A stretch of DNA of 43,558 bases from an uncultured Mucispirillum sp. (lineage in GTDB: Bacteria > Chrysiogenota > Deferribacteres > Deferribacterales > Mucispirillaceae), in assembly GCA_944325215.1 (NCBI GenBank), contig CALUZC010000022.1:1-43558 (forward strand), written 5' to 3'. Positions 1-43,558 of the stretch are shown in pieces. Under the pieces are notes generated by a model. That model was given only the letters and a program-made list of their open reading frames with translations, ran no database searches and was not told where the DNA came from. Within the stretch, counting starts at the first letter, position 1; each line of letters opens with the position of its first letter. The position numbers and the translations under genes are program-made.

Positions 1-615
1 AAAAGACAGGTAAGGAAAGTAAAAAGTAATGCAAGGATAGCTTATAATAACACACGTGGGAGAAGCATAGAAGAGCGTCCATTTGAGTTAAAAGAGAGAG
101 TATTCGGAAACTGGGAGATGGATACAGCAGTAGGCAAACAGGGCAGTAAAGCAGCATTACTTGTGCTTACAGAACGATTATCACGCTTTGAGATAATAAT
201 AAAATTAAAGGATAGAACTCAAAAAAGTGTAATATCAGCACTTGACAAGCTGGAAAAAGAATATAAAGATAAATTCAGCTTAATATTTAAAAGTATAACA
301 GTAGATAATGGTGTTGAATTTTTAGATATGGCAGGTTTAGAAAAATCAGTGTATAATAAACAATCTAAACGAACTACAATATACTATGCTCACCCTTATT
401 GTTCTTGGGAAAGGGGTAGTAATGAAAATAATAATAAACTTATTAGAAAGTTTATTAAAAAGAAAACTGATATTAAACATTTTTCTAGTAGTTATATTAA
501 AAAAATACAAGACTGGATTAATAATTATCCTAGAAAATTATTTAATTATAAATCGGCTAATGATATTTTTTATGAGAACTTTAATGACTGCTTAATTTGT
601 TGCAATCGTTTTTAG
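1..615 (+). CDS. IS30-family transposase, 5' end cut by window
   Basis: The reading frame is open from base 1, so the start lies outside the window; 204 C-terminal residues are visible. It should catalyse DDE-type transposition of an IS30-family element. The catalytic core looks intact. The first Asp is in WEMDT (residue 41 of the visible part), the second in TVDNGVEF (residue 102), and the Glu in RGSNENNNKLIRKF (residue 142), preceded by YYAHPYCSWERG as is usual in this family. The D-to-E spacing is 39 residues, a little longer than in classic IS30, but the motifs leave little doubt. Nothing in the visible part is broken. The right end of the element must lie between the stop and the next gene at 726, but I could not define its terminal inverted repeat without the left end. 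Confidence 0.9.
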   Translation, partial: KRQVRKVKSNARIAYNNTRGRSIEERPFELKERVFGNWEMDTAVGKQGSKAALLVLTERLSRFEIIIKLKDRTQKSVISALDKLEKEYKDKFSLIFKSITVDNGVEFLDMAGLEKSVYNKQSKRTTIYYAHPYCSWERGSNENNNKLIRKFIKKKTDIKHFSSSYIKKIQDWINNYPRKLFNYKSANDIFYENFNDCLICCNRF

Positions 616-629
616 AATTTACCCTTGTT

Positions 630-706
630 TTGTATAAATCTCGTTTTTATTGACAAAATAAATGTTCTATCATATATTATACAATAAAACCTAACTAGTT
701 ATACAA
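630..706. promoter_or_regulatory. Repeated TTATACAA boxes, candidate operator
   Basis: The 8-mer TTATACAA occurs at 677-684 and again at 699-706, starting 22 bases apart (about two helical turns). Its exact inverse, TTGTATAA, is at 630-637. The first direct copy overlaps the end of the -10 box and the second lies just downstream of it. That is where an autoregulating antitoxin would bind. In such AT-rich DNA, chance occurrence is possible. Confidence 0.35.
650..678 (+). promoter_or_regulatory. Sigma70-type promoter of the Panacea toxin-antitoxin unit
   Basis: TTGACA at 650-655 and TATATT at 673-678 are separated by 17 bases, which is a near-consensus housekeeping promoter. It lies between the transposase stop and the Panacea gene at 726. 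Because it sits just outside the transposase gene, the -35 could belong to the end of the insertion element. Confidence 0.55.
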
Positions 707-725
707 ATTATAAAGGGATAAAATT

Positions 726-1220
726 ATGGCAAAATTTAATACAGAACGTTTTTTAGAAATAGTTCTATATGTAATTAATAAAATTAATGGAAAAGATTTA
801 GGTAAGGTAAAATTACATAAAATACTATGGTTTTCCGATTTAGAAAAGTATATAAATTCAGGTTATACAATTACAAATTGTAGGTATGTCAGACGTGAAC
901 GTGGTCCTATGTCACGTAATCTTGATAAAGCACTTGCAACTCTTGTTGAACGAAAAGATATTACACAATACAGGGATGATGATGAGAGTCAGTGGATATT
1001 TAAACCAATAAATAGTGCTGATATATCATTTTTAAGTCAAGATGATATAGATATATTAGACAGGCAAATAGAACGTATAAGGAATATGACAGCTCGTGAA
1101 ATTAGTGAAGAAACCCATACATCAACATGGGAAGTGTTGGAAAATGGCGAAGAAATGCCTGTGGCACTTGTAGCTATGGAAAGAATGGTGAATAATAATA
1201 TTGAAGTAGACTGGAAATAA
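726..1220 (+). CDS. Panacea-domain (DUF4065/SocA-like) antitoxin candidate
   Basis: This 164-residue soluble protein has the pattern of the Panacea/DUF4065 domain: an N-terminal helix, then KVKLHKILWFSDLEKY, a Gly-Tyr-Thr-Ile segment, and RYVRRERGPM about 60 residues in. Proteins with this domain include SocA and the PanA antitoxins, which neutralise very varied partner toxins. The start follows AAGGGATAAAATT. The next gene begins one base after this stop, so the two are almost certainly co-translated, as in a type II toxin-antitoxin operon. The C-terminal half (about residues 95-164) is helical and acidic and matches nothing I recognise; it may hold the toxin-specific contact. The domain call is fairly firm; the antitoxin role rests on the family and the pairing. 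Confidence 0.75.
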   Translation: MAKFNTERFLEIVLYVINKINGKDLGKVKLHKILWFSDLEKYINSGYTITNCRYVRRERGPMSRNLDKALATLVERKDITQYRDDDESQWIFKPINSADISFLSQDDIDILDRQIERIRNMTAREISEETHTSTWEVLENGEEMPVALVAMERMVNNNIEVDWK

Positions 1221-1221
1221 A

Positions 1222-1527
1222 GTGGCTAACCATAGTTTTATAAATGAAGAAAAATTTTACAGTCAAACAAGGTCTTCAGTATACTATAAAAACTCTGTAA
1301 TGGTGCGTGGTGCAATAGATATTTTTTTATATTTTGTTACAAGACATCATTTTAGCAGTAATCAGATACCTATTAAACATATAGGAAATAATCAGTATTC
1401 TTGTTTAGTGGAAATAAAAGATGAAAGTAATAATATTTTCCACTGTGGAATAAAGTATAATGAATTAGAAAATAAAAAACTTAAAATAATATCTGTTAAT
1501 TTTAATAGACAAATGAGGCAGGACTAG
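1222..1527 (+). CDS. Small protein paired with Panacea gene, candidate toxin
   Basis: A 101-residue protein starts at GTG one base after the Panacea gene's stop, with GGAAA four bases upstream. I do not recognise its family. It is basic and aromatic at the N-terminus (FYSQTRSSVYYKN), has a hydrophobic helix around residues 30-38 (AIDIFLYFV), then HH and a strand-rich C-terminal half ending in basic residues. There is no signal peptide. Panacea-domain antitoxins are typically encoded beside a toxin, and size and spacing fit that. An RNase-like small toxin is one possibility, but no catalytic motif is clear enough to name. A strong terminator overlaps its stop codon, so the pair forms a closed two-gene unit. 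Confidence 0.65.
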   Translation: MANHSFINEEKFYSQTRSSVYYKNSVMVRGAIDIFLYFVTRHHFSSNQIPIKHIGNNQYSCLVEIKDESNNIFHCGIKYNELENKKLKIISVNFNRQMRQD

Positions 1528-1539
1528 TTCCTGCCTTTT
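1516..1539 (+). terminator. Rho-independent terminator of the Panacea unit
   Basis: AGGCAGGA (1516-1523) pairs perfectly with TCCTGCCT (1529-1536) around a 5-base loop, followed by TTT. The left arm lies inside the end of the preceding gene and the loop contains its stop codon. Confidence 0.8.
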
Positions 1540-1652
1540 CTATTTATTATAAATTTAATCAATTAAATTAAGTTCGCAAAATTTATCTTGTTGCATAAAA
1601 TAAGATTTATTGATAAGATATGTAATTGTCATATTTAATTTTGGAGATGAGT

Positions 1653-2582
1653 ATGGGAAAAATACAGGCAATATCTGTTAGTGAAAAAAAAGGTGTAATA
1701 AAAGAAAATGTTCCATCAGCTTTTTTAGAAGATGATTTTGGTATAAAAGGTGATGCTCATGCTGGTAAATGGCACAGGCAGGTTAGTTTATTAGCTCTTG
1801 AAAGTGTTAAAAAAATGCAGGAAAAAGGGCTTGATGTAAAAAGTGGTGATTTTGCAGAAAACATTACTACAGAAGGTATTGATTTACTTTCTTTTCCTGT
1901 GGGAAATAGAATTAAAATAAATAATGTAGAGATTATTATTTCTCAAATAGGTAAAATATGCCATCATAAATGTGCAGTTTATTACCATGCTGGTGAGTGT
2001 GTTATGCCAAAAGAAGGTATTTTTGGTGTAGTGCGTGGCAGTGGTGAAATAAAGGTGGGCGATGAAATTATAGATTTAGGTAAAACTGGTTTTTCTGTTG
2101 GTATTATTACTCTTTCTGATAGGGCAAGCAAGGGAGAGTATGAAGATTTAACAGGTCCTGCTTTAGAAAAATATGTATCAGAAAATTTATCAACATCATT
2201 TATACGCAAGGAAATAATAGCAGATGATAAGAAAAAGTTAGAGCTTACTTTAAAAGATTTTGCAGAAACTCAAAAGTTAGATTTAATTATAACCAATGGT
2301 TCTACAGGAATTTCACCACGAGATATAGCACCAGATGTTACACTTCCATTACTGGAAAAAAGGCTGCCGGGTTTTGAAGAGGCTATGCGTGCAGAAAGTT
2401 TTAAAATAACTAAAAGTGCAATAGTATCAAGGGCAGTATGTGGCACAATAGGTAATTCTTTAGTAATTAATTTACCGGGCAGTCCAAAAGGTGCTGTTGA
2501 GAATTTATCTGTTATTATGCCTGCCATTGAGCATACCATAAAAAAACTGCAAGGGGATAAGTCTGATTGTGCAGCAAGGTAG
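1653..2582 (+). CDS. MOSC domain fused to MogA/MoaB-type molybdopterin adenylyltransferase
   Basis: The protein has 309 residues and two domains. Residues 1 to about 140 form a MOSC domain, with the segment GKICHHKCAVYYHAGECVM supplying the conserved cysteine region that binds sulfur or Moco. From about residue 145 there is a MogA/MoaB fold (GIITLSDRAS, then TNGSTGISPRDIAPD and NLPGSPKGAVENL), the family that adenylylates molybdopterin before metal insertion. The fusion suggests coupling of Moco maturation with sulfur transfer or carriage, in the cytoplasm. I chose ATG 1653 because GGAG at 1643-1646 is six bases upstream; in-frame TTG 1626 and ATG 1647 fit less well. It overlaps the holB start by 16 bases. 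moaA and tat genes and a TorD-like chaperone elsewhere in the window fit molybdoenzyme metabolism. Confidence 0.85.
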   Translation: MGKIQAISVSEKKGVIKENVPSAFLEDDFGIKGDAHAGKWHRQVSLLALESVKKMQEKGLDVKSGDFAENITTEGIDLLSFPVGNRIKINNVEIIISQIGKICHHKCAVYYHAGECVMPKEGIFGVVRGSGEIKVGDEIIDLGKTGFSVGIITLSDRASKGEYEDLTGPALEKYVSENLSTSFIRKEIIADDKKKLELTLKDFAETQKLDLIITNGSTGISPRDIAPDVTLPLLEKRLPGFEEAMRAESFKITKSAIVSRAVCGTIGNSLVINLPGSPKGAVENLSVIMPAIEHTIKKLQGDKSDCAAR

Positions 2583-3457
2583 TAGGCCATAAAAAACAGA
2601 AAGATTTTTTTAAGAAAATTTTAACAAGTGGTCGTTTAAGCCATAGTTATATATTTTCGGGTATAAGTGGCATAGGCAAGAAACTTTTTGCCAGAGAGCT
2701 TGCAAGAAGTATATTGTGCTCTAAAGGTTCATTTTTTTCAGAATGCGATTGTCAAAACTGTATGCATGTTAAATCAGGCACTTATGCTGATTTGTATGAG
2801 TATGAGGGCAAAGAGTTAAAAATAGAAAATATTAGGGCTATTTCAGAATCTGCTGGTATGACTGGTCTTTTTGGCAGGTGGAAAATATTTATACTTGATG
2901 CAGTTGAAAGACTTTCTAATGGTGCAAATATAGTAGCAGGTAACGCCTTTTTAAAAACTTTAGAAGAGCCGGGTGAAGACTGTTTATTTATACTAATTAC
3001 ATCAAAATATGATACAATACTGCCTACTATTCGTTCAAGGTGCAGTGTTATTAATTTTTCACCTTTAAGTGATAATGAAGTAAAAGAGGTGGCAGGTTTT
3101 TATAATAGAAGTATTAGTGATGAAATAGTAAATTTATCAGCTGGTTCTATTGAACGTGCATTTTTAATAGATGATTTAAAGCTTTTTAATATATTAGAAG
3201 ATATTAATAATAAGGATTTTAAAAAGTTTGCATGGTATATTTTAAATATAGATGATATACTTGTATTTAAGGCAGCAATTGAGTTTTTATATCCCTATGC
3301 TTTACAGGAATATAAAAGCAGTGGTAAAGGTATATATATTCGTTATGGTGAGTATATACTGGAAATTTTAAGAAGTTTAAATTATAATGTAAATATGGAC
3401 TTAGCAAAACATGATTTTGTAAGTAAAACAATAGAGGTATTTGGTGAAAGAATATAA
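2567..3457 (+). CDS. holB: DNA polymerase III delta' subunit
   Basis: A 296-residue AAA+ clamp-loader subunit. The P-loop-like GISGIGKKLFA is at about residues 33-43, a zinc-binding cysteine cluster (CDCQNCMHVKSG) is near 63-74, FLKTLEEPGEDCLFILIT near 128-145, and the SRC-type motif is present in TIRSRCSVINF. It should load the sliding clamp with delta and tau/gamma. The start is a TTG inside the end of the MOSC-MogA gene, with AAGGGG upstream. The N-terminal residues (SKVVGHKKQKDFF) align with where other delta' proteins begin, which supports this start. The end overlaps the ricT start by 14 bases, so translation is probably coupled. Confidence 0.88.
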   Translation: MCSKVVGHKKQKDFFKKILTSGRLSHSYIFSGISGIGKKLFARELARSILCSKGSFFSECDCQNCMHVKSGTYADLYEYEGKELKIENIRAISESAGMTGLFGRWKIFILDAVERLSNGANIVAGNAFLKTLEEPGEDCLFILITSKYDTILPTIRSRCSVINFSPLSDNEVKEVAGFYNRSISDEIVNLSAGSIERAFLIDDLKLFNILEDINNKDFKKFAWYILNIDDILVFKAAIEFLYPYALQEYKSSGKGIYIRYGEYILEILRSLNYNVNMDLAKHDFVSKTIEVFGERI

Positions 3458-4253
3458 CGCTTGTGGAGTATTATTTAAACGCGCAGGAAAAGTTTACGAC
3501 TTTTTGTGTGATGGTTTTGATATAAAAGTTGGTGATAATGTAGTAGTAGAATCTGATAAGGGAGAGGATATGGCACGTGTATGTATTGCACCGCGTAACA
3601 TATCGGTTCCGGAAGAGCAGGTTATGAAAAATATACTGCGTGTTGCCACAGAAGAAGATTTACGTGCTAAAGAGCAAAATTTAAAAGATGAGCCAAAAGC
3701 ATTTGAGGTATGTAAAAAATTATCAAGTGATGCAGGGCTTGACATGAAACTGTTATCGGCAGAATACTGTCTTGATAGAAGTAAGATAACATTTTATTTC
3801 ACATCAGAAGGCAGGGTAGATTTTCGCCAGCTTGTTCGTGATTTAGCAAGAGTTTTTAGAACTAGAATAGAGATGAGGCAGATTGGTGTCCGTGATGCTA
3901 CAAAAATGATAGGTGGTTTTGGGCTTTGTGGCAGAGAGCTTTGCTGCACTAATTTTTTACGTCGATTTGATAATATTTCTATAAAAATGGCAAAGAACCA
4001 GAATTTGATTATGAATCCTAATAAAATATCTGGTGTATGTGGCAGGCTTATGTGCTGCCTTATGTTTGAAAAAGAGCAGTATGGCTGCGAAGGTTGTGAA
4101 GGCTGTGAAGATGGTGATATTGAATATATTGAGTTAAATGATACTCTTGATGGTCTTATCCAGCAGGAAGAAAATATTATTAATCTTTCCACAGACTCAA
4201 ATAAGGATAATCATAATGGCAGCAGGCATAATAAGCACCACAAGAAACATTAA
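3444..4253 (+). CDS. ricT: RicT/YaaT-type PSP1-domain protein
   Basis: A 269-residue cytoplasmic protein with the PSP1 C-terminal domain. Bacillus RicT/YaaT acts in a complex with RicA and RicF that carries iron-sulfur clusters and affects RNA processing. The conserved cysteines are here: GGFGLCGRELCCTNF, then SGVCGRLMCCLMFE, followed by a CEGCEGCED run near residues 210-219. The tail is low-complexity and rich in Asn, His and Lys. Start: GTG 3444 has GAGG six bases upstream, while the in-frame TTG 3441 is too close to that site. It overlaps holB by 14 bases, the same holB-yaaT arrangement as in Firmicutes. No RicA or RicF homologue was recognised in this window. Confidence 0.85.
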   Translation: MKEYNACGVLFKRAGKVYDFLCDGFDIKVGDNVVVESDKGEDMARVCIAPRNISVPEEQVMKNILRVATEEDLRAKEQNLKDEPKAFEVCKKLSSDAGLDMKLLSAEYCLDRSKITFYFTSEGRVDFRQLVRDLARVFRTRIEMRQIGVRDATKMIGGFGLCGRELCCTNFLRRFDNISIKMAKNQNLIMNPNKISGVCGRLMCCLMFEKEQYGCEGCEGCEDGDIEYIELNDTLDGLIQQEENIINLSTDSNKDNHNGSRHNKHHKKH

Positions 4254-4279
4254 GTTTAGATATTGAGGTTAAAATAAAT

Positions 4280-6199
4280 ATGCAAAAAACTTTTTATGTA
4301 ACAACACCTATATATTATGTTAATGATAAGCCCCATATTGGCCATGCATATACAACTGTAGCATCAGATGTAGTATGCAGGTATAAAAGAATGTGTGGTT
4401 ATGATGTGTTTTTCTTAACAGGCACAGATGAACACGGTCAGAAAATGGAGCAGTCTGCCCAAAAGCAGGGTATAAAACCTATTGAATTAGCAGACAGGAA
4501 TAATGCAAGGTTTAGGGAACTTTGGAAAATATTAAATATATCAAACGATGATTTTATTAGGACTACTCAAAGCAGGCATAAAAAGACAGTCTGGGAAATT
4601 ATTAGAAAAATGCAGGCAAGTGGTGATATTTACCTTGGAGAATATGAGGGCTGGTATTGCACCCCATGCGAAGCATACTGGACTGAAACTCAGCTTTTAG
4701 AAGGCAACTTATGCCCAGACTGTGGCAGAGAAACTTCTAAATTAAAAGAATCATCATATTTTTTCAAAATGAGTAAGTATGAAGATGCAATATTAGAGCA
4801 TATTAATAAAAACCCAGATTTTATAAGGCCAGAATCTAGGCGTAATGAAATAGTATCATTTATAAAAGAAGGTTTAAGAGATTTATCTATTAGCCGAATT
4901 AATTTTTCATGGGGTATTCCTATGGAAGAAAATGAAAAACATGTTATATATGTATGGGTAGATGCACTTACTAACTACTTATCGGCTTTAGGTTATTTTG
5001 ATAATGAAAGCGAAAGGAAAAAATACTGGCCTGCAAATTATCATATAGTAGGTAAAGATATTTTAAGGTTCCATACAGTATACTGGCCTGCCATGTTAAT
5101 GAGTGCTGGTATAGAGTTACCAAAATCTGTTTTTGCTCACGGCTGGTGGACTGTTGACGGGCAAAAAATGTCAAAATCTATGGGTAATGCTATTGATCCT
5201 GTTTGGCTTGTGGATACTTTTTCAAGGGATAGTTTTAGGTATTTTTTAATGAGAGAAGTTCCATTTGGGCTTGATGGTGATTTTTCTTTTAAAGCATTAA
5301 TACACAGAATAAATGGTGATTTAGCTAACGATTTAGGTAATTTAGTATCAAGAACATGTTCTATGGTGAAAAAATATTTTAATGGAATGATACCAGAATA
5401 CAGTATAAGTGATGCGCTTGATGAGAATATATATAAAGCTGTAGAAAAATCAAGTAAAGAAGCAGATGAGCATATTACAAACTTATCATTTAATAAAGCA
5501 CTTTTGAGTATATGGGAAAGTATAAGTGCTATGAACAGGTATATTGATGATGCAAAACCATGGGCTTTAGCAAAAGATGAGGCAAATAAAGGCAGGCTTG
5601 GTTCTGTTTTATATACTGTTCTTGACGGTTTAAGGGCAGTAAGCCATTTAATATACCCATTTATGCCTGAAACTGCAATGGAGATAAGAAAGCAGATAGG
5701 CTCTGATGATAATATTAATGTATCAGAAGAAAAAAATATATATAAAATGAAGCTTTTAAAATCAGGCAGTATGCTTGGTGAAATAAAAAATATTTTCCCA
5801 CGTATTGATGAAAAAGAAATGCTTGAAAAAGTATATTCATCACAGAATAAACCTGAAAATAATCCTGTTCAGGAAAATTTAATAGATTTTAGTGTTTTTG
5901 AGCAGGTGGAATTAAAAGCAGGTAAAGTATTAGAAGCAGAGAACGTGAAAAAAAGTGAAAAACTTTTAAAATTTAAAATAGATGTAGGTGATGGTGGAAG
6001 AACAATAGTTTCAGGTATTGCAAAAAGCTATAAGCCGGAAGATTTACTTGGTAAAACAATAGTTGTTGTTACAAACTTAAAGCCTGCAAAACTTATGGGT
6101 ATAGAATCTTGTGGTATGATTTTAGCAGCTTTTAACGGGGAGCGTCATTTTGTTATGGAACTGCCTGAAAGCATACCTGCAGGAACAAGAATAAAATAG
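4280..6199 (+). CDS. metG: Methionyl-tRNA synthetase with C-terminal tRNA-binding domain
   Basis: At 639 residues this is a full-length class I methionyl-tRNA synthetase. The HIGH signature is KPHIGHAY (residues 17-24) and the KMSKS signature is QKMSKSMG (about 294-301). A CxxC...CxxC zinc knuckle lies in YCTPCEAYW and LCPDCGRE (about 128-152). The anticodon-binding helical domain follows. The last 100 or so residues (from FSVFEQVELKAGKV) are an OB-fold Trbp111/EMAPII-type tRNA-binding domain that in this family promotes dimerisation and tRNA affinity. GAGG lies about 11 bases before the ATG. tatD follows two bases after the stop. Confidence 0.96.
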   Translation: MQKTFYVTTPIYYVNDKPHIGHAYTTVASDVVCRYKRMCGYDVFFLTGTDEHGQKMEQSAQKQGIKPIELADRNNARFRELWKILNISNDDFIRTTQSRHKKTVWEIIRKMQASGDIYLGEYEGWYCTPCEAYWTETQLLEGNLCPDCGRETSKLKESSYFFKMSKYEDAILEHINKNPDFIRPESRRNEIVSFIKEGLRDLSISRINFSWGIPMEENEKHVIYVWVDALTNYLSALGYFDNESERKKYWPANYHIVGKDILRFHTVYWPAMLMSAGIELPKSVFAHGWWTVDGQKMSKSMGNAIDPVWLVDTFSRDSFRYFLMREVPFGLDGDFSFKALIHRINGDLANDLGNLVSRTCSMVKKYFNGMIPEYSISDALDENIYKAVEKSSKEADEHITNLSFNKALLSIWESISAMNRYIDDAKPWALAKDEANKGRLGSVLYTVLDGLRAVSHLIYPFMPETAMEIRKQIGSDDNINVSEEKNIYKMKLLKSGSMLGEIKNIFPRIDEKEMLEKVYSSQNKPENNPVQENLIDFSVFEQVELKAGKVLEAENVKKSEKLLKFKIDVGDGGRTIVSGIAKSYKPEDLLGKTIVVVTNLKPAKLMGIESCGMILAAFNGERHFVMELPESIPAGTRIK

Positions 6200-6201
6200 G
6201 T

Positions 6202-7005
6202 ATGGATAATATTTTTTGGACAGATACTCATGCACATATTCATGATGATGAGTTTGGCAGAACAATAGAAGAATTTATAAATGAAGCAAAAGAAAGTGGT
6301 GTATATCGCTGCCTTACAATAGGCACAGATTATGAAAATAGTGTTATGGCAGTAGGAACATCAAAAAATTATAAAGGGCTTTATGCTGCAGTTGGCTTAC
6401 ACCCAGAATATGCAGATATTTATAATAAATCAGTAGATTATGATAAGTTTTATAAACTGGCAGAAAATGAAAAAGTTATTGCAGTAGGTGAAACAGGGCT
6501 TGATTTTTTTTATGAAGATAACCCTGAAAAAGAAAAACAGATAGAAGTTTTTGAAGATATGATAGATATTGCCTGTAAACATAATAAACCTATTGTTATA
6601 CACAGCAGAAGTGCAGCTAGTCAAACAATAGAAGTTCTTGAAAGGGCAGAAAAAAAGTATAGTAATTTAAAGGGTATATTTCATTGTTTTGATGGCAGTA
6701 TGGAAGTATTGGAATGGATTAAAGGCCGTTCATTTTATATAAGTTATGCAGGTAATGTTACATTTAAATCTGCAGATAATTTGCGTTATGCACTAGAAAG
6801 GACGCCTCAGGATAGGCTTTTAATAGAAACAGACAGCCCGTATTTAGCACCAGTTCCAAAGCGTGGCAAAAAAAATATGCCTGCTTATGTATCATATACT
6901 GGTAAGTTTGTATCAGAATACATTAATATGGATATGGCTGAACTTTCAAAAATATTGGAAGAAAATTTTAAAAATATAATGGGGGTATCAGATACATGGA
7001 AGTAA
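6202..7005 (+). CDS. tatD: TatD-family metal-dependent deoxyribonuclease
   Basis: A 267-residue TIM-barrel hydrolase. Metal ligands are visible as TDTHAHIH (residues 7-13), GETGLDFF (about 96-103), KPIVIHSR, GIFHCFDGS and IETDSPYLAPVPKRGK. Length and motif order match the YabD/YcfH branch. It is a cytoplasmic 3'-5' exonuclease type of enzyme linked to DNA repair or quality control. It begins two bases after metG and overlaps the next gene by 10 bases. The metG-tatD pairing is common in bacteria. Confidence 0.92.
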   Translation: MDNIFWTDTHAHIHDDEFGRTIEEFINEAKESGVYRCLTIGTDYENSVMAVGTSKNYKGLYAAVGLHPEYADIYNKSVDYDKFYKLAENEKVIAVGETGLDFFYEDNPEKEKQIEVFEDMIDIACKHNKPIVIHSRSAASQTIEVLERAEKKYSNLKGIFHCFDGSMEVLEWIKGRSFYISYAGNVTFKSADNLRYALERTPQDRLLIETDSPYLAPVPKRGKKNMPAYVSYTGKFVSEYINMDMAELSKILEENFKNIMGVSDTWK

Positions 7006-7367
7006 AGAAGATTCTTGTTATAACCAATGATGATGATGTTTTTTCACGACTTCATTTTGAGTTTGATGCAAATAATTATTCTCTGCAGCGTCTTACAAAC
7101 CCATTATTATCTATTGAAGTTTTAAACAGTAACGATTATTATGCAGTAATAGCTGATTTAAGTATGAAGGAAATTTATATGGTAGATATGCTTAACAATG
7201 TAGGTTTTATTCATACATCTATGCCAGTTGTGCTTTTATCATCAAATATTACTGCTGATGATATACTTTTGACTTATGAGTTTGGTTTTTTAGAAATTTT
7301 ACCTAAAGATTATAATACAGGTGAAATAAAAGAACTGCTTTTAGAGTCAGAAAATGTAAATAAGTAA
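6996..7367 (+). CDS. Stand-alone receiver-like (REC) domain protein
   Basis: A 123-residue protein with one CheY-like domain and no output domain. The fold pattern starts KKILVITNDDD, with acidic residues at 12-14. Asp54 (VIADLS) sits at the phospho-acceptor position, Ser82/83 after the hydrophobic strand PVVLL, and Lys104 in ILPKD. The phosphorylation site may therefore be functional, though the sequence is diverged from typical response regulators. It overlaps tatD by 10 bases, with GGGGG 10 bases before its ATG, and is followed 10 bases later by a universal stress protein. No histidine kinase is nearby. The call is moderate: a degenerate receiver that senses by protein contact rather than phosphate is also possible. 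Confidence 0.6.
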   Translation: MEVKKILVITNDDDVFSRLHFEFDANNYSLQRLTNPLLSIEVLNSNDYYAVIADLSMKEIYMVDMLNNVGFIHTSMPVVLLSSNITADDILLTYEFGFLEILPKDYNTGEIKELLLESENVNK

Positions 7368-7377
7368 GGAGGAATTT

Positions 7378-7845
7378 ATGGGTTCTGTAAAAAAAATACT
7401 TTTTCCTACTGATTTTTCAGAAGCTTCTCACTATGCTTTAGCTTATGCTGTTGAGATGAAAAAAATACTTGGTGCTGAGCTTGAAATAGTGCATATACTT
7501 TTTGATGAGGGTAATATTGTTGCATTTTATATTCCACAGATGGGTATGCCAATGCAAAATTTATCCCCTGATTTTGAAGATGGAGCAAGAAAACAGTTTG
7601 ATGAGTTTGTTCAAAATGCACCAGAACTACAGGGTGTAGAATTCACTACCAAAATATTAAGGGGCAACCCATACAGTGAAATTATAAAAGAGGCTGAAAC
7701 TGGTAATTTTGATATGATTATCATTGGAACACACGGTAGAACAGGTTTAGAGCATGTTTTATTTGGTTCTACTGCTGAGTTAGTTGTTCGTAAAGCACCA
7801 TGTCCAGTATTAACAGTTCGCCCAAAAAATAATCAGGAATCATAG
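7378..7845 (+). CDS. Universal stress protein (UspA family)
   Basis: A 155-residue single-domain Usp. The N-terminal strand KKILFPTDFSEAS contains the conserved Asp, and the ATP-binding pattern G-x2-G-x9-G-S is clear near the C-terminus (GTHGRTGLEHVLFGS, then KAPCPVLTVRP). It therefore probably belongs to the nucleotide-binding class. An AAGGAGG site precedes the ATG. It is the last gene of the run that begins with the MOSC-MogA gene; a hairpin follows. Such proteins usually act in stress survival, but the specific role cannot be read from sequence. Confidence 0.92.
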   Translation: MGSVKKILFPTDFSEASHYALAYAVEMKKILGAELEIVHILFDEGNIVAFYIPQMGMPMQNLSPDFEDGARKQFDEFVQNAPELQGVEFTTKILRGNPYSEIIKEAETGNFDMIIIGTHGRTGLEHVLFGSTAELVVRKAPCPVLTVRPKNNQES

Positions 7846-7863
7846 AAATAATTATATATAACT

Positions 7864-7890
7864 TACCTGCTCTTATTTTAAGGGCAGGTA
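7864..7890 (+). terminator. Hairpin after the Usp gene, weak terminator
   Basis: TACCTGCTCTT (7864-7874) pairs with AAGGGCAGGTA (7880-7890) with one G-U wobble and a 5-base loop. There is no T-run after it, so it may be a weak or factor-dependent terminator, or only slow polymerase before the lipoprotein gene at 7906. Confidence 0.45.
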
Positions 7891-7905
7891 TATGGTGAAA
7901 TTTTA

Positions 7906-8277
7906 ATGAAGTATTTTATTTATATAATATTACCAATAATCATAATATCGGGCTGTAATAAAATGTCAGAAGATAGTAATATTTCTAGTTCTATAAATAA
8001 CCATGAATTTAAACTTGAAGATAACCATAAGATAACTATTGGTTTTGATAATGGCAGTGTGTATGGTTCTGCTGGTGTAAATAGATATATGGGCAGCTAT
8101 ACTATTAAAGACGGTAAGATTACTTTTACTCAAATGGGCACAACTATGATGATGGGGCTGCCTGAAGATATGGATAATGAAACTGTATATTTAAAATTTC
8201 TAAAGGATAATTTAAGTATTACTTATGATAATAGCATATTAATAATAGGTGGTAAAAGATTTATTTTAGCTAAATAG
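7906..8277 (+). CDS. META-domain (HslJ-like) lipoprotein
   Basis: A 123-residue protein with a signal peptide ending in the lipobox IISGC, so the mature protein is a lipoprotein acylated at Cys17. The rest matches the META/DUF306 domain of HslJ: a Gly-Ser-Ala-Gly-Val-Asn-Arg-Tyr segment (about 57-64), a Tyr-x-Ile-x-Asp-Gly strand, TQMGTTMMM and a short C-terminal strand pair. HslJ-like proteins are linked to heat and novobiocin resistance; the biochemical role is unknown. It has its own GGTGA-type ribosome site. Confidence 0.75.
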   Translation: MKYFIYIILPIIIISGCNKMSEDSNISSSINNHEFKLEDNHKITIGFDNGSVYGSAGVNRYMGSYTIKDGKITFTQMGTTMMMGLPEDMDNETVYLKFLKDNLSITYDNSILIIGGKRFILAK

Positions 8278-8444
8278 AATAACTGCTTATTTTTCATATA
8301 TAAAAAGTGATTAGGTCAAGTATCCATAAATAATTTATACTAAAGGATATTTCAAGTGAAATAGTATAGAGTTACAAAGCAGCAGCCAATAAAACACTTT
8401 AAAAATTACAAAATATGTATTATACTATTTTTATGGAGTAGTTT

Positions 8445-9119
8445 ATGAATAATAATATTTCATTAATACAAGTTCATACTGGTAGAAAGCAGTTATATTA
8501 TTTTTTAGCAAGAGTATTTTTAGATGTTCCAGATAATGATTTGTATACATATACTTTAAATATTTTACCAGCTTTTGAAATATTATCAAAGCATAATAAA
8601 GCTCTTGAAAGTGGTTATATAGAATTATCAAATTTTTTACAAAAGCGTATAAACCTGCAGGGAGAAAACTTGAAATTATTTGATAATGGTATGTTAAGTG
8701 ATTATTCAAATCTTTTTTGCAGGCAAGATGGCTTATCTCTTTATCAGTCCTCATATACAGCCCCTTATAGTGAAAATTTAAAAGAGAATTTATATAGTTT
8801 ACAAAAGCAGTATGGGTTTGATATAGGTCAGGATAATATTAATCTATCAGACCATATATCTTACGAGCTGTCATTTTTAGGGTATCTATCAGGTTTGACA
8901 GCATATAATATTCAAAAAGAAAATCATGAAATGGTATCTCATTTAATAGAAACACAGATAAATTTTTTAGAGAACTATATGCTTAACTGGGTGGAGCATT
9001 TCATGAATGAAGTGCAGAATATGCCAGAGGGAGCATTATTTTACTATCCTGTAAGTAGTATTGTGAATGGTTTTTTAGAGTATGACCATGTATTTATTAA
9101 AAAGCAGTTGCCTGAATAA
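8445..9119 (+). CDS. TorD/DmsD-family molybdoenzyme chaperone
   Basis: A 224-residue all-helical cytoplasmic protein. The family pattern is present: LYYFLARVFLD near the start, LSDYSNLFCRQ around residue 86, a Ser-Ser-Tyr segment, then LSDHISYELSFLGYLS (about 144-159) corresponding to the PDHhxxEL signature, and NFLENYMLNWVEHF. These chaperones bind twin-arginine signal peptides and help load molybdopterin into oxidoreductases. No molybdoenzyme structural gene is in the window, so its client is unknown; tat, moaA and MOSC-MogA genes are nearby. It converges with the minus-strand gene below, overlapping it by 23 bases, with no terminator seen between them. GGAG precedes the ATG by eight bases. 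Confidence 0.72.
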   Translation: MNNNISLIQVHTGRKQLYYFLARVFLDVPDNDLYTYTLNILPAFEILSKHNKALESGYIELSNFLQKRINLQGENLKLFDNGMLSDYSNLFCRQDGLSLYQSSYTAPYSENLKENLYSLQKQYGFDIGQDNINLSDHISYELSFLGYLSGLTAYNIQKENHEMVSHLIETQINFLENYMLNWVEHFMNEVQNMPEGALFYYPVSSIVNGFLEYDHVFIKKQLPE

Positions 9120-10686
9120 TATCAAGATAGCTGTCATCAAGTCCATTTTTGTTTTTGGAGAAAATATATATAACAGTAGAGCCGTCTGAGAGTATATCAA
9201 AATCAGACACTGCTGCAGCATTAAGCTGAGTATTCCATGACTGCACTATTTTTGTAGTTAAAAAATATGAACCAATTGAAGTGCCATTATACTGCCCCAT
9301 AACATTGTTTTTTGCCAGTTTATTAGAAGAAATAAGTATAGAACCATCTTTAAATTGGACTATACGCTGGTAAACTGGTACAACAATACTTTTTTCATCA
9401 TATACAAAAAAGCCAGCACTTTCACCAGTATTACCAACATTAACACCAGTATCTAGTTTTTCAGAATAAATAATATAATTTACTGTATTTCCAAACTCTA
9501 TATTATCATATGTAGTGCTTTCTTCATTAATATTTTTATTTAAAAGCCCGTGTCTGTTATAATATAAAATATTATCATTATATACGCCATAACCATAAAT
9601 AGAAGCACCAAAACTCATGCTTTGGGGACTGTCATATTCATAGCCTTTTTTTTCATCATATGTAACATTATATATCATACCTATCATAGTTCCTTCAGAG
9701 TATTTCTGGCAAACGAGATGTTTTTTTCCTTCAGTAAAATATGAACGAAATAAATAAGGTATTTTTTCAGATATTTTAACAAATTTTTTACCGTTATATT
9801 CATATATTTGAGATACTGCATTAAACTTTTTATCTAAAATAGATACAATAAGCTCATCTTTACCGTTATTATTAATATCAACTGCTTCAATATTAACAAT
9901 TTCTCCAGGAAAAGAAGAAAGTGAATATCTTTCTATTAGTTTATCATTCCCAATCTCATAAAATGTAACGGAGCTTCTATCTGTAACAGCAGTAAGGTAG
10001 GTATCGTCTTTACCTAAAAAAAAACCAACTGCTAAACTATATACTTGATTATCCACTTTAATTGGTTTATTTTTGCTGTTATCAGAAGTAGAGATGATTT
10101 TCATACCTTTTACAGGTATTTCATCAGAGAAAATTACTTTACCTTTAAAACTTAGTGAGCATTTAGCTTTATTTGCACCACTGTTTTCTCTGGCACAAGT
10201 AACAGTATAGTTTGATGAACTATCTTCAATAATTGATTTACTTTTAAAAAGGGCATATTTAATTTGCGCCACTTCATTATCCTGCATTAGATTTGTGGCA
10301 AATTTTACAGGCAGTGGAAATACATGGTTTACAGCATCACCTTTTTTTATACCGTTATTATTAATTATTTTTGTGGTGGAATATTTATCTTCCACATTTA
10401 ATATGGATATAACACCAGTAGTAATTTTTTTTACACCAAGAGATTTGCCAGTAACAGGGTGGATAAGTTTTTCTCCATTTCTTGTTGTTGTAAATTCCAT
10501 ACCACTTACAACATTAGCATTTTTGCCTAAATCAATAGTGGCACCATTATCAGTAACAACATAACCATTTAAACCTTCTGCCCAGCTTTCAACACGAGCT
10601 GCAAACCCTTCAAAAGTATCTTCAGCATGTAGTATATTAGGTATCAATAAACCAGTTATAAATAATGCAATTATAATATTTTTCAT
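9097..10686 (-). CDS. Secreted FlgT-like/FG-GAP-like protein of unknown function
   Basis: A 529-residue protein starting at MKNIIIALFITGLL, a clear signal peptide ending near HAED. I chose this ATG, one base after the thiS stop, over an upstream in-frame codon inside thiS, because only this start gives a clean signal peptide. Residues about 35-130 (GYVVTDNGATIDLGKNANVVSGM, HPVTGKSLG, KKGDAV) resemble the C-terminal domain of FlgT and related envelope proteins. Near residue 267 a DxNxNGxDE segment (DINNNGKDEL) looks like an FG-GAP/VCBS-type calcium-binding loop, suggesting a beta-propeller in the second half. It is probably periplasmic or on the outer membrane. The thiF-thiS context gives no functional hint and may be only transcriptional. 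Confidence 0.6.
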   Translation of the reverse strand: MKNIIIALFITGLLIPNILHAEDTFEGFAARVESWAEGLNGYVVTDNGATIDLGKNANVVSGMEFTTTRNGEKLIHPVTGKSLGVKKITTGVISILNVEDKYSTTKIINNNGIKKGDAVNHVFPLPVKFATNLMQDNEVAQIKYALFKSKSIIEDSSSNYTVTCARENSGANKAKCSLSFKGKVIFSDEIPVKGMKIISTSDNSKNKPIKVDNQVYSLAVGFFLGKDDTYLTAVTDRSSVTFYEIGNDKLIERYSLSSFPGEIVNIEAVDINNNGKDELIVSILDKKFNAVSQIYEYNGKKFVKISEKIPYLFRSYFTEGKKHLVCQKYSEGTMIGMIYNVTYDEKKGYEYDSPQSMSFGASIYGYGVYNDNILYYNRHGLLNKNINEESTTYDNIEFGNTVNYIIYSEKLDTGVNVGNTGESAGFFVYDEKSIVVPVYQRIVQFKDGSILISSNKLAKNNVMGQYNGTSIGSYFLTTKIVQSWNTQLNAAAVSDFDILSDGSTVIYIFSKNKNGLDDSYLDIIQATAF

Positions 10687-10687
10687 A

Positions 10688-10888
10688 TTAACCACCACCA
10701 ACAAAGCGAACAAGCTCAATAATATCATTTTCATTGATTATTTTATTTGAAAAGTCATCTTTAGTAACAACTTCTCCATTAACTTCAGCTATAATATTTT
10801 TTTGCTCAATATTTAGGTTTATAAGCATCTGTTTAAGGGTAATATTATTTTCTATATTGTATTTCTGCCCATTTAATATAATGTTCAT
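10688..10888 (-). CDS. thiS: Sulfur carrier protein ThiS
   Basis: A 66-residue beta-grasp ubiquitin-like protein ending in RFVGGG, the Gly-Gly tail that is adenylylated and thiocarboxylated to supply sulfur for the thiazole of thiamine. The N-terminus (MNIILNGQKY) and length are standard. Its ATG overlaps the last base of the thiF stop, so the two are translationally coupled. thiG and thiH are not in this window. Confidence 0.9.
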   Translation of the reverse strand: MNIILNGQKYNIENNITLKQMLINLNIEQKNIIAEVNGEVVTKDDFSNKIINENDIIELVRFVGGG

Positions 10889-11688
10889 TATATATCCTTT
10901 AACAAGTATTTCACTGCTTCATTTGCCTGCACAGCAGCACAGGCTGTAACACGTGGAGCCATAAGCCCTTTAAAAAAACCTGCTTCATTTTCAAAATCAC
11001 CAACTACAATACAGTTTGAGCCAAGTTTTTTAATTTTTATAATATCAGTATCAAAATAACCTGCTACACCCGATGCTCCAATTATAAATGATGATGGAAG
11101 TTCTTTAATACATTTTTCCATAAGCATAACTTTTGTTTCAGCATTATCAAAACATTCTAGTATAACATCAAAGCCTGATACTTCATTGATTATATTATGG
11201 CTGTTAAGCATTATATTTTTACATATTATCTTAATATATGGGTTTATATTTTCAATAATGTTTTTTAAAGCCTGTGTTTTATATAAGCCTATTTGGTTAA
11301 TAAAATAGCTTTGCCTGTTAATATTAGAAGGTTCTACCACATCATAATCAATAATTTTAATAGTTCCAACACCACTTCTAGCAAGGCTTATAGCCACATG
11401 GCTTCCAAGCCCGCCTATACCACATACCACGACTTTAGAAGTTTTAAGTATTTTATAAACATCTAACCCCTGCCTGCTAAAAAGCAAATATTCTAAATGC
11501 TCTTTATCAGGCATTTGCCCTTTTTTTATTAAAGAAACATTATCATTTTCATTTAAAATATATGATTTATCTACAGGGAAAGAGTTCACTATAAATAAAT
11601 CTGCTTCTATATTTAAAAGCAAAGATAATTCATATATAGTAGTGCTGTTATCAATATTTATACTTTTACCATTAACAGTAATATTCAT
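10888..11688 (-). CDS. thiF: ThiF-family adenylyltransferase with N-terminal ThiS-like domain
   Basis: A 266-residue E1-like enzyme. Residues 1 to about 62 form a ThiS-like beta-grasp domain (MNITVNGKSINI ... NDNVSLIKKG) that lacks a C-terminal Gly-Gly. The adenylation domain follows, with the nucleotide loop VVCGIGGLGSHVA (about 86-98), IIDYDVVEPSNINRQ (the Asp and Arg that bind ATP) and ECFDNAETK. The CxxC zinc pairs of the MoeB/E. coli ThiF type are not visible. This matches the shorter ThiF subfamily known from clostridia and other anaerobes. Its partner is the separate ThiS encoded directly downstream. It is the first gene of a minus-strand operon. Confidence 0.85.
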   Translation of the reverse strand: MNITVNGKSINIDNSTTIYELSLLLNIEADLFIVNSFPVDKSYILNENDNVSLIKKGQMPDKEHLEYLLFSRQGLDVYKILKTSKVVVCGIGGLGSHVAISLARSGVGTIKIIDYDVVEPSNINRQSYFINQIGLYKTQALKNIIENINPYIKIICKNIMLNSHNIINEVSGFDVILECFDNAETKVMLMEKCIKELPSSFIIGASGVAGYFDTDIIKIKKLGSNCIVVGDFENEAGFFKGLMAPRVTACAAVQANEAVKYLLKDI

Positions 11689-11813
11689 GGCTGAATTATA
11701 TATATAGTAGTAATAAAAGTCAACTTGTATATATTTAGAATAATTGATAATACAATAATACTTTTAATATTATATTAAAATCATAAGATTTTATCATAAT
11801 TTATAAAAAATAC

Positions 11814-11878
11814 TTTACAAATATAATAAATAATAGTATTTTGTAAAAAGATTAATTCAGGAGGATTAAGGAATTATG
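11814..11878 (+). promoter_or_regulatory. Leader of first porin-like gene: possible promoter and conserved translation leader
   Basis: TTTACA (11814-11819) and TATTTT (11837-11842) with a 17-base spacer are a possible promoter; this part is weak. The 20 bases ending at the start codon (11859-11878) are AGGAGG followed by ATTAAGGAATTATG. The same string with one change precedes the second porin-like gene, so it was inherited or selected as a strong ribosome-binding leader. Confidence 0.4.
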
Positions 11879-13156
11879 AAAAAAGTTTTTTTAACACTTT
11901 TTGCTGCTTTAATGGCAGTTCCTGCATTCGCTGTTGAAGTTTATAACAATGGCGATAATACTGTTGAAATTTATGGCCATATTCATGGTTATGTGGGCTA
12001 TGGTATGGGTATGAATGGTGGCAGCAGTGAACTCAATGGAGTAAAAACTACTTATGACCCAATGTATTCTCACAATATGCTGTATGGTCTTCAAGGCAAC
12101 TCAAGAGTTGGTACTAGAGTAAAAGCAGGTAATTTCTCTGGACAATTTGAACTTGGTGCTAATGAGCAGACTTTACGCACAAGTGCACCAAACACTATTG
12201 GTTTCCGTCAAGCTTGGGGTGCATATACTTTTGGTAACGGTTCAAGACTTTTAGTAGGTAAAACTGATACTCCAACAGCAATGGGTGGTTTTATTTCTTC
12301 ATTCTATGATACAGATGGCGGTTTAAACGGTTTTGGTGGCAGCCCAACTGGTTTTAGAAGATTTCAAGTTCAATACAGCATTGCTGGTCTTACTTTATCT
12401 TTAATCGAAGATGATGCATCAGATACATCAATGGTATTTAATAACCCAATCGGTTCAACTGAATATTACTTCATAGATAATGCCCAATATACTCCAAGGG
12501 CAGGTCTTTCTTATGTATACCAAAGTGAGTCATTACTTGCAAAAATTGCAGCAACATATACTGCTGTAAATGGTTATGCATTATCAGATCCAACTAATAT
12601 AAATAGTACAAAAAAATGGACTAACCTTCATGCATTTGGTGTAACATTAGGTGTTAAACCAACATTTGGTAACATGTATTTATCTGTTCATGCAAGATAT
12701 GGTATGAACGAAGATGTGTATGGCGAAGGTGGCACATATATAAATGAAGGTTTATATGCTCACACAAATATGTCAAAATGGGATGGATTAGGGTTGACTG
12801 CTACTACAACAAGTGCAAATGACGGCTCATTTAATAATGTTCACCGTGCAGCAGCTGCATTAGAATTTGGTATTAAAGCTACTGAAAACTTTACTGCTAT
12901 TATTGGTGGTGGTTACCAAGCTACTATTCCTGAAATAGAAAGTGTTGCAGGTGTTAAAGAATCTTTCTTAATTCACAGCTATGCAGTATTTTTACAAGGC
13001 CAATACAGATTAAGCCCTAACTTTGCACTTGTTCCTGAAGTTGCATGGTTTGGTACAAATTACTCACAATCATATACTGGAAACGGTCAATCACAAAAAT
13101 CTTCTAATTATGATAATGGTTTATTAGTTGGTTTACAGTTACGTGCCAGCTTCTAG
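11876..13156 (+). CDS. Porin-like outer-membrane beta-barrel protein 1
   Basis: A 426-residue protein with a classical signal peptide (MKKVFLTLFAALMAVPAFA) and a mature N-terminus VEVYNNGDNTVEIYGHIHGY, typical of Gram-negative trimeric porins. The body alternates Gly-rich turns and amphipathic strands (NTIGFRQAWGAYTF, RAGLSYVY, GIHARYG-type repeats) and ends in LQLRASF, a C-terminal Phe as used for barrel insertion. It probably forms a general diffusion pore. The next gene is a close paralogue. It is separated from that gene by a strong terminator, so the two are probably transcribed independently. Confidence 0.82.
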   Translation: MKKVFLTLFAALMAVPAFAVEVYNNGDNTVEIYGHIHGYVGYGMGMNGGSSELNGVKTTYDPMYSHNMLYGLQGNSRVGTRVKAGNFSGQFELGANEQTLRTSAPNTIGFRQAWGAYTFGNGSRLLVGKTDTPTAMGGFISSFYDTDGGLNGFGGSPTGFRRFQVQYSIAGLTLSLIEDDASDTSMVFNNPIGSTEYYFIDNAQYTPRAGLSYVYQSESLLAKIAATYTAVNGYALSDPTNINSTKKWTNLHAFGVTLGVKPTFGNMYLSVHARYGMNEDVYGEGGTYINEGLYAHTNMSKWDGLGLTATTTSANDGSFNNVHRAAAALEFGIKATENFTAIIGGGYQATIPEIESVAGVKESFLIHSYAVFLQGQYRLSPNFALVPEVAWFGTNYSQSYTGNGQSQKSSNYDNGLLVGLQLRASF

Positions 13157-13185
13157 TTAAAAGTATAATTACTTTTATATAATAA

Positions 13186-13214
13186 AAAACCACCTTACAA
13201 AAAGGTGGTTTTTT
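13186..13214 (+). terminator. Rho-independent terminator after porin-like gene 1
   Basis: AAAACCACCTT (13186-13196) pairs with AAGGTGGTTTT (13202-13212), loop ACAAA, followed by more T. The A-run on the left makes it likely to work on both strands. Confidence 0.88.
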
Positions 13215-13426
13215 GTTTTCAATATATATAAAATACTCTGAAATATCTATAAATCCCTATAAATAATATTATATGCTTTATTATAAATAAAAGTATTATT
13301 TTATAGTAAAATAAAATTAAAAAATTTTTATAATTTTTACATAAAAAATAGGTCGATTTATATTGCATTTTTTATAAAAATAAAATAGTATAATTAAACT
13401 TGTCTTACTACATAAGATATAATTTT

Positions 13427-13446
13427 AGGAGGTTTAAGGAATTATG
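13427..13446 (+). promoter_or_regulatory. Conserved ribosome-binding leader of second porin-like gene
   Basis: AGGAGGTTTAAGGAATTATG differs by one base from the 20 bases before the first porin-like gene. A TATAAT at 13389-13394 might be its -10 box; the best -35 (TTGCAT, 13363-13368) is 20 bases away, which is long. Confidence 0.45.
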
Positions 13447-14769
13447 AGAAAAATCCTTTTAACACTTTTTGCAGTGCTTTTTGCAGTTCCTGCATTCGCT
13501 GTTGAAGTTTACAACAATGGCGAAAACTCTGTTGGTATTTATGGTGCAGTTCTTGGCTATATGGGTTATGGCTTAAGTGCAACAGGTGAAACTAATGGGT
13601 CTGTTCCTGTATTAGGTTCTTCTAATACGCCTAGCTCTTTAAATCATAACATGATGTATGGCTTGCAAAATAACACAAGAGTTGGTACAAATATTAAAAT
13701 TGGTAACTTTACAGCACAATTTGAGCTTGGTGCAAATGAACAAACTTTACGTTCAAGTGCAACTAATACTATTGGCTTCCGTCAAGCTTGGGGCGCTTAT
13801 ACTTTTGCTAACGGCTCTAAACTTTTATTTGGTAAAACAAATACACCTACTTCTATGGGTGGTATTATATCATCTTTTTATGATACAGACGGTGGTTTAA
13901 ATGGTTACGGTGGTATGGTAAGAAGTAACAGACGTTTCCAAGTATCATATACTATTGCAGGCTTAACATTGGCTTTAATTGAAGACGATATATCAGCATT
14001 ATCAACTCTTAATACTGATGGAGTAACATATACAGATAGAATAGCAGGCTTTAGAGATAATGCACCTTATACTCCAAGAGCAGCTATTGCTTATGAATTT
14101 AAAAATGATTCCTTACTTGCAAAAATTGCAGCTACATATACAGCAGTAAATGGTTCATACACAGATGCAGCAGGTGCTACAAAATGGACTAATCTTCATG
14201 CTTTCGGTGTAGTTTTAGGTGTTAGACCAACTTTTGGTAACATGTGGTTAGGTATTCATGCAAGATACGGTATGAACGAAGATTTATACGGTGAAGGTAA
14301 AACTGTAGCTAATAATGGTAAATATTCTCATGATTCATTTAGCCTTTCATTCCCTACTCTTGGTACAGTTAGCAGAACTATTAATAATGATGGTTCTTTT
14401 AACAATACTCACCGCGCTGGAGCTGCATTAGAATTTGGTATTAATGTAACAGAAAACTTTGCAGCTATTATAGGTGGTGGTTACCAAGCTACTATTCAGG
14501 AAATTGGTGATACAATTAATATAACAGGTATAGGTGCTGTTGGTGTAACAGACCCATCTTACTTAGTACACAGCTATGCAATATTTGTGCAAACTCCATA
14601 TAAATTTAACCAAAATTTTGCACTTGTTCCTGAAATTGCATGGTTTAGCACATCAGGTAAAGCTTCTGCGAATGTAAACGGTTTGGCTGGAGCTGTTAAT
14701 GGAAAAGCTGAAACATCAGCATCACAAAGCGGTTTATTAGTTGGTGTGCAGTTCCGTGCTACTTTCTAA
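13444..14769 (+). CDS. Porin-like outer-membrane beta-barrel protein 2
   Basis: A 441-residue paralogue of the preceding porin-like protein. The signal peptide (MRKILLTLFAVLFAVPAFA), the mature N-terminus (VEVYNNGENSVGIYG), many strands (NTIGFRQAWGAYTF, DTDGGLNGYGG, LLAKIAATYTAVNG, IHARYGMNEDLYGEG) and the terminal Phe (QFRATF) are shared. Differences cluster in stretches that look like surface loops, for example an extra segment near residues 25-35 and a changed region around 285-320. It probably forms a pore with different selectivity or antigenicity. A duplication origin is evident; which copy is expressed when cannot be read from sequence. Confidence 0.82.
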   Translation: MRKILLTLFAVLFAVPAFAVEVYNNGENSVGIYGAVLGYMGYGLSATGETNGSVPVLGSSNTPSSLNHNMMYGLQNNTRVGTNIKIGNFTAQFELGANEQTLRSSATNTIGFRQAWGAYTFANGSKLLFGKTNTPTSMGGIISSFYDTDGGLNGYGGMVRSNRRFQVSYTIAGLTLALIEDDISALSTLNTDGVTYTDRIAGFRDNAPYTPRAAIAYEFKNDSLLAKIAATYTAVNGSYTDAAGATKWTNLHAFGVVLGVRPTFGNMWLGIHARYGMNEDLYGEGKTVANNGKYSHDSFSLSFPTLGTVSRTINNDGSFNNTHRAGAALEFGINVTENFAAIIGGGYQATIQEIGDTINITGIGAVGVTDPSYLVHSYAIFVQTPYKFNQNFALVPEIAWFSTSGKASANVNGLAGAVNGKAETSASQSGLLVGVQFRATF

Positions 14770-14813
14770 TATAGAAATATAAAATAAAGAATACTGCTAA
14801 ATGCAGTTATATG

Positions 14814-14844
14814 GTGGCGAAAATTTATTTTTCGCCACTTTTTT
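14814..14844 (+). terminator. Rho-independent terminator after porin-like gene 2
   Basis: GTGGCGAAA (14814-14822) pairs with TTTCGCCAC (14830-14838), followed by six T. Confidence 0.9.
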
Positions 14845-14871
14845 ATTATTAAATAGTCATCATATCTATTA

Positions 14872-14927
14872 TTACATATCTTTTTATAGACTATGAATAC
14901 CAAATATGTAAGTTAGATTCTACATAT
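14872..14927. repeat. Intergenic repeat element, copy 1
   Basis: TTACATATC (14872-14880) and CTATGAATACCAAA (14891-14904) recur, five bases closer together, at 43531-43558 at the right edge of the window. Here the second block runs into an inverted repeat, ATATGTA (14904-14910) and TACATAT (14921-14927), around a 10-base loop. The copy lies in the 3' gap between the second porin-like gene and a minus-strand gene. The function is not known. Confidence 0.45.
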
Positions 14928-15052
14928 GAAAATGTATATAACTTGTATAAGAGAAATAAAAGTTATAGATTTATATTTTATACAGTTTAATAAAATAGTA
15001 TGGTTAATAATTAAAAAAGATAATTTATATATGTAATATAATTAAAAATTTA

Positions 15053-16165
15053 TTACTGGGCAAAAGGAATAAGCTGTTCTGACTGCAGCGCTCTGCAAAC
15101 TTCACTTCCATTAGAGCAGTAATTATCAAATAATTTTTTTAAAAGTATCATAGAAATATTTTTCTCAGTATATGTAAATTTATCTGGGGTGCTGTCCACA
15201 TAAATATATTCTATATTTTTATTATGGTTTATATAAAAACTTTGTAAATATGTTCCCCTTCTATATACCATATAATGAAAAACTAAAGATATATTATCAC
15301 TCATTGGGTCATAAATATTTAAATGAATTTTATTAATATCAGCATATATAACATTCATGTAATTATTTACATTATTTTTGGAGTATGTATGGTTATAAAG
15401 TGGAAGTCTTGAATAAAGAGTATATTCATCATTATTTTTTTCATACATTTTAATATATTTAAAATAATTATGTTTATTTTTAACAAGACAGCCGTGAATA
15501 AAAAAATCTCTACCATTAATTGTTATATTATCCATAACTCTTTTATCAGCAGGGTTTATTAATGGAATATATATATGGCTGTTTTCACATTTAACATTAT
15601 CAACAGTATCTGCACTAGTTCTGTCAAAATAAAGCCTGCCGCTAAAGGATAATAAATTATTAACTGCTAATATATTAATAAAATTATCCATAGTAAATTC
15701 TTTCATATTTAATATTTCTTTTGTATGGTCTTGAAACATATTTTCAAGTAATATATAGTATGAACCTTTACTTGTATTGGCAGTTTCTTTTAGTATATAT
15801 TCTAAGTTTTTGGTATAAACATCTTCCCTGCAAATATACAGCACATCACTTGAATAATTTAATGATATTTCCTGTTCTAGATTACTCAAATATTCATCAT
15901 CACATTCTTGAATATTTGCAGGCATATATATACTAATAGTCTTTGCAGTTTCTGGGTCTAAATTATCAAAAATATAATCAATAATTTGGTGATATAGTAT
16001 ATCCATAACTGTATTTTTAGCATTTTTTTTCAGCTTTATATCAGCATAACCACTTTCTAAAAATGTTCCTGATATATTTTGCTGAGTGTAAATATCAGTA
16101 TTTGATACTGCAAATACATGTAATGGAAAATATATTACAAAAATTAAAAGAATAAACTTTTTCAT
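15053..16165 (-). CDS. Secreted protein of unknown function
   Basis: A 370-residue protein that I do not recognise. It has a signal peptide (MKKFILLIFVIYFPLHVFA) and then a soluble, Asn- and Tyr-rich sequence. There are six to seven cysteines in the mature part (for example IQECDDEY, LYICRED, KCENSH, HGCLVKN, NYCSNGSEVC), enough for several periplasmic disulfides. No lipobox and no other membrane segment is visible. It lies 17 bases after a response-regulator gene on the same strand, with no terminator between, so it is probably co-transcribed with it. No terminator was found after it. Confidence 0.65.
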   Translation of the reverse strand: MKKFILLIFVIYFPLHVFAVSNTDIYTQQNISGTFLESGYADIKLKKNAKNTVMDILYHQIIDYIFDNLDPETAKTISIYMPANIQECDDEYLSNLEQEISLNYSSDVLYICREDVYTKNLEYILKETANTSKGSYYILLENMFQDHTKEILNMKEFTMDNFINILAVNNLLSFSGRLYFDRTSADTVDNVKCENSHIYIPLINPADKRVMDNITINGRDFFIHGCLVKNKHNYFKYIKMYEKNNDEYTLYSRLPLYNHTYSKNNVNNYMNVIYADINKIHLNIYDPMSDNISLVFHYMVYRRGTYLQSFYINHNKNIEYIYVDSTPDKFTYTEKNISMILLKKLFDNYCSNGSEVCRALQSEQLIPFAQ

Positions 16166-16182
16166 TATTATATCTAACCTTA

Positions 16183-16893
16183 CTATTTTGCTATTTTATA
16201 CCCTATACCTGAAACTGTCTGGATAATTGAAGGGTTTTTAGGGTTGCGTTCTATTTTCTGCCTTAAATTTTGAATATGCACATCAAGACTTCTACTCCAT
16301 CTATAAAGTGTATTCTTACCCCATAAATCTTCTATAATAGTATCCCTGTTTAATGTTTCACCCATATGTTTAGAAAAGTAAACTAAAAGCTCAAATTCCT
16401 TAGGTGTTAAATTAATAGGTTCATTATCATTTCTAAAAACATGGCGTTTATTGTAATCGATTTTTAAGCCGTGAAATAAAATAGTGCCGTCACTTTCTGC
16501 TCCATTACTTTCCATATGTTTTTCAGCACGGCGTAAAACTGCTTTTATACGTGCAATTAGTTCCATATTTTCAAAGGGTTTTGAAATATAGTCATCTGCT
16601 CCATATTCTAAACATATTACTTTATCAGATACACTGTCATTTGCAGAAACCATTATAATAGGCACATTGCTTTCCTGCCTTATTAATTTACATAGCTGCT
16701 GGCCATTAATATCTGGTAAAGATATATCTAAAAGTATAACATCAAACTTTTCTTTTCTAAATATTTCAATACCCTGCATACCAGTATTGGCAGAAACTAC
16801 ACAGTATTTTTCCAGTGTTAAAAACATGTTAAGAAGTTCGCATATTTCTTTATCATCATCTACTATTAATATTTTTTTACATATTTCAGCCAT
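16183..16893 (-). CDS. OmpR/PhoB-type response regulator without visible kinase
   Basis: A 236-residue two-domain regulator. The receiver domain (1-120) has the acidic triad at 12-14, phospho-acceptor Asp56 (VILLDISLPD), Ser83 and Lys105 (ISKPFE), all as in active family members. The C-terminal winged helix (about 135-236) has LTPKEFELLVYF, RSLDVHIQNLRQKIE and the final VSGIGYKI hairpin. It should bind direct-repeat operators near promoters in the cytoplasm. No histidine kinase is adjacent on either side, so its input is unknown. It sits 13 bases after the LarA-like gene and 17 bases before the secreted-protein gene. Confidence 0.93.
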   Translation of the reverse strand: MAEICKKILIVDDDKEICELLNMFLTLEKYCVVSANTGMQGIEIFRKEKFDVILLDISLPDINGQQLCKLIRQESNVPIIMVSANDSVSDKVICLEYGADDYISKPFENMELIARIKAVLRRAEKHMESNGAESDGTILFHGLKIDYNKRHVFRNDNEPINLTPKEFELLVYFSKHMGETLNRDTIIEDLWGKNTLYRWSRSLDVHIQNLRQKIERNPKNPSIIQTVSGIGYKIAK

Positions 16894-16906
16894 ATTTATG
16901 CACCTT

Positions 16907-18031
16907 TTAAAGTTCTACCATGTTATGGCAGTTAGCAAGAAAATTATTATATTCATCATCTTTTAATGGGTTTAAGCCAGCCTGTATTAATTTATCATTT
17001 AAATCTTCATTAAAGGGCAGGGCAATATGATAATTTAATGTATAATATTTTAATATAAAACTAAAAAATACTTCCATATAGTTATCTTCATTAATTGATG
17101 AAACTATTTCTTCAAGTGTATTATTATAAAAACATTCTTGAAAAGTTTTATTACCAAAAGATTTCATATCATCAATATTAATTAAAAGCCTGCCGCCTTT
17201 TAGAAGCATTTTGCAAGCTGATTCTATTAAAGATATCATATATATTACATTATTATAGCATTTAATATTTAACTTTATACCATCATATAATGTGGCTGGT
17301 TTTAGTTTATTATAATATGAAGAAATAATATTCTGAGCTTCTATTTGGCTAATAAATACATCGCCAGAAAAAACAGGGTGTTTTATTTCATCTTCATATT
17401 TATAATCTGAAACAATATTTACAGCAAAACCATGAACAGCTTTTCCTGCAGTAACAAGCCCTTCACGCATACTTTCATATATAGGATTGCGGATTGTAAC
17501 ACCAGAAAATAATTTTGAAAAACTGCTGGTACTTACAATATCTTGTAAAGCATACTTTAATACCTGCATTATAGTTTTATCAGCAGTAATATTTGTGAAA
17601 AGGGTGGAAATACTGCCTAAAAAACCACCAAATGTATTAAGAATTACAGAACTTATAACTATAATTAAATCATAATCTTTAATGGATTTATGAACAAGCA
17701 TAGCAGCTCTGCCTGCTGCTGCACCAAAAAAATCATACTCATTAGCGTTAGATTTATTAAAAATTACTTCATATTCCTTATATTTTTCAGGTATAAAAAA
17801 ACCTGCCATATGAACTTTTTTACCACTGCATAATTTCAAAAAATACTCATATACACTTTCAGAAATATCCGGGCTTGTAATAAAAAGTATATTATTAGCA
17901 TCATTTATCTGACTTTTTAATGGTTCAGCCATAAAAGGTTCATTAATTGATTTTTCAATATCATCAATATTAACATTAATACATTTTAATGAATTATCCA
18001 CCAATCTTAGACATTGTCCGTTTAAAATCAT
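16907..18031 (-). CDS. Degenerate LarA-like (DUF2088) protein
   Basis: A 374-residue protein with the layout of the LarA lactate-racemase superfamily. A first domain (NNILFITSPDISESVYEYFLKL) is followed by DYDLIIVISSVILNTFGGFLGSIS (about residues 125-148), where LarA proteins have an Asp-Leu-Val-Ile segment followed by a Gly-rich loop. Then come IRNPIYESMREG and VNIVSDYKYEDEIKHPVFSGDVF. The Lys-bearing loop that anchors the nickel-pincer cofactor and the usual histidines are not evident, so catalysis may be lost or changed. I chose ATG 18031, which has GGAG seven bases upstream; an in-frame GTG at 18055 has no better site. It overlaps moaA by 38 bases. This is a low-similarity call made by eye. 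Confidence 0.42.
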   Translation of the reverse strand: MILNGQCLRLVDNSLKCINVNIDDIEKSINEPFMAEPLKSQINDANNILFITSPDISESVYEYFLKLCSGKKVHMAGFFIPEKYKEYEVIFNKSNANEYDFFGAAAGRAAMLVHKSIKDYDLIIVISSVILNTFGGFLGSISTLFTNITADKTIMQVLKYALQDIVSTSSFSKLFSGVTIRNPIYESMREGLVTAGKAVHGFAVNIVSDYKYEDEIKHPVFSGDVFISQIEAQNIISSYYNKLKPATLYDGIKLNIKCYNNVIYMISLIESACKMLLKGGRLLINIDDMKSFGNKTFQECFYNNTLEEIVSSINEDNYMEVFFSFILKYYTLNYHIALPFNEDLNDKLIQAGLNPLKDDEYNNFLANCHNMVEL

Positions 18032-18986
18032 ATTTTTGCTCCGTATCGGTAACACTATGCTTATCTTTCTTTGAGTCTAAAGACTCCATTATCATATTAA
18101 TAAGCATATCTTCATCACGTTTTTTTAAAACATCTTTTATATCTATTTCTTTATCAGAAAGTAAACAAGGGCGAATTTTACCATCAGATGTAAGCCTTAA
18201 TTTATCACAATCTGAACAAAAATGGTTAGAAATAGGTGTAATAATACCTACTATACCACCATTATTAAGTTTATAGTTAACAGCAGGGCCAGAATTAATA
18301 TCCCTTGGCAGCTCTACTGGTTCATATTTTGCAAGACGTTTAATTATATCATCACCATAAATAATATTATCCTGTCCCCAGTCATCTGCATTACCTATTG
18401 GCATAAATTCTATAAACCTGCATATTACATTATATTTTGCTGCAAGGTTTGCAAAATCTTCTATTTCATCATCATTAAAATCTCTAATAATAACAGAGTT
18501 TACTTTTACAGGTCTAATACCTATACTAGAAGCAAGTTCTATACCCTTTAAAATATCATCAGTTTTATCAAAACCAGTAATATATTTATTTCTTTCAGGT
18601 TTTAAAGAATCAAGGCTGATATTAAGCCTTTTTACACCAGCATTATATAAATCTTGAGCATATTTATATAAAAGAGAACCATTTGTAGTAACCATTACTT
18701 CATTAATATTTGCTATTTTTGTAAGCTTAGATAAAAACTCAATTATACCTTTTCTAACTAAAGGCTCCCCACCAGTAACCCTTATTCTATTAACACCAAG
18801 TTTTGAAAAAACTTCAGCAGCAAATAAAATATCTTCATACCTTAAAATATCATCACATTCCAGCATATGAAAATCATTGTTTGGCATACAGTATTTACAT
18901 CTAAAATTACATCTGTCTGTTACAGAGATTCTTAAATACTTAAGCCTTCTGCCAAAAGAATCTATTGCTTCATTAATATTATTCAT
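17994..18986 (-). CDS. moaA: GTP 3',8-cyclase MoaA
   Basis: A 330-residue radical SAM enzyme for the first step of molybdenum-cofactor synthesis (GTP to 3',8-cyclo-GTP). The N-terminal cluster motif is RCNFRCKYC (Cys26, Cys30, Cys33), followed by RVTGGEPLVR. The second 4Fe-4S site is the C-terminal HFCSDCDKLRLTSDGKIRPCL. The protein ends in Gly-Gly, the tail known to be needed for MoaA activity. It overlaps tatC by eight bases and the LarA-like gene by 38 bases, within one minus-strand operon. moaC and moaE are not in the window. Confidence 0.95.
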   Translation of the reverse strand: MNNINEAIDSFGRRLKYLRISVTDRCNFRCKYCMPNNDFHMLECDDILRYEDILFAAEVFSKLGVNRIRVTGGEPLVRKGIIEFLSKLTKIANINEVMVTTNGSLLYKYAQDLYNAGVKRLNISLDSLKPERNKYITGFDKTDDILKGIELASSIGIRPVKVNSVIIRDFNDDEIEDFANLAAKYNVICRFIEFMPIGNADDWGQDNIIYGDDIIKRLAKYEPVELPRDINSGPAVNYKLNNGGIVGIITPISNHFCSDCDKLRLTSDGKIRPCLLSDKEIDIKDVLKKRDEDMLINMIMESLDSKKDKHSVTDTEQKYDFKRTMSKIGG

Positions 18987-19782
18987 ATATCGCCACTTCT
19001 TTTATATTTTCTGGCTCTCTGCCAAAAACTTTTGCTATATATATGCTTAACTGGTATAATAAAAGCAGTGGAAACGCCATAATAAGCTGCGAAAAAGGGT
19101 CAGGTGGTGTTAATATGGCAGCTAATATAAAAATTATAACAATAGCATATCTTCTATATTTTATAAGCATTTCTTCATTAATAATACCAATTTTAGCCAA
19201 TAAAAACACAATGGCAGGCAGTTCAAAAACAATACCAAAAGCAAGCACAAGCTGCATAACAAAATCTATATAGTCACTCATTGCAAGTGTTGCAGTAACA
19301 TTATAAGCTGCATTTTGAGCATAGCTTAAGAAAAACTTAAACCCAAAAGGAAAAACTATAAAATATGCAAAAGCAGCACCTATTATAAAAAGTATGCTTG
19401 CAAAAAATACAAAGCTGTATATATACCTTCGTTCATGCATATAAAGACCTGGTGCAATAAATAACCATAACTGGTATAATATAAAGGGCATAGATACCAT
19501 TAAAGCAGCAATAAATGATACTTTTACTTCTACAAAAAACATTTCAGCAACTTTAAGCATAGTAAGGGAAGAACCTTCTGGTAATGCACTTAATATTGGT
19601 GCCTGAAAAAAATGCACTAAAGTTTTACCCTGAGAGTAGCCTGCAATAAATAAAACAACTAAAACTATTAGTATATATTTCAGACGTTTTTTTATTTCTT
19701 CTAAATGTTCTATTAAAGGATATTCTTCCTGAACTTGTTTTGTGTTTTTATTAATATTTAAATTTTTATCCACTAAAATCAA
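18979..19782 (-). CDS. tatC: Twin-arginine translocase subunit TatC
   Basis: A 267-residue polytopic inner-membrane protein with about six transmembrane segments. The signature EYPLIEHLEEIKKRLKY leads into the first membrane helix, followed by FFVEVKVSFIAALMVSMPFILYQLW with the conserved Glu, and ALPFIL-like and FGIVFELPAIVFLL segments. It recognises twin-arginine signal peptides. The TTG start overlaps the tatA/B stop by four bases (TTGA). A GTG at 19773 has better spacing from the AAGG at 19783-19786 and would shorten the protein by three residues. Together with moaA it fits export of molybdoenzymes. Confidence 0.95.
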   Translation of the reverse strand: MILVDKNLNINKNTKQVQEEYPLIEHLEEIKKRLKYILIVLVVLFIAGYSQGKTLVHFFQAPILSALPEGSSLTMLKVAEMFFVEVKVSFIAALMVSMPFILYQLWLFIAPGLYMHERRYIYSFVFFASILFIIGAAFAYFIVFPFGFKFFLSYAQNAAYNVTATLAMSDYIDFVMQLVLAFGIVFELPAIVFLLAKIGIINEEMLIKYRRYAIVIIFILAAILTPPDPFSQLIMAFPLLLLYQLSIYIAKVFGREPENIKEVAIYE

Positions 19783-20111
19783 CCTTGATTATTTTCATTA
19801 TCTTCAAATTTAGATTTTCTAACACCTGCCTCACTAGAACTGCCGCTTGTGTTGGTATCAAATTTATCTTCCCACTGGCTTTTATATTGTTCTGCATACG
19901 TTTGTATTTTATCAGTTCTTTCTGCTGGTTTTTTAGTGTATTGCACATTATCTTCAATATTAACAGATTGCTTCATTTCATTAAAAGTTCTTTTAAATTC
20001 GCCATAGCCTTTACCAATAGACTTTGCCACATCTGGCAGTCTTTTAGGACCAACAACAAATAATATAACCAGGGCAATAACTAATAACTCCCACATACTA
20101 AGACCAAACAT
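19779..20111 (-). CDS. Tat translocase subunit, TatA/TatB family
   Basis: A 110-residue protein with one N-terminal membrane helix (FGLSMWELLVIALVILFVVG), the hinge GPKRLPDVA, then an amphipathic helix (KSIGKGYGEFKRTFNEMKQ) and an acidic, disordered tail. These are the hallmarks of TatA/TatB. The Gly-Pro hinge and Lys-Arg-Leu-Pro are present in both, so I do not assign A or B; only one such gene is in this operon. AGAGG precedes the ATG. It is the first gene of the tat-moaA operon. Confidence 0.9.
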   Translation of the reverse strand: MFGLSMWELLVIALVILFVVGPKRLPDVAKSIGKGYGEFKRTFNEMKQSVNIEDNVQYTKKPAERTDKIQTYAEQYKSQWEDKFDTNTSGSSSEAGVRKSKFEDNENNQG

Positions 20112-20379
20112 AAAAAAGCCTCTTTTATAATTTAATTATCATATATTATGCATTAAATAGCTTTAAATTTCAAGTATAAATCTATCCTGTATATGACTAT
20201 ATATAATAATGTTTTGAAAATACATTAGTTAATAAAAATACATATATTATAAATAAAGAATAAATTAATAAATATTAAATTGAATATATAAGCAGTTTAT
20301 ATAATATATTAAAAATATATCATATATTTAAAAAATAAACTTATGGAATTGGCATTAAATGGATAATAGTAGAATAAAA
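20112..20379. other. AT-rich intergenic region with no gene seen
   Basis: Between the first tat gene and the terminator of the pyrophosphatase gene, both read on the minus strand, the sequence is almost pure A and T. It must hold the promoter for the tat-moaA operon, but no -35/-10 pair stands out, and I see no RNA gene or coding frame here. Confidence 0.6.
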
Positions 20380-20400
20380 GAGCAGGTATAAAACCTGCTC
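20371..20400 (-). terminator. Rho-independent terminator of hppA
   Basis: Read on the minus strand, GAGCAGGT (20400-20393) pairs perfectly with ACCTGCTC (20387-20380) around a 5-base loop, followed by TTTT at 20379-20376. Confidence 0.88.
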
Positions 20401-20412
20401 AATATTATATAC

Positions 20413-22473
20413 TTATAAATTTGCAAGTATCGGAGCAATAATTAATGCAACAATACTCATTAATTTTATTAATATGTTCATAGCAGGACCAGATGTATCT
20501 TTAAATGGGTCACCTACTGTATCGCCAACTACTGCAGCTTTATGGGCTTCTCCACCTTTTGATTCACCCTCTACATCACCTTTTTCAATAGCTTTTTTAG
20601 CATTATCCCAAGCACCACCCGAGTTTGCCATAAGTAAAGCTAAAAGCACACCTGTAACAGTTGCTCCACCAAGCATACCACCAAGTGCTTCTTTACCTAA
20701 TGTAAAGCCTATTAATACAGGCATAACTGCTGCTAAAACGCCGGGCAGTATCATCTCTTTTAATGCTGCACTTGTAGAAATATCAACACATCTTTTAGGG
20801 TCCGGCTTTGCACCTTCCTTGCCTTCTAATAAGCCCGGAATTTCCCTAAACTGCCTTCTAATTTCTTCCACCATTTTACCTGCTGCCTTACCAACAGAAG
20901 TCATTGTTAATGCACCCACTATAAATGGAAGTAAACCACCAATAAATGTGCCTACTATAACTAATGGGTCAGTAAGGTTTATACTTTCAATTTTTGCAGC
21001 TGTTGCATAAGCTGAAAATAATGCAAGGGCAGTCAATGCTGCACTGCCTATGGCAAAGCCTTTGCCCATAGCTGCTGTTGTATTACCTAAAGAATCAAGA
21101 TTATCTGTAATTTTTCTAACATCGCTTCCTAATCCACTCATTTCAGATATACCACCAGCATTATCAGCAATAGGGCCGTATGCATCAACAGTCATAGTAA
21201 CACCTACTGTAGCAAGCATACCAACTGCAGCTATGCCTATACCATAAAGCCCTGCCAACTGAAAGCTTACTATTATTGCAATGCATATAATTAAGATAGG
21301 CCATATGGTAGATTCTAAACCAACTGCAAAACCTTGTATAATATTTGTAGCAGGGCCAGTTTTTGAAGCTCTTGCAATTCTCATCATAGGCGAACCTGAT
21401 GTATAAAATTCAGTAACAAGCCCTATAAATGTACCTGCTAATGTGCCACAAAGCACTGCAAAAAATACATTAGTAGATAATGAGAGTATTCCTGTAACAC
21501 CAAAGTATGCAAATATTAAAAATAAACCTGCACCAATAAATGTTGAATATCTTAATGCTTTAGCAGGGTCAGAATTTTTTAATATTTTCATGGAAATAAC
21601 ACCAACTAAAGAAGCAATTAACCCTAATGCTGCAAACATAACAGGGGTAAGCATTAATGCTGAACGAGTAGCATCAATTTCTGCTTGTGATGGGTTTTGA
21701 CCTGTTGCAAGGGTAGCAACTGTGGCAGCTGTTGCTGTTGCTGCTATTGCAATTGTTGCAATTATTGCACCAACATATGATTCAAAAATATCTGCCCCCA
21801 TACCTGCAATATCGCCAACGTTATCACCAACATTATCAGCAATAACACCCGGATTTCTTGGGTCATCTTCTGGAATACCAGCTTCCACCTTACCAACTAA
21901 ATCAGCACCTACATCGGCAGCTTTAGTATAAATACCACCACCAACACGAGAGAAAAGTGCAATACTTGATGCACCCATTGCAAAACCATTAATATATTGA
22001 GCATTTTCAGGAGTACCTAAAAGTATGTATAATATACCTACGCCAAATAAACCAAGGGAAGCAACAGCTAAGCCCATAACAGCACCACCGTTATATGATA
22101 CTGATAATGCCTTTGCAATCCCTGAGCTTCTTGCTGCTTCTGATGTTCTTACATTTGCTTTAGTAGCTGCACTCATACCAAAAAAGCCAGCTAAAACAGA
22201 AGAAACAGCACCAAAAACAAAGGCTAAAGCTGTTTTTATACCAAGCCCCGGTGCAAATATCATTAACGCAGCCACAATTATAATGAAAACTGCTAAAACT
22301 TTATATTCTCTAAATAAAAATGCCATAGCACCCTCATGAATAGAAGCTGCTATCTCCCTCATCTTATCATTGCCATCAGGCTGTTTTTTTACTGCAAGGT
22401 AAATAATAAATGCAGCAAGGATACCTACTATACCAATAATAGGCATTATAAGAGTATAGCTTGTAAAATCCAT
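20413..22473 (-). CDS. hppA: Membrane-bound ion-translocating pyrophosphatase, K+-dependent type
   Basis: A 686-residue integral membrane protein with about 16 transmembrane helices. It hydrolyses pyrophosphate and pumps H+ or Na+. The substrate motifs are intact: [22 protein letters not shown] (about 200-221), and [17 protein letters not shown] near the C-terminus. The segment [18 protein letters not shown] carries Ala where K+-independent enzymes carry Lys, so it belongs to the K+-dependent group. That group contains both proton and sodium pumps, and I cannot tell which this is. ACAGGAGGAAAGT precedes the ATG. It has its own terminator and follows pth by a short gap, so it could be partly co-transcribed. 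Confidence 0.95.
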
Positions 22474-22546
22474 ACTTTCCTCCTGTATAATTATTATAGT
22501 TATTTACTAGGTAATAGTTATAAAATATTACCTAATTCTTATTATC

Positions 22547-23104
22547 TTACTGGTTATATATACTCATGGCTTTATTTAAGCCGTTATCTAGCATTTCTAT
22601 ACAAGCACTCACACCTTTTTCAATAAATTCATCATATAATTTTATTTCTTCAGGTTTATATTTTCCAAGCACATAAGATACTGTATCTTTAGAATTATCC
22701 CTGCCTATACCCATCTTTAAGCGGGGAAAATCCTGTGAACCTAAACATTCAATAATAGATTTTAAACCATTATGACCACCTGCTGAACCATTACGACGCA
22801 GCTTTAATGTGGCATATGGTATATTCATTTCATCATGTATTATAAAAATATCACTAACATCAATTTTATAAAAATTGGCAAGGGCAGCAACCGACCTGCC
22901 AGATAAATTCATAAATGTTTGTGGTTTTAAAAGGTAAAGCTTTTCATTATTATACCTAACTTCTGCTAAAAGCCCATCAAACTTATCTATAAATGATACA
23001 TTTAATTTATCTGCTAAAGTATCAAGCACTTCAAAACCAATATTATGGCGTGTTCCTGTATATTTATCTCCCGGATTGCCAAGCCCTGCAATAATTTTTA
23101 CCAC
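22547..23104 (-). CDS. pth: Peptidyl-tRNA hydrolase
   Basis: A 185-residue enzyme that recycles peptidyl-tRNA. The catalytic His20 is in GLGNPGDKYTGTRHNIGF, with Asn21 next to it; the catalytic Asp is in FIIHDEMNIP, and RRNGSAGGHNGLKSI follows. Length is standard. The start is GTG, two bases after the prs stop, with GGTGA inside the end of prs as its ribosome site. It is the last gene of the TPR-lolB-ispE-prs-pth run. Confidence 0.95.
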   Translation of the reverse strand: MVKIIAGLGNPGDKYTGTRHNIGFEVLDTLADKLNVSFIDKFDGLLAEVRYNNEKLYLLKPQTFMNLSGRSVAALANFYKIDVSDIFIIHDEMNIPYATLKLRRNGSAGGHNGLKSIIECLGSQDFPRLKMGIGRDNSKDTVSYVLGKYKPEEIKLYDEFIEKGVSACIEMLDNGLNKAMSIYNQ

Positions 23105-23106
23105 TA

Positions 23107-24051
23107 TTAATCACCTGTAAAAAGTGAAGATATACTTTCTTTATTATGTATTCTTTCAATAGATGTTGCCAAAATTCCTGAAACAGTTAATATTTCTAAT
23201 TTTGCAAAATCTTTTAATCTTGTATTATCTATCGTATCAGTTATTATAATTTTTTCTATAACACTTGCACCAATTCTATCAATAGCTGGGCCTGATAATA
23301 TGCCATGAGTTGCCATAGCTTTAACAGATACTGCACCATTATCAATTAATGCAGCTGCAGCTTCAGTTAATGTGCCTGCTGTATCTATCATATCATCAAT
23401 TAATATACATTTTTTACCTGCTACTTCACCAATAACATGCATAACTTTTGCCACATTAGGACCAGAGCGGCGTTTATCTATAATGGCAAGGGGCATACCA
23501 AATTTTTTTGCATAAGTTCTAGCACGAGCCACACCACCTGCATCAGGGGAAACAATAACTGTTTCATCATCACATAAATTATTGTCCTGCATATATTTAT
23601 AAAACACAGGTAATGCATAAAGGTTATCAACTGGTATATCAAAAAAACCTTGAATCTGGCCAGCGTGTAAATCCATTGTAACAACTCTATCCACACCAGA
23701 AACAGTAATTAAGTTTGAAATAAGCTTTGCAGTAATAGGCACACGTGGTTCACTGGCTCTATCCTGCCTGCTGTAACCAAAATATGGCATAATTGCTGTA
23801 ATAGTATTTGCAGAAGCTCTGCGTAAAGCATCTGCCATTACCATAAGCTCCATAAGGTTTGTATCAGATGGTGCATTAGTAGGCTGAACAATAAAAACAT
23901 CTCGCCCCCTAACACTCTCATTTATTTTTACCATTATTTCCCCATCTGAAAACTTGGAAACTGTAGCAGCACCAAGCCTCATACCAAGGCGGGAAACTAT
24001 ACCTTCTGCCAAACTTTTGTTTGAATTACCTGAAAAAATTAAAAAATCCAT
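23107..24051 (-). CDS. prs: Ribose-phosphate pyrophosphokinase (PRPP synthetase)
   Basis: A 314-residue class I PRPP synthetase, which makes phosphoribosyl pyrophosphate from ribose 5-phosphate and ATP for nucleotide, His and Trp synthesis. Visible motifs are KFSDGEIMVKINESVRGRD (about 36-54), YSRQDRAS, MDLHAGQIQGFFDIPVDNL and the PRPP loop CILIDDMIDTAGTL (about 215-228). GGGG lies five bases before the ATG. It starts nine bases after ispE. Confidence 0.96.
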   Translation of the reverse strand: MDFLIFSGNSNKSLAEGIVSRLGMRLGAATVSKFSDGEIMVKINESVRGRDVFIVQPTNAPSDTNLMELMVMADALRRASANTITAIMPYFGYSRQDRASEPRVPITAKLISNLITVSGVDRVVTMDLHAGQIQGFFDIPVDNLYALPVFYKYMQDNNLCDDETVIVSPDAGGVARARTYAKKFGMPLAIIDKRRSGPNVAKVMHVIGEVAGKKCILIDDMIDTAGTLTEAAAALIDNGAVSVKAMATHGILSGPAIDRIGASVIEKIIITDTIDNTRLKDFAKLEILTVSGILATSIERIHNKESISSLFTGD

Positions 24052-24060
24052 TTTAACCCC

Positions 24061-24921
24061 TTAAATTAAGCCGTTTTTTGCAACAGACGCCTTTTCGATA
24101 AAATATGAACCATATTGTTCTTTTGCTTTATTATAAGCATTATTTAAATCATTTTCATTTTCATACACTGCAAAAACAGTAGAACCAGAACCACTCATTA
24201 ATGCATAACCGTTTGTATGGTTATTTAAAAAGTCCACCATTTCTGCAACTTTATGATGTAATTGTAAAACTACACTCTGCATATCGTTTACCATTATACC
24301 TTTCAGTTCTTCAAAAGTATACATTTTTTTTATTTTGTCAAGAGCATTTATATTACTATATGATAAATTAGGGTGATTGTATATCTCTTTGGTAGATATA
24401 AAGATATTTGGATTAATAATAAGCAGGTATAAGGGTGGTAATATAGGGGCAGGCTCTAAAATTTCACCTCTGCCTAAAGCAACCATAGGGTTATCATAAA
24501 GAAAAAAAACAGTATCGCTGCCAACTTGTGCCATTATATTTTCCATTTCCTTTATGCTTAAATTTAAATTACTTAACTTATTAACAGCTAAAAGGAATTT
24601 GGCAGCATCTGAACTGCCGCCACCAAGCCCTGCACCACTTGGTATTTTTTTATTAAGAAAAATCTCATAATTATCTGTTATATTATACTGCTCTTTTAAA
24701 ATATTATACGTTTTTAAAATTGTGTTGCTTTTATCAACTGGAATATCTTTACTAGAACATGTAAGAGTGGTGGTGGTGGATTTTTTTATATTAAGAGTAT
24801 CATAAATAGAAACAGGATAGAAAAGGGTATATATATTATGGTAACCGTCATCTCGCCTGCCTGTAATATGCAAAAATAAATTGACTTTTGCAGGGCACTT
24901 TATAGTAACCTCATTTTGCAT
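24061..24921 (-). CDS. ispE: 4-(cytidine 5'-diphospho)-2-C-methyl-D-erythritol kinase
   Basis: A 286-residue GHMP kinase of the MEP isoprenoid pathway. The N-terminal CPAKVNLFLHITGRRDDGYH carries the substrate Lys, and the ATP loop PSGAGLGGGSSDAA is at about residue 91. The C-terminal GHMP segment ALMSGSGSTVFAVY is complete. I chose ATG 24921, which has GGAG eight bases upstream; an in-frame GTG at 24930 overlaps that site. It overlaps the upstream lipoprotein gene by 11 bases. The neighbouring lolB-like and prs genes are the classic ispE neighbours. Confidence 0.94.
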   Translation of the reverse strand: MQNEVTIKCPAKVNLFLHITGRRDDGYHNIYTLFYPVSIYDTLNIKKSTTTTLTCSSKDIPVDKSNTILKTYNILKEQYNITDNYEIFLNKKIPSGAGLGGGSSDAAKFLLAVNKLSNLNLSIKEMENIMAQVGSDTVFFLYDNPMVALGRGEILEPAPILPPLYLLIINPNIFISTKEIYNHPNLSYSNINALDKIKKMYTFEELKGIMVNDMQSVVLQLHHKVAEMVDFLNNHTNGYALMSGSGSTVFAVYENENDLNNAYNKAKEQYGSYFIEKASVAKNGLI

Positions 24922-25552
24922 CTTTATCACTCCAGCCTGATTTATTTAAAAACTTAATATTTACATAGCCACTTGGAGAAGCAACTTGAATAGAGTATAG
25001 TATATTTTTTTCCCTATCCCATTCATATACTGTTTCAACCTGCCCAGCAGCATATTTATATATACGAAATTTGTCATCAGCATATATTTTATCACCGCTT
25101 TTATCTGTAAAAATATATGATGAGTTTGAAAAGGAAAGTTTACTATTTTCATCAGGCAGTGCCCTTGGTATTTTAAAAAAGCTGATTATATGAAAAATAG
25201 AATTATCAGCAATTCTTTTTATTTCTTCAGTATTTTCTTTACTTTGAGTTTTAACATCAACCTTATTATTTTCATATTTAATGGCAGCAACAGGGTTATT
25301 TAATGCACCAAGCACATTTATAAGTACTTCATCATTGCACTTTTTACTAAGCAGCACAGTAAAAGATATTTTTTGCTCACCCTTTAATGTAACATTTGCC
25401 TTACCTCTATAATTACAGTAATTAGGGGTATTTTTTGCTACAAGGGTTGTTATATTATCCAAAGTAATAGAGTGGTCTATATTATACTTTGTTAAAACAC
25501 AGCCATATGTAGAAAATATTATAATAATAAATGTAATAATATACTTTTTCAT
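24911..25552 (-). CDS. LolB-like/DUF4292 outer-membrane lipoprotein
   Basis: A 213-residue protein with a short signal peptide and lipobox FSTYGC, so it is a lipoprotein. The mature part has the strand pattern of the LolA/LolB half-barrel: NYRGKANVTLKGEQKISFTVLL, VLGALNNPVAAIKYENNKVDV, FKIP and a C-terminal VNIKFLNKSGW. LolB receives lipoproteins from LolA at the outer membrane. The similarity to true LolB is weak and the DUF4292 branch fits as well. Its position between a TPR gene and ispE is the place held by lolB in many proteobacteria, which supports the call. Confidence 0.7.
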   Translation of the reverse strand: MKKYIITFIIIIFSTYGCVLTKYNIDHSITLDNITTLVAKNTPNYCNYRGKANVTLKGEQKISFTVLLSKKCNDEVLINVLGALNNPVAAIKYENNKVDVKTQSKENTEEIKRIADNSIFHIISFFKIPRALPDENSKLSFSNSSYIFTDKSGDKIYADDKFRIYKYAAGQVETVYEWDREKNILYSIQVASPSGYVNIKFLNKSGWSDKDAK

Positions 25553-25564
25553 AAAACCTCAAAA

Positions 25565-27127
25565 CTATTTTTGCATTGCTTTTTTAACAGCATCTAAATG
25601 TTCCTGCAACTCTTTTTCTTCAGGCATAATCTCTACTGCCTTTGTAATATATTTATATGCTTTTTTATAATCTTTCTTTTTATAATATACCCAGCCTAAA
25701 CTATCAAGGTATGCAGCATTATTGGGCTCTTGGGAGAGAGCTTTTTCTATTAATACTAAAGCTTCATCTAAATGTATATTCATTTCTGCATATAAAAAAC
25801 CAAGAAAATTTTGGTATATATGGTTATTTGGTTCTATTTCATTAGCCTTTTTAATATATTTTAATGCACTATTAATATCCCCTATCTCTTCATAAGCTGA
25901 AGCAAGCATACCTAAAATCTGAGTATTAGTAGGGTTTTCTTTTAAGCCTGATTCCAATACATTTATTGTTTCTTTAAAATTTTTATCAATAGCATAACAT
26001 TCTGCTTTTAATAAGAAATAGTCCACATCTTGTTCAAGAGCATCTACCATATTAATATATTTAAGTGCATCTTGAGTTTTATCCTGTAAAAGATATACAA
26101 CTGTAATACGCTTTAAAACTTGAGCATATGTTGGGTTTAACTTTAAAGCACCAAGGTATAATTCTTCTGCCTTTTTATAGTTTTTTGTATATTCATAAAA
26201 TTTACCTGCTATATAATAGTAAGTAATCTCATCTGGTACTAATGTGGTGATTTCTTCAAAAACTTTACCAGCTTCTTCATACCTGCCTGCCATATTTAAA
26301 ACATCTCCAAGCTGCATAAGAATAATAGCTTTTGACTGCCCATAAAGTTTATCTGCCAGCCTTTGATATACTTCTATTGCTTTATCAAAATCACCTTTAT
26401 CTCTGTATATTTTACCAATATTTTGTTCTACTAAGCTGCTTATATTTTGGTTATCTCTTGCTACTTCTTCTAAGATGGCAATAGCTTTGTCATCTTTTTT
26501 CTGACCTAAGTAAATTTCTGCAAGCATTAATTTAGCAGTATTACTTCCATCAATACTAATGGCTTTTTCCAAATCCTTTATAGCTTTTGCAGTTTTCTTT
26601 TGCTGGATATATGTATCAGCTCTAAGAACATATATTCTAGTATCTTCTGGGTTTTCTTTTATTAATTCATCTAAAAGTTTTTCTGCCTCTTTATAATCTT
26701 TTACAATACCTGCTAAAATAGCAGTCTGCATCATATATTCGTTTGTCTTTTTTATATTTAAGCATTTTTGCATAATTTCATATGCTTTTTTAAAATCCAT
26801 TTTATATTCTTTATAAATAGTAGCTTCTAAATATAAATATTTAGCTTCTTTAGGAAAATCTTTATAAGCTTTTTTAGAAGTAGCAAGTGCATCATCTATT
26901 TTTTTAGCATTAATTTGGTTCTCTATAAGAAAATCATAAATATACATAGATTTTTCACTTTGCAGTATTTGGTTAAGTGTATTTATTGCTTTATCATACT
27001 CTCCATTTAAAGAATACTGCTTTGCTCTAATAAAAAGGGCAGTGTTGGAAGTCTGAGCATAAGTTATTGATATATCAAATAATATAAATGCAGTTAATGC
27101 TAAAAAAAAGTAAAAAAACTTTTTCAT
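25565..27127 (-). CDS. Periplasmic tetratricopeptide-repeat protein
   Basis: A 520-residue protein with a signal peptide (MKKFFYFFLALTAFILFDISITYA) followed by about a dozen TPR units covering nearly the whole length. Good examples are EAGKVFEEITTLVPDEITYYYIAGKF (about 280-305), KKAEELYLGALKLNPTYAQ and the last LDSLGWVYYKKKDYKKAYKYITKAVEIMP (about 475-503). It is probably periplasmic or attached to the outer membrane and acts as a scaffold. It precedes the LolB-like gene by 12 bases and is the first gene of the ispE operon. A role in lipoprotein or envelope assembly is a guess from position. Confidence 0.88.
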   Translation of the reverse strand: MKKFFYFFLALTAFILFDISITYAQTSNTALFIRAKQYSLNGEYDKAINTLNQILQSEKSMYIYDFLIENQINAKKIDDALATSKKAYKDFPKEAKYLYLEATIYKEYKMDFKKAYEIMQKCLNIKKTNEYMMQTAILAGIVKDYKEAEKLLDELIKENPEDTRIYVLRADTYIQQKKTAKAIKDLEKAISIDGSNTAKLMLAEIYLGQKKDDKAIAILEEVARDNQNISSLVEQNIGKIYRDKGDFDKAIEVYQRLADKLYGQSKAIILMQLGDVLNMAGRYEEAGKVFEEITTLVPDEITYYYIAGKFYEYTKNYKKAEELYLGALKLNPTYAQVLKRITVVYLLQDKTQDALKYINMVDALEQDVDYFLLKAECYAIDKNFKETINVLESGLKENPTNTQILGMLASAYEEIGDINSALKYIKKANEIEPNNHIYQNFLGFLYAEMNIHLDEALVLIEKALSQEPNNAAYLDSLGWVYYKKKDYKKAYKYITKAVEIMPEEKELQEHLDAVKKAMQK

Positions 27128-27268
27128 TTATTACTCCGAAAAAATTAATACATATATATTAAACTACTATACAGATAAAGACAATATTTATTTATATTAG
27201 AAATGATTATAGCTTGATAATTATGAGTATTTATTATAAAATCAAAGAAAATTTTTTGGATATACAAA

Positions 27269-28837
27269 ATGGATACAAAAAATATTGCAGAATACATTAC
27301 TCGTATAATACAAAGAAGTAATAGACATCCTTTTTTATTCATTGGTTCAGGTTTTTCAAAAAGATATTTTAATTTATTGAATTGGGAAGGATTATTAAGA
27401 AAATTTGCAGAAGAATTTTCAGGCGATGATTTTAAGTTTGATTTTTATAAAAATAAAATAGACTCTTCTATACCAAACATATTATACCCTCAGATTGCGT
27501 CACTTTTAGAAAAAGATTACAATGAAGCTGTATTTTCTGATGATAAATATAAAAAATTTCGCTTGGAAAATAAAGAAGTAATCCAATCAGGTATTTCACC
27601 CTTTAAAATTGCATTATCAAATTATTTTTTAGATATAGATATTTTATCTTGTGAGAATGAAGAATTTCTTTATTTTAAAAATAATATTTCTACACATGTA
27701 GCAGGTGTTATTACTACAAATTATGATTTAATTCTTGATGAGATATTTAATAAATTTAATATCTATTCAAGCCAAGAAGAATTACTATTTGCAGATATTT
27801 ATAATATGGGCGAGTTATATAAGATACATGGTTCTGCTAGTAAACCTAATAGTATCATAATTAATAATGAAGATTATGAAATATTTAATAAAAAATATGC
27901 TTATTTAACAGCAAAATTATTGACAATTTTTCTTGAAAATCCAGTTATTTTTATAGGTTATAGTTTAAATGATAGCAATATACAGTCTATACTCAAATCA
28001 ATTACTCAGTGTTTAAATAAAGAGCAATTACAAACAATAGAGGATAGACTTATATTTATTGAATATTCTAATGAGGAAGAAACAATTAAAGAATGTCAGC
28101 AAAGCTTTGATGATAAAACTAATGTAGATGAAAAAAATACCATTCCAATGACTAAAATTACAACAAATAGATTTCTTGAAGTATATAAAGGAATTGTAAG
28201 TACAGCAATCACAATAAAACCAAATATTTTAAGACAGTTAAGGAAAGAGATATATGAACTTGCAGTTATTTCTAATCCTGCTAGTAAAATATATGCCATA
28301 GGTTTTGATGAATTAGATAAGTTGTCAGAAGATAGTCAGTTATTACTCTCTATTGGTGTACATAAAAGTAATTATGGTAAAAGTGTAACAGCTGATTTAT
28401 TGTATGAAGATGTAATATTTGATAATAAAAGATTTACACCAGAATTTATAACAAAGGAGGTACTGCCAGTTCTTTTAAAACAAAATACAAGTGGTTTACC
28501 AATGTATAAATACATCAAAGATTGTAAAGAATATATAACTGACACCATAAAAGCTGACTATGAAAAGAAACATAGTCTAGATGATTTTTTAAATAACTCC
28601 ATTAGAAAAGGAAAAATTATTTATAGAAAAAAGTTACAATACAAAACAATTGATGAAATAATCAAAATTGAAGGCATGGAAAAAGCATTTCGCAAAATAT
28701 GCTTTTTAAATGAAGATGAAATTAACTTAACGCAGTTACACTCATATATAAAAGAAATATATTATGAAATAGGTGTAAATAATTCTGATTTAAGAAGACT
28801 TATAAGAATATATGATTATCTTATAAACAGATTTTAA
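27269..28837 (+). CDS. SIR2-like domain protein, candidate defence NADase
   Basis: A 522-residue soluble protein whose first 270 or so residues form a SIR2-like Rossmann fold. Visible elements are FLFIGSGFSKR (Gly26, Gly28), GVITTNYDLILDEIF with Asn151, KIHGSAS with His187, and PVIFIGYSLNDSNIQSIL. Asn and His are the residues used for NAD+ cleavage in defence SIR2 proteins. The C-terminal half (about 300-522) is helical and unrecognised; it may sense the trigger. No HerA, Argonaute or TIR partner is adjacent. It is flanked by housekeeping genes on both sides and ends in its own hairpin, which suggests a single-gene insert. The antiphage role is inferred from the family. Confidence 0.78.
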   Translation: MDTKNIAEYITRIIQRSNRHPFLFIGSGFSKRYFNLLNWEGLLRKFAEEFSGDDFKFDFYKNKIDSSIPNILYPQIASLLEKDYNEAVFSDDKYKKFRLENKEVIQSGISPFKIALSNYFLDIDILSCENEEFLYFKNNISTHVAGVITTNYDLILDEIFNKFNIYSSQEELLFADIYNMGELYKIHGSASKPNSIIINNEDYEIFNKKYAYLTAKLLTIFLENPVIFIGYSLNDSNIQSILKSITQCLNKEQLQTIEDRLIFIEYSNEEETIKECQQSFDDKTNVDEKNTIPMTKITTNRFLEVYKGIVSTAITIKPNILRQLRKEIYELAVISNPASKIYAIGFDELDKLSEDSQLLLSIGVHKSNYGKSVTADLLYEDVIFDNKRFTPEFITKEVLPVLLKQNTSGLPMYKYIKDCKEYITDTIKADYEKKHSLDDFLNNSIRKGKIIYRKKLQYKTIDEIIKIEGMEKAFRKICFLNEDEINLTQLHSYIKEIYYEIGVNNSDLRRLIRIYDYLINRF

Positions 28838-28860
28838 AAAAGCCACCTTTAAAGGTGGCT
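28836..28860. terminator. Perfect 20-base palindromic terminator, stronger on the minus strand
   Basis: AGCCACCTTTAAAGGTGGCT (28841-28860) is a perfect palindrome. Five A precede it and only TT follows, so the T-run needed for intrinsic termination exists mainly for transcripts from the right. It could still stop the SIR2 transcript weakly. Confidence 0.65.
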
Positions 28861-29071
28861 TAAATTACATCTATATTTGTGTTATACCCTAAAAGATTAA
28901 GTGCTGATATATTGGCTTGCTCACTCAACACCCCCTTAAATAAGTATAACCTCTCTAGCAATATATAAGAATATTATAAATAAATATTAGTCTTTGTCAA
29001 GCAAATATATTGAAATTTATATGTTTTTATAATAAACTACACAGGAACTACATATATATTTTGAGGAAGAA

Positions 29072-30028
29072 ATGGGATTATTTGATTTTTTTAAAAAAGA
29101 TAAGCAGGCAAAAGATAACTTAAAAAAGGGTATGAAAAAAACTTCTGGTAAGTTTATGCAGGGGCTTTCCACCATATTTTTAGGTAAAAGCACAATTGAT
29201 GATGAACTGCTTGAAAATTTAGAAGAGTTTTTAATTACAGCAGATATTGGACCGCAGGCTGCTGATATGATAATAGAAAAAATACGCACAGAATATACAA
29301 GAGGCACACTAAAAGATGCAAAGCGTATAGAAGATGCTTTAAAACAAACATTAATGGAAATACTTTCAGATGTGGAAGAATTTAATGAGGATATGACAAA
29401 TAAACCTTATGTTATACTTGTATCTGGTGTAAATGGGGCAGGTAAAACTACTTCTATAGCAAAGCTTGCTAATATGTATAAAAAAGCAGGTAAATCTGTT
29501 ATGCTTATAGCAGGTGATACATTTAGGGCAGCAGCAGCAGAACAGCTTTCAGAGTGGGGAAATCGTCTTGATATTCCAGTTGTAAGACAGCCAGATGGCA
29601 GTGACCCAGCAGCAGTTATCCATGATGGGCTTACAAGTGCAAAATCTAAAAATATAGATATAGTAATTGCAGATACTGCAGGCAGGCTCCATACAAAGCA
29701 CAATTTAATGCAGGAACTTGTAAAAATCAATAAAGTAGCTGAAAAAGTTTTAACATATCCTGTGCAGGAAAGTATAATAGTCCTTGATGCTACAAGTGGT
29801 CAAAATGCATTAACTCAAGCAAAAATGTTTAAAGATGCTATAAATGTAAACGGCGTAATATTAACTAAGCTTGACGGCACTGCAAAAGGTGGTATAGCAT
29901 TAAGGATAGTAAGTGAACTTCATCTTCCTATTCGCTATATTGGTTTTGGTGAATCTATGGAAGATTTAAGGCCATTTAATGCTGAAAACTTTGTGGAAGC
30001 CATGTTTGAAAAAGAAGCAAATGAATAA
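29072..30028 (+). CDS. ftsY: Signal recognition particle receptor FtsY
   Basis: A 318-residue SRP-type GTPase that docks ribosome-SRP complexes at the membrane. The N domain occupies about residues 1-100, then come the G motifs: GVNGAGKTTSIAKLA (about 117-131), DTFRAAAAEQL, DTAGRLHT, TKLDGTAKGG (about 270-279), and the final FGESMEDLRPFNAENFVEAMF. The acidic A domain of E. coli FtsY is absent, giving the short form. GAGGAAGAA precedes the ATG. Upstream is a 210-base gap with no recognisable RNA gene. Confidence 0.97.
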   Translation: MGLFDFFKKDKQAKDNLKKGMKKTSGKFMQGLSTIFLGKSTIDDELLENLEEFLITADIGPQAADMIIEKIRTEYTRGTLKDAKRIEDALKQTLMEILSDVEEFNEDMTNKPYVILVSGVNGAGKTTSIAKLANMYKKAGKSVMLIAGDTFRAAAAEQLSEWGNRLDIPVVRQPDGSDPAAVIHDGLTSAKSKNIDIVIADTAGRLHTKHNLMQELVKINKVAEKVLTYPVQESIIVLDATSGQNALTQAKMFKDAINVNGVILTKLDGTAKGGIALRIVSELHLPIRYIGFGESMEDLRPFNAENFVEAMFEKEANE

Positions 30029-30042
30029 CATAAAGGCAAAAC

Positions 30043-30828
30043 ATGCAGATTTTTATTAAGGATATAGAAAATATAAATAAAAGCCTTTTTAATATTTATG
30101 ATGATAAAAATATTTTACCAATAGCTATAAATATTAATGGTTTATATTATCAGCTTTCATCATTTAATAGCAGCAGGCAGTATATATATTATGGAGAAAA
30201 ATCAGCCACAGAAGCAGTTAATTTTTTTACTACAATAATTAGTAATGTAACTTATAAAGTGCTAGTCAAAATCTATGAAATATGTAGAAAATTTAATTGT
30301 GATGTGAGTAATATAAATATTTTTGCAGAATATAATATAAAGGGTAAAAAATCATTTGAAACTTTAGAAAAATCACTTTATCTACCAGTAGAATTACTTG
30401 ATTTTATTGATAAAAAAGATATTCCACTAAAAACAGTATCATTAATCATAAGCCAGCAGGAAAATGTAATCAATTTTATAAATGGTGCAGTTATTAATAA
30501 CGAATTTTCAGTGCAGAGTTTTAGAAAGTTTGTGGAAAAAGTATGCGATTTTAAAGAAATAATACCTGAAAATTATAATAAAGGTTTTATATTCCCAGAT
30601 GTAAAAAGTGCAAGCCATAAAGAAATAGATGAAAAATATAGTAAATTAGTTAGTAATTTCAAAAATATAAAAATAAATAATTTAGACAGCTTTGAATCAC
30701 CAAAACTAAATTTCTCTTTTGATATAAGCAGTATAGAAGATTATGAAAATATTATAAAATTATTAAATGATAATAAGAATAATATTGCATTATTTTATGA
30801 AATCTTAGAAAAATATGGGCTAAAATAA
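30043..30828 (+). CDS. Unrecognised cytoplasmic protein after ftsY
   Basis: A 261-residue protein without signal peptide or membrane segment. I do not recognise it. The middle (about 105-165: FETLEKSLYLPVELLDFIDKKDIPL, then a helix pair and a FSVQSFRKFVEKV stretch) recalls the helical DNA-binding core of ParB-type proteins, where a LP-x(2)-L segment precedes two helices. The resemblance is by eye only, and the N-terminal ParB CTPase motifs are not present. It starts 15 bases after ftsY with AAGGC upstream, so it is probably co-transcribed with it. A small stem (GTGG/CCAC) followed by five T at 30835-30855 may end the unit. Confidence 0.55.
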   Translation: MQIFIKDIENINKSLFNIYDDKNILPIAININGLYYQLSSFNSSRQYIYYGEKSATEAVNFFTTIISNVTYKVLVKIYEICRKFNCDVSNINIFAEYNIKGKKSFETLEKSLYLPVELLDFIDKKDIPLKTVSLIISQQENVINFINGAVINNEFSVQSFRKFVEKVCDFKEIIPENYNKGFIFPDVKSASHKEIDEKYSKLVSNFKNIKINNLDSFESPKLNFSFDISSIEDYENIIKLLNDNKNNIALFYEILEKYGLK

Positions 30829-30973
30829 TTAAAAGTGGTAATCTGCCACATTTTTCATTGCATTCCACATTATAAATTAATCCCTTTCCTAAAAATTGTA
30901 TGCTTATAAATATATGAGTTAGTTGCTTGTTTTTATTGATAAAGTATGATATTATCCTATGGGGGTTTTAAAT

Positions 30974-32449
30974 ATGATGAAAAAATATACTATTTTATTA
31001 ATTTTATTAGTAATCCTTACAGGCTGTAAGGGAAAAGAAGGAAGCAATACTGTATCTATTGATGCACCAGAAGACTATGTGCTGTTTGAAAATTTATCTG
31101 ATAAATTAGATATTAAAAATGCAGGGCTTTCCACCTATGATTATACAAAAGAGGCTGCCTTTTTACTGGATATTTCAAAAGAAGCAGATTATGAAAAATA
31201 TTTTTATAAAAAGTATGTTGATAATGTATCTGAATATGAAAAATCTGAACTTGAAAAAACAATAGATGATTTTATAAATAATGGTAACTCTATTGCAAGT
31301 GCATATAGCTTTATTGGTAATATGTATGTAAATAAAGGGAAATTATTAGAAATATCAAAATTTGGAAGCTATTGTTTTCCTTATTATGATTTTGCTGGCA
31401 GTGATGTATTTAAAGATAAGCTTCAAACATGTTATCAAGGATATGAAATAGGTGCAGAGTTATATAGAAAAGCAAATTTAGGGCTTTTAAAAGCTAGAAA
31501 TATGCTAAAATATGCCATAGAAAACCAGTTAAAAGAAGAAAGTGATAAAGTGCGTGCAGATGCTCATCTTTTAATTGCCATATCTTACCTTGCTCAAGAT
31601 GAACTATACCAAATATTAGAAGTGAAAAAACATGCTGCCCTTTGGAAAGAATTAGGCGGAGATAAGGTTGAGATTTTTTCAAAAGAAACAAATGAAGAAT
31701 TAAATGAACTATTAAAATATGTAGCATATAATGAAAATACTGGTGTTATAGAACTTTTAAAAGATGGTATTGAAAAAGGGTTTATAAACCAAGTTGTATC
31801 ATTAGGTGGAGTATATAATTACTTAAATGATGATTTTTACCTGCCTGTATCTATTGTAAAACGTGATGAAAATCAATATGCCATTAACCCGTTTTTTACA
31901 GTTTACCATGATGCGCAAAAGGTGTTTAGCACATTTCCGTTACTTGTAAAACCAGAAAAACCAATAGATGTTTCAAGTTATAATGTGCAGAATAATTTAG
32001 ATAGATTATATAATAATCCATTATATATTTTACCACTTAATGGTGCTGTTTATATACTAGAGATGAAAGATAATAAGCCATTAAAAGTAGAATTTTTAAA
32101 CCCTGCTTATTATGATACAAGCTATTTCCGTGATGAAACTATAAAACCTATTATAGTAAACGATTACGGTTATGACATGCTGCAAAGAGATTATATTTCT
32201 TATGAAAAGGACAGCGGCGAATTTGTATGGAATGGTAATATAAAGGACCAGCAGCCAGATAAATCAAAACTTTTCAAACTAAGAAATGTTATGGACTGCC
32301 TTCATGGGAATGATGAAAGGTTAATAGATTTCTGCTCTAACAGAGGAAGGCTGATTAGGGCAAAATATGAACATGATAATTACAAATGTAGAAATAAAGA
32401 AAACTGCTTTATGACAGTAGATGATATGATAAAAAGAGGGGATTACTAA
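30974..32449 (+). CDS. Lipoprotein of unknown function, module shared with next gene
   Basis: A 491-residue lipoprotein: signal peptide and lipobox ILTGC within the first 20 residues. I chose ATG 30974, which has GGGGG eight bases upstream; the in-frame ATG at 30959 lies before that site. Residues about 95-235 are helical and repeat-like (SIASAYSFIGNMYVNKG, RADAHLLIAISYLAQDELYQ), suggestive of an alpha-solenoid. Near residues 350-400 the segment YILPLNGAVYILEM, then VEFLNPAYYDTSYF and IKPII closely resembles a part of the following gene's product. Three or more cysteines lie in the C-terminal 60 residues (for example KCRNKENCFM). Function is unknown; it is co-transcribed with the next gene, whose ATG overlaps its stop by one base. 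Confidence 0.7.
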   Translation: MMKKYTILLILLVILTGCKGKEGSNTVSIDAPEDYVLFENLSDKLDIKNAGLSTYDYTKEAAFLLDISKEADYEKYFYKKYVDNVSEYEKSELEKTIDDFINNGNSIASAYSFIGNMYVNKGKLLEISKFGSYCFPYYDFAGSDVFKDKLQTCYQGYEIGAELYRKANLGLLKARNMLKYAIENQLKEESDKVRADAHLLIAISYLAQDELYQILEVKKHAALWKELGGDKVEIFSKETNEELNELLKYVAYNENTGVIELLKDGIEKGFINQVVSLGGVYNYLNDDFYLPVSIVKRDENQYAINPFFTVYHDAQKVFSTFPLLVKPEKPIDVSSYNVQNNLDRLYNNPLYILPLNGAVYILEMKDNKPLKVEFLNPAYYDTSYFRDETIKPIIVNDYGYDMLQRDYISYEKDSGEFVWNGNIKDQQPDKSKLFKLRNVMDCLHGNDERLIDFCSNRGRLIRAKYEHDNYKCRNKENCFMTVDDMIKRGDY

Positions 32450-34686
32450 TGGTTAGGTATATTACTTCATTTTTACTTATAACATTGCTATGCAGCACTT
32501 TAGCTTATGCTGATGAAGAAGAATTTGATATATCAATAAAAAGAGTTACAGGCGGTAAAGCCACATTTATTGATAAAGATAATAATGAGGTTACTTTTGA
32601 ATTTGCTGAGCCTAGAGAAGAAGACTATATAACAATAGAAGATAACAATAAATATTTAAGTGGTTTAAATTATGGTCCTTATATTATAAGAGGAAAAATG
32701 CAGGAAAATGACTACTATAAATTTTTAAAAGCAGAAAAAGTAACAGTAGATGATGCAAAAATTATAGTTGTTAAAGCATTAATAGATATTTTTAGGCAGA
32801 ATAGGTCAAAACCATTATATGATATTAGTAAAATGGGCTATAGTTATGATAAAACTAACACTCCACCTCTTTCCTGTTCTGATGTTTTGATAAAAGGTAA
32901 AATATATGAAGAACTAGGCAGAGATAAATATATAGAAGAAGTAGCAAATACAAGTTATTATGCTTTTAGAAATAGAGCATTAAAAAAAGCACAGCATATT
33001 ATAGATATAAGCTTATCTAATGTTATTGATTCAGATTTTGATGGGGAGTTAGTTGAGCTGTATAAAGAAAATATACTTTTTTTAGCGTTATCAGAATTTG
33101 CTATGTCTGGCTTTTATAACAATAAATACATAATAGAGCAAATTACCAGATTAGAAGATGATGAAGGTATAAATCTGACCTCTTTATTATATTTCATGCA
33201 ATATTTTGAGCTTGCGACCTTATATCCAAATGAAACAGATTTATTATTGGAAACAATAACAATAAGACAAGAATTCGATAATGTGCAAGAATTTGTTAAT
33301 GCACTAAAATTAGGTGTAGAATATAAAATATCATTTGATTATATAGCATTTACAAAAGGATATTTTGATATTTATAACGACGGTGTTTATGAAATGGTGC
33401 AAATAGATAAATTCAATGAATATTCTATATTAAATATTTTAGAGGTAGTGCCGGATAGTAAATACAGCAACTTATATCCACGCCTTTATAAATTAATAAA
33501 TGAACCTTCTAGTAAAAGTGATACATTAGACTATAAACCATTACACTGCACAGATAATGTTTATACTGGTAATTTACACATATTACCATATAATGGTGTT
33601 GTATATATTTTAAACACATCAAGGGTAGATGATAAAATAGTGAAAATAGAAGCCCGCACCCCTGCATTTTTTAATACAGATTATGGTAATAATTATACTA
33701 TTGACCCTTTAATTAACAAAGCAGGTGGCGATACGCAAGCATTAAATAAAAATCTTGTGCTTCATCAGGTATCAAATATGGGAACATTTTCATATGGTAA
33801 TAAGTCTCAAATGAATGGAATAATATATGAAAATAAAATAACAAAAGAGCCTATGTCTCCACTTGGTGATGTGGGAAAAATAACAGATATGCGTGGTGAA
33901 AAAATAATGCCACAGGACATGAAAGCTCGTTATAATATTTCAAAGTTTGATAAAAAAAATGATGAAAAAACTAAGGAAGCAATTGTTGACTATATATATT
34001 ATTTAAGAGAGATAGCTGATACACCTTTCTCAGAGACAAGTGAATTATATTTTTATGATATATCTATAAAAGAAGATGAGCCTGTATTTTTGGCTGCTCT
34101 ATATTGTGATGTAAACCATATAGAATATTTATTTCCTGTAGTTGGTAAAAACTTGAAAATTATAGATAAAAAACTTGTAAAGCCATTAATGGATTCATTA
34201 GGTTGGAGGCATAAGCAAGCAATAGTTAATAAAACAGATAATGGAATTTATATAGGCTATATACACGGTGATAATAATATTTTTGTAGTAAATATTGTAG
34301 ACGGTAAAGCAGGTTATAACAGCTTTCCAATTTATGATTATAAAGATGAAAAGAAAACCGAAAATTACTTTATAGAGGACTATTTATTAGAATCTAATGA
34401 GAAACTTGAACAAAAAGCTGGTATTGCATGTGATAGTGATTTATATAGTAACAGCCTAATATGTTCAGACCGTTCATTATTATCTGCTGTTGCTTATATT
34501 AAAGCTCTTTATAAAAGCAAAATAGAAAAAAATAGCACAATGCATTATCCAGCATATATTCATGATTCTTTAGAAGATATTTATGCGAATTTTGGTAGTA
34601 TATTAGATAACAAATGCAGTAATAAAAACAGCTATGATGAATGTATGGAAGCCATATTAAGTTATGAAAATGTTTTTAAATATTAA
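32449..34686 (+). CDS. Large secreted protein of unknown function, partner of preceding lipoprotein
   Basis: A 745-residue protein with a signal peptide (MVRYITSFLLITLLCSTLAYA) and no further membrane segment. I do not recognise the family. Residues about 20-110 look strand-rich, and 110-330 are helical. The segment LHILPYNGVVYIL, then VKIEARTPAFFNTDY and TIDPLI (about 376-425) repeats the module seen in the upstream lipoprotein. The C-terminal third contains IYIGYIHGDNNIF and a cysteine-rich end (ACDSD, ICSDRS, NKCSN, YDECMEA). One-base overlap with the preceding gene implies coupled translation, so the two probably work together in the envelope. A weak ribosome site for the next gene follows 15 bases later. 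Confidence 0.7.
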   Translation: MVRYITSFLLITLLCSTLAYADEEEFDISIKRVTGGKATFIDKDNNEVTFEFAEPREEDYITIEDNNKYLSGLNYGPYIIRGKMQENDYYKFLKAEKVTVDDAKIIVVKALIDIFRQNRSKPLYDISKMGYSYDKTNTPPLSCSDVLIKGKIYEELGRDKYIEEVANTSYYAFRNRALKKAQHIIDISLSNVIDSDFDGELVELYKENILFLALSEFAMSGFYNNKYIIEQITRLEDDEGINLTSLLYFMQYFELATLYPNETDLLLETITIRQEFDNVQEFVNALKLGVEYKISFDYIAFTKGYFDIYNDGVYEMVQIDKFNEYSILNILEVVPDSKYSNLYPRLYKLINEPSSKSDTLDYKPLHCTDNVYTGNLHILPYNGVVYILNTSRVDDKIVKIEARTPAFFNTDYGNNYTIDPLINKAGGDTQALNKNLVLHQVSNMGTFSYGNKSQMNGIIYENKITKEPMSPLGDVGKITDMRGEKIMPQDMKARYNISKFDKKNDEKTKEAIVDYIYYLREIADTPFSETSELYFYDISIKEDEPVFLAALYCDVNHIEYLFPVVGKNLKIIDKKLVKPLMDSLGWRHKQAIVNKTDNGIYIGYIHGDNNIFVVNIVDGKAGYNSFPIYDYKDEKKTENYFIEDYLLESNEKLEQKAGIACDSDLYSNSLICSDRSLLSAVAYIKALYKSKIEKNSTMHYPAYIHDSLEDIYANFGSILDNKCSNKNSYDECMEAILSYENVFKY

Positions 34687-34701
34687 TTAGTTAGGTAATA
34701 G

Positions 34702-35718
34702 ATGATATATGTAGAAAAATCAGCCCAAGCTTTGCCACTTACTGAAATGGTGGCAAAGGATAATAATATAGAAGTGATAGATGACGGGGCAGAAATTGAA
34801 GATAAAAAAAGCAATGTGGTAATATCAAACCATAAGGATAATTTTGTCCATAGATGCCCTGCCACAAATATATACAGGTGCTGCAATTATCACGTGGTAG
34901 ATATTATGCAGGGCTGCCCTTTTGACTGTGCATACTGTATATTACAGCTTTATTTACCACATAAGCATATACGTGTTGCAGGAAATACTGATAATGTGCT
35001 TGAAGATATTGCACTTTCCATAAAAGATACGAAAAGGCGAATAGGAAGTGGGGAATTAAGTGACAGTTTAGCAATGGATAAAACTATACCCCTTTCAAAA
35101 ATAATAGTGCCTTTTGTAAATAAGCAGGATAATATATTATTTGAGTTTAAAACAAAATCAGATGTTATAGAAAACCTGCTTAATTTAAACCCAAAAAATG
35201 TTATGGTTTCATGGAGCTTAAACCCTGCTAGTATTATAGAGCAGGAAGAACCATTTACAGCAAGCCTTAAAAGGCGCCTTAAAGCTGCAAAAGAAGTTTC
35301 AAGTTATGGTTATAAAGTGGGCTTTCATTTTGACCCATTAATAATGACGGAAAACTTTGCCCGTCTTTATGGTGAATTAATAGATGAGCTTACAAGCCAA
35401 ATAGATGAAAATATGGTGGAATATATAAGCATATCTACTTTTAGATGCCCTGCTGAGCTTATGAACATTATAAGGCAGCGAAAAAATCCTTCAATTTTAA
35501 CAAAAGGGGATTTTATAAAGGGGATAGATGGTAAAACTAGATATTTTAAAGCAGAACGTATAAAAATGATAGAGTTTGCTACAAATAGAATAAGGGATAA
35601 TTGGAAAAAACCATTTATATATTACTGTATGGAACATTCTTCTATATGGGATAAAATATTGGAATATGACCCGGGTGAAAGGGAAGATTTTGAAATGTAT
35701 TTTCCATGTTATAAATAA
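34702..35718 (+). CDS. Spore photoproduct lyase family radical SAM protein
   Basis: A 338-residue radical SAM enzyme. The cluster motif is QGCPFDCAYCILQLYL (about residues 69-84), whose CxxxCxxC followed by Leu-Gln-Tyr/Leu is characteristic of the SplB family. A second cysteine group lies just before it (CPATNIYRCCNYH, about 53-65), and YGYKVGFHFDPLI with the conserved Asp-Pro lies in the middle. SplB repairs the UV thymine photoproduct in spores; homologues in non-sporulating bacteria have uncertain substrates. No sporulation gene is visible here, so the role is open: DNA repair or another radical reaction. It follows the large secreted protein by 15 bases. Confidence 0.82.
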   Translation: MIYVEKSAQALPLTEMVAKDNNIEVIDDGAEIEDKKSNVVISNHKDNFVHRCPATNIYRCCNYHVVDIMQGCPFDCAYCILQLYLPHKHIRVAGNTDNVLEDIALSIKDTKRRIGSGELSDSLAMDKTIPLSKIIVPFVNKQDNILFEFKTKSDVIENLLNLNPKNVMVSWSLNPASIIEQEEPFTASLKRRLKAAKEVSSYGYKVGFHFDPLIMTENFARLYGELIDELTSQIDENMVEYISISTFRCPAELMNIIRQRKNPSILTKGDFIKGIDGKTRYFKAERIKMIEFATNRIRDNWKKPFIYYCMEHSSIWDKILEYDPGEREDFEMYFPCYK

Positions 35719-35736
35719 AATAACAGGTGATTTTTA

Positions 35737-36477
35737 ATGAGTGAGCATGAAAATAATATTATATGGCTTGTTGTTGCAATGAAGCAGTATATAGATGATG
35801 ATTATACAGCTATGACAGGTTACAAATGGGAGCGGTATATTGGTAAAGATGATTTTAAGAATATATGTAGTATGGTAGACACTGAAAATACGGAAGTAGT
35901 ATATGATATAGAAACAGATAGAAAGGGGCAAACAGTAAGAAGCACTTCCAATGGTTTTCTTGGAGATAATACTTGTGTAGAATCAAGTATTGTTCATTCT
36001 GAAATGTATAAAAATACTAATATTCTTTTAAAAGAAAAGACTATATCTAGTGATGGAAAGGAATATGAAAAAGAAATAGTTCTGCAAAAAGAAGAGGTAA
36101 AAGATGATGTTACATATCTTGAAGTATTATATAAAGATGAAAATGTTTTAATGAAATATTATATATACCCAGATAATGCAATAAAATCAGAAAAATATGC
36201 AAATAATATAAAAATTGAAGAAAGCAGCCAGCAGGAATGTTATTTTCAAAATACCCTTATAACATACTTAACTAACATGATATATTATATTAATGAAACA
36301 ACAAATATGGAAACAGAAATGTATGTGGAAAGCGAAGATATGATTGATGAAAATACAGCACTTGTTACCATAGTGCAGGAAGAGAAAACATATGGTGATG
36401 AAACTGTTACAGAGTATATATTAAAAAAATATATTCAGGCAAAAGATGGTAGTGTTACACCTGTTGAGGTAGATTAA
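35737..36477 (+). CDS. Unknown soluble protein, paralogue of next gene
   Basis: A 246-residue acidic protein with no signal peptide or membrane helix, not recognised. Its last 110 or so residues match those of the next gene's product: a Leu-x-Lys-x-Tyr-x-Ile segment, Glu-Ser-x(6)-YFQNTL, then VESEDMIDENTALVTIV and the ending DGSVTPVEVD against DSTVTPIDMEE. The first 30 residues (NIIWLVVAMKQYIDDDYTAM) have no counterpart there. The sequence alternates short strands and turns, as in repeat-built beta proteins. It has a good AGGTGA ribosome site. Why one copy is cytosolic and the other membrane-bound is not clear. Confidence 0.65.
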   Translation: MSEHENNIIWLVVAMKQYIDDDYTAMTGYKWERYIGKDDFKNICSMVDTENTEVVYDIETDRKGQTVRSTSNGFLGDNTCVESSIVHSEMYKNTNILLKEKTISSDGKEYEKEIVLQKEEVKDDVTYLEVLYKDENVLMKYYIYPDNAIKSEKYANNIKIEESSQQECYFQNTLITYLTNMIYYINETTNMETEMYVESEDMIDENTALVTIVQEEKTYGDETVTEYILKKYIQAKDGSVTPVEVD

Positions 36478-36535
36478 TAATATAATAATTTTTTAAAAGC
36501 AATATAATCAAATAACTTAAAAGAGGGAGAAACAA

Positions 36536-37492
36536 ATGTTTGAAAAACAACCTAAAAAAATATCTAGTAAAAAAGCATTAATTTTTGCAGGAATAATTAT
36601 TACTTTATTAGTTATAGTTATAGCAGCCATAATTTTTTTAATGGCAAAAAATGGTAGTCATAAAGAAACAGCACAACCTAAAAATAATGAACAAAGTGAA
36701 ACAGTAAGCCAAAATAAGAAGAATACTTCTCAAAATAATGAAGAAAATATAGATGTAAAATATATATTTTTACCAACTGTAGAAAAAACATATGATTTAA
36801 ATGGTAAGCTTACAAAAGAGTCATTATTTGGCTGGGAGTATTATAAAAGTCCAACAGATTATAAATTTTTGAATATAGAAGCAGGCATGCAACAAATGTA
36901 TAGTGAAACCACTATGGAAAGAAAAGGTAATAAATTAAAATCCAGCACAAATTTTTATATAAATAATAAGCTAAAAGAAGATTTTTCATCTAACAGCACT
37001 ATAGAATACGTTGATAATACTTCCATTATATTAAATCAGGAAACAACAAAATTAAATGGTGAACAAGTTCCAAATACTATCGAAGTGGTAAAAAATCAAA
37101 AAGTTGGCAATTTAATAATGCTTGAGCTTCTTGATAATTCAACAAATACGTTAAAAAAGATACAAATCAATCCTAATGGAGTAATAACAGAAAGATTATA
37201 TGAAGATAATGAACTTGGCAGTTTAAGAGAATATAGAAATTATTATTATAATGGAGTATTGGTAACAGCTCTTTATGATGTAGAATATTATCAAGATAAT
37301 AAACTTTATTCTACAGCTTCATATAAAGTGGAAAAAGAAGAAGTAGTAGATGAAAATAATGTTAAAATTACACTAGTTCGTGAAAGTGAAATAAATGGGA
37401 AAAAAATAAAAGAATTTACCATTGAATATGGTTTGGAAAAATATATAGTTGAAAATGATAGCACAGTTACACCTATTGATATGGAAGAATAA
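36536..37492 (+). CDS. Membrane-anchored paralogue of preceding protein
   Basis: A 318-residue protein with one N-terminal transmembrane helix (about residues 14-37, ALIFAGIIITLLVIVIAAII) preceded by basic residues, so the body should lie outside the cytoplasm. A Gln/Asn/Ser-rich linker (about 40-75) joins it to a strand-rich domain that resembles the preceding gene's product over its whole length (for example VGNLIMLELLDNSTNTLKKI, YYNGVLVTALYDVEYY, VDENNVKITLVRESEI). A GAGGGAG ribosome site precedes the ATG. No known domain was recognised. It is followed 35 bases later by the first member of the secreted array. Confidence 0.65.
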   Translation: MFEKQPKKISSKKALIFAGIIITLLVIVIAAIIFLMAKNGSHKETAQPKNNEQSETVSQNKKNTSQNNEENIDVKYIFLPTVEKTYDLNGKLTKESLFGWEYYKSPTDYKFLNIEAGMQQMYSETTMERKGNKLKSSTNFYINNKLKEDFSSNSTIEYVDNTSIILNQETTKLNGEQVPNTIEVVKNQKVGNLIMLELLDNSTNTLKKIQINPNGVITERLYEDNELGSLREYRNYYYNGVLVTALYDVEYYQDNKLYSTASYKVEKEEVVDENNVKITLVRESEINGKKIKEFTIEYGLEKYIVENDSTVTPIDMEE

Positions 37493-37527
37493 TTACTATA
37501 TATGTGTGTGACAGGCGAGGGTGTTAT

Positions 37528-38886
37528 ATGTTTAAAAAATATTTATTAATAATATTTATAATATTTTTTTCAAATACTTATATTTATGCTGAAACAAAAG
37601 AGAATATAAATTATATAGATGTATATAATAAACTTATGGATAAAAATTATATTATAGATGATGAAAGTTTAGAAGAACTTGTAAGTATATATAAATCATT
37701 AAATAATAATCAGTTGGAACAATTATGCAAAAAATATACTAACGATATATCTAAAAGAGCAGAAAAATATGCTACATACAATTTAGAAAGCTTAAATAAT
37801 AAATTAATGAAAGCGTATAAAATAAGTGAAATTAATTCAATTTATACTATTTCTACATTAAAAAAATATTTCATACCAGACATAAAAAAAGAATATTTTA
37901 TAGCAATATATAAAGAAGGAAGAAATACTTATTTTAAAAAACATTACCCTGAAGCATTAGAAGATTTAAAATTATATATAAATTTTGACTCTGGTATCTC
38001 TCCAGATGACCCAATTTATAAAACACATCTTAGGTATATAGACTATTTATTAATTGATATTGAAGATTCTTATAATGGAATTACTGTAGGATATAAATAT
38101 GCAGGTAAAAACCAAATAAAAGTAAAAGGTGTCTTTTCGCTGTCAAATATTAGTAATTATGAATTTATTATGGACCACAGCTCAGACAACCATGTAATTA
38201 ATAAGTTTTTACCTAAAACAGACTTTACATCGTATGATAGAAGTTTTGAGTTAAAAAATTTATCAATTAGACCTAAAAAATTTACATATAGCAGCAATAT
38301 TTACCCAAATATATTATCTCAAGGTAAATTTGGTAGAGTTAATTTTGATGCCGAAATAACATTAAGTTTAGATAGTGCCGTTTGCTTAGATTTAGATAGA
38401 GATTTGGCTCTTATAAGCGTAGAGGAAATAAAATTAAATAAAGTAGTAAGCAGTTTGAAATATTCAGATCCAAATGAATTTTATAAAAGTGGTAATATAG
38501 TTTTTTATGAGTTAGTAAGTGATGATGGTTATGTAAATTTAAGAGATGCTCCCAATGGTAAAATAATTAAAAAGATTAAATTAAAAGGAAATAGTGGTAA
38601 GTATGTATATCACCATAAAGGTCTTTTTAATTTTGAAGATGAAGAAAACACAATGTTTACAGAAAATTTTGATGAACAATTTTATAATAAATTTAAAGGA
38701 TATTATAGTAAAATTAATAAGTTATTAAATATGCCCGAATCTATATTAGGGCAGTGGTATAGGGTTGTATATATTCCTTCACGAGATGATTTAATGTTAT
38801 TTCTCCCCGATGAAAATTATGATTTTCAGATTATAGGCAGTGCAATTTATGGTTATGTCCATTCATCTCAATTAAATGGGCAGTAA
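37528..38886 (+). CDS. Secreted array protein A1 with C-terminal SH3-like domain
   Basis: A 452-residue secreted protein, family not recognised. ATG 37528 has GAGGG eight bases upstream and gives a clean signal peptide (MFKKYLLIIFIIFFSNTYIYA); an in-frame start at 37504 would spoil it. A helical N-terminal part (about 25-130) is followed by the core domain shared by all four array proteins: VKGVFSLSN (about 198), FLPKTDFTSYDRSFELKNLSIRPKKFTY and ILSQGKFGRVNFDAEITL (about 228-290). A bacterial SH3-like domain occupies about 330-452: SDDGYVNLRDAPNGKIIKKI at its start and YGYVHSSQL at its end. Such domains often bind peptidoglycan. The closest relative is A2. Confidence 0.72.
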   Translation: MFKKYLLIIFIIFFSNTYIYAETKENINYIDVYNKLMDKNYIIDDESLEELVSIYKSLNNNQLEQLCKKYTNDISKRAEKYATYNLESLNNKLMKAYKISEINSIYTISTLKKYFIPDIKKEYFIAIYKEGRNTYFKKHYPEALEDLKLYINFDSGISPDDPIYKTHLRYIDYLLIDIEDSYNGITVGYKYAGKNQIKVKGVFSLSNISNYEFIMDHSSDNHVINKFLPKTDFTSYDRSFELKNLSIRPKKFTYSSNIYPNILSQGKFGRVNFDAEITLSLDSAVCLDLDRDLALISVEEIKLNKVVSSLKYSDPNEFYKSGNIVFYELVSDDGYVNLRDAPNGKIIKKIKLKGNSGKYVYHHKGLFNFEDEENTMFTENFDEQFYNKFKGYYSKINKLLNMPESILGQWYRVVYIPSRDDLMLFLPDENYDFQIIGSAIYGYVHSSQLNGQ

Positions 38887-38924
38887 TATACTATAATTTA
38901 TAATTAAAGTGGAGTGTAAGAAAT

Positions 38925-40220
38925 ATGCAAAAAATATTATTACTATTATTTATTATATTATTTTCCAGCGTATATACATTTGCATCATCAAGTGATGCAA
39001 GAAAAGTTGAAAAAAAACTAAGTGAATATAATGATGTAGATTTTAAATATTATTTCAAAAGTTATTGTGGTGATTTTAAAGAAAAAACAAAATTATCATA
39101 TATAGATAGATATTACAATATACTTATGTCTTCTGGAACAGATGAAGAAGTATATGATTTTGTATCTGACTGCATTATAAGGAATAGAGAGAAAGATAAT
39201 ATATATTTTAATAAAATAATAGAAGATAACTACAGCAAATTAATAAGAAAATATTACCGTTATTTTTTTATAAATATAGTAGAGGGTGAAGAAGTTGATC
39301 CAGAGTATTATGATGCGGAAAAAAATGCTCTAAAAATATTTTATAATCAATTAAATCAAGCAGATATAAAAACATATTGCAATTATATAACAAGAAATGA
39401 ATATATTATATATCCAAGAACTTATAAAAGATTAAATATACTGCGAGAAAAAATAAATAATGAAGATATGAAAAAAATAAGCCTTAAACTAGAAAAGGAT
39501 ATGGCAAAATATGCAAAAAATAAAGAATTTAATTTACAGTACACTCTTAAGGGTGAGATAGAAGAAAGTGGTATTAAGCATGTATCTACTCTAGAAAATA
39601 TTAGGAAGTATTATAAAGTAGATATAAAATACAGCACTGTATTAAAATACACTAAAATGTATTACTATAATATATTAACACAAAATTATCCTGAACTTGC
39701 GCAATCTATATTAAAGTATATGAAGTTGAAAGAAATAGCAAATGATGCTGATTATAATGAGAATATATCTAGTTATGAAATTACACAATTTAGTATGTAT
39801 TATAGTGGTATGGAAGTTCATCATGAAGATGCTGATGTTACATATGCATATAAGTTAAAAACTCCATTGAAAATAAAAGGTATTTTTACATTATCAAATA
39901 CTCGTGATAATGATGATTATGAACTTAATAAAGGTAAACCAAAAACAGATTTTTCAGCATATGATAAAAGTTTTGAATTAATGGGTATGTATATTAAAGC
40001 AAAGAATTTTATATATGGCAATAATAGGTATGCAAATATATTATCACTATCAGAAGATATATCAGGTGAAGTTAATTATGATGCAGAAATAACCATAAAA
40101 CCGGGCAGTAAAATTATTTTAGATAGATACCCAGAAGTAAACATACTTGTTATATATGTAGATGAAGTAAAGTTAAATAAAATTATAAGCAGAATGGAAG
40201 ATGAAGAAAGCGATTATTAG
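38925..40220 (+). CDS. Secreted array protein B1, SH3-like domain lost
   Basis: A 431-residue secreted protein with signal peptide (MQKILLLLFIILFSSVYTFA). Its N-terminal part (RKVEKKLSEYNDVDF) matches B2, but B1 carries about 110 extra residues (about 45-150) before the shared segment ITRNEYIIYPRTYKRLNIL. Residues about 211-315 are encoded by a block identical to B2. The shared core follows (IKGIFTLSN, PKTDFSAYDKSFELMGM, VNYDAEITIKPGSKI). The protein ends at ISRMEDEESDY, where the other three array proteins continue into an SH3-like domain. A decayed copy of that coding sequence appears to lie just after the stop, so B1 looks C-terminally truncated. Confidence 0.7.
   Translation: MQKILLLLFIILFSSVYTFASSSDARKVEKKLSEYNDVDFKYYFKSYCGDFKEKTKLSYIDRYYNILMSSGTDEEVYDFVSDCIIRNREKDNIYFNKIIEDNYSKLIRKYYRYFFINIVEGEEVDPEYYDAEKNALKIFYNQLNQADIKTYCNYITRNEYIIYPRTYKRLNILREKINNEDMKKISLKLEKDMAKYAKNKEFNLQYTLKGEIEESGIKHVSTLENIRKYYKVDIKYSTVLKYTKMYYYNILTQNYPELAQSILKYMKLKEIANDADYNENISSYEITQFSMYYSGMEVHHEDADVTYAYKLKTPLKIKGIFTLSNTRDNDDYELNKGKPKTDFSAYDKSFELMGMYIKAKNFIYGNNRYANILSLSEDISGEVNYDAEITIKPGSKIILDRYPEVNILVIYVDEVKLNKIISRMEDEESDY
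39556..39868 (+). repeat. 313-base block identical to part of B2, copy 1
   Basis: Compared line by line, this block matches 41977-42289 without a difference I could find, while flanking coding sequence is clearly diverged. It encodes EESGIKHVSTLENIRKYYKV through YKLKTPL in both genes. Confidence 0.85.
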
Positions 40221-40318
40221 GTGATGTTTATAGATATATGTTTATAAGTTTAGAAGCAGTGATGAATATTAAAATATGGGCAGACAATTAAATATTTAAC
40301 TTAATAAGTGGAGGGCAT
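40221..40318 (+). pseudogene. Eroded remnant of SH3-like coding sequence after B1
   Basis: The gap between B1 and A2 contains ATAGATATAT (40230-40239) and AAGCAGTGATG (40254-40264). The B2 gene has ATAGATACAT (42687-42696) and AAGCAGTGATG (42707-42717) directly before its SH3-like segment GYVNVR. Intervening bases also align with small changes. After the stop of B1 the frame is closed, and the match fades after about 45 bases. I read it as the start of a deleted C-terminal domain. Confidence 0.5.
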
Positions 40319-41620
40319 ATGGTTAAAAAATATTTATTAATAGTATTTATAATATTTTTTTCAAATACCTATATGCAGGCAAGAGCAGAAAATGATAACC
40401 AAAGCATCATAAATTATATGGATGTATATAATAACCTTATGGATAAAGATTATAATCTTACAGATTTTGGAAGTTTTGGTAATATGAATAATATCTATAA
40501 ATCATTAAATGAAAAACAAATGAGGGCATTAAGCCTTAAATATAAGAATGATATAGAAAGATATGCAGCAAATAGAATAAAATCTTTATATAAATTATAT
40601 ATGGATAGTTTTAGAAGCTATGGTGTTAATTCAATATATACTTTTAATACAATAGATAAATATTTTATACCAGACATAAAAATGAACTATATTACTGTAT
40701 CAGCAATAGATTATTATGATAATATTTTAATAAAAAACTATCCAGAGCTTGTATCTGCTATGAGAAGATATGTAAGCTTTGCTCCTGCTGCCCCAGAAAA
40801 TGATAAAAAATATGATATTATGTTTTCATCTTTAATGGAATTCCATGCTTCTAAGACATCTGATATAAATGACTTGGATAATGAATTATTTTATAAATAT
40901 AAAGGAAAACAACCAGTAAAAGTAAAGGGTATTTTTACATTATCAAATGTAAACAATACTTCTTCTTACAAGATATGTGATAGGGAGTATTACATAAATA
41001 GATATTTACCTAAAACAGAGTTTACATCATATGATAAAAGTTTTGAATTAAAAAATTTATCTATTAGACCAAAGAAATTTACATACGGTAATAATATATA
41101 TCCTAACATATTATCTCAAGGAAAGTTTGGCGAAGTTTATTTTGATGCCGAAATAACATTAGGAATTGATAGTATGATATATCTACACAATGATGATAAG
41201 AGAGTGGCATTAATAAGTGTAGATGAAATAAAAATAAATAAAATAATAAATAGCTTTGAATATAGAGATTTTATTACAGAACTAGATGTAATATCAGATA
41301 GATATAGGTTAATTAGTGATAATGGCTCTGTCAATATAAGAAATGCTCCTGACGGTAAAGTGATTGGTCAGATTGAAGTTGGTCATTATAGTAGTGTTGA
41401 TCATTATAATGGTTTAAAGAATTTTGAATCAAATGAAGAAAAATATTTTTTTAATAACACAGAAAATGAAGATTATTATAATAAGTTTAGAAACTATTAC
41501 AGCAAAATAAAAAAACTGTTAAATATAAGAGAATTTAAAATAGGTCAATGGTATATAATTCCTTATAATAATGGTTATGGTTATATCCATTCATCACATA
41601 TAAAAATAATCGAGCAGTAA
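40319..41620 (+). CDS. Secreted array protein A2 with C-terminal SH3-like domain
   Basis: A 433-residue secreted protein, closest to A1. The signal peptides are nearly the same (here MVKKYLLIVFIIFFSNTYMQARA), and so are INYMDVYNNLMDKDYN, SIYTFNTIDKYFIPDIK, the core (VKGIFTLSN, LPKTEFTSYDKSFELKNLSIRPKKFTYGNNIYPNIL) and the SH3-like end (SDNGSVNIRNAPDGKVIGQI from about 331, YGYIHSSHI at the end). The core DNA of A1 and A2 is also very similar. GTGGAGGG lies close before the ATG. It follows the eroded remnant and is four bases upstream of an alternative B2 start, so A2 and B2 are probably co-translated. Confidence 0.72.
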   Translation: MVKKYLLIVFIIFFSNTYMQARAENDNQSIINYMDVYNNLMDKDYNLTDFGSFGNMNNIYKSLNEKQMRALSLKYKNDIERYAANRIKSLYKLYMDSFRSYGVNSIYTFNTIDKYFIPDIKMNYITVSAIDYYDNILIKNYPELVSAMRRYVSFAPAAPENDKKYDIMFSSLMEFHASKTSDINDLDNELFYKYKGKQPVKVKGIFTLSNVNNTSSYKICDREYYINRYLPKTEFTSYDKSFELKNLSIRPKKFTYGNNIYPNILSQGKFGEVYFDAEITLGIDSMIYLHNDDKRVALISVDEIKINKIINSFEYRDFITELDVISDRYRLISDNGSVNIRNAPDGKVIGQIEVGHYSSVDHYNGLKNFESNEEKYFFNNTENEDYYNKFRNYYSKIKKLLNIREFKIGQWYIIPYNNGYGYIHSSHIKIIEQ

Positions 41621-41642
41621 GTAATTGTGGGGTAACAATATT

Positions 41643-43058
41643 ATGAAAAAAATACTGATTATATTATTTATAATACTATTTTCAAATACTAATGGATATA
41701 CAGCATCAAATAATGCTAAAAAAATTGCAGAAAAATTAATTGAATATAATAATGAAGATTTTAAAAATTCTATGAGTCAGGAAAATATAAAAATATTTAT
41801 GGAGTATATAACAAGTAGTGATTATGTTATAAGTCCTGCGGATTATGGTAAATTAGATATTTTAAGAACCAAAATAAGCAATGAAGATATGAAAAAAATC
41901 AGCTTAAAACTAGAGAAAGATATAGAAATTTATGCAAAAAGACAATACGATGATATACAGCAAAGTCTTATGTATCAGATAGAAGAAAGTGGTATTAAGC
42001 ATGTATCTACTCTAGAAAATATTAGGAAGTATTATAAAGTAGATATAAAATACAGCACTGTATTAAAATACACTAAAATGTATTACTATAATATATTAAC
42101 ACAAAATTATCCTGAACTTGCGCAATCTATATTAAAGTATATGAAGTTGAAAGAAATAGCAAATGATGCTGATTATAATGAGAATATATCTAGTTATGAA
42201 ATTACACAATTTAGTATGTATTATAGTGGTATGGAAGTTCATCATGAAGATGCTGATGTTACATATGCATATAAGTTAAAAACTCCATTAAAATTAAAAG
42301 GTATTTTCACATTATCAAATATTAATAATAATGTGTATATCAGTGGCAGTGAATATTTAAATAATTATTTACCTAAAACAGAATTTTCTTCATATGATAA
42401 AAGTATTGAAATAAATGGTATATCCATACGCCCAAAAAAATTTACATATGGCAGTAATATTTACCCAAATATATTATCTTCTGGTATATTAGGTGAAGTT
42501 AATTTTGATACAGAAATAACAATAAAACCGAGCAGTAAAATTATTTTAAGCAGGAACCCAGAAGAAAACATACTTATTATGTATGTAGATGAAGTAAAGT
42601 TAAATAAAATTATAAGCAGTGTAAAATATAATAGAAACGAATATGGAGATGACCAAAATAGTGAGTATAAAGATAAACAACATAATATAGATACATATAA
42701 ACTTACAAGCAGTGATGGTTATGTGAATGTAAGGAACAGCCCAAATGGTAAAGTTATAAAAAAAATAAATCTCAATTCTTCTGAAGATAATATAGTATAC
42801 TATTATAAAGGGCTTTATAATTTTAAAGAATTAGAGGGCATTCTTTATATTGAAGAAATAGCAAGGAAGTTTAAAATTAATGCTGAAAATTACTATAATC
42901 AAATAAAAAAATTATTAAATATGAAAAACTTAAAAATAGGCAACTGGTATAAGGTGGTATATTTTCCTGAAAATACATATAAAATAGATGATGCAGTTGT
43001 TGGCTATATCCATTCATCACAAATGGAAAAAATTAGCAACAGCAATGAATATTATTAA
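41643..43058 (+). CDS. Secreted array protein B2 with C-terminal SH3-like domain
   Basis: A 471-residue secreted protein. ATG 41643 gives a clean signal peptide (MKKILIILFIILFSNTNGYTA), with GTGGGG about 11 bases upstream; an in-frame TTG at 41625 would put WGNNI before it. N-terminal KKIAEKLIEYNNEDF and NEDMKKISLKLEKD match B1. Residues about 112-216 are encoded by the block identical to B1. The core (LKGIFTLSN, YLPKTEFSSYDKSIEINGISIRPKKFTYGSNIYPNIL) is closer in part to the A proteins. An SH3-like domain follows from about 356 (SSDGYVNVRNSPNGKVIKKI) to VVGYIHSSQM near the end. It seems to be the intact form of which B1 is the truncated copy. Confidence 0.72.
   Translation: MKKILIILFIILFSNTNGYTASNNAKKIAEKLIEYNNEDFKNSMSQENIKIFMEYITSSDYVISPADYGKLDILRTKISNEDMKKISLKLEKDIEIYAKRQYDDIQQSLMYQIEESGIKHVSTLENIRKYYKVDIKYSTVLKYTKMYYYNILTQNYPELAQSILKYMKLKEIANDADYNENISSYEITQFSMYYSGMEVHHEDADVTYAYKLKTPLKLKGIFTLSNINNNVYISGSEYLNNYLPKTEFSSYDKSIEINGISIRPKKFTYGSNIYPNILSSGILGEVNFDTEITIKPSSKIILSRNPEENILIMYVDEVKLNKIISSVKYNRNEYGDDQNSEYKDKQHNIDTYKLTSSDGYVNVRNSPNGKVIKKINLNSSEDNIVYYYKGLYNFKELEGILYIEEIARKFKINAENYYNQIKKLLNMKNLKIGNWYKVVYFPENTYKIDDAVVGYIHSSQMEKISNSNEYY
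41977..42289 (+). repeat. 313-base block identical to part of B1, copy 2
   Basis: This is the partner of 39556-39868, with a constant offset of 2421 bases. Identity begins abruptly at AGATAGAAG and ends abruptly at AACTCCATT, where B1 has G and B2 has A. Confidence 0.85.
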
Positions 43059-43069
43059 GAAGATTAAAT

Positions 43070-43492
43070 ATGAATGAAGAGTTAATTAGAAAACGAAAAA
43101 AACAGATAGGAAAGGATAATTTAAAATTTTTATCATTTGCAATAATTTTGATTGCAGCTATATGTTTTATTACTATTGAATTGCTTGCTCGCACTGCTTT
43201 TTTAGATGATTATGAGTATGATGAAAGTGTATTTGAAGAAAAACTTGCTAATGTGGAAATCAATAAAGATGACGATACATACCTTTTAACTCATTACAGA
43301 TTAAAAGATAAAAAAAATAATATTCAAAAAGAATATAAGTATATAAGCCATACAGATTTATTTAATTATGAAGTGGAAGTAACAGCTAAAAATAATGACA
43401 ATATAACTATTACTAAAGAAGTAAGAAAAGGCAATATTTTATATATTTATGATGAAAATAATAAGCTTATAGATAGAAAAATGAGCCTGTGA
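43070..43492 (+). CDS. Small single-pass membrane protein of unknown function
   Basis: A 140-residue protein not recognised. Basic N-terminus (ELIRKRKKQIGKDN), one transmembrane helix at about residues 20-40 (FLSFAIILIAAICFITIELLA), then an acidic, strand-rich tail outside the membrane. The layout resembles the membrane-anchored paralogue at 36.5 kb, and the tail pattern (Glu-Val-x-Val-x-Ala-Lys-Asn, IYDENNKLIDRKMSL) is similar in style, but I cannot align them with confidence. It starts 11 bases after B2 and is probably co-transcribed. Confidence 0.6.
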   Translation: MNEELIRKRKKQIGKDNLKFLSFAIILIAAICFITIELLARTAFLDDYEYDESVFEEKLANVEINKDDDTYLLTHYRLKDKKNNIQKEYKYISHTDLFNYEVEVTAKNNDNITITKEVRKGNILYIYDENNKLIDRKMSL

Positions 43493-43530
43493 AAAAAAGT
43501 CTGTAAATTCAGTTTTCTATGATTATATTT

Positions 43531-43558
43531 TTACATATCCTGCTCTATGAATACCAAA
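43531..43558. repeat. Intergenic repeat element, copy 2, cut by window end
   Basis: TTACATATC (43531-43539) and CTATGAATACCAAA (43545-43558) repeat the blocks at 14872-14904. The copy runs off the window, so whether the following inverted repeat is also present is unknown. Confidence 0.45.

Follow-up and report, generated by a model that had tools for sequence, protein, structure and literature searches.

The window, i.e., the whole stretch of DNA analysed here (43,558 nucleotides), is the entire contig C22. This contig belongs to a draft Mucispirillum genome (2.55 Mb, 67 contigs, about 95% complete). The window contains four tandem paralogs, here called A1, B1, A2, and B2, of an undescribed family of predicted exported proteins, all of them on the forward strand. 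A1 (37528..38886, delimited by open reading frame and alignment) codes for 452 aa with a signal peptide, a central helical domain, a beta-rich domain, and an SH3-like tail, B1 (38925..40220) for 431 aa, A2 (40319..41620) for 433 aa, and B2 (41643..43058) for 471 aa when read from the ATG at 41643 (the ORF list starts at the TTG at 41625). Common to all four is a layout of signal-peptide-like N-terminus, helical central region, and beta-rich domain, to which a weak SH3-like tail is added in A1, A2, and B2. B1 and B2 differ in architecture by a long extra segment of ~100 residues at the N-terminus of B1 and by the C-terminal tail, which is found in B2 only; the tail of B1 has been lost, faint DNA homology with a gene of the related genome G001 (see below) extending to 40264.

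Pfam and NCBIfam searches yielded nothing above cut-off for any of the four paralogs. A likeness to bacterial SH3 domain proteins (SH3_3, PF08239) was observed for the tail of A2 only and at a sub-threshold score (E 0.0026, 18.4 bits vs. the curated cut-off of 27 bits), the rest of the protein being without family. The AlphaFold model of B2, built from 8 sequences, is of low confidence (mean pLDDT 60), and Foldseek found no solved structure in the PDB matching it at E ≤ 0.001. PADLOC, which among the paralogs was run on B2 alone, gave no match. Elsewhere in the window, PADLOC strongly matched a SIR2-domain protein (27269-28837) to the candidate defence family PDC-S25 (E 1.5e-142), and a second tandem pair lies at 11876-14769, coding for proteins of 426 and 441 aa without Pfam match, whose DNA stretches are 80-82% identical. 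A search of the own genome returned the four open genes of the array and more distant relatives on contigs C11 and C3. On C11 (G000:C11, locus L028, 1407-6318), 300-nt direct repeats that are 73-80% alike occur at a spacing of 3491 bases; a distant branch of the array's own beta-domain family lies nearby (ORFs of 789 and 461 aa further along).

Named records matching the locus were from Mucispirillum, namely CASEIN010000060.1 (Mucispirillum schaedleri SI.A35; counterpart place G001:C60) and CALUWN010000016.1 (uncultured Mucispirillum BRZ_AT bin62; counterpart place G007:C16). These two, G001 and G007, were the only informative relatives in the collections used, and all three genomes compared are draft assemblies. 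For ordinary genes, the genome of the window shows 96% DNA identity and dS values of 0.03-0.37 to G001, and 77-83% identity and dS values of 0.53-1.26 to G007. Since the contig is 98% G001-like 5′ of the array and the genome goes on downstream with G001-like sequence (97%) on contig C25, as predicted by synteny, the array forms an island in a conserved frame, made up of foreign or variable genes. The nearest relative of A1 is the first gene of G001, with which it forms a mosaic of 52-85% nt identity. The number of single-membrane-helix genes sharing a ‘KSSKGALLIA’ start, which are located upstream of A1 (36536-37492 of the window; L024:5762-7752; L023:5744-8666), differs among this genome, G001, and G007, so that the variable region reaches 5′ of A1.

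Downstream of the array, this contig, like many others, breaks at the end of an IS256-family-type element (43483..43558, +), stopping inside its terminal repeat (GAGCCTGTGAAAAAAAGTCTGTAAAT). The element occurs 28 times in the draft, mostly at contig ends, and genes for PF00872 transposases adjoin such ends (G000:C29:24124-25185 and G007:C4:108993-110108). The IS-type end truncates the gene downstream of B2, which codes for a membrane protein (43070..43492, +), to 140 aa, compared with 296 aa for its counterpart in G007 (L023:11434-12324). Contig ends in the draft lie 72-77 bases inside the element, which suggests that a de Bruijn assembler was run at k near 77.

The stretch from A2 through B2 to this downstream gene (40305..43482, +) is 92% identical to G007 overall, compared with 77-83% for the backbone. 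A2 shows about 97% nt identity and a dS of about 0.1 to the A2 gene of G007 throughout, with no dip next to the block in B2 described below. As a dS of about 0.1 is found where ordinary genes show 0.5-1.3, this cassette crossed the species boundary, being exchanged, either way round, between the lineages of the window’s genome and of G007 after their separation.

Within the array, a block of 313 nucleotides is present in both B1 (39556..39868, +) and B2 (41977..42289, +; residues about 112-216, i.e., helices and the first beta strand in the low-confidence model). The first-pass annotation had described the two copies as apparently identical base for base, third positions included, with sharp edges and flanks of roughly 60% protein identity. 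Exact comparison bears this out: 313 of 313 bases are equal without any synonymous change, a mismatch at both edges prevents extension of the match to either side, and the second-longest exact run on the B1/B2 diagonal measures 20 bases. Outside the block, B1 and B2 share 71% nt and 53% aa identity in the N-terminal part, 69% and 48% over the 75 nt immediately 5′ of it, and 78% and 61% on its 3′ side, so the protein estimate was about right. Correspondingly, Nei-Gojobori dS is 0.65 upstream, 0 inside, and 0.29 downstream (codon-wise tabulation of the block takes in the edge codons, and these hold its one synonymous and one non-synonymous difference). The probability of such a run at a background identity of 72-78% is below 1e-31, and when the informative sites were permuted, the observed run was reached in 0 of 20,000 trials. 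Within the 2.55-Mb genome the block occurs at these two places only, and in neither G007 nor G001 do the two paralogs share an exact match of more than 17 bases.

Comparison with the relatives revealed that B2 is a mosaic. Its nt identity to the B2 gene of G007 amounts to 97% before 41903, 67% in 41903-41976, 77% in the block, and 94% after 42289, with dS values of 0.12 upstream, 0.54 in the block, and 0.15 and 0.14 downstream. Counted as B1-type vs. G007-type, informative sites in B2 are distributed 2:69, 14:13, 72:0, and 10:66 over the same four sections, so that 135 of the 147 sites in the outer flanks side with G007. At the 3′ edge, the last B1-type site (42283) and the first G007-type site (42290) are so close to each other that the breakpoint is sharp. 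On the 5′ side, the 74 bases preceding the block (41903..41976, +) have left the G007 type without being identical to B1, and as they match neither gene well, the history of B2 comprises more than one event. B1 behaves similarly to B2 in that it parts from the B gene of G001 at roughly the same position, its dS to that gene rising from 0.09 upstream to 0.40 in the block, where 65 of 65 informative sites differ from the G001 gene and side with B2 (65:0). Two features that mark gene conversion are present here, namely a tract identical at silent sites between diverged flanks and a gene, B2, that resembles its G007 ortholog outside but not inside the tract.

We consider it probable that gene conversion of the central domain between B1 and B2, following import of the cassette, best explains these observations. 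In this scenario, B1 and B2 are paralogs from one family of exported proteins, arranged in tandem. The lineages of the window and of G007 would have exchanged the cassette, which comprises A2, B2, and a portion of the following gene. Afterwards, the two adjacent B genes would have undergone homologous recombination, in which at least 313 bases of the central variable domain in one copy were replaced by the other copy's sequence in a non-reciprocal conversion. Homology at the conserved domain borders, i.e., the ‘NEDMKKIS..’ helix upstream and the ‘..KGIFTLSN’ strand downstream, was probably used, and we infer general homologous recombination as the mechanism. Site-specific recombination or an invertible cassette was rejected, as the inverted repeats are short and chance-like with none at both block edges, and so was an RNA element, there being no Rfam match in 37400-43558. 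As the relative synonymous divergence shows (about 0.1 vs. 0), the cassette import came first and the block exchange later. The first-pass proposal of a recent conversion or recombination event is thus strongly supported as to the event itself, whereas its recency is bounded loosely: with zero changes in ~55 synonymous sites, dS is below about 0.05 at the 95% level (rule of three), and “recent” means after the import, not necessarily within recent generations.

With regard to direction, both B1 and B2 depart inside the block from their own nearest relatives (65:0 and 72:0). The block type is thus new relative to both G001 and G007, and the donor could have been either B gene or a third source; a search for further alleles in viral contigs found none. 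The return of B2 to G007-type sequence no more than 7 bases from the 3′ edge leans slightly toward copying from B1 to B2, a weak indication since near this edge all pairs grow alike again.

Among the other explanations, an assembly artefact, in which the assembler used one collapsed or over-merged repeat path for both copies or joined strains of a single sample at the block, is unlikely. It would fit the 67-contig draft with its break points 72-77 bases into IS elements, the G001-like left and G007-like right part of the contig, and the fact that a two-copy repeat of 313 bases forms a loop in a de Bruijn graph of k near 77, whose resolution needs pair information or a default rule. To such an assembler the block is a repeat, whose copies may be merged across single mismatches, so the true identity could be slightly below perfect and the true number of tandem units higher. 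Merging might hide a few differences in this way, but could not unify alleles diverged by 22%, and assembly could not have created the mosaic relative to G007, since the block type is 23% different from that of G007. Furthermore, the piece between the copies (end of B1, A2, start of B2) exits one block and enters the next, which is most simply read as two directly ordered blocks, the array holds no other long exact match able to act as a wrong joint, and the genome carries on at C25 as synteny predicts. It is quite unlikely that B1 and B2 received the block from a common third donor, or that one was replaced from outside and soon afterwards copied to the other. Such a donor is suggested by the dissimilarity of both genes to their own nearest relatives in the block and by the about equal distance (77-78% nt) between the three domain types of this genome, G007, and G001; two imports of the same unchanged block would nevertheless require more events than import or inheritance plus one conversion.

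The blocks might also be the footprint of an insertion, with the unit of B1 end, A2, and B2 start having entered an ancestral hybrid B gene by a single crossover. In the B gene of G001, this domain indeed sits between a front of B1 type and a back of B2 type, the blocks are in the same reading phase, and loss of one 2421-base repeat unit would restore the G001 architecture. A single crossover, though, predicts a G001-like part after the block, where 40305-43482 is 92% identical to G007, and both sides of B2 as well as the next gene are G007-like at similar dS (0.12, 0.15, and 0.14), as expected of one contiguous import, which makes the insertion very unlikely. Purifying selection, or a recent duplication of the whole gene with subsequent fast divergence of the flanks, has nothing in its favour beyond the identity itself and is of negligible probability. 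Silent sites show no difference within the block but strong divergence right next to it, and orthologs differ more in the central domain than in its flanks, contrary to what a conserved segment would show. It is on these synonymous sites that purifying selection, already dismissed in the first-pass annotation, is rejected as the cause.

Gene conversion between B1 and B2 does not seem to be the only exchange at this locus. The B gene of G001 is itself a mosaic, its front being 93% identical to B1 and its back 88% to B2 but 77% to B1. Together with the block and the three equally distant domain types, this hybrid gene implies that the central domain underwent further exchanges, and conversion looks recurrent. 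From the coordinates, recombination between the two direct-repeat blocks would delete 2421 bases and leave one hybrid gene of the G001 type. A far-reaching reading, which we regard as possible but doubtful, is that in this commensal of gut mucus the array serves as a dedicated diversity locus, where within a conserved frame the central domain is swapped between neighbours and across species, and the direct repeat lets genes fuse and split (two-gene form of G001 vs. four-gene form).

Regarding function, signal peptides are evident by eye in the paralogs and export is likely, yet neither a lipobox, an anchor, nor a recognised surface domain was found in them, and a periplasmic location, with the SH3-like tail binding the wall, would be as good a guess as surface exposure. 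Segmental gene conversion among antigen genes is known from Anaplasma msp2 and Borrelia vlsE (PMC4534519), with which the B genes share the swapping of a central variable segment between homologous genes with conserved borders kept. Unlike in these systems, four open and separately started genes are present here; the single expression site and silent donors that characterize cassette-type antigenic variation (vlsE, msp2, pilE) are missing, the own-genome search of the ~95% complete draft having found neither silent pseudogene cassettes nor a single expression site. Other bacterial paralogs that show mosaicism and conversion under homologous recombination, such as Wolbachia OMP genes and Rhs families, resemble the array in their mosaic genes, sharp breakpoints, between-strain exchange, and hybrid genes, and differ from this undescribed Mucispirillum protein family in the proteins concerned. 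Of the earlier idea that the exchange is a way to shuffle surface proteins, variation through recombination is plausible, since the same central domain was swapped between lineages; antigenic shuffling by recombination of the B genes is speculative.

Mucispirillum is a bacterium of mouse-gut mucus associated with inflammation (PMC5285517). Conversion between tandem paralogs is a well-known event, whereas the family is new: the present case documents the exchange of domains among exported proteins of a Mucispirillum family not described before, at a locus that can be compared across strains with regard to the question whether such commensals vary their exported proteins by recombination.
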